From a virus: a stretch of DNA of 51,904 nucleotides. A program made the translations under genes and the position numbers. The stretch covers positions 1-51,904 of IMG/VR virus record IMGVR_UViG_3300026382_000023; one strand, 5' to 3'. The notes under the pieces were generated by a model. The model worked only from the letters and a program-made list of their open reading frames with translations, searched no databases and had not been told where the DNA came from. Below, in pieces: positions 1-51,904 of this stretch; the stretch's first letter is position 1; each line of letters opens with the position of its first letter.

Positions 1-1135
1 ATTTAACAGATTCTGATACATAGTACTCTACTTCCGGTGACTTATACAATGTTCTCGCAACGCCGATATAAAATACTAAAATCTCTATAACTGATCTAAT
101 ACTATCCTTCACTGTTTCTATAATAACTTTACCGATCTTATCATTTGTCTTTGTCGCTTTTTCGTCAAGTTCTTCCACAGTATCAAATAACTTTTTAGTC
201 GTACTATCTACTTCTTTAAGAAACTTATCTGCTACTTTCATGCCTTCTTTAAATCTGTTTATAAGCTTGTCTAACGAATTAGGATCAATAGGTTCAATAG
301 TTATTGATTTATTTGTACCGTATACGAAACTACATGTTCTAACTACAATTTTTGGGTTTTCGATATTTGTATCGTCTACGTCTGAAACTAATATTTTGTT
401 AAAACTAACGGCGTCCACGGTACCTGACTTACACTTACTATTGTCTTCGTTTTCTTTAACCATTTTATTATCTTTTATAAAATTTCCACTATCCATATCT
501 GATTTCGATATACCTGGTTCAGTAGGATTATTTTGTAATTTATCTGTACTCTTTTTTATTAACCCAACAGATGCGTTTAAATATTTTATTAAGTAATCCT
601 TTACAAACCCGTCCACTGTATTACCGTCTATTTTATTATAGAAATATATAACACATGACATCATCTTTTTTAGTTTCTTTTCACTTTCTTCAGGCAACTT
701 GCTTTCCTCCAGTTTTTTACCATTGATCTTTTCTTTTGTTCTCACTAGGTAGTCATATGTAGTTAGTTTAAGAGTCTTACGTATCCATGTAATAACTACT
801 GCCAGATACTTCTTAAATTTTATTATCATCTGCTTAATAAAATTCTTAACCTTTTCCCACATCATCTTTAACTTATCTTTAAGATCCGTGCCTTCATATC
901 CTTCTACTATATTAACGCCTAGAACCTCAGAAACTGCTTTTATTTGTTTTTCATCTCCTGACAAAATAATATCCGTATATCTGTCTACTACTTCATAACT
1001 TCTAACCATTATTTCCATTTCTTTTTCAGCCTCTATTATCTCTAACATAGAACGATTGTTATCCATTTCATTACTTATGTTATTCTTAACAGCTTTTTCA
1101 TCTGCGTTAAATATAGTGTTTACAATATCCAACAT
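1..1135 (-). CDS. Internal-virion-protein paralogue A (3' end cut by window edge)
   Basis: An open frame of about 378 codons runs from ATG at 1135, with AAAGGAGTAAGT just upstream, off the left edge. Only a few C-terminal residues should be missing, because its last visible residues (SPEVEYYVSESVK) align with the C-termini of the paralogues at 1992 and 3289. Layout: a small N-terminal helical domain (about 1-75), two E-G pairs at residues 78-79 and 81-82, a basic amphipathic stretch (about 90-125, with ITWIRKTLKLTT), then a helical C-terminal domain. The shared domain order with three neighbours shows a gene family. By analogy with T4 and phiKZ internal head proteins, which are cleaved by the prohead protease, I infer an internal capsid protein cut at E-G. 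A membrane-active or host-takeover role is an alternative. Confidence 0.85.
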   Translation of the reverse strand, partial: MLDIVNTIFNADEKAVKNNISNEMDNNRSMLEIIEAEKEMEIMVRSYEVVDRYTDIILSGDEKQIKAVSEVLGVNIVEGYEGTDLKDKLKMMWEKVKNFIKQMIIKFKKYLAVVITWIRKTLKLTTYDYLVRTKEKINGKKLEESKLPEESEKKLKKMMSCVIYFYNKIDGNTVDGFVKDYLIKYLNASVGLIKKSTDKLQNNPTEPGISKSDMDSGNFIKDNKMVKENEDNSKCKSGTVDAVSFNKILVSDVDDTNIENPKIVVRTCSFVYGTNKSITIEPIDPNSLDKLINRFKEGMKVADKFLKEVDSTTKKLFDTVEELDEKATKTNDKIGKVIIETVKDSIRSVIEILVFYIGVARTLYKSPEVEYYVSESVK

Positions 1136-1154
1136 ACTTACTCCTTTCGTTTTC

Positions 1155-1700
1155 TTATTTTTCTAACGAATACTTGATTGCTTTTCTTATAACGGTTAAT
1201 GTATAAATAAAGTTTCTTGTTCTTTCTACGCCTAGTACTGTGATATAGAAAGACAGTGCGCGTGGATCATTAACTTTAAAATCCCTCAAATACAACATAT
1301 CGTAACTGTCTAATTTAGATAACCAGTTCTCATATTTTAAATAGTAGAACATATGTTCCTGATCTTTAGCATCTGACCATGTACCTTTTTCATTACTAAA
1401 AACGGTCATATTGTCTAGCTGGAATAAGATTTGTTGTTTATAACTCGGGTCTATAGTGTAATTATTAGCATGGTAATGAGCTACGAGATCAAGTACGTAT
1501 CTAGCGTATTCCACTATTTGAGGTACAACCTTATCGTAACCAGATACATCGCCGTTATTATATAACTTCCAATATGTATCTAAAATATCAATAGGTGAAT
1601 TAGTTACCTTTGATGCGTCCATCTTGACGCTTTTAATTAAGTCGGTTAGACTACTAGCGATTTTCCGTTGTAACTTTATTTCATTTATAACGTTTACCAT
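1155..1700 (-). CDS. Hypothetical protein beside the internal-protein family
   Basis: The product has 181 residues starting MVNVINEIKLQRK. This ATG is preferred over an upstream in-frame ATG at 1739 because GTAAGGAGTGCGTT sits directly before it. The protein looks all-helical with no membrane segment, and its C-terminus is basic (TVIRKAIKYSLEK). I recognise no family. It lies 19 bases upstream of paralogue A in the same direction and is probably cotranscribed with it. A terminator at 1771-1800 separates it from the relic upstream. Location suggests a virion or head-assembly protein, but this is inference from position only. Confidence 0.8.
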   Translation of the reverse strand: MVNVINEIKLQRKIASSLTDLIKSVKMDASKVTNSPIDILDTYWKLYNNGDVSGYDKVVPQIVEYARYVLDLVAHYHANNYTIDPSYKQQILFQLDNMTVFSNEKGTWSDAKDQEHMFYYLKYENWLSKLDSYDMLYLRDFKVNDPRALSFYITVLGVERTRNFIYTLTVIRKAIKYSLEK

Positions 1701-1770
1701 AACGCACTCCTTACAATTGTAAATGCCTTTATTTAACATATATTAATACGTGAAGCTATCAGAATAAAAA

Positions 1771-1800
1771 CACAAGGTAGGAGAATACTCCTACCTTGTG
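1771..1800 (-). terminator. Rho-independent terminator
   Basis: A perfect 13-bp stem (CACAAGGTAGGAG and its complement) with a 4-base loop is followed on the minus strand by TTTTT. It ends the unit carrying the relic at 1810-1913, which shows the relic still sits between a ribosome binding site and a terminator. Confidence 0.85.
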
Positions 1801-1809
1801 ATAGATGGA

Positions 1810-1913
1810 TTATTCAACTTTATATAGTTTCACAGACTCATTAATATATTTTTCAAGATTGATACCCATATGTAACCTCTTACCTAACATACATCTTTAG
1901 CGAAATCGGTCAT
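1810..1913 (-). pseudogene. Internally deleted relic of an internal-virion-protein gene
   Basis: On the minus strand, AAATAAGGAATATGAG then ATG starts MTDFAKDV, which matches the leader and first codons (MVDFARDV) of the intact gene at 1992-3176. After about nine codons the frame hits TAG. From 1869 a different frame reads M-GINLEKYINESVKLYKVE-stop, which matches the C-terminal peptide LEKYVNESVKLYKS of the same intact gene. So the first and last codons of a paralogue are joined with about 1 kb missing. The 19-codon C-terminal frame (1810-1869) has AAGAGG nine bases before its ATG and could still be translated. It is flanked by terminators on both sides. Confidence 0.8.
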
Positions 1914-1958
1914 CTCATATTCCTTATTTTTTCTGGTTTATTAAAGTAAAAAAATGTG

Positions 1959-1988
1959 ATATAGGACTGGTTCAGACCAGTCCTATAT
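1959..1988 (-). terminator. Rho-independent terminator
   Basis: A 13-bp perfect stem around ATAGGACTGGT has a 4-base loop and is followed on the minus strand by a run of seven T. It lies just past the stop of the paralogue at 1992-3176. Confidence 0.9.
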
Positions 1989-1991
1989 TAA

Positions 1992-3176
1992 TTATCCTTG
2001 TTTAGAATTTTCTTCGCTTTTATATAGTTTTACAGACTCGTTAACGTATTTTTCAAGCGCTAAATCTATATGCGCGTTCTTAGCTGCTTTAGCTCCGAAG
2101 AACAAGATGCCAGATATAAGTTTAACAGTGTTTTTGATATTGTTAATCGCGTCTTTATTGTTATCATTTTCAATTTCTTTAATTGCCTTGTCAGCTTCAG
2201 ATTCAAGTTCTTTAACTTTTTTCTCACCGTTTTTCAATACAGACTCTGCAAGTTTTTCATTGTTTTTAACGATCTCAGCTAGTTTTTTAAGTTCATCGAA
2301 CTTAATAGGTTCAACGTTCTCACAATCTTCACATTCAGGTTTGATTTCTTTAAGACTGATTCCGTTCTCATTTTCTTCTTTAATTAGAGCTACGTCATTG
2401 ATGTATGCGATGCAGTTTTCTGCTACTTTATCTGCGTTTTTAAATTTACCGTTAACTTTGTTAAGTACATCGTCGATTGCTTTTTTAAGTCCTTCAGCAT
2501 CTTTGATGTCTTTAAATAAGTCAGACGGTTTAAGTTCTTTAATAACACCTAGTACTTCACCGTATACTTTATATGTATCGTTAACAATAGCACCGTCTAA
2601 CTTACCATTAGCTTTGTATACAGCAGGCATTCTCTTAGCGATAGCTTCAGCTGTATCTACATTAAATTCTCCATCTAGCTTAGTTCTTTTTTCTTCTTCT
2701 AATTTTTTAACTAAGTCCCCTAATTTCTTAGAAGTAGTTTTACCTGCTAGTTTTCTGATCCATTTGTATACTGACATAAAGAAGTTTTTGATAGCATCGA
2801 TGATCTTTTTAATAAAGTTAACAATGCTATCTTTCATTTTTTGTAAGAATGATTTATCTCCGCCTTCACTTTCAATAGCATAAACAGTATCTTGGTCGAT
2901 GCCTAAAATAGACGCTACCGCTACTACAGTTCTATCATATTCATGTGCTTCTGATTCAAATCCTTTCACGATAGCATCTGCATCATGTTTAGCTGCTTTG
3001 TCTAATACTTCAACAGCTCTATCATACATTTCAAATCCAGCCATAGTGATAACGAAGTCTTTTTCAGCTTCAGCTGCTTCAAAAGCTACTGCTATAACTT
3101 CAGTTTCGTCACCTTTTCCATTTGCTATGTTAGATTGTTTGTTAACGCCTAATACGTCTCTAGCAAAATCAACCAT
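1992..3176 (-). CDS. Internal-virion-protein paralogue C
   Basis: The product has 394 residues with start MVDFARDVLGV, preceded by AAATAAGGAGATATGAC. The N-terminal helical domain (1-100) contains AEKDFVITMAGFEMYDR, aligning with AEKEMEIMVRSYEVVDR in paralogue A. An E-G pair follows at 104-105 (ESEGG). The next stretch, about 108-150, is amphipathic and rich in K, F, I and W, ending KWIRKLAGKTTSKK. The rest is helical with many charged residues, and the C-terminus reads LEKYVNESVKLYKSEE. It is a single-gene unit closed by the hairpin at 1959-1988. Inferred role: proprotein packaged inside the head and cleaved on maturation. There is no enzyme signature. Confidence 0.9.
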   Translation of the reverse strand: MVDFARDVLGVNKQSNIANGKGDETEVIAVAFEAAEAEKDFVITMAGFEMYDRAVEVLDKAAKHDADAIVKGFESEAHEYDRTVVAVASILGIDQDTVYAIESEGGDKSFLQKMKDSIVNFIKKIIDAIKNFFMSVYKWIRKLAGKTTSKKLGDLVKKLEEEKRTKLDGEFNVDTAEAIAKRMPAVYKANGKLDGAIVNDTYKVYGEVLGVIKELKPSDLFKDIKDAEGLKKAIDDVLNKVNGKFKNADKVAENCIAYINDVALIKEENENGISLKEIKPECEDCENVEPIKFDELKKLAEIVKNNEKLAESVLKNGEKKVKELESEADKAIKEIENDNNKDAINNIKNTVKLISGILFFGAKAAKNAHIDLALEKYVNESVKLYKSEENSKQG

Positions 3177-3256
3177 GTCATATCTCCTTATTTTTAGTTT
3201 TATTCGTATTACATCATAATATTTAAACTGTATATCAAAACAAAAATAAAAAAAGA

Positions 3257-3273
3257 GACGACGTCACGTCGTC
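3257..3273 (-). terminator. Rho-independent terminator
   Basis: The 7-bp stem GACGACG/CGTCGTC with a TCA loop is followed on the minus strand by CTCTTTTTTT. It ends the unit containing the gene at 3289-4557. Confidence 0.85.
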
Positions 3274-3288
3274 CTTAATATTATTGTG

Positions 3289-4557
3289 TTACTTACTACC
3301 AGATTTGTAATTAGCAACGGATACATTCAAATAGTATTCGATCTCAGGACTGATGTAAACAGATCTGATAGCTTCTACTAACGATACTAATCTTTGTACA
3401 GATAGTTTAGTAGTAATTTTATTAATAGTAGAGATAACTTCTCTTGCTAATTGTTTTTCACCTTCTACAGTGTTTTCTTTATTATCAAGCTCTTTTACGA
3501 TCTCATCCATCTTTTTACTAATGTTATCAAACACTTTGTTATGTACTTCTATATCATTAATTAACTTGTCAAGATCTTTGTTAATTATCTCTTCAACATC
3601 GTTGTATGCTTTAGTAAGAGCTCCGATTTCTTTAGGAGTCATAGTGTATACTTTAGCCTTATTAACTATATCTTTTTCTTCATCTTTACCTAAAACAAGT
3701 TGATAAGTATCTAATTTAGCTTCATCGCCCTCACCTTCAGCAACAAGGAATAAAGCTTTTCTAAACGTTACTCCGCCTGGTGCTACTACTTTTTTCTCAT
3801 AATCGCTTTCTACTTTGCTAATAAGTTGTTTATAGAATGGTCCTTTAGCTACTTTCTCGTATGATCCAAATATCCTGTTAATACTTGCTAATTTGCTTTT
3901 AATTACTTTAATATCCGCTTTAGATCCTACTTTATTTAGCTCATCTATCACTTCCATAACTAATTTCTCTAAATTAGGTGCTTCGTTAGATTTAATATAG
4001 GTTTTAATGTTCGCTAATAAATCGTTAATGTAATTAACAACATTAGTACCTGTAATGACTCCGTTATACGCATATGTTTGAATAAGTAACTTAGATGCTA
4101 CTTTTTTAGCTTTATCAGATTCAATCTCTTTCTTATCTAAAACTAACTCACCAGTTTTGATTCTGTTACCAGTTGATTCTATTTTTCTCTTAGTAGTTAA
4201 TCCAGTTACTTTTTTAAACCACATAACTATCTTAGCAAAGAAATTTTTAACTTTAGTTATTAGAGTTCTTATTGCTTTCTTAATACCTTCCCAGATCTTT
4301 TTAAAGAAGTTTTTTACCTTCTCAACAACTGATTCATTACCTTCTACAGGTAAACCTAGTACTGTAGATACGGCATCGATACTATCTTCATTTGCTACAG
4401 CTACTGCTTTTTCTACTCTGTCTAATGTATAGATGTTATATGTGATTTCCTTATCCATTTCAGATAGTTCTAACGCTTCATACGCTGCTGTTACTATGTC
4501 AACAGGTTTAACGTCATGATTATCCTTAACGTTCAATACTTCTTTAAAATCAAACAT
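3289..4557 (-). CDS. Internal-virion-protein paralogue D
   Basis: The product has 422 residues starting MFDFKEVLNV. The ATG at 4557 is chosen over GTG at 4563 because AAGGAG is too close to the GTG. The N-terminal domain (1-70) contains MDKEITYNIYTLDRVEKAV and ends VLGLPVEGNES with E-G at 72-73. A strongly basic amphipathic block (about 78-125: VKNFFKKIW, then IVMWFKKVTGLTTKRK) follows, then a helical region. The C-terminus SPEIEYYLNVSVANYKS aligns with paralogue A. It lies 44 bases after the paralogue at 4602 with no hairpin between them, so the two are probably cotranscribed. Role inferred as for the other paralogues. Confidence 0.9.
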   Translation of the reverse strand: MFDFKEVLNVKDNHDVKPVDIVTAAYEALELSEMDKEITYNIYTLDRVEKAVAVANEDSIDAVSTVLGLPVEGNESVVEKVKNFFKKIWEGIKKAIRTLITKVKNFFAKIVMWFKKVTGLTTKRKIESTGNRIKTGELVLDKKEIESDKAKKVASKLLIQTYAYNGVITGTNVVNYINDLLANIKTYIKSNEAPNLEKLVMEVIDELNKVGSKADIKVIKSKLASINRIFGSYEKVAKGPFYKQLISKVESDYEKKVVAPGGVTFRKALFLVAEGEGDEAKLDTYQLVLGKDEEKDIVNKAKVYTMTPKEIGALTKAYNDVEEIINKDLDKLINDIEVHNKVFDNISKKMDEIVKELDNKENTVEGEKQLAREVISTINKITTKLSVQRLVSLVEAIRSVYISPEIEYYLNVSVANYKSGSK

Positions 4558-4601
4558 TTTCACTCCTTATAAATAGTCTCTAAGTTAAATCATAATAACT
4601 T

Positions 4602-6161
4602 CTATAGCCTAGTTAATGCTAACAGACGTACTACTAATGGTGTTGCTAAATACTCTCGATACTCTTCTAAAGACAATACCTGTCTATTCATTACTTTAAA
4701 TAGATCCAAGAGAGTCTTTTCTGCTATAGATACTAGCATAGCTACGTCATTAAGTTCTTTAACGTAATTATGCGTTTTATACTTAGCTTCGATCTTTTTA
4801 ATCATCTCACCTAGTTTTAAAGCTCTAGTAGCTACTAGTTTAATAAAATCAGCATCCTTGATCACTAATTTTCTAAACTGGTTGATATCTGAGATTAAAC
4901 TGCTAAAAGTATCATATATATCTTTTTCGTCAAATATGATGTTACGAACTTCTTTATATTTTTCTATATTGATCCACTCGAATATATCTATCCCATACAA
5001 TTCTTTAATCAATTTGTCGCCCTTAGGTAACGTCAATACTCTCTTTTCAGGAGCAGCTGTAGGTATGAATAATTTAGCTATCCTGATCAGTTTAGTCATG
5101 TTAGCCATACCTTCTGCACCACCGTATCTTTCTTTAGAGATACTATTGTCCTCGAACATAGATTTATATTCTTTAATAACTGCTAACATTTCATCTTTGT
5201 TAGGTATAACCAGATACTCTATCTTTTCGTTATCTACAATTCTGAATAAGATATAGTCGTTATTCTTAATGGTAGCATCATGATTCCTTATGTACTTCTC
5301 AACTTTCTTAAGCAAATCTCTCATCTCTATTTCACTATCATAATCTGCTAATCTAATATAACCTTCTATAAGCTCCTCTAAACAATCTACTGCTCTACAT
5401 AACACTGGGAATTCTACTTTTGCAGAAACTCCTTTTGATATTAATTCCTCTAGTCCTTTTACGTAATACTCTAATAAAGTCATTTTCTCATCTCTCACAG
5501 GTAAAGTAGTAACCATCCTTATATAGTTATTATACTGGTCATACGCTACGCCTAACTCGCCTACTAACTTATTTAACCTAAATATAACATTATCCTCCGT
5601 AATATCCATAAATCTTTCAAAGACTAATGGTAGTATAGGGTTATGAACGGTAAAAGTAGTAACGATTTGTTCTATCTCAGCTATTACACGGTTAACTTTT
5701 CTTCTTCTAGCTTCCTCTTCTTTGTTCATGTACTCCTCCACTATGTTATCAGAAAGATTTTCAAGTTCCTTTTCAACTTCTTCACTTACTTTTTTAGCTA
5801 TCTTTTCAGCCTCTTTTTTAGCTTTCTCTATACGTTTTTCTTCAGGTACAAATAACCTCTTAATGAACAGAAAGAACTTTTTAACCGTGTTGATTATAAA
5901 CTTACCTATGTTAATGATGAACTCAACGATCTTTTTAAGACCTTTTTTAATCCCTTCTACTATATCTCCTACGAATCCTTCATACCCAGGTACGAAAGTC
6001 ATCGGTTCTACGTTTATACTTGCAAGATATTCAGACAGTTTCTGTTCTGCTAAATGAAAATTCTCATCAGCTAACGTATAAGCATCTTCATATGCTTTTA
6101 CGTTAATGTCTAATAGTTCAAAATTGTCTAGTTCTACAACTAGTTCCTTTAAATCGTTCAT
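4602..6161 (-). CDS. Internal-virion-protein paralogue E (most divergent)
   Basis: The product has 519 residues and AAAGGAGACGTC precedes the ATG. It shares the family plan but little sequence: an N-terminal helical part, VPGYEG with E-G at residues 61-62, then an amphipathic basic stretch (about 64-105, IKKGLKKIVEFIINIGKFII and KKFFLFIKRLF) followed by a long charged coiled coil (EKRIEKAKKEAEKIAKKV). The rest is helical, and the conserved C-terminal peptide of the others is not evident. It is the first gene of a two-gene unit with 3289-4557. The hydrophobic face of the amphipathic stretch could bind membrane. Internal head protein is the favoured guess. Confidence 0.88.
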   Translation of the reverse strand: MNDLKELVVELDNFELLDINVKAYEDAYTLADENFHLAEQKLSEYLASINVEPMTFVPGYEGFVGDIVEGIKKGLKKIVEFIINIGKFIINTVKKFFLFIKRLFVPEEKRIEKAKKEAEKIAKKVSEEVEKELENLSDNIVEEYMNKEEEARRRKVNRVIAEIEQIVTTFTVHNPILPLVFERFMDITEDNVIFRLNKLVGELGVAYDQYNNYIRMVTTLPVRDEKMTLLEYYVKGLEELISKGVSAKVEFPVLCRAVDCLEELIEGYIRLADYDSEIEMRDLLKKVEKYIRNHDATIKNNDYILFRIVDNEKIEYLVIPNKDEMLAVIKEYKSMFEDNSISKERYGGAEGMANMTKLIRIAKLFIPTAAPEKRVLTLPKGDKLIKELYGIDIFEWINIEKYKEVRNIIFDEKDIYDTFSSLISDINQFRKLVIKDADFIKLVATRALKLGEMIKKIEAKYKTHNYVKELNDVAMLVSIAEKTLLDLFKVMNRQVLSLEEYREYLATPLVVRLLALTRL

Positions 6162-6185
6162 GACGTCTCCTTTAAAAAAATAGGA

Positions 6186-6224
6186 TATATATCAGCTAAT
6201 GGCAGACCCACTAGCTGATATATA
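6186..6224 (-). terminator. Rho-independent terminator
   Basis: A 13-bp stem (TATATATCAGCTA) with a 13-base loop is followed on the minus strand by a T run at 6174-6180. It closes the 8343-6233 operon. Confidence 0.8.
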
Positions 6225-6232
6225 AAAATCAA

Positions 6233-7108
6233 TCATTTATTAAATTCAGCTTCTATAGCTTTAATTTTAGCTTCAGTTTTGGCTAACTCGTTTTCGTAAT
6301 ATTCTAACATTTTTCTTACTTTCTCGCTATCTTCGCCGTTCTCTTTAGCTTTTAACTCCATGATCTTAAGTTCTAGATATTTTTTTCTATCTTTAAGAGC
6401 TTGGTATCTATTAACCTCAAAATCGGCTAATAACTTTAATAAATGATATATAGGATTGCCTACGAATTTACGTTTACTAGTTTTGAAAATGTTGATGATG
6501 CCTAGAACATATTTTCTAACGTTAGTAGCTTTTACAAGTTTAGATACGTAGCTGTTAAACAAACTAGTTGGTACATTATCTATATCTCTAGGTGCAGGTA
6601 TATTAAATAATACCGATTCTAACTCTTTAACGTCTTTATCTTGTAATAGGTTAAGGAATTCGGTTATACTATGCAATGTTTCTGATAGATTGTTAACGTA
6701 TTTGATGTATTTAGCATCTTTGTTACCGAGATAATAGTAATCGACATAATAACTTAGGATAAGAGGTAAATCGTATGCTAGTTTAATAATGTTAGATACG
6801 ACACCTACGACTACCATAACGTTAGGATTCTTAGGATCCGTAGATATCATAACTGGTAGATTTTCTTCTATCTTGTTAACTAAGTTAGATTTAAGTAATA
6901 CATCTATAGCTTTTTGAATTTTCTCTATCAACTCTATATCGTCTTTAGCATTTAACTTACCTAACATTGTCTTGCTAACGATGTAATCTTTACGACCTTT
7001 AGTTTCAGATATTATATGTTTAAGTTCTTCTAGATTCTCTTGCATGGATGCTAGTGTGGTTAATGCTGTTTGTACTCCATCCATTAACTCTTTTTTCTCT
7101 ATCATCAT
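6233..7108 (-). CDS. Hypothetical coiled-coil protein
   Basis: The product has 291 residues. The first two codons are both ATG (7108, 7105), and AAAGGA sits better for the second. It is all-helical, with a heptad-like C-terminal coiled coil (about 230-290, rich in K, E, A and L). There is no signal peptide or clear membrane span, although about 100-125 is fairly hydrophobic. It follows the 7117-8343 gene by 8 bases and is cotranscribed with it. It sits next to the internal-protein family, which suggests a structural or head-assembly role, but I recognise no homologue. Confidence 0.85.
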   Translation of the reverse strand: MMIEKKELMDGVQTALTTLASMQENLEELKHIISETKGRKDYIVSKTMLGKLNAKDDIELIEKIQKAIDVLLKSNLVNKIEENLPVMISTDPKNPNVMVVVGVVSNIIKLAYDLPLILSYYVDYYYLGNKDAKYIKYVNNLSETLHSITEFLNLLQDKDVKELESVLFNIPAPRDIDNVPTSLFNSYVSKLVKATNVRKYVLGIINIFKTSKRKFVGNPIYHLLKLLADFEVNRYQALKDRKKYLELKIMELKAKENGEDSEKVRKMLEYYENELAKTEAKIKAIEAEFNK

Positions 7109-7116
7109 TCATCCTT

Positions 7117-8343
7117 TTAGAAAGGTGATTTATTCATAAGTAAATTCTTAAATATATCAGCTATATCATCATTCTTACCGGATTTCTTAAGTAGGTCAAA
7201 AGGCAATACGTTCATACCTGGTATATCTTTAATAAAGACTATAACTAGTTCCTGTTCATTGTCTACTAACGTAAGACTGAACGCCGACATTTTAGATAAT
7301 AGGATCTCTTTATTTTTCTCGTTATATCTTCTACCATCTATAATTTTACCTCTTAACTCTTCTTCCATGTATCTTAGATCTGATCTATCGAATATATATA
7401 TGTTATACTTATCTGCAAATCTTGCTTCACCAGTTAATATCTTAGATACGAATGTAGATTTGTTAACGCCTTTGATCATTCTTGCTATATCATTTTGATT
7501 CTTGATCTTTTTCTCTTTGTATTTTTTAATAAGATCGATAGCAAATATAAGATCAGCTAGAGTGATTGCACCTGCTTTATATTGTTCCCATCTAGACCTT
7601 AAACTATCATCTAGACCTTCGTCTATAATAGATCGGATAAATGATTCAGGTTCTACAAATACTATAACAGGATAAACGATAACTGGTATAGTAACAGCTC
7701 CTTTTTTCTCTTCAGTATCCGATCCGTTTGAGTCGCTAGTATATCTGAACTCTATAGTTATATCATAGCTATTAACGAACATTTGTTCTAACCTGTTAAC
7801 CGGTGTATCGTTGATTTCTGACGTTTTAAAATGTTTCACTAACTCTTCTTTTTTATTATTTTTATTACTGTCTTTTTTAGCCTCAAAACCAGGTACTAAT
7901 GGTATCTCTACGTTATCGTTATCTGATAAAATGTCATAAGTAAACGTCATAGATTCGTTTGCTAATATTGTTTTAGCGTATCTTCTTACTCCGGTAAAAC
8001 TATCAATGTCATTAAGATCTACTCTGCCTTTGTTCATGATCCTTATAGTTTCAGTAGGTTGTAACCCATGTACTGCTGCAAGTAATCTAAACACCTGAAT
8101 ATAGAAGGCAGTGAATATTTTAAGGTCCATTTCAATTACTTGTTTAAATTTGGACTGTTCCATGTATTTAAGTTTGTCAGAAACAACTACTAGTGGCCTA
8201 ACTACTAATCCACTAGCAACACCGGTCAATGATTTAAACATATTACCGTCTATAATAAGTCTTTTACTATTATCATTCGTTCTTCTCTTAACTTCTTCAG
8301 CTATGCTTTCAAAGAACTTATTCATCACCTCAACGCTTAACAT
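7117..8343 (-). CDS. Hypothetical, probable virion-associated protein
   Basis: The product has 408 residues starting MLSVEVMNKFF. This ATG follows AGTAAAGGAGGTAAA, whereas the upstream ATG at 8388 has no ribosome binding site. The N-terminal half contains LVVRPLVVVSDKLKYMEQSK followed by a hydrophobic helix around FTAFYIQVFRLLAAVHGLQP. A K/N/E-rich linker (about 165-185) separates it from a mixed alpha/beta C-terminal half. There are no catalytic motifs. It heads a two-gene operon divergent from the baseplate genes at 8442. The pattern reminds me of conserved unknown proteins of jumbo myoviruses, a weak impression only. Confidence 0.85.
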   Translation of the reverse strand: MLSVEVMNKFFESIAEEVKRRTNDNSKRLIIDGNMFKSLTGVASGLVVRPLVVVSDKLKYMEQSKFKQVIEMDLKIFTAFYIQVFRLLAAVHGLQPTETIRIMNKGRVDLNDIDSFTGVRRYAKTILANESMTFTYDILSDNDNVEIPLVPGFEAKKDSNKNNKKEELVKHFKTSEINDTPVNRLEQMFVNSYDITIEFRYTSDSNGSDTEEKKGAVTIPVIVYPVIVFVEPESFIRSIIDEGLDDSLRSRWEQYKAGAITLADLIFAIDLIKKYKEKKIKNQNDIARMIKGVNKSTFVSKILTGEARFADKYNIYIFDRSDLRYMEEELRGKIIDGRRYNEKNKEILLSKMSAFSLTLVDNEQELVIVFIKDIPGMNVLPFDLLKKSGKNDDIADIFKNLLMNKSPF

Positions 8344-8441
8344 TTTACCTCCTTTACTATAAGTCGCAAATAATTCATAGTATTGCATCTATAGGAATTT
8401 CTGGTACAATCGTTTGAAATAAAGACCTTAAAGGATTTAAA

Positions 8442-9605
8442 ATGGCTATAGAGAATATGACGTTAAGTGATTTCTTAAAAGAATCGGGCGTACCGTTATA
8501 TAAAAGAGCTACTGCTGATTTTCTATACGGTATTAATGCTGGTAGACAGAGACCTAATATACCTAGTAATAAGACAACATATGGATGGACGTTTTTCACT
8601 AGACCACAGTTAAACCTTAGAACGGCTAATATAAGGAACGTTAGACTCTTATATCCATTGCTAAATAAGAACCCGGTATCTATGCAACGATATGTTAGGG
8701 TTACTCTAGATCCTAGACTACCATTTAAACTTAACGTAGGTCCGGGAAGGGAATCATTCTACACGGATGATATAGTGGATTGTCCTATAGTGGATAAGTA
8801 CAATGCTTTTATACCATTGTTAACAAATACTATAAAATCATTTTCAGGAGTACCTGATGAAGTAGTTCCTACATGGACGAGTTCACAAGGTATAAGAAGA
8901 GAACAGATAACTATAGTCGATGGTACGTTTGAAATATTAGAGGCATATGACATAACATGTACGTTCCAGAACTTTGCTAATAATCCTATTTTAATGTTAT
9001 TCCAAACATGGAACAGATATGCTAGTTACGTATTTGAAGGCATGATGAGTCCATACTGGGACTTTGTTATAGAGAACGAGATAGATTACAATACCAGAAT
9101 ATACAGAATAACAACCGGTCCTGACTGGGAGACTATAGATCAAATATTCGCTACTGGCGCTAGTATACCAGTATCTACACCTACTGGTAAGTTTTTCGAT
9201 TTTGACGTCAGTAGACCTTATTCAGATCAGACTAAAGACATTAACATAGTGTTTAAATCGGTAGGAGCTATCATAAATGATGATATCTTACTTATGGAGT
9301 TTAACAAAACTATGGCTATATTTAATCCATGGATACGTAAATACATGGAAGGCGATAATAACATGGAAGTTGTACCTAGAGAACTTATTAAATATGTTAA
9401 CTTTAATTGTTACCCATATATAGATACCAAAACATATAAACTAAAATGGCTAGTACCTAAGACATCTCCTACATATCAAAAACTAATTGATATGTATAAA
9501 AAGAAAGACAGTGATATAGAGAAATCGGTTAAGAATAAAGAACTATTAACAGATAACAAAATAACGGATATATCAGACATACCTAACGTAAGTACTAACG
9601 AATGA
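8442..9605 (+). CDS. Probable tail/baseplate structural protein
   Basis: The product has 387 residues and TAAAGGATTTAAA precedes the ATG. Mixed beta-rich sequence includes YGWTFFTRPQLNLR near residues 47-60, a pattern I associate with conserved virion proteins of large myoviruses, and YDITCTFQNFANNPILMLFQ in the middle. The C-terminus is lysine/aspartate-rich. It lies 24 bases upstream of the baseplate wedge gene on the same strand and probably forms a unit with it. It ends in TGA, evidence against TGA recoding. Likely a baseplate, tail-tube-cap or neck component. The exact position in the virion cannot be read from sequence. Confidence 0.85.
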   Translation: MAIENMTLSDFLKESGVPLYKRATADFLYGINAGRQRPNIPSNKTTYGWTFFTRPQLNLRTANIRNVRLLYPLLNKNPVSMQRYVRVTLDPRLPFKLNVGPGRESFYTDDIVDCPIVDKYNAFIPLLTNTIKSFSGVPDEVVPTWTSSQGIRREQITIVDGTFEILEAYDITCTFQNFANNPILMLFQTWNRYASYVFEGMMSPYWDFVIENEIDYNTRIYRITTGPDWETIDQIFATGASIPVSTPTGKFFDFDVSRPYSDQTKDINIVFKSVGAIINDDILLMEFNKTMAIFNPWIRKYMEGDNNMEVVPRELIKYVNFNCYPYIDTKTYKLKWLVPKTSPTYQKLIDMYKKKDSDIEKSVKNKELLTDNKITDISDIPNVSTNE

Positions 9606-9629
9606 CAACTAAGTTAATAAGGAGTAAAA

Positions 9630-12383
9630 ATGGGAATTGTAAAAGATTTACAACAAGCGTTATACGACCCTACAGTATTACAAACAGACGTACTAACTCG
9701 TATAGAAAAGAACTTGAACGGCGAGCTAGATATACCTGATGCTACTAATCCGTTCATGCAGTTAATCGAAACAAACGTCTTAACCACTACAGCAGCAGTA
9801 CAAGAATTCGCAGTCAATATGAGACGCATGTATCCGTACTTAGCAGAGACTAAAGAAGATCTTTATCACCACTTAGGTAGCGATGAACTTATAGACGTAT
9901 TCGCTACGCCTAGTAAAGCTAGTTTTTTCATTTATGTTAGAAAAGATGATATTCTAACGTATGGTAGTGATAATAGTAGCTTTACGGAATTAATTATACC
10001 AAGAGGTACTAAGATAACAACGTTAACTAATAACTTAGATTTCTTCTTACCAAACGATGTATCTATTAAGCTTTATACAAATAGTGTATTCGCTAACATA
10101 ATCCCTAATACGGAACCATATGGAACCAACTCTAATACCGTACTTAATGCATACAGAACACAAGATACTAACGGTATAGAATGGATAATCGTAGAAGTTG
10201 AGTTACTTCAACTATCCGTACATGAAACAAACATAACCATCATACCTTCTGAAACATTTAATGTAAAATTAGATATACCGGATGAGTTTGCATATATAGA
10301 AGCATTCAGTAATGATCAACCACTGAATGTTACATACAGTCAATTCGTATACAACATTAACAAACCTACGTTATTTGTTAAACCTGGCGATGGTTATGTA
10401 TTCGTATCGTTACCTGTTATGTATCTTATTAAAAATATGGTAAGTAATAACGTAACTATTAGAATATACACTACCAAAGGTAACATTATAGAGCATATAG
10501 AAGATCTTACCATAGATAACTTTAAAATAACTTTTCCTAACAATACGTTATCTAGCTTACCTATATATGCTAAGGCAACTACTCCTACTAGAGACGGTAA
10601 AAACTCTATTACATTCGAGGAACTTAAGAACATAGTTATAACTAAGACCACTGGTGACAACTTAGTACCTGTTACTGAAGACGATATAGCTACTGAACTT
10701 GGTAAACTAGGATATGAATATAGGCTTAACAGAGACACTATCCTAGAGAAAACTTATATCGTTAGTAAAGACATATACGATCTTAATATGGATCCGTTCT
10801 CTTATATAGATATATATGGCAACTATGTTAAAATACCTGGTAACGTTAATACAGATGGTATAACCATAGACGATGAATATATGATAATAGAACCGTATAC
10901 TGAATTTTTATTAAACGATAAAAATGAACTAGAGCCATGGGAAGGATCTGGTAGCGTTGATGATCCTAATAAGATCTACTTCACACCGTATAAATATGTC
11001 ATTGACTATAAAGACACATATAGCATAAGAGCATATGACATCAATTCTCAAAAAGTACTATCTAACTACAATTTAAACTATAACCCTAATATAGACGATA
11101 GGATCGTTATATCGGATCTAGTCTTGTTAAAAACTTCATATGGCTATGAACTGCAAGTACATTTAGATCCTAACAGTTTAGTTAATATAGATAGAACATA
11201 TCTAAAAGCAGAGTTAATATTATATAACCAAGATGGTTATAAGATTAACTTAACAGGTACATACAAAGAAACAGGTACTGGTCCATATCTTTCTATACCT
11301 ATAGAGACCACTAAGTATATAGATAAAAACGATCTTATAGGTATAACGAACCCTATCAATACTACTGCTAGTACTATATTAATCAATAACGAACCTACTG
11401 GTACGTTGGTTATATATACTACTGATCCAAGCGTACCTAACCCTACTAGTATAGAATTAGTATATGATAAAGAACTAACAACCTACTTCTTAACAGAAGA
11501 CGTGAGATTGAAGTTATACGATAGATTAGAATATCTGTATAGCAAGTATGTGCCAGACTATACTGCTAGGAAGTATAAAACATATGAAAAAGACGTGTAT
11601 CTAAGATATACGGAAGACGTATATCTGACAGATGAGAACGGTATAGTTATAAAAGAAGTTGATACAGATGGAGACGGTGAGAATGATGATATAGAACTTA
11701 CATTACTGCATAAGGCAGGAGATATCGTTCTAGACGAAGATGGTAATCCTATTATCCAACATAAAGCAGGGGATATAATGCTTGATGAAGACGGTAACCC
11801 TATCATAGATTACGTAAACGGCGTTATACATAACGTGTTTCTTTTACTTATACCATCTATATACAGAGATGTAACTAACGTTAACTACAAAGATTATATC
11901 GTTACTGGACTAACGTATCTGAATACAATGTTAACGATAGAATTAAAAGAATTTAACGATACGTTGCTAGAAAATACTAGGGTACTATTTAAACCTAGAG
12001 ATAACTTACAAGATGTTAAGCTAGTAATATCTAACAGGATCTATAGTACTCCTAATCTAGTACGTCCAACGATTAACATATACGTAGATAGAGATATATC
12101 TAGTATAGACATAGTAACATTGTATAGAACTATTAACGTTAAACTACAAGAAGGGCTAAGACAATATAAACCGATAAGCGAAATAGAGAACAGTATCATA
12201 GGTTCGTTGTCAGATACGTTAGTATCTGTTAAAATAAATAACCTAGATAACGTGGGTGATATAGATTACAAAAACTATGATGAAGATAGCAGTAGGATCA
12301 CAGTAGCTAAAAAACTATTTAAACTACCTGATAACACTACCGTTATAACATTAGATTATGAGATAAAAATAACTAAAATATAA
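9630..12383 (+). CDS. Baseplate wedge protein, gp6/J-like
   Basis: The product has 917 residues with AATAAGGAGTAAAA before the ATG. The N-terminus has the typical start of gp6/J-type wedge proteins: NPFMQLIETNVLTTTAAVQE, then RRMYPYLAETKEDLYHHLG and DVFATPSKASFFI (about 40-105). A long beta-rich middle follows. The C-terminus (TPNLVRPTINIYVDRDISS, then a region with LQEGLRQYKPISEIENSI) resembles the C-terminal baseplate_J region. In T4-like tails this protein forms the wedge ring that dimerises around the hub and triggers sheath contraction. An internal tandem duplication of 17 residues is at 694-726 (HKAGDIxLDEDGNPII twice). The gene ends at the bidirectional terminator 12388-12419. Confidence 0.88.
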   Translation: MGIVKDLQQALYDPTVLQTDVLTRIEKNLNGELDIPDATNPFMQLIETNVLTTTAAVQEFAVNMRRMYPYLAETKEDLYHHLGSDELIDVFATPSKASFFIYVRKDDILTYGSDNSSFTELIIPRGTKITTLTNNLDFFLPNDVSIKLYTNSVFANIIPNTEPYGTNSNTVLNAYRTQDTNGIEWIIVEVELLQLSVHETNITIIPSETFNVKLDIPDEFAYIEAFSNDQPLNVTYSQFVYNINKPTLFVKPGDGYVFVSLPVMYLIKNMVSNNVTIRIYTTKGNIIEHIEDLTIDNFKITFPNNTLSSLPIYAKATTPTRDGKNSITFEELKNIVITKTTGDNLVPVTEDDIATELGKLGYEYRLNRDTILEKTYIVSKDIYDLNMDPFSYIDIYGNYVKIPGNVNTDGITIDDEYMIIEPYTEFLLNDKNELEPWEGSGSVDDPNKIYFTPYKYVIDYKDTYSIRAYDINSQKVLSNYNLNYNPNIDDRIVISDLVLLKTSYGYELQVHLDPNSLVNIDRTYLKAELILYNQDGYKINLTGTYKETGTGPYLSIPIETTKYIDKNDLIGITNPINTTASTILINNEPTGTLVIYTTDPSVPNPTSIELVYDKELTTYFLTEDVRLKLYDRLEYLYSKYVPDYTARKYKTYEKDVYLRYTEDVYLTDENGIVIKEVDTDGDGENDDIELTLLHKAGDIVLDEDGNPIIQHKAGDIMLDEDGNPIIDYVNGVIHNVFLLLIPSIYRDVTNVNYKDYIVTGLTYLNTMLTIELKEFNDTLLENTRVLFKPRDNLQDVKLVISNRIYSTPNLVRPTINIYVDRDISSIDIVTLYRTINVKLQEGLRQYKPISEIENSIIGSLSDTLVSVKINNLDNVGDIDYKNYDEDSSRITVAKKLFKLPDNTTVITLDYEIKITKI

Positions 12384-12387
12384 CAAT

Positions 12388-12419
12388 AGTCATAGGGTAG
12401 TATCATCTACCCTATGACT
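12388..12419. terminator. Bidirectional terminator between convergent genes
   Basis: A 13-bp perfect stem AGTCATAGGGTAG/CTACCCTATGACT with a 6-base loop lies between the baseplate wedge gene and the convergent gene at 12407. It contains the TAG stop of the minus-strand gene. Confidence 0.85.
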
Positions 12420-12937
12420 ACTAAATCTAACTCTATCAACGATCTATGCAAGTTCTCATTCTCTTCTAAATAGAACCATGTATTTTTATCAGTTACTAAG
12501 AAATCTAATAACTCCGTTTCAGTACCGAAACCATCTAATAAGTAACTTATTCTTCTTCTAAATATTTGGCCTGCGTAATCTCTAACTTCATTAACGTCAA
12601 ATATAGCGGATGATGATTCATAGACTTTACTAGCTAATATATAACCAAATAATGAAACGGCCTGTCTTACTTTAATTATTTCTTCATCCGTAAAAGTGAA
12701 TGGTAAATCTTTGTTATATACGAATTTAATCTTATTAACGAAATTAAAAGCTAATGCAGTCTCTACGAATTTCCTCTGTGGTTCGAGTAACTTACCAGAC
12801 ATGTTAGATAATTTAGCTAGTAACGAATTAAAATATCTCATGTTAGAAGTTAAAGTAGCGTTATATACTTTCTCGTTAAGTTTGTCGTCTTTTAATAACG
12901 GTATCATCTCAGTATTGTTTTTTACTATATAGAACAT
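12407..12937 (-). CDS. Hypothetical helical protein
   Basis: The product has 176 residues starting MFYIVKNNTEM. The ATG at 12937 is preferred because AAGGAG lies at proper distance, whereas GTG at 12943 is inside the spacer. It is mostly helical with no transmembrane segment or known motif. It follows the membrane protein gene at 12947 by 9 bases and is cotranscribed with it, so the two may act together. It ends within the bidirectional terminator. It looks somewhat like the small all-helical gene at 1155-1700 in size and composition, but I could not align them convincingly. Confidence 0.82.
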   Translation of the reverse strand: MFYIVKNNTEMIPLLKDDKLNEKVYNATLTSNMRYFNSLLAKLSNMSGKLLEPQRKFVETALAFNFVNKIKFVYNKDLPFTFTDEEIIKVRQAVSLFGYILASKVYESSSAIFDVNEVRDYAGQIFRRRISYLLDGFGTETELLDFLVTDKNTWFYLEENENLHRSLIELDLVVIG

Positions 12938-12946
12938 AGTCACTCC

Positions 12947-14200
12947 TTATTTAGTTATTTTTTCTAATTCTACATATAAGTCATTGTTCATCAGTTTGTT
13001 AATGATGTCTTTCTCGTCTAATTTAAATCTGTTAACGTACTCATTAATCCTTTTATATTGTGTAAGCAGATACTCTATCTCATTGATCTGTTCCATAATA
13101 AATGCTTTTGCTTTTTTATCATCCGTAGACCTAAGCTCTTTTATTAAAGCCATTTTAACATTATTAGCTTCTTTAACCAGGTTAACTTTATCGAACTGTA
13201 ATCCTACGAACGTTCCTCTTATCGCTTTACCTACTATTAAAAATACTGTACCGTATATTAAGACCATGAATTCAATACCGATCAAAAACTGGACAAGCAC
13301 GTATATATGGCTTACCGCTATAACTGTTGTAAGACTAGCTGCACCCATGTGCGTTATAAGAACAAGTGTTACAAATAATGCCATCAGGATAGTTAATGAT
13401 ACTAATATAACAGCTATGCACTTAACTGCAAAACCTATCACTGATACCGTTATCGTGCTTAGTTCATCTAACACGCGTAACGTTTTTAGATAAATACCTG
13501 AGAACCCTAACTTCTTGATGACTAATCTGTCTCTAATATAGATATCTATTAACCTTTCCTGTACTTTCTTAAAATCTTGAATATCTTTTGCCATTAAACC
13601 GATTGAGTCATCTTTATCCACAGCATCAGTGTTATAGTAATATTCTCCTAACATTCTCAAAAATCTTATATTAGCTATAATCACTTCAAGATTGTAAAAA
13701 TAGTCATTGACGCCTCTAAGTACTAATGATACAAACATAGAAGGTTTCAGTTCTGATAGCACATCTTCGTTAATGACTACATCTAACCTACCTCCATTAT
13801 CTAAACCTATCACTGTTAAGTTGTTCCTATCTACAACGGGTTCTTTAATATCTTTTAGTTTTTTCATAGTGAACTCTAAAAGTTTAACACCTTCTTTTCT
13901 AGCTACATCGATTAACTTAACAAGATCTATTCTGTTCTTAAGTACTTTTTCAGGTATGAATCCTGTTAATGTGTTAGGTAACGTCATCTTGTAGTATATT
14001 ATCTTTCTACCAGGCGTATACGTTATTTTAATATTCATACCGAATCTCTTACTGAATAACTCTGAAATATACGTTAACTTATCGTTAACGGTCTTGATGA
14101 CTTCTTTGCTCTTGACGTCATAACCGTCAGCTTTTAACATTGTTATATCGACATAAAGTTTATCTACGTTCTTCCCTATCTCTGTCATTAACGTATCCAT
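12947..14200 (-). CDS. Probable membrane protein with central hydrophobic region
   Basis: The product has 417 residues with TAAAGGAACATCT before the ATG. Residues about 1-245 are mixed alpha/beta and soluble-looking. Residues about 250-283 and 288-326 are long hydrophobic stretches (for example VILVSLTILMALFVTLVLIT and FMVLIYGTVFLIVGKAI) that can make two to four membrane spans. The C-terminal about 90 residues form a charged helical tail. There is no signal peptide. A membrane protein inside the baseplate gene block may be delivered with the virion, act in infection or lysis, or alter the host envelope. The sequence does not decide. Translation may be controlled by the dyad at 14208-14233, which holds its ribosome binding site. 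Confidence 0.85.
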   Translation of the reverse strand: MDTLMTEIGKNVDKLYVDITMLKADGYDVKSKEVIKTVNDKLTYISELFSKRFGMNIKITYTPGRKIIYYKMTLPNTLTGFIPEKVLKNRIDLVKLIDVARKEGVKLLEFTMKKLKDIKEPVVDRNNLTVIGLDNGGRLDVVINEDVLSELKPSMFVSLVLRGVNDYFYNLEVIIANIRFLRMLGEYYYNTDAVDKDDSIGLMAKDIQDFKKVQERLIDIYIRDRLVIKKLGFSGIYLKTLRVLDELSTITVSVIGFAVKCIAVILVSLTILMALFVTLVLITHMGAASLTTVIAVSHIYVLVQFLIGIEFMVLIYGTVFLIVGKAIRGTFVGLQFDKVNLVKEANNVKMALIKELRSTDDKKAKAFIMEQINEIEYLLTQYKRINEYVNRFKLDEKDIINKLMNNDLYVELEKITK

Positions 14201-14207
14201 AGATGTT

Positions 14208-14233
14208 CCTTTACCTGAAATTTCAGATAAAGG
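14208..14233. promoter_or_regulatory. Dyad that contains the ribosome binding sites of both divergent genes
   Basis: A 26-base near-perfect inverted repeat (13-base half CCTTTACCTGAAA, one mismatch) lies between divergent starts at 14200 and 14241. In each direction the 3' arm of the hairpin is AAAGG, the ribosome binding site of the downstream gene, so an RNA hairpin would hide it on both transcripts. It could alternatively be a protein operator acting on both genes. Confidence 0.6.
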
Positions 14234-14240
14234 TTGGAAA

Positions 14241-15116
14241 ATGGCTAAAATCCAATGGAATAACTACGTATTAAAAGATAAAGATCCTAATGAAATCATA
14301 CGTAAAATAAACGTTAACGGTAAAGAATTAGAATTACCTAACCGTGACGTAGTTGATCTGCTAGATACAGATATACCTGTTACTATTATAGATAACGAAG
14401 ACAAATTAAACATAAAAGGGCGGTTCACTAATAAAAACAACTTAGGATATACGCCAGTGTATACTTTTATAGAAAATAAGCATGATATAAAATACTACTT
14501 TAAGTACGACGACGAGTTAAGGAATAAATATCTGTACAAAGAGGTAGTATATGATATATATGGTAACAAAGTTTATGAAAAAATATTTAAAGACGATGAT
14601 AACGTGTTGATGATAGCTAGATATGAACTAGTTAAGTCAAATATACCGTTCCATAAAGTGTTATTAACGGATGATTATATTCTAGACAGTGGTAAGTCGT
14701 ATAAAGAAGTAGTGAATATGGATGAGTTAACTAAAGACGGTCTTAAGGTATCGTCTATGTTCCTTAATAATTTAAGAATAGTATCTAACATTCAGTTACC
14801 TATAGATCTAAATGGTAAGTATCTAGATTTCTACATAGATACGAACGATATAGGTAATGGATCCATAGACTTATACGTAGATAACGTTAAGATAACCACC
14901 TTAGATAAAACTACTAGTGATGATGTTATAACGTTAGACTACGATCCTACGAATAAGAAACTTAAACTGTATAAAAAACACGTACTATCAGATACTATAG
15001 ATATATACACGGAACCTAAAGATCTAAGAATCATCTGGGTTGACGATGGCGTAAAAGAAAACATAAGTTATACTATAAAATGGATGGATTACTACGATAA
15101 AAATAAAACCATTTGA
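14241..15116 (+). CDS. Beta-rich protein, probable tail or baseplate component
   Basis: The product has 291 residues with AAAGGTTGGAAA before the ATG. The sequence alternates short beta-strand-like stretches with aspartate/lysine loops (for example DFYIDTNDIGNGSIDLYVD), as in fibre-like or baseplate-decoration proteins. It has no enzyme motif, signal peptide or membrane segment. It is a single-gene unit, divergent from the membrane protein gene and ending in TGA at a bidirectional terminator. Its proximity to the wedge gene suggests a tail role by inference. It could instead be an unrelated beta-sandwich protein. Confidence 0.82.
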   Translation: MAKIQWNNYVLKDKDPNEIIRKINVNGKELELPNRDVVDLLDTDIPVTIIDNEDKLNIKGRFTNKNNLGYTPVYTFIENKHDIKYYFKYDDELRNKYLYKEVVYDIYGNKVYEKIFKDDDNVLMIARYELVKSNIPFHKVLLTDDYILDSGKSYKEVVNMDELTKDGLKVSSMFLNNLRIVSNIQLPIDLNGKYLDFYIDTNDIGNGSIDLYVDNVKITTLDKTTSDDVITLDYDPTNKKLKLYKKHVLSDTIDIYTEPKDLRIIWVDDGVKENISYTIKWMDYYDKNKTI

Positions 15117-15147
15117 CGTATAGGGGCGACTAATCGCCCCTATACGT
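15116..15147. terminator. Bidirectional terminator between convergent genes
   Basis: A 13-bp perfect GC-containing stem ACGTATAGGGGCG with a 6-base loop is flanked by T-rich sequence in both directions. It overlaps the 3' end of the dNMP kinase gene and the TGA of the gene at 14241. Confidence 0.88.
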
Positions 15148-15738
15148 GTGTTTCTTTGTACATGCTTCTAACAATATGTCTTTGAGATACGTGTTAATGT
15201 ATTTATCTAATTTTTCTAACCCGTAAGGTAACGTTATCTCTATATCATAATCTATCTTATCTAACTCATAACGTAAACCGTTCTTGTTACATGATTCAAG
15301 TTCTGAATGCATAAAGATTTTTACAACAACATATTCGTCTAAGTACTTACCTATCTTACTTTCTAACATATACCTCATATCAGGTATAATAACTATATCA
15401 GGGTTATTCTCCTTAATAACATTCACTACTTTTTTTAGAAAGTAATATGGATCGCTTTTTCTTATGTTCTTAGCTATACTGATTAAATGTTCTCTTACCG
15501 TAGCAGGGGCGTTCACATTCTTGATATATATCTCTACATCCTGTCTCTTGTATTTATGCAGATCTGGTACTGGGATACCGGATAGTTCTGAGAGTTTCTC
15601 GTATAACGGTTGAGCGAATGAGATCTTTAACGTACTATACCCTTCGTTTTTGAATACGGTTATTAACTTATCAGCTAGCGTATCTTTACCACAGTTATCA
15701 TAACTAGATATAAGTATAACGCATTTACATTTCTTCAT
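15130..15738 (-). CDS. Deoxynucleoside monophosphate kinase-like P-loop protein
   Basis: The product has 202 residues from ATG at 15738, which follows AAGGAGATGAGA. Earlier in-frame ATGs are too close to or upstream of that site. The N-terminus VILISSYDNCGKDTLADKL is a P-loop with S in place of the first G. KISFAQPLYEKLSEL, then TVREHLISIAKNIR and IVIIPDMRYMLES follow in the order seen in phage dNMP kinases (T4 gp1-like). The last corresponds to the usual D-x-R-x-x-x-E element. Expected reaction: phosphorylation of dNMPs to dNDPs for phage DNA synthesis. The start lies inside the 3' end of the polymerase gene (14-base overlap), implying translational coupling. Confidence 0.75.
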   Translation of the reverse strand: MKKCKCVILISSYDNCGKDTLADKLITVFKNEGYSTLKISFAQPLYEKLSELSGIPVPDLHKYKRQDVEIYIKNVNAPATVREHLISIAKNIRKSDPYYFLKKVVNVIKENNPDIVIIPDMRYMLESKIGKYLDEYVVVKIFMHSELESCNKNGLRYELDKIDYDIEITLPYGLEKLDKYINTYLKDILLEACTKKHTYRGD

Positions 15739-17890
15739 TCTCATCTCCTTCTTCATACTTGTCTACATATTTCATATCTGGAGGATTGTATATGGATAAC
15801 CCTGTCATAGTTAAGTAAAGCACGTTACAATTATCCTTAACTAATCTGTCAACGTCTATGATATTTCTAAGTTCTTCTGGTATACCTTTACTTTTTACGT
15901 TAACTAACGGCAGGATAAATGTCTTTATTTCGGTTTTACCATATTTCCTAACTATGTTTCTTAACTTGGTAGCGAATTCTTTATCTTGTGTTTTTAACCA
16001 GTCTTCAAAGTCTTTATTACTATTAATAGTAGTCGATATTTTAACGGCTAGATACGTAGGTTCTGGCGCTCTGCCATATTTATCTGCGAACACTTCTTCC
16101 CATACTAGATGGTTGAAATATGGAGTCTTACCTGGATTATCGCTATTCTTGTATGCGGTAAGTTCCTTTATCTTCATAAGTTTAAATATGTCCGTTTCTG
16201 ATCTGTTAACTTTGTCGATGATAAATTTTTCTAAATCCCTAGTCCATGAGATGTATTTATCTAAACGTAGATTTTTATTATCAGATACGGTTGCTAATAT
16301 ATCTTTCATCATGTTTTCAGCTTCTTTTCTAACGTGAGGATGTATCTGAGATGCTATAAGGTTAACTCCTTTTTTCTCAAGATCTGGTTCTTTAAATACG
16401 TTACCTTCTTGTATACGTACCTGCGCATAATAATGTTTAGATGCATCAGTGTTAACGAATACATCCCAGAAGAACTCGTTCTTCATTTTCAATACGGAAG
16501 CAGTTCCAGGATCTATATTCATGTTGACGCCTAACGTTTTGATATAATGGTCTATAGCTTGCGTAGTGAATGTCATAACTATAGCAGTTACACCTATAGA
16601 TGTAGGGTTGATATCGTAGCTACCTTGATACCAGTACGCCCAATCCTGATATGTAGCACAAGTACTATCAGTATCTGATAGTACTATAACCTTTCTAGTA
16701 CTGTCTTTTATATACGCTATACTAGGTGGAAATATATTTGTAACGTAAAATGCTTGTATCAGATCTTTTAAATCAATAATATTGTCTAGAAACGTCTTAC
16801 CTACTTTAGCTATCTTTTCTACTAAATCTAGAGGCATTTCATCTACAACTGGTTTTATACCCTTAGCGTCTTCTATTAACACATGCATAGCTAGGTTAAA
16901 AACCCATGATGGTAACGATGTAACTATGTCTTTAGCATTTTCGTTTAATTTTAAGTCATGTTTTAAAACCTTGTCGAATAACTCTCTAACGAATTTATCG
17001 TTATATCTTCTTAGATTGTAAAAACTGTTGATATACGTTATAGCTGCTTTACCTCTATAGTCTAACGATTTTAGATACTTGTATATCATTTGTTCGTATT
17101 TAGGAGCTCTCCAATACGGTTTTATATTCTCTATAACTATATTGTTCATTATTTCATCTACGGTAGGTATGTATAAATTGTACTTTTCTACTATATGACC
17201 TATAAGATCAAGATCAGACATCGATACTAATGCATTTAAATGCGCCATGGTTACATCAGGGTCTCTATAATGTCTATTATCTAATATCATGTACTCTGAA
17301 ATAGCATTACCTATACCTGATACGCATCTAGTTATAGATGTTAAAGTATAATGCGCTGATGGATTATATAACACCGTACCAGGACTAGCATATGCACCAG
17401 ACAATGAGTTATTAAAAATCTTTTTAGTAGACTGTATAACTTTATGATAATTAGACTTCTCTATATCACCTTCCATCTTGTATTTAAACATAAGTTTTTT
17501 ATGTTCGTTCCTAGATTTAACGTTAGCGCTAATGAACTCACTATGTAATGATTTTTTCTTCTTAGGATTAAAATAAACAGTAAATGATGGTACCAGTATA
17601 TCGTTACTTTGTTTTACATAATTTATATATCCCATAAGTGATGTAACGTTAGTAGTAACGTTCCCTTCAAGATCACGTTCTTTGAACTTAACTTTTGGAT
17701 TACGTACCTTACCTTCCTTCTTAAGTTCAGATAACTTATTCCTTACTAACTCTTTTGCTTTGTCTATAGGCATATTTTTATACTTAGATACCAGATATGA
17801 TGTTTGCTCTATGTAATCGTTAACAGGATCTATATGCGGTTTATACTCATGATTAGGTTTCTTAAATATTTCCTCTACGTTGAAATCCAT
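15725..17890 (-). CDS. Family B DNA polymerase, C-terminal piece (split polymerase)
   Basis: The product has 721 residues with TAGGAGGACGAT before the ATG. Residues about 115-150 resemble the fingers helices. KKIFNNSLSGAYAS at 156-169 matches motif B (K-x6-N-S-x-x-G). VIVLSDTDSTCA around 401-412 matches motif C, with the metal-binding DTD at 406-408. Residues about 468-500 (KNEFFWDVFV, then KHYYAQVRIQEG) resemble the thumb K-K-R-Y element. The 3'-5' exonuclease domain and motif A (D-x-x-S-L-Y-P) are absent, so a partner subunit must be encoded elsewhere. Motifs B and C are about 240 residues apart, far more than the usual 60-80, so a domain is inserted at about 200-395. Cotranscribed with a dNMP kinase. 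Confidence 0.8.
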   Translation of the reverse strand: MDFNVEEIFKKPNHEYKPHIDPVNDYIEQTSYLVSKYKNMPIDKAKELVRNKLSELKKEGKVRNPKVKFKERDLEGNVTTNVTSLMGYINYVKQSNDILVPSFTVYFNPKKKKSLHSEFISANVKSRNEHKKLMFKYKMEGDIEKSNYHKVIQSTKKIFNNSLSGAYASPGTVLYNPSAHYTLTSITRCVSGIGNAISEYMILDNRHYRDPDVTMAHLNALVSMSDLDLIGHIVEKYNLYIPTVDEIMNNIVIENIKPYWRAPKYEQMIYKYLKSLDYRGKAAITYINSFYNLRRYNDKFVRELFDKVLKHDLKLNENAKDIVTSLPSWVFNLAMHVLIEDAKGIKPVVDEMPLDLVEKIAKVGKTFLDNIIDLKDLIQAFYVTNIFPPSIAYIKDSTRKVIVLSDTDSTCATYQDWAYWYQGSYDINPTSIGVTAIVMTFTTQAIDHYIKTLGVNMNIDPGTASVLKMKNEFFWDVFVNTDASKHYYAQVRIQEGNVFKEPDLEKKGVNLIASQIHPHVRKEAENMMKDILATVSDNKNLRLDKYISWTRDLEKFIIDKVNRSETDIFKLMKIKELTAYKNSDNPGKTPYFNHLVWEEVFADKYGRAPEPTYLAVKISTTINSNKDFEDWLKTQDKEFATKLRNIVRKYGKTEIKTFILPLVNVKSKGIPEELRNIIDVDRLVKDNCNVLYLTMTGLSIYNPPDMKYVDKYEEGDENEEM

Positions 17891-17948
17891 ATCGTCCTCC
17901 TATCTATAGTTCACAACATACTAGGACATAAAAAAATAAAAAGACAAC

Positions 17949-17976
17949 AGTATAGGTAGAACTATCTACCTATACT
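17949..17976 (-). terminator. Rho-independent terminator
   Basis: A 12-bp perfect stem AGTATAGGTAGA with a 4-base loop is followed on the minus strand by a T-rich run (17930-17942). It overlaps the last codons of the gene at 17970. Confidence 0.88.
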
Positions 17977-18899
17977 AAAACAAGATTATCTTTGATAATT
18001 TTATCTAAGATTCTAATGGTTTCCTTAACGTTAATGATTCTCTTCTTACTCTCTATTATCTTTCTAAAGATCGACTTACTGTTAATACCTTCAGTTTCAA
18101 CCATATATAAGATAGACATGAACGTAGGTCTATTTTCAACCATTGCTAACGCTAGTTCCTTACTATTAGTGCTATAAAATGTTCTAGATAATGATTGTAT
18201 TAACATATCGCTATCTAATGCTTGTACTCTTCTATCGTCTATAACGGTTTTGATATTGTTAAGTAAGTCGCCTATAGTCTTACTTGGTAACTTGATCTCA
18301 GATAGCTTAGAAATGTAATTAGGAGTGTGTTCTCTTATATTACGTAAAAGCATGATAGGGATATGATCTAATACTGATCCGGTTACTCTATCCTCATCCA
18401 TGAATCTATAATGCAAGTTAGTTATAGCTTTTAAAACTGGAAGTATCTCTTTGTTAAAAACTAATAAAGAGATAGTGTTAGATAGTACTTCAGAGAACAT
18501 CATAGCTAACTGGTTATTGATGTTACTAAAACTATTAGGATCTTCTATTAATAACCCAGTGAATAACATCCTATATAAAAGCATTCTACCATTGTATCTA
18601 TCCTGCAGAACATCTGAGATGTTAACTGTTTCTGTAGATACGTTGCTTTTAACCATATGTCTGAAATCACCTGCTATAACTGTACTATCTTTATACATAA
18701 AAAGAAATGGATGATAGAACGGTTGAATATCCTCATCTCTACAATAAACTCCAGTTAAACACATATATTTAACTTTATCGGTATCAGGCAACTCATAACT
18801 CATTGTGCTACCATGTTCTATATAAAGCTTCATGAGCTTCTTAGTTAAGTCCTCTGCTCTAATCGTAAACCCTAACGTACCGTCATATACGTTCAACAT
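17970..18899 (-). CDS. Hypothetical protein, possibly virion-associated
   Basis: The product has 309 residues with TCAAGGAGCAATAC before the ATG. The N-terminal third is mixed alpha/beta, the rest helical and ending in a basic leucine/isoleucine-rich helix. There are no catalytic motifs, signal peptide or membrane spans. It is a single-gene unit between the polymerase operon and the 609-residue gene, with its own terminator. About 15-30 bases upstream the minus strand reads TTGAATTAATAAGACT, a weak variant of the promoter motif seen elsewhere in this window. Function unknown. Confidence 0.85.
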   Translation of the reverse strand: MLNVYDGTLGFTIRAEDLTKKLMKLYIEHGSTMSYELPDTDKVKYMCLTGVYCRDEDIQPFYHPFLFMYKDSTVIAGDFRHMVKSNVSTETVNISDVLQDRYNGRMLLYRMLFTGLLIEDPNSFSNINNQLAMMFSEVLSNTISLLVFNKEILPVLKAITNLHYRFMDEDRVTGSVLDHIPIMLLRNIREHTPNYISKLSEIKLPSKTIGDLLNNIKTVIDDRRVQALDSDMLIQSLSRTFYSTNSKELALAMVENRPTFMSILYMVETEGINSKSIFRKIIESKKRIINVKETIRILDKIIKDNLVLV

Positions 18900-18971
18900 G
18901 TATTGCTCCTTGATAGTCTTATTAATTCAAACTATAAATCTAAGAAAAATAATGAAAAAAAGAAGGTGGGA

Positions 18972-18990
18972 GAGGACTAGAATAGTCCTC
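18972..18990 (-). terminator. Rho-independent terminator of the 609-residue protein gene
   Basis: An 8-bp stem GAGGACTA/TAGTCCTC with a GAA loop contains the TAG stop (18977-18979). On the minus strand it is followed by CCCACCTTCTTTTTTTC. Confidence 0.75.
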
Positions 18991-20806
18991 CTCCGAATCC
19001 GAAGCTTGGTTGTGTAACGTTAGGTCTAGTGAATCCTGTAGTACCGAAGTTGATACCTCTGATTCCACCTTCAGCATAAGCTTGGCTAATGAGTTGTAGG
19101 TCATTGTTAACCATAAAGTTGTGATCGATTGCAGCTTGTGTTCTTGGATTATACCCTGCTGCCATTGCAGCATTTACAAGCTCAGTTAAGAACACTCCAT
19201 TAATAGGAATTCTAATTGCTTTTCCAGTTATGATTGCATTCGGAACGATTTGGTTAATAACTTCTATTTTTAGTCTTAATGGATCTTGACCTGATACGCT
19301 AGCAGGCACGTTGCTTAAGATCCAGTTATGGATGATTTGTGGATCTTTAGCATTCTCTACGATAAATGCTAGATCTATTTCTCTAACGTCTCTAACATTC
19401 CCTTCATTATCTACGAATTTACCTACTGGTACTATGATACCTTCGTTAGCAGCTACTTGTTTGGTAGCAATGCTTTTGCCCACCATAGCCTCTGCTGTTT
19501 TAACGATATAATCATTAGCTCTCTGAGCTAATGCTGGGTTGTCGTTCATCAAGTGTAGATATGCGAAAGGCGCTTCTTTATCAAATCCAGGTCCATATAG
19601 TTCTACTTCTAGAGATATAACTGGTTCAGCTTCAAACATTTTGCTAATAATCTCTACTACTTGTTGTTCTGTTAGTTTTCCAGATTTGAGATGTAGTTTT
19701 TCACCGAAGCCTTTTTTATTGTCCTCGATGTTAGTGATGAAGTTAAGTACTCCTACATCTCTGTTAACATTAAGTAGCATTTGCATAAGTTGATTTGGAT
19801 TACCGAACACAGCGCTATTGATTAAACTCATTAACACCATGTCGGTTGTTTGTTTTAATCCATCCGTAGTATTGATAATAATGTTAGGTTTGATAGATCT
19901 TTTAATCATACCTGGTGCTAATGGTTTTTCTACTGGCAAATATTCCATATAACCAGTAGATGTTACTAGGTTAAACTCTTTATACTCTGTATTCAATCTT
20001 GCAGGGAATTGATTTTGGTTGTTATTAGGCGTGAACTTCAATGTCATCATGAAGTCTGATCTAATAACCTTACCAGTCTGATCTTTAGTAATACCTGCGA
20101 TATGTGTGATATCTAATTTTGGAATATATGTTTTAAATCTGTTCACTAGACCTCTTATAGGTACAGGTCCTACAATACCAGCTACCTCAGCAGCTTTACT
20201 AATATTAATTTTTTGTACTAAACTAGCTATCTTACTAGCTGCTGTTTCTACATCAACATCGTCTGGAATAACTACGCCAGATGTACTTACTAATTTATCT
20301 ACTTCAACATTCAATGCGCTTGTTAGAACCGCTTTAACTGCTTTGTCCATAATTTCGTCAAACGCGTCTGCTGGTACCAATACATAGAATTGATTTCTGA
20401 TTCTAGCTTCTTCAACTATTTCTGCTACTGTTTTTGGTAATGGACCAGTAGCTGACAATAAAATAGTGTGATAGAACACTTTGTCAGATTTATTTGTTCT
20501 AGTTGCAAGTACCACTACGCTATATGCAATGTTGTACGGTGCTACGTTCTCTTTGTCAATTTTTAGTACTACATTCTCGAATTTAACATCTTTTTCAACG
20601 ATTTCTTTCTTTACTCTTTCATTAAGAGTGTTGGCAAACTTTTCCAAATACTCACTGTTACTATCATTTTGGATAAATAAATCTAAACCTAAGATGTCGA
20701 TTTCATTGTTCATATCTTTACCTCCAACTGTGTCTTCTTTAAAGATGTCTTCTACTCTAGCTTTGTTTTTAGCTGTGTTGTTCATTCTTTCGTCATGTAG
20801 TGCCAT
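18977..20806 (-). CDS. Probably abundant 609-residue protein of unknown family (capsid or other self-assembling protein?)
   Basis: AAAAGGAGTAAGAC precedes the ATG. Two tandem copies of the candidate phage promoter lie upstream (20834-20849 and 20951-20966), as does a structured leader, which points to high expression. The sequence is rich in A, V and I with few cysteines and has a mixed alpha/beta texture. An N-terminal charged segment (1-75) precedes a domain containing APYNIAYSVVVLATR, and the middle and C-terminal parts contain PLAPGMIKRSIKPNIIIN and IPINGVFLTELVNAAMAAG. The last 30 residues are glycine/phenylalanine-rich, ending SFGFGGGLF. I recognise no family. Candidates are a major capsid-type protein or another shell or lattice former. 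Its C-terminal FG pattern recurs in the protein at 30227. Confidence 0.88.
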   Translation of the reverse strand: MALHDERMNNTAKNKARVEDIFKEDTVGGKDMNNEIDILGLDLFIQNDSNSEYLEKFANTLNERVKKEIVEKDVKFENVVLKIDKENVAPYNIAYSVVVLATRTNKSDKVFYHTILLSATGPLPKTVAEIVEEARIRNQFYVLVPADAFDEIMDKAVKAVLTSALNVEVDKLVSTSGVVIPDDVDVETAASKIASLVQKINISKAAEVAGIVGPVPIRGLVNRFKTYIPKLDITHIAGITKDQTGKVIRSDFMMTLKFTPNNNQNQFPARLNTEYKEFNLVTSTGYMEYLPVEKPLAPGMIKRSIKPNIIINTTDGLKQTTDMVLMSLINSAVFGNPNQLMQMLLNVNRDVGVLNFITNIEDNKKGFGEKLHLKSGKLTEQQVVEIISKMFEAEPVISLEVELYGPGFDKEAPFAYLHLMNDNPALAQRANDYIVKTAEAMVGKSIATKQVAANEGIIVPVGKFVDNEGNVRDVREIDLAFIVENAKDPQIIHNWILSNVPASVSGQDPLRLKIEVINQIVPNAIITGKAIRIPINGVFLTELVNAAMAAGYNPRTQAAIDHNFMVNNDLQLISQAYAEGGIRGINFGTTGFTRPNVTQPSFGFGGGLF

Positions 20807-20833
20807 GTCTTACTCCTTTTCCTAGATTTTTTG

Positions 20834-20849
20834 CATCTTAATAATATAC
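20834..20849 (-). promoter_or_regulatory. Candidate phage promoter motif, proximal copy
   Basis: The minus strand reads GTATATTATTAAGATG, ending 28 bases before the start codon of the 609-residue protein gene. It is identical to the copy at 30965-30980. Confidence 0.7.
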
Positions 20850-20950
20850 TACCGAATAAATTTCGGTTTAACGAAAGTACGTCATTAGCTGTCGACAACT
20901 AAACTTGTCCTACGATAACCGATACCACGACCTAAGACACGGATGTGTCT

Positions 20951-20966
20951 CGTCTTAATAATATAG
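20951..20966 (-). promoter_or_regulatory. Candidate phage promoter motif, distal copy
   Basis: The minus strand reads CTATATTATTAAGACG, directly followed by the hairpin AGACACATCCGTGTCT. It is the second copy upstream of the 609-residue protein gene. Confidence 0.68.
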
Positions 20967-21004
20967 GATCAAATATTTTTTAGATTTAAAAAGAATAAAC
21001 GATC

Positions 21005-21065
21005 AAGATACCATTTCTGGTATCTTATGCACTACCATAACGGTAGTGCACGGGAGTACTCTCCC
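21005..21065. ncRNA. Three tandem hairpins, possible non-coding RNA or leader
   Basis: AAGATACCA-tttc-TGGTATCTT, TGCACTACC-ataac-GGTAGTGCA and GGGAG-tact-CTCCC occur in a row with one-base gaps. The strand cannot be assigned. No open frame of note crosses them, and they are not followed by a clear T run in the plus direction. Confidence 0.4.
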
Positions 21066-21145
21066 TATCCATTGCATGTTTGCTTTCTGTTTCATACTAT
21101 ACAGTGTAAATATTTTTTATTAAAATATAAAATTTTTATTCCATT

Positions 21146-21157
21146 GTTATCGATAAC
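21146..21157. promoter_or_regulatory. 12-base palindrome, possible operator
   Basis: GTTATCGATAAC is a perfect palindrome 48 bases upstream of the start at 21205, in an AT-rich stretch that should contain that gene's promoter. No binding protein can be named. Confidence 0.3.
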
Positions 21158-21204
21158 TATCATTCGGATCCGTTGAATAAACTATTTATAAAAAGGAGTA
21201 AGTT

Positions 21205-22278
21205 ATGATCGATTTATTTCAGAACGTCAGAAGGCATAAAAGACCGTTGATACACGATCCTAAACTAGAACGTACCTTATACTTATTAGAAGGAGATATT
21301 TTTGAATTAGTAAGCTACTACTACACTACGAACAGATATGTTAAACGACCTAACATGTTGATAACGTTATTAGAAAATATGTATAATAACCCAGAAGACA
21401 AAGTAGAACAGATCTTAACAGAAAATGAAACTAATGTAAATTTTATCATTAAGGATCTAGGTATAACGTCTGAGATAGATGCCGGTAAAATTCATAAAGG
21501 GGTTATAACTAAAAACTATTACGAAATATTTGTTAAAACATCAGACGCTAACGTTATAACCATGGATAAAGATAATTACCTAACATTTAACCCCATAACT
21601 ATTAAATACTTCGATATGGTATTAACAGAACCTATACATCCTAAAAACATAATTAACCCGTCATACGGCTACGATTACATAGTATATGAGATAGATCCAG
21701 TTATGCTTAACTTACAATACTACTTCTGGTGTAAAGAACAGATAGATCTTGATAAAGACATAGATCCAGGTAGATTTTTATACACTATAGCATTGCCAAA
21801 CATGATAGACGATTTCTTTAATGGATCATTAGTACTTTTATATCTATCTGTTTTAGCTAATTACGATTATCCGTTATACGTAGTAGATAATCCTATAAAT
21901 ATACCTACTAGATTAAGAGATATTAAACAGGGCATCGGTAATGTGATGGAAAAATACCAGCATAGTGATAACTACAGATACGAAGAACTACTAGATAACA
22001 TGCGTTTAATGAACGGTAACGGTTCTACGTTTTTAGAAGATAAAGTTAAGATCTATAACAGTTATAATACATGGACATTCTGGTTAAAATACATAGACGT
22101 AATAGAGTTCCTATTAACTACCTCTACACATAGAACCTTATCTATGAATAAAGATACTATAGAACAGCTTAAAAAAGACATTAAATACAGTCTTAATAAT
22201 AAACACTTAGATAAAATCAAACATCCTATACTAGGCAAATTAGAAGAAAGATTAGAAAACATCTACAAGGAGTATTAA
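21205..22278 (+). CDS. Probable virion structural protein
   Basis: The product has 357 residues with AAAAAGGAGTAAGTT before the ATG. Mixed alpha/beta, tyrosine- and aspartate-rich, with no catalytic motif, signal peptide or membrane segment. The C-terminus is a basic helical stretch ending LEERLENIYKEY. Its stop abuts the next gene's ATG (TAAATG), so the two are translationally coupled and their products probably interact. Size, context and composition suggest a neck, tail-completion or baseplate protein, but nothing in the sequence names it. Confidence 0.85.
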   Translation: MIDLFQNVRRHKRPLIHDPKLERTLYLLEGDIFELVSYYYTTNRYVKRPNMLITLLENMYNNPEDKVEQILTENETNVNFIIKDLGITSEIDAGKIHKGVITKNYYEIFVKTSDANVITMDKDNYLTFNPITIKYFDMVLTEPIHPKNIINPSYGYDYIVYEIDPVMLNLQYYFWCKEQIDLDKDIDPGRFLYTIALPNMIDDFFNGSLVLLYLSVLANYDYPLYVVDNPINIPTRLRDIKQGIGNVMEKYQHSDNYRYEELLDNMRLMNGNGSTFLEDKVKIYNSYNTWTFWLKYIDVIEFLLTTSTHRTLSMNKDTIEQLKKDIKYSLNNKHLDKIKHPILGKLEERLENIYKEY

Positions 22279-23085
22279 ATGCATCCATTCGACAAAGCAC
22301 TACGTAACATATACAGAATACCTAAAGAGATATTGAACCTTGTATTCATGTCTAAGATATCAGTATTGCCTAACGTAACTACTACGTTAGACGACCAGAT
22401 CATAAGGTTGGTTATAAAAGGCATCGTAATGAAAGACATTAACCTTATAAGAGGTATGTCGTTCACTATAGACGTGTCAAAATGCGATCAATGGGTGGTA
22501 GACTATAACCCTACGGCTAAATACTTAATGATAGAGGTACCATACAGTTTAACTAATAATAAAGAAATACTAACACCATTAAGTTTAACATATAACCCTA
22601 TATATAACGTTACTACCGATCTAACATTCCCTAGTAACGGATTATTAAGAGCCGCTGAGACTGGTATAAACAACATAGATACTAATGTAGGCGGTATACA
22701 TACTACTAATTTGGAATTAGTAGGACCTAACACGATACTAGTACATGAGAACATATATTCAGCAGTAGGCGGGTATATGAGAGTTGTCGTAGAGAATGAT
22801 GATGAACTAAGGAACTTAAAACCACAGGCTCATTTAGTCTTCGCTGAGTTATGTGAATGGGCTTGTAAAGGATATATACATACCAAACTAGTAGTAGAGC
22901 TAGATAAAGGATTCATATATGGAGGACATGAGTTAAATAAGGTCATGGATATAGTTGAAAGCTATGCAGATGCATGGGAAAGATATGACGAACTACTAAA
23001 AGAAAAATGGGCTAAAGTAGCCTTCATGAATGATAGTGAATCATATAGCAGGTATATATCTATGTTGGTTAATCCAGTACTGTAA
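22279..23085 (+). CDS. Probable virion structural protein
   Basis: The product has 268 residues and starts immediately after the previous stop, with AAGGAGTATTAA as ribosome binding site inside the upstream gene. The N-terminal half is beta-rich (IIRLVIKGIVMKDINLIRG, then LMIEVPYSLT). A glycine-containing loop region lies around 130-150, and the C-terminal half is helical (VFAELCEWACKGYIHTKL, then KVMDIVESYADAWERYDEL). No enzyme signature. Coupled to 21205-22278. A neck or connector role is plausible but unproven. Ends just before a bidirectional terminator. Confidence 0.85.
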   Translation: MHPFDKALRNIYRIPKEILNLVFMSKISVLPNVTTTLDDQIIRLVIKGIVMKDINLIRGMSFTIDVSKCDQWVVDYNPTAKYLMIEVPYSLTNNKEILTPLSLTYNPIYNVTTDLTFPSNGLLRAAETGINNIDTNVGGIHTTNLELVGPNTILVHENIYSAVGGYMRVVVENDDELRNLKPQAHLVFAELCEWACKGYIHTKLVVELDKGFIYGGHELNKVMDIVESYADAWERYDELLKEKWAKVAFMNDSESYSRYISMLVNPVL

Positions 23086-23100
23086 GAAAATAAAAAAAAC

Positions 23101-23129
23101 GTAGTAGACGACTGTGTATCGTCTACTAC
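23101..23129. terminator. Bidirectional terminator between convergent genes
   Basis: An 11-bp perfect stem GTAGTAGACGA/TCGTCTACTAC has a 7-base loop. On the minus strand it is followed by GTTTTTTTTA. It lies between the stop at 23085 and the convergent gene ending at 23126. Confidence 0.88.
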
Positions 23130-23470
23130 ACATTATTTTCTTTATATGTAACAACTGCTTTTTCGTTTACTTCTAGGATTTTGGATTTGATAAAGTCATT
23201 AATTTTCTTCTCTCTCATCGTTACATCAGATCTACTGAACGACGTGTGTATGAAGATCCTGACGTCTCTAAGATCTTCTCTCAAATTTTCTCCTAACCAT
23301 TTTTCTATTTCTTCCTCTTCTCTAGTTAAAGGTATTACTCTACTGCCGTCGTTTTTAAATAAAGCATACGGTATGATACCTGATCCGATATTAACATATA
23401 CACCAGGCATATTACCTCTAATATCTGTATCGATCATTACGCTATCTACATCCACTTTCACCTCTTTCAT
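23126..23470 (-). CDS. Hypothetical protein
   Basis: The product has 114 residues with GAAGGAGCGCCT before the ATG. The N-terminal half is beta-rich (VDSVMIDTDIRGNMPGVYVN), followed by an acidic helix (TREEEEIEKWLGENLREDLR) and a C-terminal helix/strand. It is soluble and small with no recognised domain. Third gene of a minus-strand operon (24824 to 23126) that ends at the hairpin at 23101. The three products may work together. No function assigned. Confidence 0.8.
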   Translation of the reverse strand: MKEVKVDVDSVMIDTDIRGNMPGVYVNIGSGIIPYALFKNDGSRVIPLTREEEEIEKWLGENLREDLRDVRIFIHTSFSRSDVTMREKKINDFIKSKILEVNEKAVVTYKENNV

Positions 23471-23499
23471 AGGCGCTCCTTCTTTGGTATTATCGAGTG

Positions 23500-23850
23500 T
23501 TATCCTAACACTCTTATACCGTTCCTATCTCGCCTCAGTCTCTTATTCTTGCGTTTTTCTATGGACATGATACGATTCATTAACCTCTTATAAGCATATC
23601 GACATACAGTGTTAGGAACGGTTAATAGTTCTAACTTTTTACCAGTACTAGTTACTATCTTCTCAGATATCTTTCTAGAAGCACTAAAAAGGAGAGACTC
23701 GTCTATGTTGTTTAAAATATGTCTTACACCCGTGTATTTATTCTTAAGAACCCATTTGTTATTAAAGACACGGGTTTTAACGTTCAAATGGTAGAAATTA
23801 ATGCTATAAACATCATTGATCTCATATCTTGTGTAACGTATGATAACCAT
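23500..23850 (-). CDS. Hypothetical basic protein
   Basis: The product has 116 residues with ACAGGAGCGGCC before the ATG. It is strongly basic, especially at the C-terminus (RIMSIEKRKNKRLRRDRNG), and could bind nucleic acid. A beta-rich N-terminal part (VIIRYTRYEINDVYSINFYH) precedes it. Middle gene of the 24824-23126 operon. I cannot align it with a known family. Nucleic-acid binding is inferred from charge only. Confidence 0.78.
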   Translation of the reverse strand: MVIIRYTRYEINDVYSINFYHLNVKTRVFNNKWVLKNKYTGVRHILNNIDESLLFSASRKISEKIVTSTGKKLELLTVPNTVCRYAYKRLMNRIMSIEKRKNKRLRRDRNGIRVLG

Positions 23851-23876
23851 GGCCGCTCCTGTAACATTGATATGTC

Positions 23877-24824
23877 TTATAAACGGAGTAATTCTCCTAT
23901 CTTTTTAAGTATCGTAAGTATCTCCTCTCTTTTTATCATAACCGCTTTGTTATGGATGACTAATTGAGAATAATGTTTGTCAGAGTAAGGTAATTTTAAT
24001 ACCGTATTAATTATCGTTAAATTGCCTTTATCAGAAACTACTGTCAACACTGTATCCGTTACACCAGTAGTATTCAACGAAGACCCTTCATCCAGCTCAG
24101 TATTTCTACTCCATCTATCTAGCGTATTTAATACGTAATCGGTTACTGAAGAACGTAATCTATCTAGAGAGTCAACTAGTTTAGTAACAGATATATCAGA
24201 TATGCTACGTACTTCACCGTCGTTATAACGGTAATATATCTTATCCTCATTTATAGTAATATCTAATTCAGTATCATCTATCTTATAAGTACCGTATAGC
24301 ATCTGAAATTCGTCGTTATAACGTTCTACTATCTTACATTTACCGATATTATCTATGCATTTTTCTAGATGGTAATATATTCCTGCTGCTTCTACGCCAT
24401 CTGTGAGTATATAATCCGGTATGTTAGAAAGCATTTCATCGATCAACGTTGCTACTGTCGGATGAACGCTGATCACTGTTTCTATAACGCCTTCATCCGT
24501 GATTACAGATGCCTTCATGATTCTTTTTTCCGTATCGTCTACATTCTCTATTACGATTTCTTTAAACTCGAAATAACTGGATGTAACCTTATGATCACTT
24601 AACAAAAACTCTATAACATCTTTCATAGCTTTAACTAGCTCATGCGCTATGCGTACAAGAGAGATCGTGCTTTTTTCGTTATATACTGGTATCTTTTCAT
24701 CATCTGCATACCTTATCTCTACACGCGCGTTATCAGTACTTACTTTGTTAATCGTTATATACCCGTCTGACATAGTTAAAATTAACGCATCGTCTTCTAT
24801 GTTAAAGACTATTTTTGTTACCAT
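23877..24824 (-). CDS. Hypothetical beta-rich acidic protein
   Basis: The product has 315 residues with CGAAGGAGGGAGTT before the ATG. It is acidic and valine/isoleucine/threonine-rich, and seems to contain repeated beta modules: ALILTMSDGYITINKVS near the N-terminus, TELDITINEDKIYYRYNDG in the middle, and VLTVVSDKGNLTIIN near the C-terminus. It has no signal peptide. It is first gene of a three-gene operon. It may be structural. Function unknown. Confidence 0.82.
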   Translation of the reverse strand: MVTKIVFNIEDDALILTMSDGYITINKVSTDNARVEIRYADDEKIPVYNEKSTISLVRIAHELVKAMKDVIEFLLSDHKVTSSYFEFKEIVIENVDDTEKRIMKASVITDEGVIETVISVHPTVATLIDEMLSNIPDYILTDGVEAAGIYYHLEKCIDNIGKCKIVERYNDEFQMLYGTYKIDDTELDITINEDKIYYRYNDGEVRSISDISVTKLVDSLDRLRSSVTDYVLNTLDRWSRNTELDEGSSLNTTGVTDTVLTVVSDKGNLTIINTVLKLPYSDKHYSQLVIHNKAVMIKREEILTILKKIGELLRL

Positions 24825-24895
24825 AACTCCCTCCTTCGTTTAATCTGCTATACAAGTTAATGACATGTAGGTAAATATATATTAAAGATAAAAAG

Positions 24896-24927
24896 ACACA
24901 CAGTCAGTAATATCACTGACTGTGTGT
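24896..24927 (-). terminator. Rho-independent terminator
   Basis: A 13-bp perfect stem ACACACAGTCAGT with a 6-base loop is followed on the minus strand by CTTTTTATC. It ends the 26342-24944 unit. Confidence 0.88.
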
Positions 24928-24943
24928 TCTTAACGATGTCCTA

Positions 24944-25753
24944 TCAGTACCATACAAATAACATAAGATACTTCTTACCACTTTTTAAGTAGTCGTTCAA
25001 TACTTCTCGCAATACAGTAAGTCTCTCCAAATAGTAGTCGTTATATCCGATGTCTCCAAAGAAGAACCCGTCTAACGTAGGTACGGTTTTCTTACAAGTA
25101 TCTATATCTCCTGCCTTATACGCCTCTATGGCTTTCTCAACATCTTGTAACAATCTCACTACCGTATCTTTTTCTAGATATATGTTAATGTTGTTCTCCA
25201 TGTTATACATATCATGTTCCATCAACCATCCTAACAACATGTTATACTTACGTAAATTATAACGTGGTTCACCTGTTAACTCCGTCTCTCTATCAGTTAG
25301 CTCCATCTTTCTCATTTCTAACTCTCTCAATCTCTCTTTTAACTTACTTATCTCTTCATCTTTAGCTAATTCTTCACCTCTCTTAACCAGTATATCAACT
25401 ACATCTCTACCTTCACGATCACACTCGTTCAATATCGGTCTATACACGCACATCAACATCTTAGCATACGTTCTTATATCCATCTCTTTATCATTACCGT
25501 AGGTTAAGTCATATAGTACAATATCAACCAGCTTAGACGCTATCCCGATCTCACATCTCTCAACTTCTTCCCCTTTTAACTCTTTCACTTTTTCACATAT
25601 CTCTCTGATCGCATCTTTATATTTATCACCAACTAACTCTATCATCTTTTCTAATACATCGTCTATCTCATTACTTACACTCATCAACTTCCCTTCTATC
25701 TCCTCTATCTTATCTTTCTCATTAACAAAAAATGTTACTATATCTAATCCCAT
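24944..25753 (-). CDS. Hypothetical coiled-coil protein
   Basis: The product has 269 residues starting MGLDIVTFFVNEKDK. This ATG follows AAGGAGGGTAAG, whereas the ATG at 25783 lies inside the upstream gene and lacks a site. It is highly charged and helical, with a clear coiled coil in the middle (about 135-165, LKERLRELEMRKMELTDRET). There are no membrane or catalytic motifs. Second gene of a two-gene operon with 25764-26342, both cysteine-containing and acidic, probably under the promoter motif at 26391. Function unknown. Confidence 0.82.
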   Translation of the reverse strand: MGLDIVTFFVNEKDKIEEIEGKLMSVSNEIDDVLEKMIELVGDKYKDAIREICEKVKELKGEEVERCEIGIASKLVDIVLYDLTYGNDKEMDIRTYAKMLMCVYRPILNECDREGRDVVDILVKRGEELAKDEEISKLKERLRELEMRKMELTDRETELTGEPRYNLRKYNMLLGWLMEHDMYNMENNINIYLEKDTVVRLLQDVEKAIEAYKAGDIDTCKKTVPTLDGFFFGDIGYNDYYLERLTVLREVLNDYLKSGKKYLMLFVWY

Positions 25754-25763
25754 CTTACCCTCC

Positions 25764-26342
25764 TTATTCTGTTTTATTTTCATCTTCTAATAATCCAACA
25801 TATAACGCTCTACTTAACGACGCTACAACCATGTTCCTAGGTACTGGTTTTTTACTCATGTCTAACATATATACATCTATACCGTTACCATACTGTAACA
25901 TGCACATCATCTCAGGATGTGCAATATCCATAGACGCTAACATACCTACCAACTTCATAAGTCTATAATCATCTACCTCAGCTTCAACATGCATGGTAAC
26001 ATAACTAATTTTCAACATCCTATCCTTATCTATAGCTATACCGTTATCTACTAACACGGTTCCCTCCTCACATCTTACACCCTCCTTACCTTCCATCCTT
26101 ATATCCATATATGTATCCCTCTTACTATCGAACCAGTCCTTATGTTTATCATACGTCTCCTCGATCACTTCTTTAACCACATCAGTAACTCCTTCCTTAA
26201 TCCCATACATCACGTCTAGTATATACGTATAATTATACCATCTACGATTCCTATCACTTACACCTAATAACTTCAAATCACTCTTAATATCTTCATATAC
26301 AGGTTTTATGATCTCATCATACGTTAAGTTAACCACATCCAT
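25764..26342 (-). CDS. Hypothetical protein
   Basis: The product has 192 residues with GAAGGAGGGATGAG before the ATG. It is acidic, mixed alpha/beta and methionine-rich (LKISYVTMHVEAEVDDYRLM, then MLASMDIAHPEMMCMLQYG). No family recognised, no signal peptide, no membrane span. It is first in a two-gene operon with a good copy of the promoter motif 49 bases upstream. Several small acidic unknown proteins of this kind are typical of phage host-takeover genes, but nothing here proves that role. Confidence 0.8.
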   Translation of the reverse strand: MDVVNLTYDEIIKPVYEDIKSDLKLLGVSDRNRRWYNYTYILDVMYGIKEGVTDVVKEVIEETYDKHKDWFDSKRDTYMDIRMEGKEGVRCEEGTVLVDNGIAIDKDRMLKISYVTMHVEAEVDDYRLMKLVGMLASMDIAHPEMMCMLQYGNGIDVYMLDMSKKPVPRNMVVASLSRALYVGLLEDENKTE

Positions 26343-26390
26343 CTCATCCCTCCTTCTTTTATCTAAAGTTCATCGATAACCTACCGATCT

Positions 26391-26406
26391 CTTCTTAATA
26401 ATATAT
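26391..26406 (-). promoter_or_regulatory. Candidate phage promoter motif
   Basis: The minus strand reads ATATATTATTAAGAAG, 49 bases before the start codon at 26342. Confidence 0.65.
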
Positions 26407-26762
26407 ACCCACAATATCTTCTAAACACATATCTTAAAAAATGGAACAATGTACTAGGCTGGTATGATAGTAAATAAACAGTTCTTAGCAACATGATATG
26501 TTCATTTAGTTCAATCTGCTAGTAGAAAAAAAATACTACTGTTAGATTATCTCGTACTATACCAGTCTGACATGGTAATAACGTGTTAAATGTAACATAC
26601 TGTTAGTGGGTTAGTATGGGATATATGATATGTTTTATTTTTTATATCCTCTTCGTAAAGATCCGTCCCGACGCCCTCCACCGCCCCGACCGTCATCCTC
26701 CCCCCAAGGCTAAAAGCAAAAATGATAGATATGTACGACAATGAACCATGCACTGCAATAAT
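26407..26762. other. Unusual non-coding region with inverted repeats and a GC-rich tract
   Basis: No convincing gene. It holds an imperfect long inverted repeat (26450-26475, GTACTAGGCTGGTAT; 26554-26578, ACTATACCAGTCTGACAT), with inner small dyads (AACATGATATGTT near 26492; AGTAG-A8-TACTACT near 26522), then an AT-rich part and a 49-base GC-rich tract at 26661-26709. It sits directly downstream of a nuclease gene. It could be a non-coding RNA, an origin-like or packaging site, or foreign sequence. Confidence 0.5.
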
Positions 26763-27128
26763 CTAATTACCATCCTTAACCTTACTATCTAATTCATCCT
26801 TTATCTCGTTAAAAATTTTAATTATAGGTTCTATTTCATCTTTCAACAAGTGTTTTAAGACATATTCTTTCGTATTGTCAAGATTTTCAATACCTAAACA
26901 GTACAATATAGCAATATCTTTAAGCATTGAATATTTTAGATATTGTCTGGTATTTTTATTAAGACTTTTTCTTGGCTTAGGTTTAACCTCAATAGCAGCT
27001 TTAATATAACCATCATGCACGATAACTAAGTCTGCCCTAGAATTACCGATCTTATATTCTGGATATACTTCTACACCTGAGTTTTTTAACTGTCTATAAA
27101 GTTCAAATTGTACATACGCTTCGTTCAT
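26763..27128 (-). CDS. PD-(D/E)XK family nuclease, conserved core
   Basis: The product is 121 residues from ATG at 27128. It carries NEAYVQFELYRQLKNSG (probable first acidic helix), VEVYPEYKIGNSRADLVIVHDG with the catalytic D in RADLVIV, then AAIEVKPKP with the E-x-K pair, and a helical end. This order matches small PD-(D/E)XK nucleases (VRR-NUC or HSDR-N-like). The ATG lacks a well-spaced ribosome binding site, and the open frame continues upstream to 27238 without any usual start codon but with protein-like content (ITIDDICITRPDVSKGIKFD). The true N-terminus probably lies in the frame at 27238-27288, one base out of register. Possible role: free-standing homing or host-DNA-degrading nuclease. 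Confidence 0.72.
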   Translation of the reverse strand: MNEAYVQFELYRQLKNSGVEVYPEYKIGNSRADLVIVHDGYIKAAIEVKPKPRKSLNKNTRQYLKYSMLKDIAILYCLGIENLDNTKEYVLKHLLKDEIEPIIKIFNEIKDELDSKVKDGN

Positions 27129-27288
27129 AGCCTTCTTCTTATCGAACTTAATCCCTTTTGATACATCTGGACGTGTTATACAAATATCGTCTATCGTAAT
27201 CTTTCGTTTATTCTTTTTAGATTTTGATCTATTTAACCTATTTTAATAGTCTTTGATATTTCTTTCTCCATGAGATTTTCTTACCCAT
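27129..27288 (-). pseudogene. Frameshifted N-terminal part of the nuclease gene (or a 16-codon gene)
   Basis: AAGGAGGTTGTT precedes ATG at 27288, which begins MGKKISWRKKYQRLLK then TAG (27238-27240). Removing one A from the AAAA at the end of this frame would continue it as NRLNRSKSKKNKRKITIDD into the nuclease at 27128, giving a basic N-terminal extension of about 54 residues. Either a single-base insertion broke the gene, a +1 shift at AAA-TAG is used, or the 16-codon frame is a separate peptide and the nuclease starts at 27128. A promoter-like TATATTACTCATATGG lies about 35 bases further upstream. Confidence 0.6.
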
Positions 27289-27403
27289 AACAACCTCCTT
27301 ATTTTGTATTTGTTTTACCATATGAGTAATATATAAACGTGATCTTTTAAAACATGTTATAAAACATTGAATTGAACTAACACCCTGTATAAGGACAATA
27401 GAG

Positions 27404-29551
27404 ATGGAAAGATTTAAACACATATCATACACGTATAGTAACAGGACTAAAAGATATACTATCTACACTGTAGGAGTTAAGAAGTTGTTATCTAAACTAT
27501 CTAAGAGGTATGGTAAATCTCTTATATCTTCTATAACTGCTAAAGTTAAAGATGCTAGCTTTGAGATATATGAGTTCTTTTTGCTAGAATTAGAGTATAT
27601 GTTAAAACAGTTCAAGAGTGATGAAGACGCTATTAACGATCTTATACCTGTATTACCTCTAGTTAACGATCTTATAGAGTTCATAGATACTAAAACATGG
27701 GTTAGAGAGAGATACGAACCTATAACTGAGAAGCTAGATCTATCATATGTTAAGACGGTTATGAGATATGAACCGTTACCACACCAGTTAAAGGTATTTG
27801 AAAAATATGAACGTGTTAAGCATATGGCTAACTTAAGAGGGTTCTTAATGGACGTAGCAGCTGGAGGAGGTAAAACATATACGTCTCTAGCACTAGGAGA
27901 AGCACTACATTATAACACCATTGTTATTATAGCGCCTAGGCAAGTATTACATCGTGTATGGGAAGAGTCTTTAAGAGGCGATAAAGAAAGATTATATAAA
28001 CAGAAGCAATCAGTATGTATGCTAGGTACTAAAGATAAAGAATACCATGGAGAAAGGTTTATAGTATTCCATTATGAATACTTAGATAAGATAGTTAAGA
28101 ACGATAAGTTACTTAAACAATTAAAACGTAAGAAACCATACCTTATAGTAGATGAGTTCCATAACTTTAACGAGATCAAATCTAAACGTACTAATAACCT
28201 GTTAGATTTTGTTAATAGGATAGATTTTAAAGATATAAGTCTATTAACAGGTACGCCTATTAAGATGTCTACTAAAGAACTTGTACCTATGTTATATATC
28301 TTAGATAAGAAATTCCCTCCTGTAGTAGATACGTTCATTAAGATCTATAGTAGCGTTAACATATATAACCAAGAACTATTACAGTATAGGTTTGGTTTAT
28401 ATAGAGAACGTGTGGAAAAAGATCAAAAAGGATTACCTAAACTTCATATAGACGAATACCGTGTTAAAATACCTGATCCAACGCCTTACCTTCTATCTAC
28501 TATAAAAGAAGAGGTTGAACTCTATAAGGTTAAAAGACTTAACGAAATACTCAATAACTTTACTAAATACGAAGATAAGTTCTTGTACCTGGTGAACTTA
28601 GCTAAGACAAGATATCTATCTGAAACTGATAAGCCTAGAGAAGTGGTTGATAAAATGTATAACGATTTTATTAATGATTGTGTTAAATTAAGACAGATAG
28701 TAGACGAAGGTAAACTAAGGAAACATCTATCCCTCTTGTATAAGGTTAAAGGATTTGAAGAAGATTACATATTACCATATCTGACTAATGATGAAAAGAA
28801 AGAATACAAAGAAGTAGCGCCTATATTTAAATATCCTAAGTTTAAAGTCATGGGTGAAGCGTTAGGCAAAATCATACTCGGTAAACGTATACAATGTTAT
28901 AACGAACTAGCTAAATATACTCCATATGAGAGATTTATAGAGATGACTGATAAGAAAACGTTGATATTTAGCAACTATGTATCCGTATGCGATACGGCAG
29001 TACGTACTTTAAAAAAGAAAAAATACAACCCTATAGGAGTATATGGCGACAGTACTAACGATCTTACTAAAATAGTTAAGAGGTTCTTTGAAGATCCTAA
29101 CGCCAACCCGTTAGTAGCTACGTATAAGTCATTATCTACTGGGGTACCATTAATAGTAGCTAACGTTATGTTAGCATTAGATTTACCATTTAGGATGTAT
29201 ATATTTGATCAAGCAGTAGCTAGATTACATCGTATAGGGCAGGATAAACCTGTATATGTATTTCTAATAAGGTTAGATAGTGGTGATGAGTTTAACATAA
29301 CTGATAGAGATCTTTTTATCCTAAATATGTCACAGATGAACGTAGAACTTATAACTAACGTAAAATTCCCTTACACCGTACCTACTATAACTAAAGAAGA
29401 ACCAGATAGTGAAGAAGATGTTGATATCGTTAAAGAAGAGGTAAGCGAGATAGCATTAGACTATGCTAGTAAGTATGATTTCGGTATCTTATCTACGTTA
29501 AAAGATTTCTTATTTAGAACGTTGATGACTGGTATAAAAATAAAAATATGA
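27404..29551 (+). CDS. Superfamily 2 helicase, SNF2/DEAD-like
   Basis: The product has 715 residues with TATAAGGACAATAGAG before the ATG. After a helical N-terminal domain (1-115), LPHQLKVFEKY (Q-like motif) leads to Walker A AAGGGKT at 152-158, DEFHNF at 250-255 (DExH) and LTGTPIK at 281-287 (motif III). A helical insertion follows, then KTLIFSNYVSVCDTA, LSTGVPLIVANVMLALDLPF and the SNF2-type motif VI ARLHRIGQDKPVYVF. The C-terminus is acidic. ATP-dependent DNA or RNA remodelling is expected. Similar helicases are conserved in jumbo phages, some with virion-associated versions. It stands alone between convergent or divergent units and ends in TGA at a bidirectional terminator. Confidence 0.9.
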   Translation: MERFKHISYTYSNRTKRYTIYTVGVKKLLSKLSKRYGKSLISSITAKVKDASFEIYEFFLLELEYMLKQFKSDEDAINDLIPVLPLVNDLIEFIDTKTWVRERYEPITEKLDLSYVKTVMRYEPLPHQLKVFEKYERVKHMANLRGFLMDVAAGGGKTYTSLALGEALHYNTIVIIAPRQVLHRVWEESLRGDKERLYKQKQSVCMLGTKDKEYHGERFIVFHYEYLDKIVKNDKLLKQLKRKKPYLIVDEFHNFNEIKSKRTNNLLDFVNRIDFKDISLLTGTPIKMSTKELVPMLYILDKKFPPVVDTFIKIYSSVNIYNQELLQYRFGLYRERVEKDQKGLPKLHIDEYRVKIPDPTPYLLSTIKEEVELYKVKRLNEILNNFTKYEDKFLYLVNLAKTRYLSETDKPREVVDKMYNDFINDCVKLRQIVDEGKLRKHLSLLYKVKGFEEDYILPYLTNDEKKEYKEVAPIFKYPKFKVMGEALGKIILGKRIQCYNELAKYTPYERFIEMTDKKTLIFSNYVSVCDTAVRTLKKKKYNPIGVYGDSTNDLTKIVKRFFEDPNANPLVATYKSLSTGVPLIVANVMLALDLPFRMYIFDQAVARLHRIGQDKPVYVFLIRLDSGDEFNITDRDLFILNMSQMNVELITNVKFPYTVPTITKEEPDSEEDVDIVKEEVSEIALDYASKYDFGILSTLKDFLFRTLMTGIKIKI

Positions 29552-29583
29552 GAACTAGGGATAGGTTATTCTATCCCTAGTTC
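29552..29583. terminator. Bidirectional terminator between convergent genes
   Basis: A 13-bp perfect stem GAACTAGGGATAG with a 6-base loop is followed by TTTT on the plus strand. It overlaps the end of the convergent gene at 29566. Confidence 0.88.
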
Positions 29584-30216
29584 TTTTATCATAGGTTCAG
29601 TTCTTCTATCTAGTAGAAAGATCCTATTGCCTTTGTACAATATCAACTGTTCTGATTCCTCTTCTACACTTATCCTAGATGCATCCATCCATTCATTTTT
29701 GATCAGTGGATTCTCTACCAACCCAGTATGAGTTTCCACTATCTTTGCTTTTATCTGTGGTACTACTAGGTAACTAACGTTATCTCTTGTATATAAACTT
29801 TCTATTTCATCTATTAACTCTTGATCTAGATCTAACCATCTTTTCCACTTGAATTTTAATACCTTACCTATAGGTTCTTTTTTCTTTTCTATCAGATACA
29901 ATTCTAAATCATCTACATCTGTTATGTAATCATCGATATATACGCCATATGGTTTCATTAACATGTTGATAATCTTAGTCATAGATTTAGATACGTCTGT
30001 TCTTACATCCTCTGGTAACGTATCTTTTATCCTTGGTAGTATCTCTTCAAAATCTAGATATTCATGTAGTGTTACCAGTTTTCCTTTCTCAACTCTCTTA
30101 ACAGGTATAAGATCAACTACTATCCCAGTATTTTCTTTATCGTTTATTTCACCATTGATAATACAAGATTTAATATCCGTATATAAACCGTTTAAAGATA
30201 GTCCTACTGTTAACAT
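29566..30216 (-). CDS. Hypothetical protein
   Basis: The product has 216 residues starting MLTVGLSLNGLYTD. The ATG at 30216 follows TTTAAGGAGGTAACT, whereas the ATG at 30267 lies inside the upstream gene. It is mixed alpha/beta and aspartate/glutamate-rich, with a C-terminal beta part (SEQLILYKGNRIFLLDRRTE). No motif, signal peptide or membrane span. It follows the FG-rich gene by 10 bases and is cotranscribed with it, presumably under the promoter motif at 30965. Possible partner of the FG-rich protein. Function unknown. Confidence 0.82.
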   Translation of the reverse strand: MLTVGLSLNGLYTDIKSCIINGEINDKENTGIVVDLIPVKRVEKGKLVTLHEYLDFEEILPRIKDTLPEDVRTDVSKSMTKIINMLMKPYGVYIDDYITDVDDLELYLIEKKKEPIGKVLKFKWKRWLDLDQELIDEIESLYTRDNVSYLVVPQIKAKIVETHTGLVENPLIKNEWMDASRISVEEESEQLILYKGNRIFLLDRRTEPMIKELGIE

Positions 30217-30226
30217 AGTTACCTCC

Positions 30227-30937
30227 TTAAATTTTTCTAATAACGTATTTAAATGTTTTGTTAGCATAGTTCACGATCATGAATAATCTTTCTTTACCGG
30301 CATCATATACCGGTGGTAATACTATAGGATCCTCGCATTTGAACTCTTTTGCTATTTCTGGATCATAAGGTATCTCATCTACTGTTTTAGTAGACGTATT
30401 TACATTCGTATCCATAGGTTCGTTTTTCTGTGTTCCAGTAGTTTCTAAAAAACTACTACTAAAACCTGTTGTTGTAGTAGTTGTTCTTGGAGCAGAAACA
30501 TTCCATCCACTTGCACCGAACCCAGTATTAGTTAAACCGTTAGGCACGAAACCGTTTGAACCAAAACCAGAAGCACCGAATCCAGTACCACCAAATCCTC
30601 CAAAACTACTCGAACTAACTTTACTTTTAGCCTGTTGTAGTAGATTCTCTATGAATTTACCAGCTTGTACTATACCGTTCTGTATATTGATATTACCATT
30701 AGCCTGCGTGTATAGTTGCTGTAGCATATTCATTATCTGGTTCAACCCTTGTATCTGAGTATTTACGTCTTTTCCAGATAGCCCAGCTAGCGCGTTATAT
30801 AGGTCCATAAGATAATTCTGTGGTACGCCTAGCTGTGCTAGTTGTTCTAAATACTTCTTCCAGTTATCCAGTACAGGATTAGGTCTTTGATAACCCATAC
30901 CTGCTTGATTGATGTTGTTGAAACCTCCTCCGAACAT
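30227..30937 (-). CDS. FG/GF-rich low-complexity protein
   Basis: The product has 236 residues with AAAAAGGAGATACT before the ATG. Residues about 1-20 are glycine/phenylalanine/asparagine-rich (MFGGGFNN), about 20-105 form a helical Q/N/L-rich domain, and about 108-160 contain about eight GF or FG dipeptides in an S/G/N/T-rich background (for example GFGASGFGSNGF). A T-rich patch (about 151-157) and a soluble beta-like C-terminal part (about 185-236) follow. The low-complexity part resembles cohesive FG sequences and the C-terminal tail of the 609-residue protein. Both genes have the same promoter motif. Possible roles: virion glue, assembly cofactor or phase-separating protein. Confidence 0.85.
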   Translation of the reverse strand: MFGGGFNNINQAGMGYQRPNPVLDNWKKYLEQLAQLGVPQNYLMDLYNALAGLSGKDVNTQIQGLNQIMNMLQQLYTQANGNINIQNGIVQAGKFIENLLQQAKSKVSSSSFGGFGGTGFGASGFGSNGFVPNGLTNTGFGASGWNVSAPRTTTTTTGFSSSFLETTGTQKNEPMDTNVNTSTKTVDEIPYDPEIAKEFKCEDPIVLPPVYDAGKERLFMIVNYANKTFKYVIRKI

Positions 30938-30964
30938 AGTATCTCCTTTTTCTTAGTGGTTTGA

Positions 30965-30980
30965 CATCTTAATAATATAC
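30965..30980 (-). promoter_or_regulatory. Candidate phage promoter motif
   Basis: The minus strand reads GTATATTATTAAGATG, 28 bases before the start codon of the FG-rich gene. It is identical to the proximal motif of the 609-residue gene. Confidence 0.7.
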
Positions 30981-30998
30981 CGATAGATTATTTTACGA

Positions 30999-31277
30999 TT
31001 AATACACAATATCAGTTATGTCTACGTAGCCTTTACTTTCATCTTTTTTATATACGTAGACTTCATTATCTAGAGTATACACTCCAACGTAATCATATTC
31101 TTCAGGCATCTCTTCGTACGGGCCTTCTTTGTAGTCCTCTATACTTGAGGATCTTTTGTATTCTATTTTCTTTACGTTACTTAACGGTAAGACTATATTA
31201 GCATCTGATTCTATAGGTTCGATATGGACCCATGATCCATTCACGTCTATAGATCTTACTTTAATTACATTAATCAT
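30999..31277 (-). CDS. Small acidic hypothetical protein
   Basis: The product has 92 residues with GAAAGGAGTCGCC before the ATG. It is acidic and beta-rich (INVIKVRSIDVNGSWVHIE, then DNEVYVYKKDESKGYVDI), resembling a small beta-barrel. It is a single-gene unit with its own promoter motif at 31308, and no clear hairpin separates it from the promoter of the next gene. No homologue recognised. Confidence 0.8.
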   Translation of the reverse strand: MINVIKVRSIDVNGSWVHIEPIESDANIVLPLSNVKKIEYKRSSSIEDYKEGPYEEMPEEYDYVGVYTLDNEVYVYKKDESKGYVDITDIVY

Positions 31278-31307
31278 GGCGACTCCTTTCTGTTTGTTTT
31301 CTACACA

Positions 31308-31323
31308 CGTCTTAATAATATAA
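31308..31323 (-). promoter_or_regulatory. Candidate phage promoter motif
   Basis: The minus strand reads TTATATTATTAAGACG, 31 bases before the start codon at 31277. Confidence 0.68.
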
Positions 31324-31342
31324 ACTTAAAAAAAGATTGAAA

Positions 31343-31369
31343 CCACAGATAGGATTGTCCTATCTGTGG
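31343..31369 (-). terminator. Rho-independent terminator of the portal gene
   Basis: A 12-bp perfect stem CCACAGATAGGA with a TTG loop is followed on the minus strand by a run of seven or eight T. Confidence 0.9.
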
Positions 31370-31373
31370 ACTT

Positions 31374-33752
31374 TTACTCTTCAGGTAGTTTAGGTTCAGC
31401 AGGTCCTTCTTCTTCAGTTTCATTGCTCTCGGTTTCATTATTATTTTCTTCGTTTGTCTCTTCATTTTTCGTTTCTTCGTTCTCTGTTTCTTCATTTTCA
31501 ATTTCTTCTTCCTCTTCAGCTTCACTAGTTGCTTTCTCTATAGCTTCATCGCTTTTATTTTTAAACTTAGTCATTTCTTTTAAGAACGGTATCAGTGATT
31601 TTTCTATACTCTCTATATAAGCTTTAAATTCATCCATTATACTATTCAATGGTTTACCGGTATCATCTATGCTGAATACTTCTACTAGCTCTGTCATATA
31701 GTTATGTTCTATCAACCACTTCTTGAGTATGATAGCTTTTACAGTATTTTTAACCACTTGTTCAGCTTTATCTCCTAACTCACCTACTAATTCATCTGGC
31801 ATTATATCCGTAGTAATGAATGTATCTAACAGATCTTCTAACTTAGTTTTGAAGTCATCGAACTTGTCAGCTATGTTATCATTTTCATTAACTACCGGTT
31901 CAGGTAGTTTAACATTTAATTTTCTAATAACTTTCTCTCTTATATATAGGATAAAATCATCATCGTTTAGACTAAGTATCTTGTCTTTTATTTCTTTGTT
32001 CTTGATATTAGCTCTTATATACTTCTTAATATCAGACATGTTAGCTTTTATAGTCGCATTTATCTCATCTATTAATTCCTGATCTAGCTTAATGATCTTT
32101 TTGTAGTAATCTGTGAAGTGTTTATTAAATACAGCTTGATAGGCTAGTATCTTTCTTGTAAACAATATGTTGTTAGTAACTATAGTAGTAGCAAACTCAG
32201 GGTTAAATCCTTCATCTACCAACTCAGGTGGTATTCCTAATGCTTTATATATTAGCTTATCTATTTTCTCTTTTACATCACTATCGATCTGTTTTATCTC
32301 TAAAGACGTTTCTTGTATATCTATTTTAACGTCAGGTAGTTGAGGATGATTAAAGTCAAATACGAATCCTACTTTATGCACCCAGTCAGCGATATCGTCT
32401 ACTTTCATTAACCCTACAGGCATAGTTAATTGCCTGCTTTTCATAACTTCAGATATTATTTTTTCCATAGTTGCTTCTGGGTTAATATCTGATTCATCCA
32501 TAGTAACTGATACTCTGGTCTGAGGTATGGATGACTTAATGAATGACATAAGTTCTACGAATAATATCATAGCTTTCATAGACGCTAATAAACTTATTTT
32601 TTCTAATAACGGTAATCCTACTCCATTTTTCCTATAATGTATAGCAAAATATTGTAGGTAGTTATTAGGTACGAATAACACTTTAACTTTCTTATCCTTT
32701 AATATCATGTCTAACGCTATATCTAATATACGTGCATTTTTACTATCACCTACTTCAGCTACAACATCTAATCCAGTTTTCTTTAATGATTTTTTAAGGT
32801 TCTCTAGAACTAACACGTTTTTAATATCTTCTAGTTCTTTAATAACAGGAGGCTCTTTAGTAAGTCCTTGAATCAGTTTTTTAGCTTTAGTTATGATCTT
32901 ATCTATAGATGACTGATTTTTGTTCTCTATGAAGTCTTTGATAGGACCAGTGATCTGTTGTCTATTTAACGGCCTGCCTATAGCATCTAGGAAAATGAAA
33001 TATCCATAATGATTAGACGGATCGTTTTTATCTATAACTGGTAAAACCGATTCAACAGGTAATTTCTTAATAATCGGTTTTTTACTAACTTCTTCTTGAT
33101 CTAATATAGCCAGTACATCTGTTTTCTTATCGTCTATAACTGAAAAAGCAGATTCATATCCAGCTGCAAAAATATCTTTATAGTATTCATCGGCTAATAC
33201 TATACCAGGGTTATCTGTGATCTCCATGAACGGAGTTTTAACGTTTAAAGTAACAGGCGGTATACTATTTACAAATGATTCAAATCCTTTTACCATATTC
33301 TTGTATTTACTATCTAACATCTTCTCTACAACCGTAGCAGGGAATATAAGCTCTATATACGCTCCTTTAGTAAACAATGCTTCTTCTATTATCGTTTTAA
33401 GTTTATCGTTTATTTGGTAATGTTCGTTAATATGTTTTCTTATCTTATCGGATATTATTAACTTAACGCTACTTGGTAACTGTATATCATCGAACGTTAC
33501 GTTAAGGTTAGGTACTAACATATCATTAGGAGATAAGATAGAACTTACTATCATCTCTACCGTAAGTTTTATATCAGGTAACAGATCGTAGATGCTATCT
33601 ACCAACTCTAATCTATTACGAACAAAATTAACACTCGATATGATTTTCTCTATATCTATGTTATACGTTTTGTTATTTACCTTTTCTTCTAGAAAATTGA
33701 CCATCCTTTTATATAGCTGGTCATAATTTAAAGGCATCCTCATTTTCGCCAT
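31374..33752 (-). CDS. Portal-like protein with acidic C-terminal tail
   Basis: The product has 792 residues with CAAGGAGTTACT before the ATG. Portal-like features: an N-terminal helical part with LPDIKLTVEMIVSSILSPND, a beta-rich wing-like region, a central part with PNNYLQYFAIHYRKNGVGLP (about 363-382), a long helix, and IYKALGIPPELVDEGFNPEF at about 501-520 followed by TTIVTNNILFTRKILAYQ, as found in the clip/stem region of large phage portals. The portal is the dodecameric head vertex that takes the terminase and then the neck. The last 55-60 residues are a glutamate/asparagine/threonine run that is unusual for a portal. Single-gene unit. Confidence 0.75.
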   Translation of the reverse strand: MAKMRMPLNYDQLYKRMVNFLEEKVNNKTYNIDIEKIISSVNFVRNRLELVDSIYDLLPDIKLTVEMIVSSILSPNDMLVPNLNVTFDDIQLPSSVKLIISDKIRKHINEHYQINDKLKTIIEEALFTKGAYIELIFPATVVEKMLDSKYKNMVKGFESFVNSIPPVTLNVKTPFMEITDNPGIVLADEYYKDIFAAGYESAFSVIDDKKTDVLAILDQEEVSKKPIIKKLPVESVLPVIDKNDPSNHYGYFIFLDAIGRPLNRQQITGPIKDFIENKNQSSIDKIITKAKKLIQGLTKEPPVIKELEDIKNVLVLENLKKSLKKTGLDVVAEVGDSKNARILDIALDMILKDKKVKVLFVPNNYLQYFAIHYRKNGVGLPLLEKISLLASMKAMILFVELMSFIKSSIPQTRVSVTMDESDINPEATMEKIISEVMKSRQLTMPVGLMKVDDIADWVHKVGFVFDFNHPQLPDVKIDIQETSLEIKQIDSDVKEKIDKLIYKALGIPPELVDEGFNPEFATTIVTNNILFTRKILAYQAVFNKHFTDYYKKIIKLDQELIDEINATIKANMSDIKKYIRANIKNKEIKDKILSLNDDDFILYIREKVIRKLNVKLPEPVVNENDNIADKFDDFKTKLEDLLDTFITTDIMPDELVGELGDKAEQVVKNTVKAIILKKWLIEHNYMTELVEVFSIDDTGKPLNSIMDEFKAYIESIEKSLIPFLKEMTKFKNKSDEAIEKATSEAEEEEEIENEETENEETKNEETNEENNNETESNETEEEGPAEPKLPEE

Positions 33753-33809
33753 AGTAACTCCTTGAAATTTTTAATCACTTGAAAAATAGGGCTCTTAAAA
33801 GGATTTAAT

Positions 33810-36368
33810 ATGGTTAATGAAATACGTTTTTTAAAAAGTACCGTTATATATATGGAGGATTTAGTTAAGGTTATTGAGTATAATATATATAAAGCAACTG
33901 GTAAATTAGCAAATAAAAGAGAAGAAACCAAATTCTGGTTGAACATACAGGGTCTAAAGCATCCATTAGACCCTGACGTTATTGTATTAAGTCCTGATAC
34001 TGGCGAGTATATTAACTTAACGAAAGATACTATTAAAGAACACCCTATATTAGAGTCTAAATTAAGAGAATTCGGTACTGATTACGATAACTTGGTTAAA
34101 CAATATCCTAGTATGTCCGTATACATTAAAGGTATACTCAATCCTATAAAAGATATTAACATAGATCCTAAGGACGGTGACGTACTAATATACGAAAAGA
34201 CACTATTGACAGATGACATAGAGATATACTTATATCATATATCCAGGTTAGCTAGAAAGATCATCAACAGCAGATATATCAGATATTATAACATAGATCC
34301 TGGATATATCTCTAGCTTCTATGCTACTATGTATAGTTATATAGTCAAAATGTTACCAGTTGTTAAAGTAGGTTATAACCTAACATCAGAGGCATTTAAA
34401 GATCAGATAGACTTATATTTCAAATCCTACAAGAACATGGATATTTTTGATTATGATTTCATAACTAAAGAAAATATCATATGGTTATACGGAGAACTTA
34501 AGAGCATAGTAAAATCTAACGCTAACAATGAAGCATTCAAAAAGATCTTAGAGAACATATACGACAACAACAATATACCTATCTATAATCTAGAGTACTA
34601 CAAGAAGACTCCTAAGCTTATAAAAGAAAACATAGATGATCCTAAAAAGAATACGTATGATTACAGTTATTTATTCAAAAAGAACAAAGTAACTAGATCC
34701 GGTAATGAAATAGCATATAACTATGACCTGAACGACGTTATAAGTGAAGAGAAAACATCAGGGTACATCAAAGATGAGTTAACTAGTTTAGAACTCGATA
34801 AGTATGACGATATACTTAGAAAACAATACAACTCTAAGACCAAAAACTTTTCATTCGTACTTAATAACAACATAGATCTAACTAACAAAGTATCCCCTCT
34901 TATGTTAAACAAAGTAGGACTTAACGGTATAGACGTAGTTCTACCATATGTAGTTATTTATCTATTAGGCAATCTTAAAACTAACATCAATGTCTTATAT
35001 ACGAATCCTAATAGCGGTAAAGTCTATACGCTTAACAATAAAGACGTATTAGTACTTACTACTTACCTGTTGCTTAAATCTATAGGTAAATACGATAATA
35101 CCAAATCCGTGAAGTTCGATAACTTATTAGTACTTAACGATAACGTTGACATCGAGAAATTAATCAGTAACAACATATATGGTAAATTTGTTAAAGATAT
35201 TATAAAAGATATTTACGATACGCTACCATTCGACATGACCATAACCAAAGGCAATGACCTTGTAACGTATTATCAAAGATTTACGAATGGTTTAGGTAAG
35301 ATTGTTTTCTATATTGCTAATGCAAGTGATCCTATATTATCTTCAGTAATAAGAGATTTAGCGTTTAAGTTGTTTAAACAAGGTACCGTTGATATCACAT
35401 TAGACGTTAGTTTAGAAGAATATATATATAACAACATAGATAGATATTTCGCGTTTAACACGTTAAACTATGTATCAGACCTAGAGAGCCTTCTACACCA
35501 AACTACCGGTATAAACATTAACTATTTAAAACAGATCATAAAGAGAGCTAAAAAGTATATAGAGTTCATAGATAAGTTTAGAAGCTACACTATTAAATTT
35601 ACCTATAGCTTCTTTAACAAGGATGCGTTATTCGTAGACTATCGTACTCCTGAAGTAGGTAAACATATTTTCATGTATGGTAACATTAACTCTGCTTGGT
35701 ATAAGAGGTTCTATAAACTCTACATAGATCTTAAAACATACCTGTCTACCTTGGTAGATAGACTATATACATTAATACCAGAACAACCGTATAACATACT
35801 AACTAAAAACGTAGAGCTAGAAGCTTTAACAAATATAATCAACACGTATGTATTAGTATCTGAATACAGAGTACCTAATCTATACAAACCTAAGTTACGT
35901 GAATTAACTTCATTACCAGGTTATCTATCGTCCAACCTTACTGAAGATATACGCGTTTATACTAGAGACGAAGAATTAGTAACTGATCCTAACTATGTCA
36001 TCGATAGTAACGTATATGTAACTAAAGAAGGTATACCTGTACCTTATAAAACAAAACTAGTTAACGCTGCTATATCCGATATATTAGAAACGATAACCAA
36101 GATTAACGTAAGCGATGTAAAATTAAAAACTGAACTTAGTAAATTAGTATCGTTATTAGAAGAAATAAGATCAGATAACGTCGTAGTTAACTATGAAGCG
36201 GTTTATAACAAAATACGAGCTATATTAAACGGTTTGGATATAAATGAAGATCTAACTTCTAGCAATAGTAACGTCACAGATGCTAGTGATAACGATGTAA
36301 AACTAGAAGAAGATACTTTAAATACTGAGTTATTCGAACCAGTTATCTATGTAACTGAAACAAAATAA
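33810..36368 (+). CDS. Large probable virion/baseplate protein
   Basis: The product has 852 residues with AAAAGGATTTAAT before the ATG. Mixed helical and beta with many tyrosine, asparagine and aspartate residues. It has no membrane span or catalytic motif. A helical region around 620-690 precedes a final domain with LPGYLSSNLTEDIRVYTRDE, and the C-terminus is acidic. Its size, divergent placement to the portal gene, and composition like the wedge gene suggest a baseplate or tail structural protein. I cannot place it in a known family. Ends at a bidirectional terminator. Confidence 0.85.
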   Translation: MVNEIRFLKSTVIYMEDLVKVIEYNIYKATGKLANKREETKFWLNIQGLKHPLDPDVIVLSPDTGEYINLTKDTIKEHPILESKLREFGTDYDNLVKQYPSMSVYIKGILNPIKDINIDPKDGDVLIYEKTLLTDDIEIYLYHISRLARKIINSRYIRYYNIDPGYISSFYATMYSYIVKMLPVVKVGYNLTSEAFKDQIDLYFKSYKNMDIFDYDFITKENIIWLYGELKSIVKSNANNEAFKKILENIYDNNNIPIYNLEYYKKTPKLIKENIDDPKKNTYDYSYLFKKNKVTRSGNEIAYNYDLNDVISEEKTSGYIKDELTSLELDKYDDILRKQYNSKTKNFSFVLNNNIDLTNKVSPLMLNKVGLNGIDVVLPYVVIYLLGNLKTNINVLYTNPNSGKVYTLNNKDVLVLTTYLLLKSIGKYDNTKSVKFDNLLVLNDNVDIEKLISNNIYGKFVKDIIKDIYDTLPFDMTITKGNDLVTYYQRFTNGLGKIVFYIANASDPILSSVIRDLAFKLFKQGTVDITLDVSLEEYIYNNIDRYFAFNTLNYVSDLESLLHQTTGININYLKQIIKRAKKYIEFIDKFRSYTIKFTYSFFNKDALFVDYRTPEVGKHIFMYGNINSAWYKRFYKLYIDLKTYLSTLVDRLYTLIPEQPYNILTKNVELEALTNIINTYVLVSEYRVPNLYKPKLRELTSLPGYLSSNLTEDIRVYTRDEELVTDPNYVIDSNVYVTKEGIPVPYKTKLVNAAISDILETITKINVSDVKLKTELSKLVSLLEEIRSDNVVVNYEAVYNKIRAILNGLDINEDLTSSNSNVTDASDNDVKLEEDTLNTELFEPVIYVTETK

Positions 36369-36398
36369 CTACCATAGGAGAACTGTCTCCTATGGTAG
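36369..36398. terminator. Bidirectional terminator between convergent genes
   Basis: A 13-bp perfect stem CTACCATAGGAGA with a 4-base loop starts at the stop codon of the 852-residue gene and overlaps the 3' end of the convergent gene. Confidence 0.88.
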
Positions 36399-37070
36399 AG
36401 TGTTTTTAAGATGCATACCGTTAAGATATGCTTTTAACGTCTTAGTAGATAATACCCCCTGTGCGTATTTACTAACAAGTTCTTGTGTTACAGTACCTGT
36501 TTTAGTTAGACCGGTTAATAACACTCTCATAGCTGCTATATCGCCTCCTCTATCCCTCACTAGTTCTATAATCGATTCATTCATACCCATACCTACTAAC
36601 ATCTGTAACTCAGGAAATGAAAGTTTGTTAGCAGTAGATTCGTCTTTAGGCTGTCCAGTTAACATATCTATCTTTTTAGCATTAAGCGATACGGTTAACC
36701 CTTTTTCAATCGTTTGTTTAGTACGTCTAAATGGTAGATCCATTATTAAGAATTTTTCTTTAGTAGTATATTTAGGTAACGTAGATGTAGGACCTATAGT
36801 TATCTTTTGGAAGAAATCATAATTGAACCATTTTTTAGCTAGTTTAAGATTTTTCTCTACTTTTATATTAACAGGTATAGCATCTTTATCTGGAGGCACT
36901 ATAACCTGTAATATCATGCCGTTCTTAAGTTTCTCCATGAACTTATCGAATTCTTTATCAGACATCTTATCGAACATGTCTTTATACAACTTAACATTGA
37001 ATTCAGTACCTGTAAGTTCTTTCATAAAGTCGAGTATAATCTTTTCAACTTGTTTTCTTTTCTTGTTCAT
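36390..37070 (-). CDS. Hypothetical protein with possible RNA polymerase beta-like C-terminal pattern
   Basis: The product has 226 residues with AAAGGATGTGTT before the ATG. The N-terminus is basic and helical. The middle contains FLIMDLPFRRTKQTIEKGL, then DMLTGQPKDE and KLSFPELQMLVGMGM (about 145-175). The spacing of TGQP and the S-F-P-E-L-Q element recalls the TGQP and R-F-G-E-M-E elements of bacterial RpoB C-termini. The end (RGGDIAAMRVLLTGL, then STKTLKAYLNGMHLKNTLP) is helical. The likeness is short and may be chance. Alternatives are a virion or transcription-related phage protein of unknown fold. It is a single-gene unit ending in the hairpin at 36369. Confidence 0.8.
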   Translation of the reverse strand: MNKKRKQVEKIILDFMKELTGTEFNVKLYKDMFDKMSDKEFDKFMEKLKNGMILQVIVPPDKDAIPVNIKVEKNLKLAKKWFNYDFFQKITIGPTSTLPKYTTKEKFLIMDLPFRRTKQTIEKGLTVSLNAKKIDMLTGQPKDESTANKLSFPELQMLVGMGMNESIIELVRDRGGDIAAMRVLLTGLTKTGTVTQELVSKYAQGVLSTKTLKAYLNGMHLKNTLP

Positions 37071-37135
37071 AACACATCCTTTATAGACTAGGTTCAGTCA
37101 AAAATAAAATAAAAAAATAAATAGGGAAAGAAGGG

Positions 37136-37213
37136 TTATGAACGTCTTCTATAGTTGCCTGTCTTCTTTTCTTTCATTTCTAATATGTTTTTGATTCTCC
37201 AAGGAATATCCAT
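37136..37213 (-). CDS. 25-codon basic peptide gene
   Basis: ATG at 37213 has TAAGGAAGTAAT directly upstream and opens MDIPWRIKNILEMKEKKTGN, then YRRRS and TAA. A variant of the phage promoter motif lies about 87 bases upstream (37300-37315). A 10-bp hairpin (37263-37288) lies in the presumed leader, and T-rich sequence follows the stop. The peptide is basic and could bind nucleic acid or a host protein. Its shortness limits confidence. Confidence 0.5.
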   Translation of the reverse strand: MDIPWRIKNILEMKEKKTGNYRRRS

Positions 37214-37262
37214 ATTACTTCCTTACTCTATGTAAATAAAATAGTATAACTAAAATAGTATA

Positions 37263-37288
37263 ACGGAACCTGTACATTCAGGTTCCGT
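37263..37288. terminator. Hairpin, terminator or leader structure
   Basis: A 10-bp perfect stem ACGGAACCTG/CAGGTTCCGT with a 6-base loop lies downstream of the 39985-37361 operon and within the presumed leader of the 25-codon gene. In the plus direction it is followed by TCTTCTTTTC, while on the minus strand the T run is weak. Confidence 0.6.
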
Positions 37289-37299
37289 TCTTCTTTTCA

Positions 37300-37315
37300 C
37301 ATCTTGACAATATAT
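37300..37315 (-). promoter_or_regulatory. Variant of the candidate phage promoter motif
   Basis: The minus strand reads ATATATTGTCAAGATG, differing from the consensus at two core positions. It lies 87 bases upstream of the 25-codon gene. Confidence 0.5.
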
Positions 37316-37360
37316 AAATAAAATAAATGGATGTATAGACACTAATATCCACACGTAACC

Positions 37361-38062
37361 TTAGTAAGGTAATATAACGTAATAGTTGTCAGGTTCTGTT
37401 TTACCTGCGTAATCTATGTTAAATTTAGTTAATCTGTCAGGCGTTATAGTGTAAGTATGCAGTGGTGAGTTTATAACGTATCTAGGTATTTCTATAACTA
37501 CATTATAGTTAGTTTTAACATATATAGCATTACTGGTACCACTGTTTACTCTAAAGTTAGCTGTGTATTTAGACATAAGACCATAGAACGAACATATTCT
37601 TATATTAACGTTTTTAAACGATTCAGTGTTAGGAACTGGTAAATTCTTTATAGGGTTTACGTCTAATATTAACGATAATCCATGTGATGCATCTTTATTA
37701 TTAACGCCTAAGCCAAAATACCCTATACTTTTATATACGTGTTTGCATGTACTAGGATCTACTACGTCAGGATTAACGGTTACGAAATAGGAGCCATTAA
37801 TAGGGTTGTAATAAATACAAGATGGTATTCTATTTAAAGGATGTATGAAATTACATATGAATGTACATTCTACTTCGTTATTATCGTCGTCTAACAATAT
37901 ATATTTGTTATTAGGTGTTTCGATAAAAGTGGTCTCCAACAACATTTCAGTAGCTCGTAATATCGTATCACTGATAGTAAAAAACGGAGTAGCTCCTTGA
38001 AATAACGTCTCTATATATACATTGTTATTATCAATGCTTCTTATATATCCTTTGTAATTCAT
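37361..38062 (-). CDS. Hypothetical beta-rich protein
   Basis: The product has 233 residues with TAAGGAGGAAAA before the ATG. It is beta-rich with many N, Y, P and T residues (for example NVYIETLFQGATPFFTISDT and RIPSCIYYNPINGSYFVT), which suggests a virion decoration or tail protein. Its ATG overlaps the stop of the upstream gene (ATGA at 38059-38062), so the two are translationally coupled. It is last in the three-gene UvsX-like operon. No motif for DNA metabolism is visible, so the operon may mix functions. Confidence 0.82.
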   Translation of the reverse strand: MNYKGYIRSIDNNNVYIETLFQGATPFFTISDTILRATEMLLETTFIETPNNKYILLDDDNNEVECTFICNFIHPLNRIPSCIYYNPINGSYFVTVNPDVVDPSTCKHVYKSIGYFGLGVNNKDASHGLSLILDVNPIKNLPVPNTESFKNVNIRICSFYGLMSKYTANFRVNSGTSNAIYVKTNYNVVIEIPRYVINSPLHTYTITPDRLTKFNIDYAGKTEPDNYYVILPY

Positions 38063-38514
38063 TTTTCCTCCTTATCTACATAATCAAATATTTCATTGTT
38101 CACTAGAAGTGGTATGGTATACTTTCTTAAATTAACTAACCATTCCTCTACTGTAACGTCCATAGGTAAATATTTTAATACAGGCATGATGTTAAACTTA
38201 TCGTTCTCTCTTTTTTTCTTATATAGCAGCTTACTTATAGCGATATTGATAAGAGGTACTTGTACCTCTGGTCTCATTTTCTGTAATCCTGGATATTCAC
38301 GTAGCAGATATTTTAACATATTTTTAGCTTGTTGTTCAGAGTAGAGTTTCATATAGTTATAGATCATAACTAACGGGTTGTATTCATGTTCAGTGTTATT
38401 GTCATTAATGAGTTTATCAGCTGTCTCCATCATCTTTTCATAAACTTCATCATAGTCCTTGATTACTTCTTCCATATTTACCTCTAAGCTATTTTTTACC
38501 GGTTTTACTTCCAT
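38059..38514 (-). CDS. Hypothetical helical protein
   Basis: The product has 151 residues starting MEVKPVKNSLEV. The ATG at 38514 follows GAAGGAGTTGATA. A later in-frame ATG (MEEVIKDYDEVY) also has an AGAGGT site and cannot be excluded. It is all-helical and acidic, with a basic middle (KLLYKKKRENDKFN). It overlaps the UvsX-like gene by 26 bases upstream and the 233-residue gene by 4 bases downstream. Coupling to a recombinase-like gene suggests, but does not prove, a recombination or replication accessory role. Confidence 0.8.
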   Translation of the reverse strand: MEVKPVKNSLEVNMEEVIKDYDEVYEKMMETADKLINDNNTEHEYNPLVMIYNYMKLYSEQQAKNMLKYLLREYPGLQKMRPEVQVPLINIAISKLLYKKKRENDKFNIMPVLKYLPMDVTVEEWLVNLRKYTIPLLVNNEIFDYVDKEEK

Positions 38515-39985
38515 TATCAACTCCTTCAAAATGTTCTATGTATTCTTTCTTAGGTAATTTAGTTTTCTCATCCATCCAGTAAGGCGTGTATAATCCTTTT
38601 CTCATTCTTAGTATGTCTAACGTTGATAAGAATGGTGTTATTTTTTTGCTATAATTATCTATAGTCCACCATCCTCTTGTCTGTAATAAGATATTCCAAT
38701 CATATCCTAGTTTCTTAATGTCTTCGTATAGCTCCGTAGGAGTACAGTATAGATCTTTATATTGTGGAAAGAAGACCATTAACTGTTTAAGCTCTGCTAA
38801 TATGTTAACCGCTCTTCTTAGTTTTTTATCTTCTTTTAACTTCCTTCTAACGGTTGTTCTAGATAGCTTAATATCAGGCATAAGTTCTATCCAGTATGAT
38901 CTAGGATTACCCCCTATACCGAATTTGTTAGTTTTAAGATAATGGAATTCTGTAAGTTCAGGTATAACTCCTTCTCTTTGACTTACCACTAGTTCTAGAA
39001 CATAACCAGACGGTCCAGTTTTAGATCTAAGTTGTTTTAACTTAACTACGTTAAGATCTGTTTCAACGTCATCTTCATACATAGGATATTCCGGTAACTT
39101 GGTATTAGCATTGATCAACGCTGTAGTACCATGTGCTACCCACATATGTGTCGTTAAGAAGTTAAGCTTATCACCTGCTCCTTTTATTTTCTCATCTTGT
39201 TTTAGATATTGTAGATCTTTAGTAGGTTTAGCATATGGATTGTTAGTCATGTCTATCTTTCTACCTACATGAGCCGTTATACCAAAATATATATTATGTT
39301 TATTAGCTAACCTAGGTAATTCTTTCATTACCTTAACTTTGAATAAACCTTGTTGCATGAACATAGTATTAGTCTTATCTAGATCAGATTTCTCTAACAT
39401 ATCTGTAGTTATAGACGGTTCAAATTCGGTTAAACTATCTATAACTATAAAATCAGGATAGGGTAGTTTTAATACATCTCCTGTCATAGGGTCTTTAAAC
39501 GCAGTATATTCAACTTCTTTATTAGATTCTTCTTTATCCTTAATGAATGGATATAGATACTTTTGTACCCATTCTTCTGCAGCCATGTCTGATTTAGATA
39601 TAATCGACCATGCACCTGTACCTATTAAATCTTTAGGTAAATATTCAACTATAGGCTCTGCTAGTTGATTGATTCTCTCAGGATTTAGCTTAAGATTATC
39701 TTCAGTATCATACGTATGACCAGATGTTTCTTCAGGTATACTAGCTTCCATTCTATCCATAGCTTTTATCATTAGGTAATACATAATAGTAGATTTGAAA
39801 TTGTTACCTAATCCTACTATACCTTCTATAGACGATAAACCTCCATTTATGATTTTCTCTCCTTTAGCTCCTTCTATAATAATACCGGTAGGTATGTCTA
39901 ATAAAGCTCCTACATTGATACTTGGTCTTATTTTAGTTTTAGATACTGTCTTTAATAACTGATTGATTTTATTCCTTCTACCCAT
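38489..39985 (-). CDS. UvsX/RecA-like ATPase
   Basis: The product has 498 residues with GTAAGGAGGATAAAT before the ATG. The core carries IEGIVGLGNNFKSTIMYYLM with a Walker A of the form G-x4-F-K-S-T at about 58-66. T4 UvsX has the same F-K-S variant in place of G-K-S/T. DFIVIDSLTEFEP at about 178-190 is Walker B, and LANKHNIYFGITAHVGRKID corresponds to the RecA-family segment after Walker B. The C-terminal third (about 370-498) is an added helical, tryptophan-containing domain. Expected role: ATP-dependent strand exchange or a related RecA-fold function in phage recombination and replication. A RadA- or KaiC-like ATPase is the alternative. First gene of a three-gene coupled operon. Confidence 0.78.
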   Translation of the reverse strand: MGRRNKINQLLKTVSKTKIRPSINVGALLDIPTGIIIEGAKGEKIINGGLSSIEGIVGLGNNFKSTIMYYLMIKAMDRMEASIPEETSGHTYDTEDNLKLNPERINQLAEPIVEYLPKDLIGTGAWSIISKSDMAAEEWVQKYLYPFIKDKEESNKEVEYTAFKDPMTGDVLKLPYPDFIVIDSLTEFEPSITTDMLEKSDLDKTNTMFMQQGLFKVKVMKELPRLANKHNIYFGITAHVGRKIDMTNNPYAKPTKDLQYLKQDEKIKGAGDKLNFLTTHMWVAHGTTALINANTKLPEYPMYEDDVETDLNVVKLKQLRSKTGPSGYVLELVVSQREGVIPELTEFHYLKTNKFGIGGNPRSYWIELMPDIKLSRTTVRRKLKEDKKLRRAVNILAELKQLMVFFPQYKDLYCTPTELYEDIKKLGYDWNILLQTRGWWTIDNYSKKITPFLSTLDILRMRKGLYTPYWMDEKTKLPKKEYIEHFEGVDNGSKTGKK

Positions 39986-40067
39986 ATTTATCCTCCTTAC
40001 ACGTAAAGTTCAGAAGATTGAATAGGTTCAAGATTTCTTGAATTATAACGATAAAAAGGAGCTAATA

Positions 40068-41825
40068 ATGAGATCTTTTAATATACCTAAGTGGGATGAA
40101 AGTACCGGATTAGAACATATAGGTACTGACTGGCAGTTATCTACTACTTTGGACTTCAATGATGAAGATATAGTAGAAAGTGTAGAAAACTCATCTACAT
40201 ATTTAAACGTATGGTTAGTTAATGCAGAGGTACCAGTAGGGAATGTATGGTATGTAAGAGCAAGAAGGAATTTGAAAAATCCTGACACAGGTGAAGTAGT
40301 AAAAGGTGACTGGATAGGACCTGAAAGAGTTATTTCTGAAGACTACGGTACAGGTATACTTATACCAAAACTATTCATATCTAAACCATCTATTAAGAAT
40401 ATAACTATGGACGACCAGCACTTACATATAGAGATGCATTCTCCTATATCTAATGTTCCAGTTAAAAATTTATTTTTAGAACTAAGAGACCATATGGATA
40501 AAGTACTTGGTAGTTTAGTATTTGATCCAAGCCTTAATACGTTATCTATTAGTAACGTAGAATACGGATTGTCTAACTTACCTTATTTTAAGATTAAGTT
40601 AATATACCAAGGAATTAACGGAGTATGTTCACCAGTGAACACTTATACACACAGTTATATAGACGATATATGTTATATAGAAGGTAACATTAACAACATA
40701 GCGTTGAATGGAGTAACAAGATTGCTTATAAAACCTAAAACTAGCGGAATACAAGTATCAGGGGTTTCTGCTAATATAACTACATTAACAGGTACCGTAG
40801 TTCAATCATTGAAAATCGCTAACAATACTATACTAATAGACGGTACTAAACTCGAACCTAAAACTACGTACTATTTAATCCTTATAGGTAACTATATCGA
40901 TGAGAACAACAATACTCATGGATTCACTAAACCATTTGTTATATCAACTAGAGACCCATTTTATAAACCTAGGTTCGATCCTGATAATAGTTATACATAT
41001 AACGTATTTGAAACTATAGAAGTTAACAATACCATAACTAACAATGTTACATATGTGAACGAAGATATATTCGGTAATATTATACTAGACGATGGCGTAA
41101 ATTACCAACTAGTTAAAACGTCTGATTATAGTTTTATTAAATCATTAGCAAATACGTTTAATAACAAGGTAATGATTAAAACCGTAGCTAATGATTGTTT
41201 AATTATAGCTGAAGAAAAAGATAAAAATGGTTCTGTAACATTACATAGTTATAACATAGATCCGGTTAATAAAACCATTTCTGAAACAAGTAGCTTAGAT
41301 CTAGCATTTAACTATAACCCTATCACTAACAGAGCTATGGTATTCGATGGTAAAAATATAATTATGTTAGACACGTTATCAGATGGATTAAAGATAATTA
41401 AGATTAACCCATATACGTTAGAACACGACGCTATAACCATTAATAAATTCGGTTTTAAAGATATCTATTTTTCTCTAATCCCTAATAACGCGCTTATAGT
41501 TCTAGAAAAAGATGAGAAAGCAGATTATACGTATTACGTCGATCTTGATAACTTAAACATTATACAATACTTAGGTACTCCTGGAGAGATACGAGGTAAA
41601 GATGCTTTATTCACAACGTTATCTAACGGTGTAACGGTAGCAATCGTAAATGATAATGGTAAGATAGGTATAGGTATATTAGACAATATTAGAAAAGTAT
41701 TTAGCTATAAAAATACTGGAGCAAGTATTAGTTACAACATAGATACTTTAGTGTATAAACGTAACGGTGAGCTAAATATATTAGACATAGGTAGTGATAA
41801 ATTTTATGTACATAAGCTAGGATAA
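40068..41825 (+). CDS. Fibronectin III-like plus propeller-like fibre or adhesion protein
   Basis: The product has 585 residues starting MRSFNIPKWDESTG. This ATG follows AAAAAGGAGCTAATA. An ATG 30 bases earlier is in frame but lies ahead of that site. Residues about 15-95 read like a fibronectin III module (DWQLSTTLDF, then VPVGNVWYVRARRN). A second beta module follows (about 205-300, ending TYYLILIGNYIDENNN). The C-terminal half has short repeated strands such as NPITNRAMVFDGKNIIMLDT and SLIPNNALIVLEKDEKADYT that look like a beta-propeller. Such proteins in myovirus tail clusters are fibres or receptor-binding or baseplate decorations. It lies directly upstream of the sheath gene. Confidence 0.72.
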   Translation: MRSFNIPKWDESTGLEHIGTDWQLSTTLDFNDEDIVESVENSSTYLNVWLVNAEVPVGNVWYVRARRNLKNPDTGEVVKGDWIGPERVISEDYGTGILIPKLFISKPSIKNITMDDQHLHIEMHSPISNVPVKNLFLELRDHMDKVLGSLVFDPSLNTLSISNVEYGLSNLPYFKIKLIYQGINGVCSPVNTYTHSYIDDICYIEGNINNIALNGVTRLLIKPKTSGIQVSGVSANITTLTGTVVQSLKIANNTILIDGTKLEPKTTYYLILIGNYIDENNNTHGFTKPFVISTRDPFYKPRFDPDNSYTYNVFETIEVNNTITNNVTYVNEDIFGNIILDDGVNYQLVKTSDYSFIKSLANTFNNKVMIKTVANDCLIIAEEKDKNGSVTLHSYNIDPVNKTISETSSLDLAFNYNPITNRAMVFDGKNIIMLDTLSDGLKIIKINPYTLEHDAITINKFGFKDIYFSLIPNNALIVLEKDEKADYTYYVDLDNLNIIQYLGTPGEIRGKDALFTTLSNGVTVAIVNDNGKIGIGILDNIRKVFSYKNTGASISYNIDTLVYKRNGELNILDIGSDKFYVHKLG

Positions 41826-41839
41826 TACCTAGCTTATGT
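41810..41839 (+). terminator. Rho-independent terminator
   Basis: A 12-bp perfect stem ACATAAGCTAGG with a 6-base loop that includes the TAA stop is followed on the plus strand by CACGTTTTTTT. It insulates the fibre-like gene from the sheath gene. Confidence 0.9.
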
Positions 41840-41926
41840 CACGTTTTTTTCCGTGTTTTGTCAATATTTACTGGCGATATTTTATGATATTTACATCTAC
41901 CAATAAAAATTAGAAAAGGATGTGTT

Positions 41927-44050
41927 ATGGCAACAATAATTAATGCTGCTCCATTTAATTATAACTTAGGAACTGATGACCAGTCTATAAGACTAGTGTA
42001 TCCTGAACCAGTGAAAATAGGTATGCATGTACCTTTTTTCATGCACTGGGCGTTGATGGGTGATGATAAGAAAAGACCTGTTTCAGGTGCAGATTTAGTT
42101 AAGTTATATGGTCTAGATCAAATAGACGTAGGGCATCCTATGTATCATCCAGCCGTTAAATTTATCAAAGACATGATGGTAAACGGCTGCGTATCTATGA
42201 TGTTTAAAAGAATAAGACCTACTAACAGTAAATTCGGTAGTTTAGTTGTTTATTTAGACGTTCTAGAAGACAAAGTACCTAAATATAAGAGACATAGTGA
42301 TGGTAGAATCGTATATGACGAAAGCGGTAACCCAGTTGAAGATGATGATAGTCCTATCCCTGGTTTAAGAGTTAAAGTTATAACTGAATGGCAATCGTTA
42401 GACGATAAACATTCACTAGGTACGTTAAAACCTAAAGACGGTACTATGACAGATGCAGATGGTAATAAGTCTACCATGTATCCAATTATCCAATATGTAA
42501 GTGATAGCTTCGGTGCATATTACAATAACTTTGGTATAGCTTTTGAACTAGATTATAAAAAAGATTTTGATCCATCATTCCTAGAAGAAACAAAAGCGTT
42601 ACCTTATGAGTTTTACGTATATACTAAAGATGCTAACAGCAACCCTGTTATAGTACCTAACCTCTATAAATCTAAACATAAAACATTTGTATTTAAACCT
42701 GATACAAGAGATCCAGTAACAAAATTAAAAATAGATTTAGATAACGTGTTGAATAGCTGGTTTAACACAGATGATGATACTTTACCATTAGAATATCCTA
42801 AATTTGAACAATGGTATTATAAAGAAAATATGGAAAAGGTGCTTAAACTGGCTGTTAGTAAAGAAGCACCATATATCAATGCTGATGTTGAAACAAAAGA
42901 AGGTACTGTTAATACTAGCAGTTGGTTCGATTTTATCCCATCTGATAACCTAGATGATCAAACTTGGTTATTAAACATTTGGAACGGCTTCAGTACTAGC
43001 AGAGTACCTTACTTCAGTGTACAAATTGATAAATCAGCAGTTACTCTAGCAGATAACCAAGAAGAAGTAACTATTTCTTATAACTTACCACTATATCTAA
43101 AAGGTGGTAGTGATGGTGATCTTACTATAAAAGATCTAGAAGCTAAAATAAGAACTGAATTAGCTAAATACCTAGATGAAAACAGTGAATATATGGATAC
43201 AGCTATCAACCTTGAAAATATCATGTATGACGTTGGTTATAGCATGGATGTAAAAGAAGACATGGTTAACTTCATAACTCTTAGAAAAGATACATTTGTA
43301 GTATTAAGCACTAGAGATAACTCTCTAGGTGATAAAGTCTTATCGCTAGAAGACGATAGAGCTATAGGTATAGCGCTTAAAAGTAGATTATCACTAGCAC
43401 CTGAGTCTACTGAATTCGGTACACCTGTAGTTAGAGCTATGGTTGTTATGGGTGCTGGTAAAGTTAAAAACAGTATAGATACTAACTGGTATCCTCTAAC
43501 ATACCAAATAGCTATAAAATCATCTAGATTCATGGGCGGTACTGAATGGAAAAAAGCAAACTTATTCGATAGAGGAGAAACTAACATTATAGATCTAATG
43601 TATGACATTCAACCAGGATTTATACCTAATGGCGTAAAACCATCATTGTGGAGCATAGGTTTAGTATATGCGCAACCGTATGATATTAAATCATATTTCT
43701 TCCCTGCATTGCAAACAGTTTATTATAACGACACTAGCGTACTTAACAACTATTTCGTAGCTATGGCGTTAACATACATAGCTAAAGTATCTGATCAAAT
43801 CTGGAGAGAAATGACAGGTAGTATTTCATATACTCCAGATGAACTTATCGATGAAATCGAAAAAAGAGCTGCTGCTAAACATGTAGGTAAATTCGCAGAC
43901 CTTATTAAAGTCATACCTAAAGCTATGATAACTGACTACGATGCATTAAGAGGATATAGCTGGACATTAGTTAACGAACTATATGCTAACAATAGTAGAA
44001 CAGTTATGACTACATATACTGTCGCTAGAAGAATGGAAGACCTACAATAA
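41927..44050 (+). CDS. Contractile tail sheath protein
   Basis: The product has 707 residues with AAAAGGATGTGTT before the ATG. Typical sheath features: N-terminal beta domain with a conserved early part (RLVYPEPVKIGMHVPFFMHW), a variable middle with insertions (about 110-340), and a C-terminal domain with PGFIPNGVKPSLWSIGLVYA, FVAMALTYIAKVSDQIWREM and a final helix ending VARRMEDLQ. Sheath subunits polymerise around the tail tube and contract to drive it through the envelope. Length is within the range for large myoviruses. It is followed by the tube-like gene 51 bases downstream, the usual sheath-tube order. Confidence 0.82.
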   Translation: MATIINAAPFNYNLGTDDQSIRLVYPEPVKIGMHVPFFMHWALMGDDKKRPVSGADLVKLYGLDQIDVGHPMYHPAVKFIKDMMVNGCVSMMFKRIRPTNSKFGSLVVYLDVLEDKVPKYKRHSDGRIVYDESGNPVEDDDSPIPGLRVKVITEWQSLDDKHSLGTLKPKDGTMTDADGNKSTMYPIIQYVSDSFGAYYNNFGIAFELDYKKDFDPSFLEETKALPYEFYVYTKDANSNPVIVPNLYKSKHKTFVFKPDTRDPVTKLKIDLDNVLNSWFNTDDDTLPLEYPKFEQWYYKENMEKVLKLAVSKEAPYINADVETKEGTVNTSSWFDFIPSDNLDDQTWLLNIWNGFSTSRVPYFSVQIDKSAVTLADNQEEVTISYNLPLYLKGGSDGDLTIKDLEAKIRTELAKYLDENSEYMDTAINLENIMYDVGYSMDVKEDMVNFITLRKDTFVVLSTRDNSLGDKVLSLEDDRAIGIALKSRLSLAPESTEFGTPVVRAMVVMGAGKVKNSIDTNWYPLTYQIAIKSSRFMGGTEWKKANLFDRGETNIIDLMYDIQPGFIPNGVKPSLWSIGLVYAQPYDIKSYFFPALQTVYYNDTSVLNNYFVAMALTYIAKVSDQIWREMTGSISYTPDELIDEIEKRAAAKHVGKFADLIKVIPKAMITDYDALRGYSWTLVNELYANNSRTVMTTYTVARRMEDLQ

Positions 44051-44060
44051 TGAGGTCTTC
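44036..44060 (+). terminator. Weak terminator or attenuator after the sheath gene
   Basis: An 8-bp stem GAAGACCT/AGGTCTTC spans the sheath stop codon and is followed by TTATTC rather than a long T run. It could reduce read-through into the tube gene. Confidence 0.5.
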
Positions 44061-44101
44061 TTATTCGTACATTAAATAAAAAAAGTATAAAGGATGTAAC
44101 G

Positions 44102-45034
44102 ATGGCAGATAAACAAATAACAATGTCTCCAAACGTTAAAGACATTTCACAATTCCATAACGAAGACCCTGCACCATGGAATGATAATACACCTGCCGTA
44201 GATATACGATACGGTGGTCAATGGGGGTTCTTACCTACTATAGGGGATATAGTTGACGGTAAGGTTATACATGCTTACATGTCTAACCAACGTTATAAAG
44301 AGATGGATATTATACCTATAGTATTACAAACACCTAGAATGTTTGATCTATTCCCTAATAGTAAATACTACCATCAAGCTGTTAAAGCGTTATTTGAAAA
44401 AAGAGCTAGAGTTATAGAAGGATTGAATTCTAGCATCACATGGGAAGTAAGTGAAACTGAAATAGGGTTAGAAGGAGCCGTACTAGAAGAAGTGACCAAT
44501 GCTACTAGAGAAAGAACTAATGTAAGTCTAACTATAGATAAGTCTATCGGTAACCCTGAAGAAAAACTAATTGATTTATGGGGTAGATACGGGTTAATGG
44601 ATCCTGATACTAAAGGACCGTTAATTACAACACTACCTGGTGCTGAAAATATTAAGATATTAACAGCTGACTGGTATAGTGCAACTGTATTGTTTATAAA
44701 ACCAGATCCATTATACAGATATCCTGTGCATGCATGGTTAGTATCTAACCTCTTCCCTAGAAGCAACCCAGATATTACAGGTAAAAAAGAGAAAAAAGCT
44801 GCTAAAGAATTTAAAGAAATGACTATAGAATTCGGAGGATTAGCGTTACCTCCTACTAACAAAAACGTTATGGAGCTAGCAGCTAAGATGTTGAACGAGC
44901 TTAAACTATACGCTCAAACTCCTGATAACATATTGTTACCTGCTAACGAAGTTGACGCAGCACTTAAAGGCGCTAACGACGTAGATATCTACTATGAAAA
45001 ATCAGGCATAGCATCAGGTAGCAGTAGTAAATAA
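44102..45034 (+). CDS. Tail tube-like protein
   Basis: The product has 310 residues with ATAAAGGATGTAACG before the ATG. It lies right after the sheath gene and has the size and mixed beta/alpha composition of large-myovirus tube proteins: KVIHAYMSNQRYKEMDIIPI, then NSSITWEVSETEIGLEGAVL with conserved strand-like runs. SATVLFIKPDPLYRYPVHAW lies about two thirds along, and the S/G-rich C-terminus is probably flexible. Tube subunits stack as hexamers inside the sheath and conduct DNA. The call rests mainly on gene order and general texture, so a tube-cap or tube-initiator protein is possible. Confidence 0.65.
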   Translation: MADKQITMSPNVKDISQFHNEDPAPWNDNTPAVDIRYGGQWGFLPTIGDIVDGKVIHAYMSNQRYKEMDIIPIVLQTPRMFDLFPNSKYYHQAVKALFEKRARVIEGLNSSITWEVSETEIGLEGAVLEEVTNATRERTNVSLTIDKSIGNPEEKLIDLWGRYGLMDPDTKGPLITTLPGAENIKILTADWYSATVLFIKPDPLYRYPVHAWLVSNLFPRSNPDITGKKEKKAAKEFKEMTIEFGGLALPPTNKNVMELAAKMLNELKLYAQTPDNILLPANEVDAALKGANDVDIYYEKSGIASGSSSK

Positions 45035-45037
45035 AAA

Positions 45038-45072
45038 AACAACTAGCGGGGTTTATTTACCCGCTAGTTGTT
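45038..45072. terminator. Bidirectional terminator between convergent genes
   Basis: A 13-bp perfect stem AACAACTAGCGGG with a 9-base loop is flanked by A-rich and T-rich ends. It lies between the tube-like gene and the convergent 141-residue gene. Confidence 0.88.
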
Positions 45073-45478
45073 CCATAATTTCATCTCTAAGTTCTTTCAA
45101 ATACTTTTTAGATACTTTAGCAGCCTTGATTTTTGCCTGCACTTTGATAGCAGGTATTTTTCTTTCCTCACCTGTTTGAGGGTCTCTTACTGTTCTTTCC
45201 CTATATACGATAGTGTCTAATACGTCAGACTTTAGTACGCCAAATGGCGCGATGACTTCAACTTTTTTAACTTCATCGTTTTCTTTAAATACATCTGTAG
45301 CTGCTTTACTTGCTTCACCTACAACAAACTCTGCGTATTCCGCCCTAAAATCATCAACTGTTTTAATAGTCTTTTTATCAATACCTTTCTCTTTAGCTTT
45401 CTCAACAAACAAATTTTCATTCTCTACTTTTAATACCGCTACATCTCCAGTAATTTCTTTTGTAAAGTTAATCGCCAT
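45053..45478 (-). CDS. Small charged protein, possibly virion or DNA-associated
   Basis: The product has 141 residues with AAAAGGAGTGAGTT before the ATG. It is lysine/glutamate-rich. A beta-hairpin-like N-terminus (DVAVLKVENENLFVEK) precedes an acidic helix and a C-terminal region rich in basic residues (IKVQAKIKAAKVSKKYLKEL). The charge pattern and the own promoter-like motif at 45507 suggest an abundant small protein such as a decoration, scaffold or DNA-binding protein. No family recognised. Single-gene unit. Confidence 0.82.
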   Translation of the reverse strand: MAINFTKEITGDVAVLKVENENLFVEKAKEKGIDKKTIKTVDDFRAEYAEFVVGEASKAATDVFKENDEVKKVEVIAPFGVLKSDVLDTIVYRERTVRDPQTGEERKIPAIKVQAKIKAAKVSKKYLKELRDEIMEQLAGK

Positions 45479-45506
45479 AACTCACTCCTTTTCTTGGATT
45501 TATTTG

Positions 45507-45522
45507 CATCTGAATAATGTAG
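45507..45522 (-). promoter_or_regulatory. Candidate phage promoter motif, variant
   Basis: The minus strand reads CTACATTATTCAGATG, two core differences from consensus, 29 bases before the start codon at 45478. Confidence 0.55.
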
Positions 45523-45612
45523 AAACTAAAAATTTTCAAACCTTAATATTTTCTAGTATTTACGCCATTAGTTTGTTACGTCTTTGTTTGAAAATATGTA
45601 CAGGAGGATATT

Positions 45613-46506
45613 ATGGCGTTAGAATTACCTAGTAGTATAAACGAAACTCTATCTAAAAGCTTAAAATCCGGTAAATGGAATACTAAGACAGAAGGTATAA
45701 AAATAAACGATGTTAATAAGAAACGTACATCTTCTACACATAGAACGTCTAACGTATTAGATCATATTTTATCACAGTCTAACTTATCTAGTATAGCCGA
45801 TAATGCTCTATCAAAAGCATTGTCTAAAAAAATAACCGGTTTTAAACCAGTAGATAATGTTATAAGAGATTTAGCTAAGAAAGAGATAAATAAAAGATTA
45901 TCCAGTATACCATTAAGCAACATAGGGTTAAAAGAAAAGGATGCTCTTAATAAGTTATTGAACATACTATGTTCTAATAACGGTATACTAGACTCCAGTA
46001 TGTTAAAAGATTTACAGGATTTGTTTAATCTCTTAGGTTTACAATCTATATTCTGTAAAGTTGATCCTAAAGAAGCAGCTATGGCTATAGCAGGTATGCT
46101 AGCTAGTAAATTACCTAATAACGACATTAAAACTATTACTAAGTCACTGATACATGCTAAAAAGATAGACGGTGAAACGCTTCTTAAAGTAGCTGAAAAC
46201 ACTGAAGCTTTTAAAACGTTAAAATCCAACGTAGTAAGTAAAGCTAAGGTATTAGGTAAAACAGCAGTAAAAAAGCTTAGTACTGATTTGAAACATCTCT
46301 TTAAAAGCACTGTTAAAAAATTACATAACAACGACGAACCGTTAGGTAACGATCCTAAGTTCGTAGAAGTAACAAGTGATCTGATTAAAGAAAAACCACA
46401 TCAAAAACTACCAGTATCTGACACTGGTATCAAAGTGGATACACTAGACATAGATAGTAAAGATTACGTAATAGGTAAACTAGGTACTAAAAACAATATA
46501 GCGTAG
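45613..46506 (+). CDS. Hypothetical lysine-rich helical protein, possible virion or scaffold component
   Basis: The product has 297 residues with ACAGGAGGATATT before the ATG. It is lysine/leucine/serine-rich and helical, with an N-terminal disordered-looking part (about 1-50, rich in S, T and K) and helices with LAKKEINKRLSSIPLSNIG and ALNKLLNILCSNNG. It has no membrane span or enzyme motif. Its position after the tube gene and before a large probable virion gene suggests a tail-assembly chaperone, scaffold or tail-terminator relative, but I cannot place it. TAG stop sits inside a terminator stem, so TAG is a true stop here. Confidence 0.82.
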   Translation: MALELPSSINETLSKSLKSGKWNTKTEGIKINDVNKKRTSSTHRTSNVLDHILSQSNLSSIADNALSKALSKKITGFKPVDNVIRDLAKKEINKRLSSIPLSNIGLKEKDALNKLLNILCSNNGILDSSMLKDLQDLFNLLGLQSIFCKVDPKEAAMAIAGMLASKLPNNDIKTITKSLIHAKKIDGETLLKVAENTEAFKTLKSNVVSKAKVLGKTAVKKLSTDLKHLFKSTVKKLHNNDEPLGNDPKFVEVTSDLIKEKPHQKLPVSDTGIKVDTLDIDSKDYVIGKLGTKNNIA

Positions 46507-46532
46507 TAGAGGATATTAGTATCCTCTACTAC
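46503..46532. terminator. Bidirectional terminator between convergent genes
   Basis: A 12-bp perfect stem GTAGTAGAGGAT/ATCCTCTACTAC has a 6-base loop and contains the stop codons of both convergent genes. Confidence 0.88.
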
Positions 46533-48598
46533 CTGAATAAATCTTTATAATTGACTCCTTTATTAGGGGCTATAGCTGCTGCTAAGTCCTGTAGTTCATT
46601 ACCTACAGTAACGCCCCAGTATGCAGGTGACAAGAACTTATCCATATCCTGTATCAATCTACTTAATCTAAGTTTTATCTTATTAGATACATATACGCTA
46701 TTATATAACGATCTACCAGTTAAACTAGCTATATACCTAACTAACGGATCATCTTCGTTCATTTCTAAGGTAGCAGGCGATAATAACGATGACTGGGTAG
46801 GTACTGCAATGATTTTTTCTAGATCTGTTATAGTAAAAGAAACGTCTACTGCCATAGGTCTACCTTGTTTATTAAAAGGTAGGTTAGATACTCCTCTTGT
46901 TATAGATAACTCTGTTATTAAACCTAGTTTTATATGTTGTCTGCCTCTTACGTATGCTGAGCATAAAAATGGCGCTGCATAGCTAGATGGACCAGTTGAT
47001 CTAGGTAACGCTGCTGCTAATAACGCAGCTAAAGGTATATATATGTTAAACAACTGTGATAACGGATTACCGTATGGCGCGACTAACCTTGTTTTAAACG
47101 TATAGGTCGGTAATGACGCTGTGCTATCTGCCCACATTTTAGGTAAATGTATATTAGCGTTACCTGTTAGAAACGTTAATACGTTAGATAAACCAAACGT
47201 CAACCCATCTAAAGCGCCTGCTATAACGTCTTGAGCGTAACCTAATATCTTATCTGTTTCACCTGCTATATTACCACCACCTAAACTAAATGTGATATTT
47301 TTGACTTTGTTGCTTATGGATTTAAGTGCTTCTTCTAGTGGTATGTCTTTAGTTTCGTTATGGAATGATTCAGATACGGTACCTGGGTTATCTACTCTAA
47401 ATATTAAAAACTTAGCACCATCAGACATAGTTGCCATACTGTATTCAACGGCTTTCTTTAACCAACTTTGTTCGTCTACTTTACGTTTAGGTATGTCATA
47501 TCTACCTTTTTCATCCATACTTATTTTAGTAGGTGTAGGATTGTTATTAGGGTTAGTAGTTTTATTTTCATTATTATTTTTCATATCGGATTCAGATCCA
47601 TATAGACCCATGAAATCTATAAGTTTAGCCCATTTTTTCCATTCCGTAGTTTCTGGTGTCTTTTTGTTTAACGGTCCATTGACTATTTTACCTAGTAAAT
47701 CTAACTCAGTACTAGCTCCTTGTTTATATAACCTATATTCTTCTACTATTTGTTTATTATACATTCTTTGTGCTTTAGTTATAACAGCGAATATATCTAT
47801 GTAGTTATCTTCCGTTACTATATCTGGTATATACTTATGGATAAAATCAAGATCATTTTTATCTAATGTAACTGGAGTACCTATTTTTTTAGTATCGGAT
47901 TGATCTTCTAATAGATTAGGCGATACTATACCTAACTCTACAGCGAACATAGTTACTAAACTGTTAACAGTAGCCCAGTATGAAGGCATAGCTTCTTCCA
48001 TATAGTAATAAGTGAACCTACCAGGTCCTATCAGTATTTTCTTTAATAATTGAGCTCCCCAGATAATACTTGTTATTATAGGAAATGCTACGAAAATAGC
48101 TATGCTTCCCCATAAATTACCCACGTTATAAGCTATAGGGTTCCTACCAGTAGACGCTATAATGGATTGTTTGTAGTCTACTGACGTTAGCATAAAATCT
48201 AATAAACTATTGAACCTAGGTACTCCGAATGACATATATACATTAACGCTGTTGTCGTCTATAGCTTCTCCATAGTATCTTCCCATGCCATAGTTACCAG
48301 TTAAATTATTAACCGTTACTTCATTACGATCGAACCTTCTACCTTGTAATCTAATATCAGCATACCTTGTAAACTGTGGATAAGGATTTATGCATATATT
48401 ACCTCCTAACGACGTATCTGTGAACTTGGTTTCTACTATAGACCAGAATCTATTTATGTTATCTGGGTATTCTAATTCCTCAGATCTGGTTAATAAAGAG
48501 TTGACTAACCATTGATCGTCTTCTAAGTCTATCTTACTGTCTAGCAATGACTCGTTATTCACACGTCTAAAAACTGTTAAATCGTCATAAATAGCCAT
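46529..48598 (-). CDS. Large probable virion protein with hydrophobic segments
   Basis: The product has 689 residues with CAAAGGACTGGTT before the ATG. N-terminal region includes YADIRLQGRRFDRNEVTVNN and GMGRYYGEAIDDNSVNVYMS (about 80-130). A hydrophobic stretch at about 165-185 (IAIFVAFPIITSIIWGAQLL) may be a membrane span, and a second region around 530-545 (PLAALLAAAL) is hydrophobic. An N/P/T-rich linker near 345-360 separates the halves. There is no signal peptide. A large virion protein with a membrane-active segment, such as an injected or tail-tip protein, fits. No homologue recognised with confidence. Confidence 0.8.
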   Translation of the reverse strand: MAIYDDLTVFRRVNNESLLDSKIDLEDDQWLVNSLLTRSEELEYPDNINRFWSIVETKFTDTSLGGNICINPYPQFTRYADIRLQGRRFDRNEVTVNNLTGNYGMGRYYGEAIDDNSVNVYMSFGVPRFNSLLDFMLTSVDYKQSIIASTGRNPIAYNVGNLWGSIAIFVAFPIITSIIWGAQLLKKILIGPGRFTYYYMEEAMPSYWATVNSLVTMFAVELGIVSPNLLEDQSDTKKIGTPVTLDKNDLDFIHKYIPDIVTEDNYIDIFAVITKAQRMYNKQIVEEYRLYKQGASTELDLLGKIVNGPLNKKTPETTEWKKWAKLIDFMGLYGSESDMKNNNENKTTNPNNNPTPTKISMDEKGRYDIPKRKVDEQSWLKKAVEYSMATMSDGAKFLIFRVDNPGTVSESFHNETKDIPLEEALKSISNKVKNITFSLGGGNIAGETDKILGYAQDVIAGALDGLTFGLSNVLTFLTGNANIHLPKMWADSTASLPTYTFKTRLVAPYGNPLSQLFNIYIPLAALLAAALPRSTGPSSYAAPFLCSAYVRGRQHIKLGLITELSITRGVSNLPFNKQGRPMAVDVSFTITDLEKIIAVPTQSSLLSPATLEMNEDDPLVRYIASLTGRSLYNSVYVSNKIKLRLSRLIQDMDKFLSPAYWGVTVGNELQDLAAAIAPNKGVNYKDLFR

Positions 48599-48644
48599 AA
48601 CCAGTCCTTTGATAATATTATTTCACCAAAAAGAAAAAAAAGAT

Positions 48645-48668
48645 AACGTAGGACCTATGTCCTACGTT
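48645..48668 (-). terminator. Rho-independent terminator of the 51836-48662 operon
   Basis: A 10-bp perfect stem AACGTAGGAC with a CTAT loop is followed on the minus strand by CTTTTTTTTCTTTT. Confidence 0.9.
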
Positions 48669-49051
48669 GATATCTCTTCAGTAGTAACTTCTATATTGTT
48701 ATAACCTAACGCAACTAGAGCATTTTTAATAGTAGTAAGGTCTTCTGTTGTTATGTTATTGATTTTAAATATACCGTTTATAGAACTGATCTCGTTATAT
48801 GATTCTATCCAGTCGTTAGCTAATATAACCGTTTCGCCGTATGGATTTTGGAACATTGTGTACAATACGTTTCTATATGGTAATAATGTTAAACCTTCTT
48901 GTTTTAATTTATTCCATATAGTTACTATATCTGCAAATTTAACAGCAGTATCGAAGTTAAAGTTCGCTACTGCTTTCATATCTTTATAAACTGGCTGTAA
49001 TGTTATGGTACTTTTTGTATATATGTTATAAGTCTTACCTATCTCGAACAT
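48662..49051 (-). CDS. Hypothetical protein, last gene of a seven-gene operon
   Basis: The product has 129 residues with TTAAGGAGTTAAGAC before the ATG. Mixed alpha/beta (YNIYTKSTITLQPVYKDMKA, then YRNVLYTMFQNPYGETVILA), soluble, with an acidic helical C-terminus. It has no motif. It lies 11 bases after 49063-49443. It could be a small tail or neck component or an unrelated host-interaction protein. The sequence does not decide. Confidence 0.8.
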   Translation of the reverse strand: MFEIGKTYNIYTKSTITLQPVYKDMKAVANFNFDTAVKFADIVTIWNKLKQEGLTLLPYRNVLYTMFQNPYGETVILANDWIESYNEISSINGIFKINNITTEDLTTIKNALVALGYNNIEVTTEEIST

Positions 49052-49062
49052 GTCTTAACTCC

Positions 49063-49443
49063 TTAATGTAGAAATACCGCATAATTGTTCATAACAATAA
49101 TCTTCTTTACGTCTGGGTTACCATAGAATCTCAAATACCTTACAAGAAATCTAATAATCTCTTTAACATAGTCATCGAAGCTACTATCACATTCATCAGG
49201 GTTAAAACTTAATTTAACTAATTTTACTGCTCTGTTTAGTTTCTCTTCTATTTTATCATCAGGTAGTTTAGATAGTTTAGACGCTATATCCATTATCGTA
49301 TAAAGACCATATTTGAAATCCCTTGTACCTGTTTTTATTAAATTTTTTAGATAGTGTATAGCATCGTTATATACAAATGGTAAAACATTGTATTCTTCTT
49401 GATTAGGTAGGATTTCGTTAATCTTTTTAATCAATGGTTTCAT
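49063..49443 (-). CDS. Hypothetical helical protein
   Basis: The product has 126 residues with TGATAGGAGTTAAAG before the ATG. It is helical with alternating basic and acidic patches (LSKLPDDKIEEKLNRAVKLV), and the C-terminal part is basic and hydrophobic (IIRFLVRYLRFYGNPDVKK). It overlaps the 3' end of the gene at 49427 by 17 bases, so translation is coupled. No family recognised. Confidence 0.78.
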   Translation of the reverse strand: MKPLIKKINEILPNQEEYNVLPFVYNDAIHYLKNLIKTGTRDFKYGLYTIMDIASKLSKLPDDKIEEKLNRAVKLVKLSFNPDECDSSFDDYVKEIIRFLVRYLRFYGNPDVKKIIVMNNYAVFLH

Positions 49444-49954
49444 CTTTAACTCCTATCAAGATCTTTAAACATCTATCATCTACCCATTTGAAAGGTATAG
49501 CGGTTAGAATGTTTTTATTATTTATTACGTCCCATAGCTCTGATACGATGTAATTAACCATCTCTATATATTCACGATGGTTTGATATAGTCTTACTAAG
49601 TTCATATATCTCTTCTGATTCATGTTTACCTTCTTCATCCATCGTGAAAAGTATATCGGCTACGCTTTCTTCTGTGTAGAAGATATCTACTTTCTTAGCA
49701 CCAGTTTCGATAATCTTATATAAGATATCATATACCAGTATCTCGAATAACTCTTTAATATCGAAATCATGCTTATTCAAAATGTAATTAAGCGTCCTGA
49801 ACATAGTTGAAGTATCTAAACAAATGGTATGTAACCCTATCTTTACGTTCTTGCTCCATGTTATAAGATCCAACTGATTCTCAGTTACATTAACGGCTAC
49901 AACGGGACTGAGTAAATACATTTCCTTCGTTATTTTGTCGTATAACTTGTCCAT
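49427..49954 (-). CDS. Hypothetical acidic protein
   Basis: The product has 175 residues with AAGGAGGGGAA before the ATG. It is acidic, with alternating beta and helical segments (NKHDFDIKELFEILVYDILY, then KVDIFYTEESVADILFTMDE). There is no catalytic signature, signal peptide or membrane span. It is the fifth gene of the seven-gene operon and overlaps the next one. Function unknown. Confidence 0.8.
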   Translation of the reverse strand: MDKLYDKITKEMYLLSPVVAVNVTENQLDLITWSKNVKIGLHTICLDTSTMFRTLNYILNKHDFDIKELFEILVYDILYKIIETGAKKVDIFYTEESVADILFTMDEEGKHESEEIYELSKTISNHREYIEMVNYIVSELWDVINNKNILTAIPFKWVDDRCLKILIGVKDETID

Positions 49955-49971
49955 TTCCCCTCCTTATGATC

Positions 49972-50262
49972 TTAATCCATATAAACCTCTACGTCTAACA
50001 CATAATCGTACCCTATCTTACGAACATCTTTTATTATTAAATCTACGAACTCACTAGCTAACTTCTCACTATGTTTTTGTAAATGATGTTTTAGAAGAAA
50101 TATGAACTCTACCAAATCATCTAGATCCATAACGTCTATTAACTTTCTAACTAGCCTATTTATCTTACTTAACTTAGTACCCTTTAACAGGTCTTCTATA
50201 GGATAGATATCTAGGTAGGTAGAGATAGTTTTAGAAAGAAGGATATGATAATTGAACTTCAT
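49972..50262 (-). CDS. Small helical hypothetical protein
   Basis: The product has 96 residues starting MKFNYHILLSKTIS. The ATG at 50262 follows TAAGGATAAGAAAA. An earlier in-frame start at 50289 is deeper in the upstream gene. It is helical and leucine-rich (LSKINRLVRKLIDVMDLDDL) and overlaps the end of the gene at 50231 by 32 bases. No homologue recognised. Part of the seven-gene operon. Confidence 0.75.
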   Translation of the reverse strand: MKFNYHILLSKTISTYLDIYPIEDLLKGTKLSKINRLVRKLIDVMDLDDLVEFIFLLKHHLQKHSEKLASEFVDLIIKDVRKIGYDYVLDVEVYMD

Positions 50263-50770
50263 TTTTCTTATCCTTATCAAAATTAGCAATTAAGAGATAA
50301 TCCTCTAATACGTTAAATATAACAGATACTTTGTCTATAGTCTTAATGTCGTACTCGTAACATAGTTCTACACAGTAGACTCCTAACTTGTCATAGTTTG
50401 TATTAATAAGTTTTATAACTTCTAGAGTTTTAAGTATCATTATTCTTAATTTTCTTACGTTAACATTATAATCATTTACATACATATTGTCTAACTCGTC
50501 TACTATGTAGTCCCTAGTGGTTATAGTTAGGAAATCTATATCAGTTTCACATCCATATTGAAGTAAGACTCTCCTTATAACAGATCTATGTAAAAGGGCA
50601 AATTTCTCATCATCGGTCAAATATTTAGACGTTATAATATCCAAATTAAAACGTAGTTCGGTAACTAAGGGACTTATGTCCCTTATTACTATCTCAGATA
50701 CGTTAGTGTTCTTTATTTCTTTTAGAAAATGTTCCCTTATTTCTTCCTCTAAGTAGAGTATATCAAACAT
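50231..50770 (-). CDS. Hypothetical acidic helical protein
   Basis: The product has 179 residues with TGAAGGAGGGAGC before the ATG. It is acidic and helical, with cysteines at 103-150 and a possible metal or structural role not supported by a motif (YCVELCYEYD is the only close cysteine pair). It follows 50781 by 10 bases and overlaps the following gene. Function unknown. Confidence 0.78.
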   Translation of the reverse strand: MFDILYLEEEIREHFLKEIKNTNVSEIVIRDISPLVTELRFNLDIITSKYLTDDEKFALLHRSVIRRVLLQYGCETDIDFLTITTRDYIVDELDNMYVNDYNVNVRKLRIMILKTLEVIKLINTNYDKLGVYCVELCYEYDIKTIDKVSVIFNVLEDYLLIANFDKDKKNEVQLSYPSF

Positions 50771-50780
50771 GCTCCCTCCT

Positions 50781-51515
50781 TCATACGTGATCGTTTAGTT
50801 CACTAAGATACTTTTTAGCGTAATATATTCTACTAGATATCGCTGGTAACAATTTCATACCTATATAACTTGCTTCTTTTATCTCTAACCTACATGTTAA
50901 AGGATTGAACTTATTGTATTTATGTAATACAAGATCTGTTTGTATTAATAAATAAGAACGTATCTGATGGTATAACTCTTGATGATAAGAGTTATTGCTT
51001 GTCAATAGGTGCTTGAACTTATCGGATATATAAGCGATAGGGTCTTTATATGTTAAATATGGTTCTAATAAAACCTCTTTTTCTGTTTTAAGTATATGGG
51101 ATTCTACATTGACAACTCTGTTTATATAGATTTGAAGGTATTTGATATAATCTTCAGTAATAGGATATCCAGGTGTTATGGGACCATAAACCTTACTACA
51201 TCTTTTACGTATAACTGGATAACCGTTCGTTGTTAATATGTCATGTTCTTTTAACGTTTCAATGATCTCATCATACGTCTTAAAAACGACTGGTTTACCA
51301 TTTACTAAATATTCGGTATTATACTTAACAATCGGTTCGTTATTACCATATACGTATAACCCTCCTTTGTAGAGACTTTTAAATAGGTCTGGGAATACTG
51401 CTTTTTCTAAATACTGGATCTCTGGTATAAGTTCTATAACCTCATTAAGCATAGGACTGTAATCCGTCTTATCTATCCATAGTCCTATCTCAGCATCGAA
51501 TTCTAATTCTACCAT
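50781..51515 (-). CDS. Hypothetical protein
   Basis: The product has 244 residues with AAAGGAGTTATATC before the ATG. Mixed alpha/beta with a glycine/tyrosine-rich N-terminal part (YGPITPGYPITEDYIKYLQ near 120-140) and a helical C-terminal half. It has no motif, signal peptide or membrane span. Second gene of the operon that starts at 51836. Virion or morphogenesis role possible from context only. Confidence 0.8.
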   Translation of the reverse strand: MVELEFDAEIGLWIDKTDYSPMLNEVIELIPEIQYLEKAVFPDLFKSLYKGGLYVYGNNEPIVKYNTEYLVNGKPVVFKTYDEIIETLKEHDILTTNGYPVIRKRCSKVYGPITPGYPITEDYIKYLQIYINRVVNVESHILKTEKEVLLEPYLTYKDPIAYISDKFKHLLTSNNSYHQELYHQIRSYLLIQTDLVLHKYNKFNPLTCRLEIKEASYIGMKLLPAISSRIYYAKKYLSELNDHV

Positions 51516-51533
51516 GATATAACTCCTTTACAA

Positions 51534-51836
51534 TCATGTTGCTTCAAACGACATGATAAAATAATTTTGTTTAACAACTACGTCAAGTACATATTTACCT
51601 GTTAGTTTATTAACTACTGATTCAATAGCTTTATATATTCTTTCTGATAAAATTGCTAATTTTACATCATCTATGTTAGTCCGATACAATTCTAGGATAT
51701 CTGAATGTTCTACATTGATCCACGGGAATGAAATCTTTAACGTTCGTATAACCTCACTTACTATAGTACCTATAGCATCTTCGTTAAAATCAATTATATC
51801 TCCAAAAACTACAATGACGTAAACGTTATTATTCAT
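51534..51836 (-). CDS. Small hypothetical protein, first gene of a seven-gene operon
   Basis: The product has 100 residues with ATAGGAGGGTGTT before the ATG. It is beta-alpha mixed and acidic (VYVIVVFGDIIDFNEDAIG, then VLDVVVKQNYFIMSFEAT). It has the look of a small ferredoxin-like fold but no assigned family. The promoter-like motif at 51862-51877 stands 26 bases upstream, so it is probably the first gene of the operon that ends at 48645. Confidence 0.8.
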   Translation of the reverse strand: MNNNVYVIVVFGDIIDFNEDAIGTIVSEVIRTLKISFPWINVEHSDILELYRTNIDDVKLAILSERIYKAIESVVNKLTGKYVLDVVVKQNYFIMSFEAT

Positions 51837-51861
51837 AACACCCTCCTATTTCAGCTTATTC

Positions 51862-51877
51862 CGTATGAATAATATAT
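51862..51877 (-). promoter_or_regulatory. Candidate phage promoter motif, variant
   Basis: The minus strand reads ATATATTATTCATACG, 26 bases before the start codon at 51836. The core TATATTATT matches consensus and the following AAGA is CATA. Confidence 0.5.
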
Positions 51878-51904
51878 AGTTAAAAACAAAAGAAAAAAAA
51901 AGAC

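Follow-up and report, generated by a model that had tools for sequence, protein, structure and literature searches.

A probable catalytic subunit of a split family B DNA polymerase in a phiKZ-type phage genome fragment

We analysed a stretch of viral DNA of 51,904 nucleotides (the window; IMG/VR record IMGVR_UViG_3300026382_000023) and found that one of its open reading frames (ORFs) very probably encodes the larger, catalytic half of a phiKZ-type phage's split replicative family B DNA polymerase, the palm of which would be completed by a separate partner subunit of the PHROG 3011 family. The window chain would supply the fingers (R127, K131, K157, N161), the palm hairpin with D406 and D408, the KxY motif and the thumb, and the PHROG 3011 subunit would supply the 3'-5' proofreading exonuclease together with the motif A strand and the remaining catalytic aspartate. 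A single palm active site would arise only when the two chains come together. Since the position of the cut and the residues on each side of it can be named, a trans-complemented active site is directly testable. Features of the window and of the partner genes of its relatives are collected in Table 1.

Table 1. Positions of the polymerase gene, its internal features and neighbouring genes in the window, and of intron sites in partner genes of relatives
Feature	Position	Strand	Basis or remark
Divergent family B DNA polymerase, catalytic subunit, without motif A or exonuclease	15725..17890	-	PF20286/PHROG 2927; AlphaFold pLDDT 90.4; Foldseek to RB69/T4 gp43
Fingers helix pair, residues ~115-165 (R127, K131; motif B K157/N161, KKIFNNSLSG)	17396..17548	-	Invariance in 50 relatives; PolB fingers profile match E 2.6e-6; helices 115-139, 143-165
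All-helical insert, residues ~181-381	16748..17350	-	AlphaFold secondary structure; B-to-C length in 50 relatives; PMC7824862
Motif C SDTDS (residues 405-409), flanked by strands 402-406 and 409-412	16664..16678	-	Sequence; alignment; AlphaFold
KxY motif K485-H-Y487	16430..16438	-	Invariance in 50 relatives; hhalign to T4 KKRY
Deoxynucleoside monophosphate kinase-like gene	15130..15756	-	PHROG 139 E 2.4e-22; neighbour, outside polymerase
phiKZ gp28-like vertex protein	17970-18899		
Chimallin (nuclear shell protein) homologue	18977..20806	-	PHROG 4795 E 1.2e-31
phiKZ gp29-like sheath	41927-44050		
Partner-gene intron sites	L011:3480-3871 and L011:3841-4974	-	Also L128, L130

The polymerase ORF begins with ATG and is open over 721 codons (721 aa). 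We found that PF20286, "Divergent Family B DNA polymerase" (divDNApol), matches it with an E-value of 1.2e-170 and 569.6 bits, the gathering cut-off being 25.7 bits, and that the match is full-length, pairing ORF residues 12-701 with profile positions 2-691 of 705. PHROG 2927, 'DNA polymerase', matches the same frame (E 5.7e-175). The ORF is a family member far beyond chance, in agreement with the family B identity given in an earlier note on this DNA, and the full-length match is to the phiKZ-type family, the group with which a comparison was proposed there. Neither the canonical PolB family PF00136 nor PF03104 had a Pfam match anywhere in the window, and a phmmer search of the polymerase against solved structures returned no match, so that profiles were needed. 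Homologues were found by tblastn (E <= 1e-3) in 295 phage records of the GenBank phage collection searched, with mostly full-length matches and a best identity of approximately 31%. The nearest IMG/VR contigs carry polymerases of 48-56% identity, the two closest relatives (G005 and G006) being 55-56% identical. The window polymerase is a rather divergent new member of an already known polymerase type, and it adds a deep branch to the unusual replicase of chimallin-encoding phages.

All 50 relatives in the conservation alignment of the window polymerase share eight invariant residues with it (R127, K131, K157, N161, D406, D408, K485, and Y487). The motif B string KKIFNNSLSG, beginning at residue 156, and SDTDS at 405-409 were both located in the frame where the earlier note had placed motifs B and C. 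The spacing of R127 and K131 is that of the fingers residues in FFQRKDWKKKM of T4 gp43, and the spacing of K157 and N161 is that of its motif B; the equivalent residues have functional roles in RB69. Motif B and a DTD motif C thus stand on one chain that has neither exonuclease nor motif A, as had been claimed: a search for the motif A pattern D-x4-Y-P-[SNT] found none in any of the window's six frames.

Predicted structure points to a polymerase as well. AlphaFold modelled the window polymerase with 50 relatives at a pLDDT of 90.4 and a pTM of 0.87, and the model runs from helical fingers (115-165) through an all-helical block (181-381) to a strand pair around D406 and D408. The 50 best Foldseek matches among solved structures were all RB69 or T4 gp43, so the protein modelled alone does resemble a polymerase, as the earlier note expected. 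Against RB69 the E-value was 3e-5 at a probability of 1.00 with a low TM-score of approximately 0.28; the low RB69 scores probably reflect the insert and the lack of one palm strand. When the window family profile was compared by hhalign with T4 gp43 alone the match was weak (probability 7%, E 0.0047), and the same profile hits the fingers of PolB (Pol zeta, E 2.6e-6) as well as RB69 705-755 (E approximately 3e-5). Among predicted viral structures the two best matches to the window model reached a TM-score of 0.89, and the AR9 polymerase reached 0.68. Two separate short viral proteins in BFVD, G4KKA3 (242 aa) and G4KKA6 (420 aa), which we take to belong to phage phiR1-37, match parts of the window model; these matches hint that in a relative the polymerase subunit is divided into still more pieces.

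The missing parts of the enzyme are found in a second protein family. The earlier note had reasoned that a second polypeptide with motif A and an exonuclease must lie outside the window, and this inference is supported: PHROG 3011, whose members include PHIKZ082 of phiKZ, OBP_099, and SPN3US gp44 (itself assigned to this PHROG), is such a family. In eight partner homologues ExoI (D152/E154), ExoII (N262/D266), and ExoIII (Y395/D399) are invariant, as is motif A (D506/D508/Y513/P514, D-x-D-x4-Y-P), which is also present in 43 of 45 IMG/VR partner ORFs. In hhalign the partner family covers T4 gp43 105-431 (E 1.5e-14), a stretch that includes the exonuclease motifs and ends just past DLTSLYPS. 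Since the partner's alignment stops just past motif A and the window family profile picks up the fingers, the domain content and conservation of the two families place the cut after motif A and ahead of the fingers with motif B. A phmmer search of SPN3US gp44 against solved structures found no match, and here too profiles were needed. In the partner model (L137) the exonuclease part is confident and RB69-like (E 1.6e-13), and residues 436-509, motif A included, have a pLDDT below 50; this would fit a palm strand that depends on the other chain for folding, though the shallower alignment of 28 rows may contribute to the low value.

We found that polymerase and partner have a near-identical taxonomic spread, the partner occurring in 292 phage records and the polymerase in 295, with equal counts in most host genera, among them Pseudomonas, Erwinia, Vibrio, Serratia, Aeromonas, and Klebsiella. 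A separate gene for motif A and the exonuclease, which the earlier note had advised looking for, was found in 26 of the 32 larger IMG/VR contigs that carry the polymerase; the other six are 78-166 kb long and may simply be incomplete. No partner gene was found within the 52-kb window. In the two closest relatives the partner is one intact ORF (558 aa in G005 and 554 aa in G006) at distances of approximately 67 and 120 kb from the polymerase, far enough to account for its absence from the window. The full genome of this phage would likewise carry a partner, and the two chains would physically assemble into an active enzyme.

In one relative of 222 kb (G004) the partner appears as two frames with exonuclease and motif A apart, as in a three-way split. 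We rejected this reading, as a group I intron (Rfam RF00028, E 3.9e-17) and an HNH endonuclease ORF lie between the two frames. Group I introns at the partner-gene break were also found in G012 (two introns) and G015. In several IMG/VR relatives, then, such introns break up the partner gene close to motif A, in one case with an HNH homing endonuclease ORF.

A self-sufficient single-chain polymerase, in which a motif A within residues 1-126 has diverged beyond recognition, would explain the frame without a partner, and N-terminal strands in the AlphaFold model (66-72 and 78-84) could be palm. However, no position among 1-126 holds an acidic residue (D or E) in more than 40 of the 50 relatives, compared with 50 of 50 for D406 and D408, and a canonical motif A is invariant in the separate partner; we consider a single-chain enzyme highly improbable. 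The same lack of motif A and exonuclease on this chain could mark a structural PolB remnant that has lost catalysis, as the C-terminal half of Pol epsilon has, with another enzyme as the true replicase. We reasoned that a dead enzyme would not be expected to keep its catalytic and fingers residues, and the eight residues named above are invariant in the 50 relatives; the family is moreover paired with the partner throughout, so that a dead remnant is slightly less probable still. We therefore prefer a split, catalytic polymerase.

The earlier note put approximately 240 residues between motifs B and C, and this enlargement is real: K157 and D406 lie 249 residues apart (245-295 across the family, 50 relatives), whereas K557 and D618 of T4 gp43 are 61 apart. 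In the AlphaFold model helices 181-381 precede strand 402-406, forming a long multi-helical insert ahead of the second palm strand. The inserted domain had been thought undescribed, but a long multi-helical insert ahead of palm strand 2 was described in 2021 (PMC7824862), and the helical B-to-C insert of approximately 200 residues is a family-wide trait. The same study suggested that the insert possibly binds DNA and makes up for a missing clamp (PMC7824862). A fuller proposal is that the active site forms in trans, with the proofreading subunit contributing one metal-binding aspartate, that polymerisation therefore depends obligatorily on loading of that subunit, and that the insert serves as a built-in processivity factor in place of a clamp; it is tentative and rather unlikely to hold as a whole. 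That the long segment is a mobile insertion (an intein or homing endonuclease) outside the enzyme proper is extremely improbable, for although homing-endonuclease introns do occur in the partner gene of some relatives, the segment is present in all 50 aligned relatives, is all-helical and confidently folded, has no intein or nuclease match in Pfam, and is described as a family trait (PMC7824862).

The gene content around the polymerase is that of a chimallin-encoding phage. Since the PF20286 polymerase lies near chimallin and the window also carries phiKZ-like vertex and sheath genes, a UvsX-like gene and a fragment of RNA polymerase beta, the window is a fragment of a phiKZ-type, nucleus-forming phage, and a fragment of an uncultured phage is thereby placed in the chimallin-encoding group. 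Polymerase and chimallin are near neighbours in phiKZ too, but the polymerase comes before chimallin there and the order is reversed in the window, where, in the direction of transcription, the chimallin and gp28-like vertex genes (17970-20806) immediately precede the polymerase. The last 32 bases of the polymerase gene (15725-15756) are also the start of the kinase-like gene, which suggests coupled expression. The UvsX-like ORF (38489-39985, minus strand, 498 aa) matches positions 36-349 of the PHROG 97 profile with residues 9-474, leaving approximately 150 extra residues; it had no Pfam match at E <= 0.01 and no intein was recognised in it. An ORF of 595 aa adjoining the tail sheath gene (40038-41825, plus strand) had no Pfam or PHROG match.

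The earlier note regarded a split palm as rare, and this is not supported. The split arrangement has been known since approximately 2012 (OBP, phiKZ, SPN3US) and is carried by nearly all phiKZ-type giant phages. A passage in PMC5105663 refers to the 'split subunit DNA polymerase' of phiKZ, one in PMC5694885 names gp18 and gp44 of SPN3US as a split subunit DNA polymerase, and passages in both point to Cornelissen et al. 2012 for the split-subunit polymerase of OBP and related phages; PhiKZ polymerases form one of four divergent PolB clusters (PMC7544198). The phiKZ-type catalytic subunits (PHIKZ050, SPN3US gp18, OBP_055) are similar to the window protein in length, have the same order of motifs and match the profile over their full length. 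They share its fingers, motif C and KxY residues and its long helical insert, likewise lack exonuclease and motif A, and differ only by sequence divergence. The partner subunits (PHIKZ082, SPN3US gp44, OBP_099), each encoded by a separate gene, complement the window protein when both are mapped onto T4 gp43. The polymerase subunit of the Bacillus jumbo phage AR9 shares the family by structure (TM 0.68-0.75) and has conserved fingers and the DTD motif, but is more distant, at 16-17% identity to the window polymerase. When both chains are counted, the catalytic motifs and overall PolB fold are those of T4 and RB69 gp43, which, unlike the window system, consist of a single chain and contain no helical insert.
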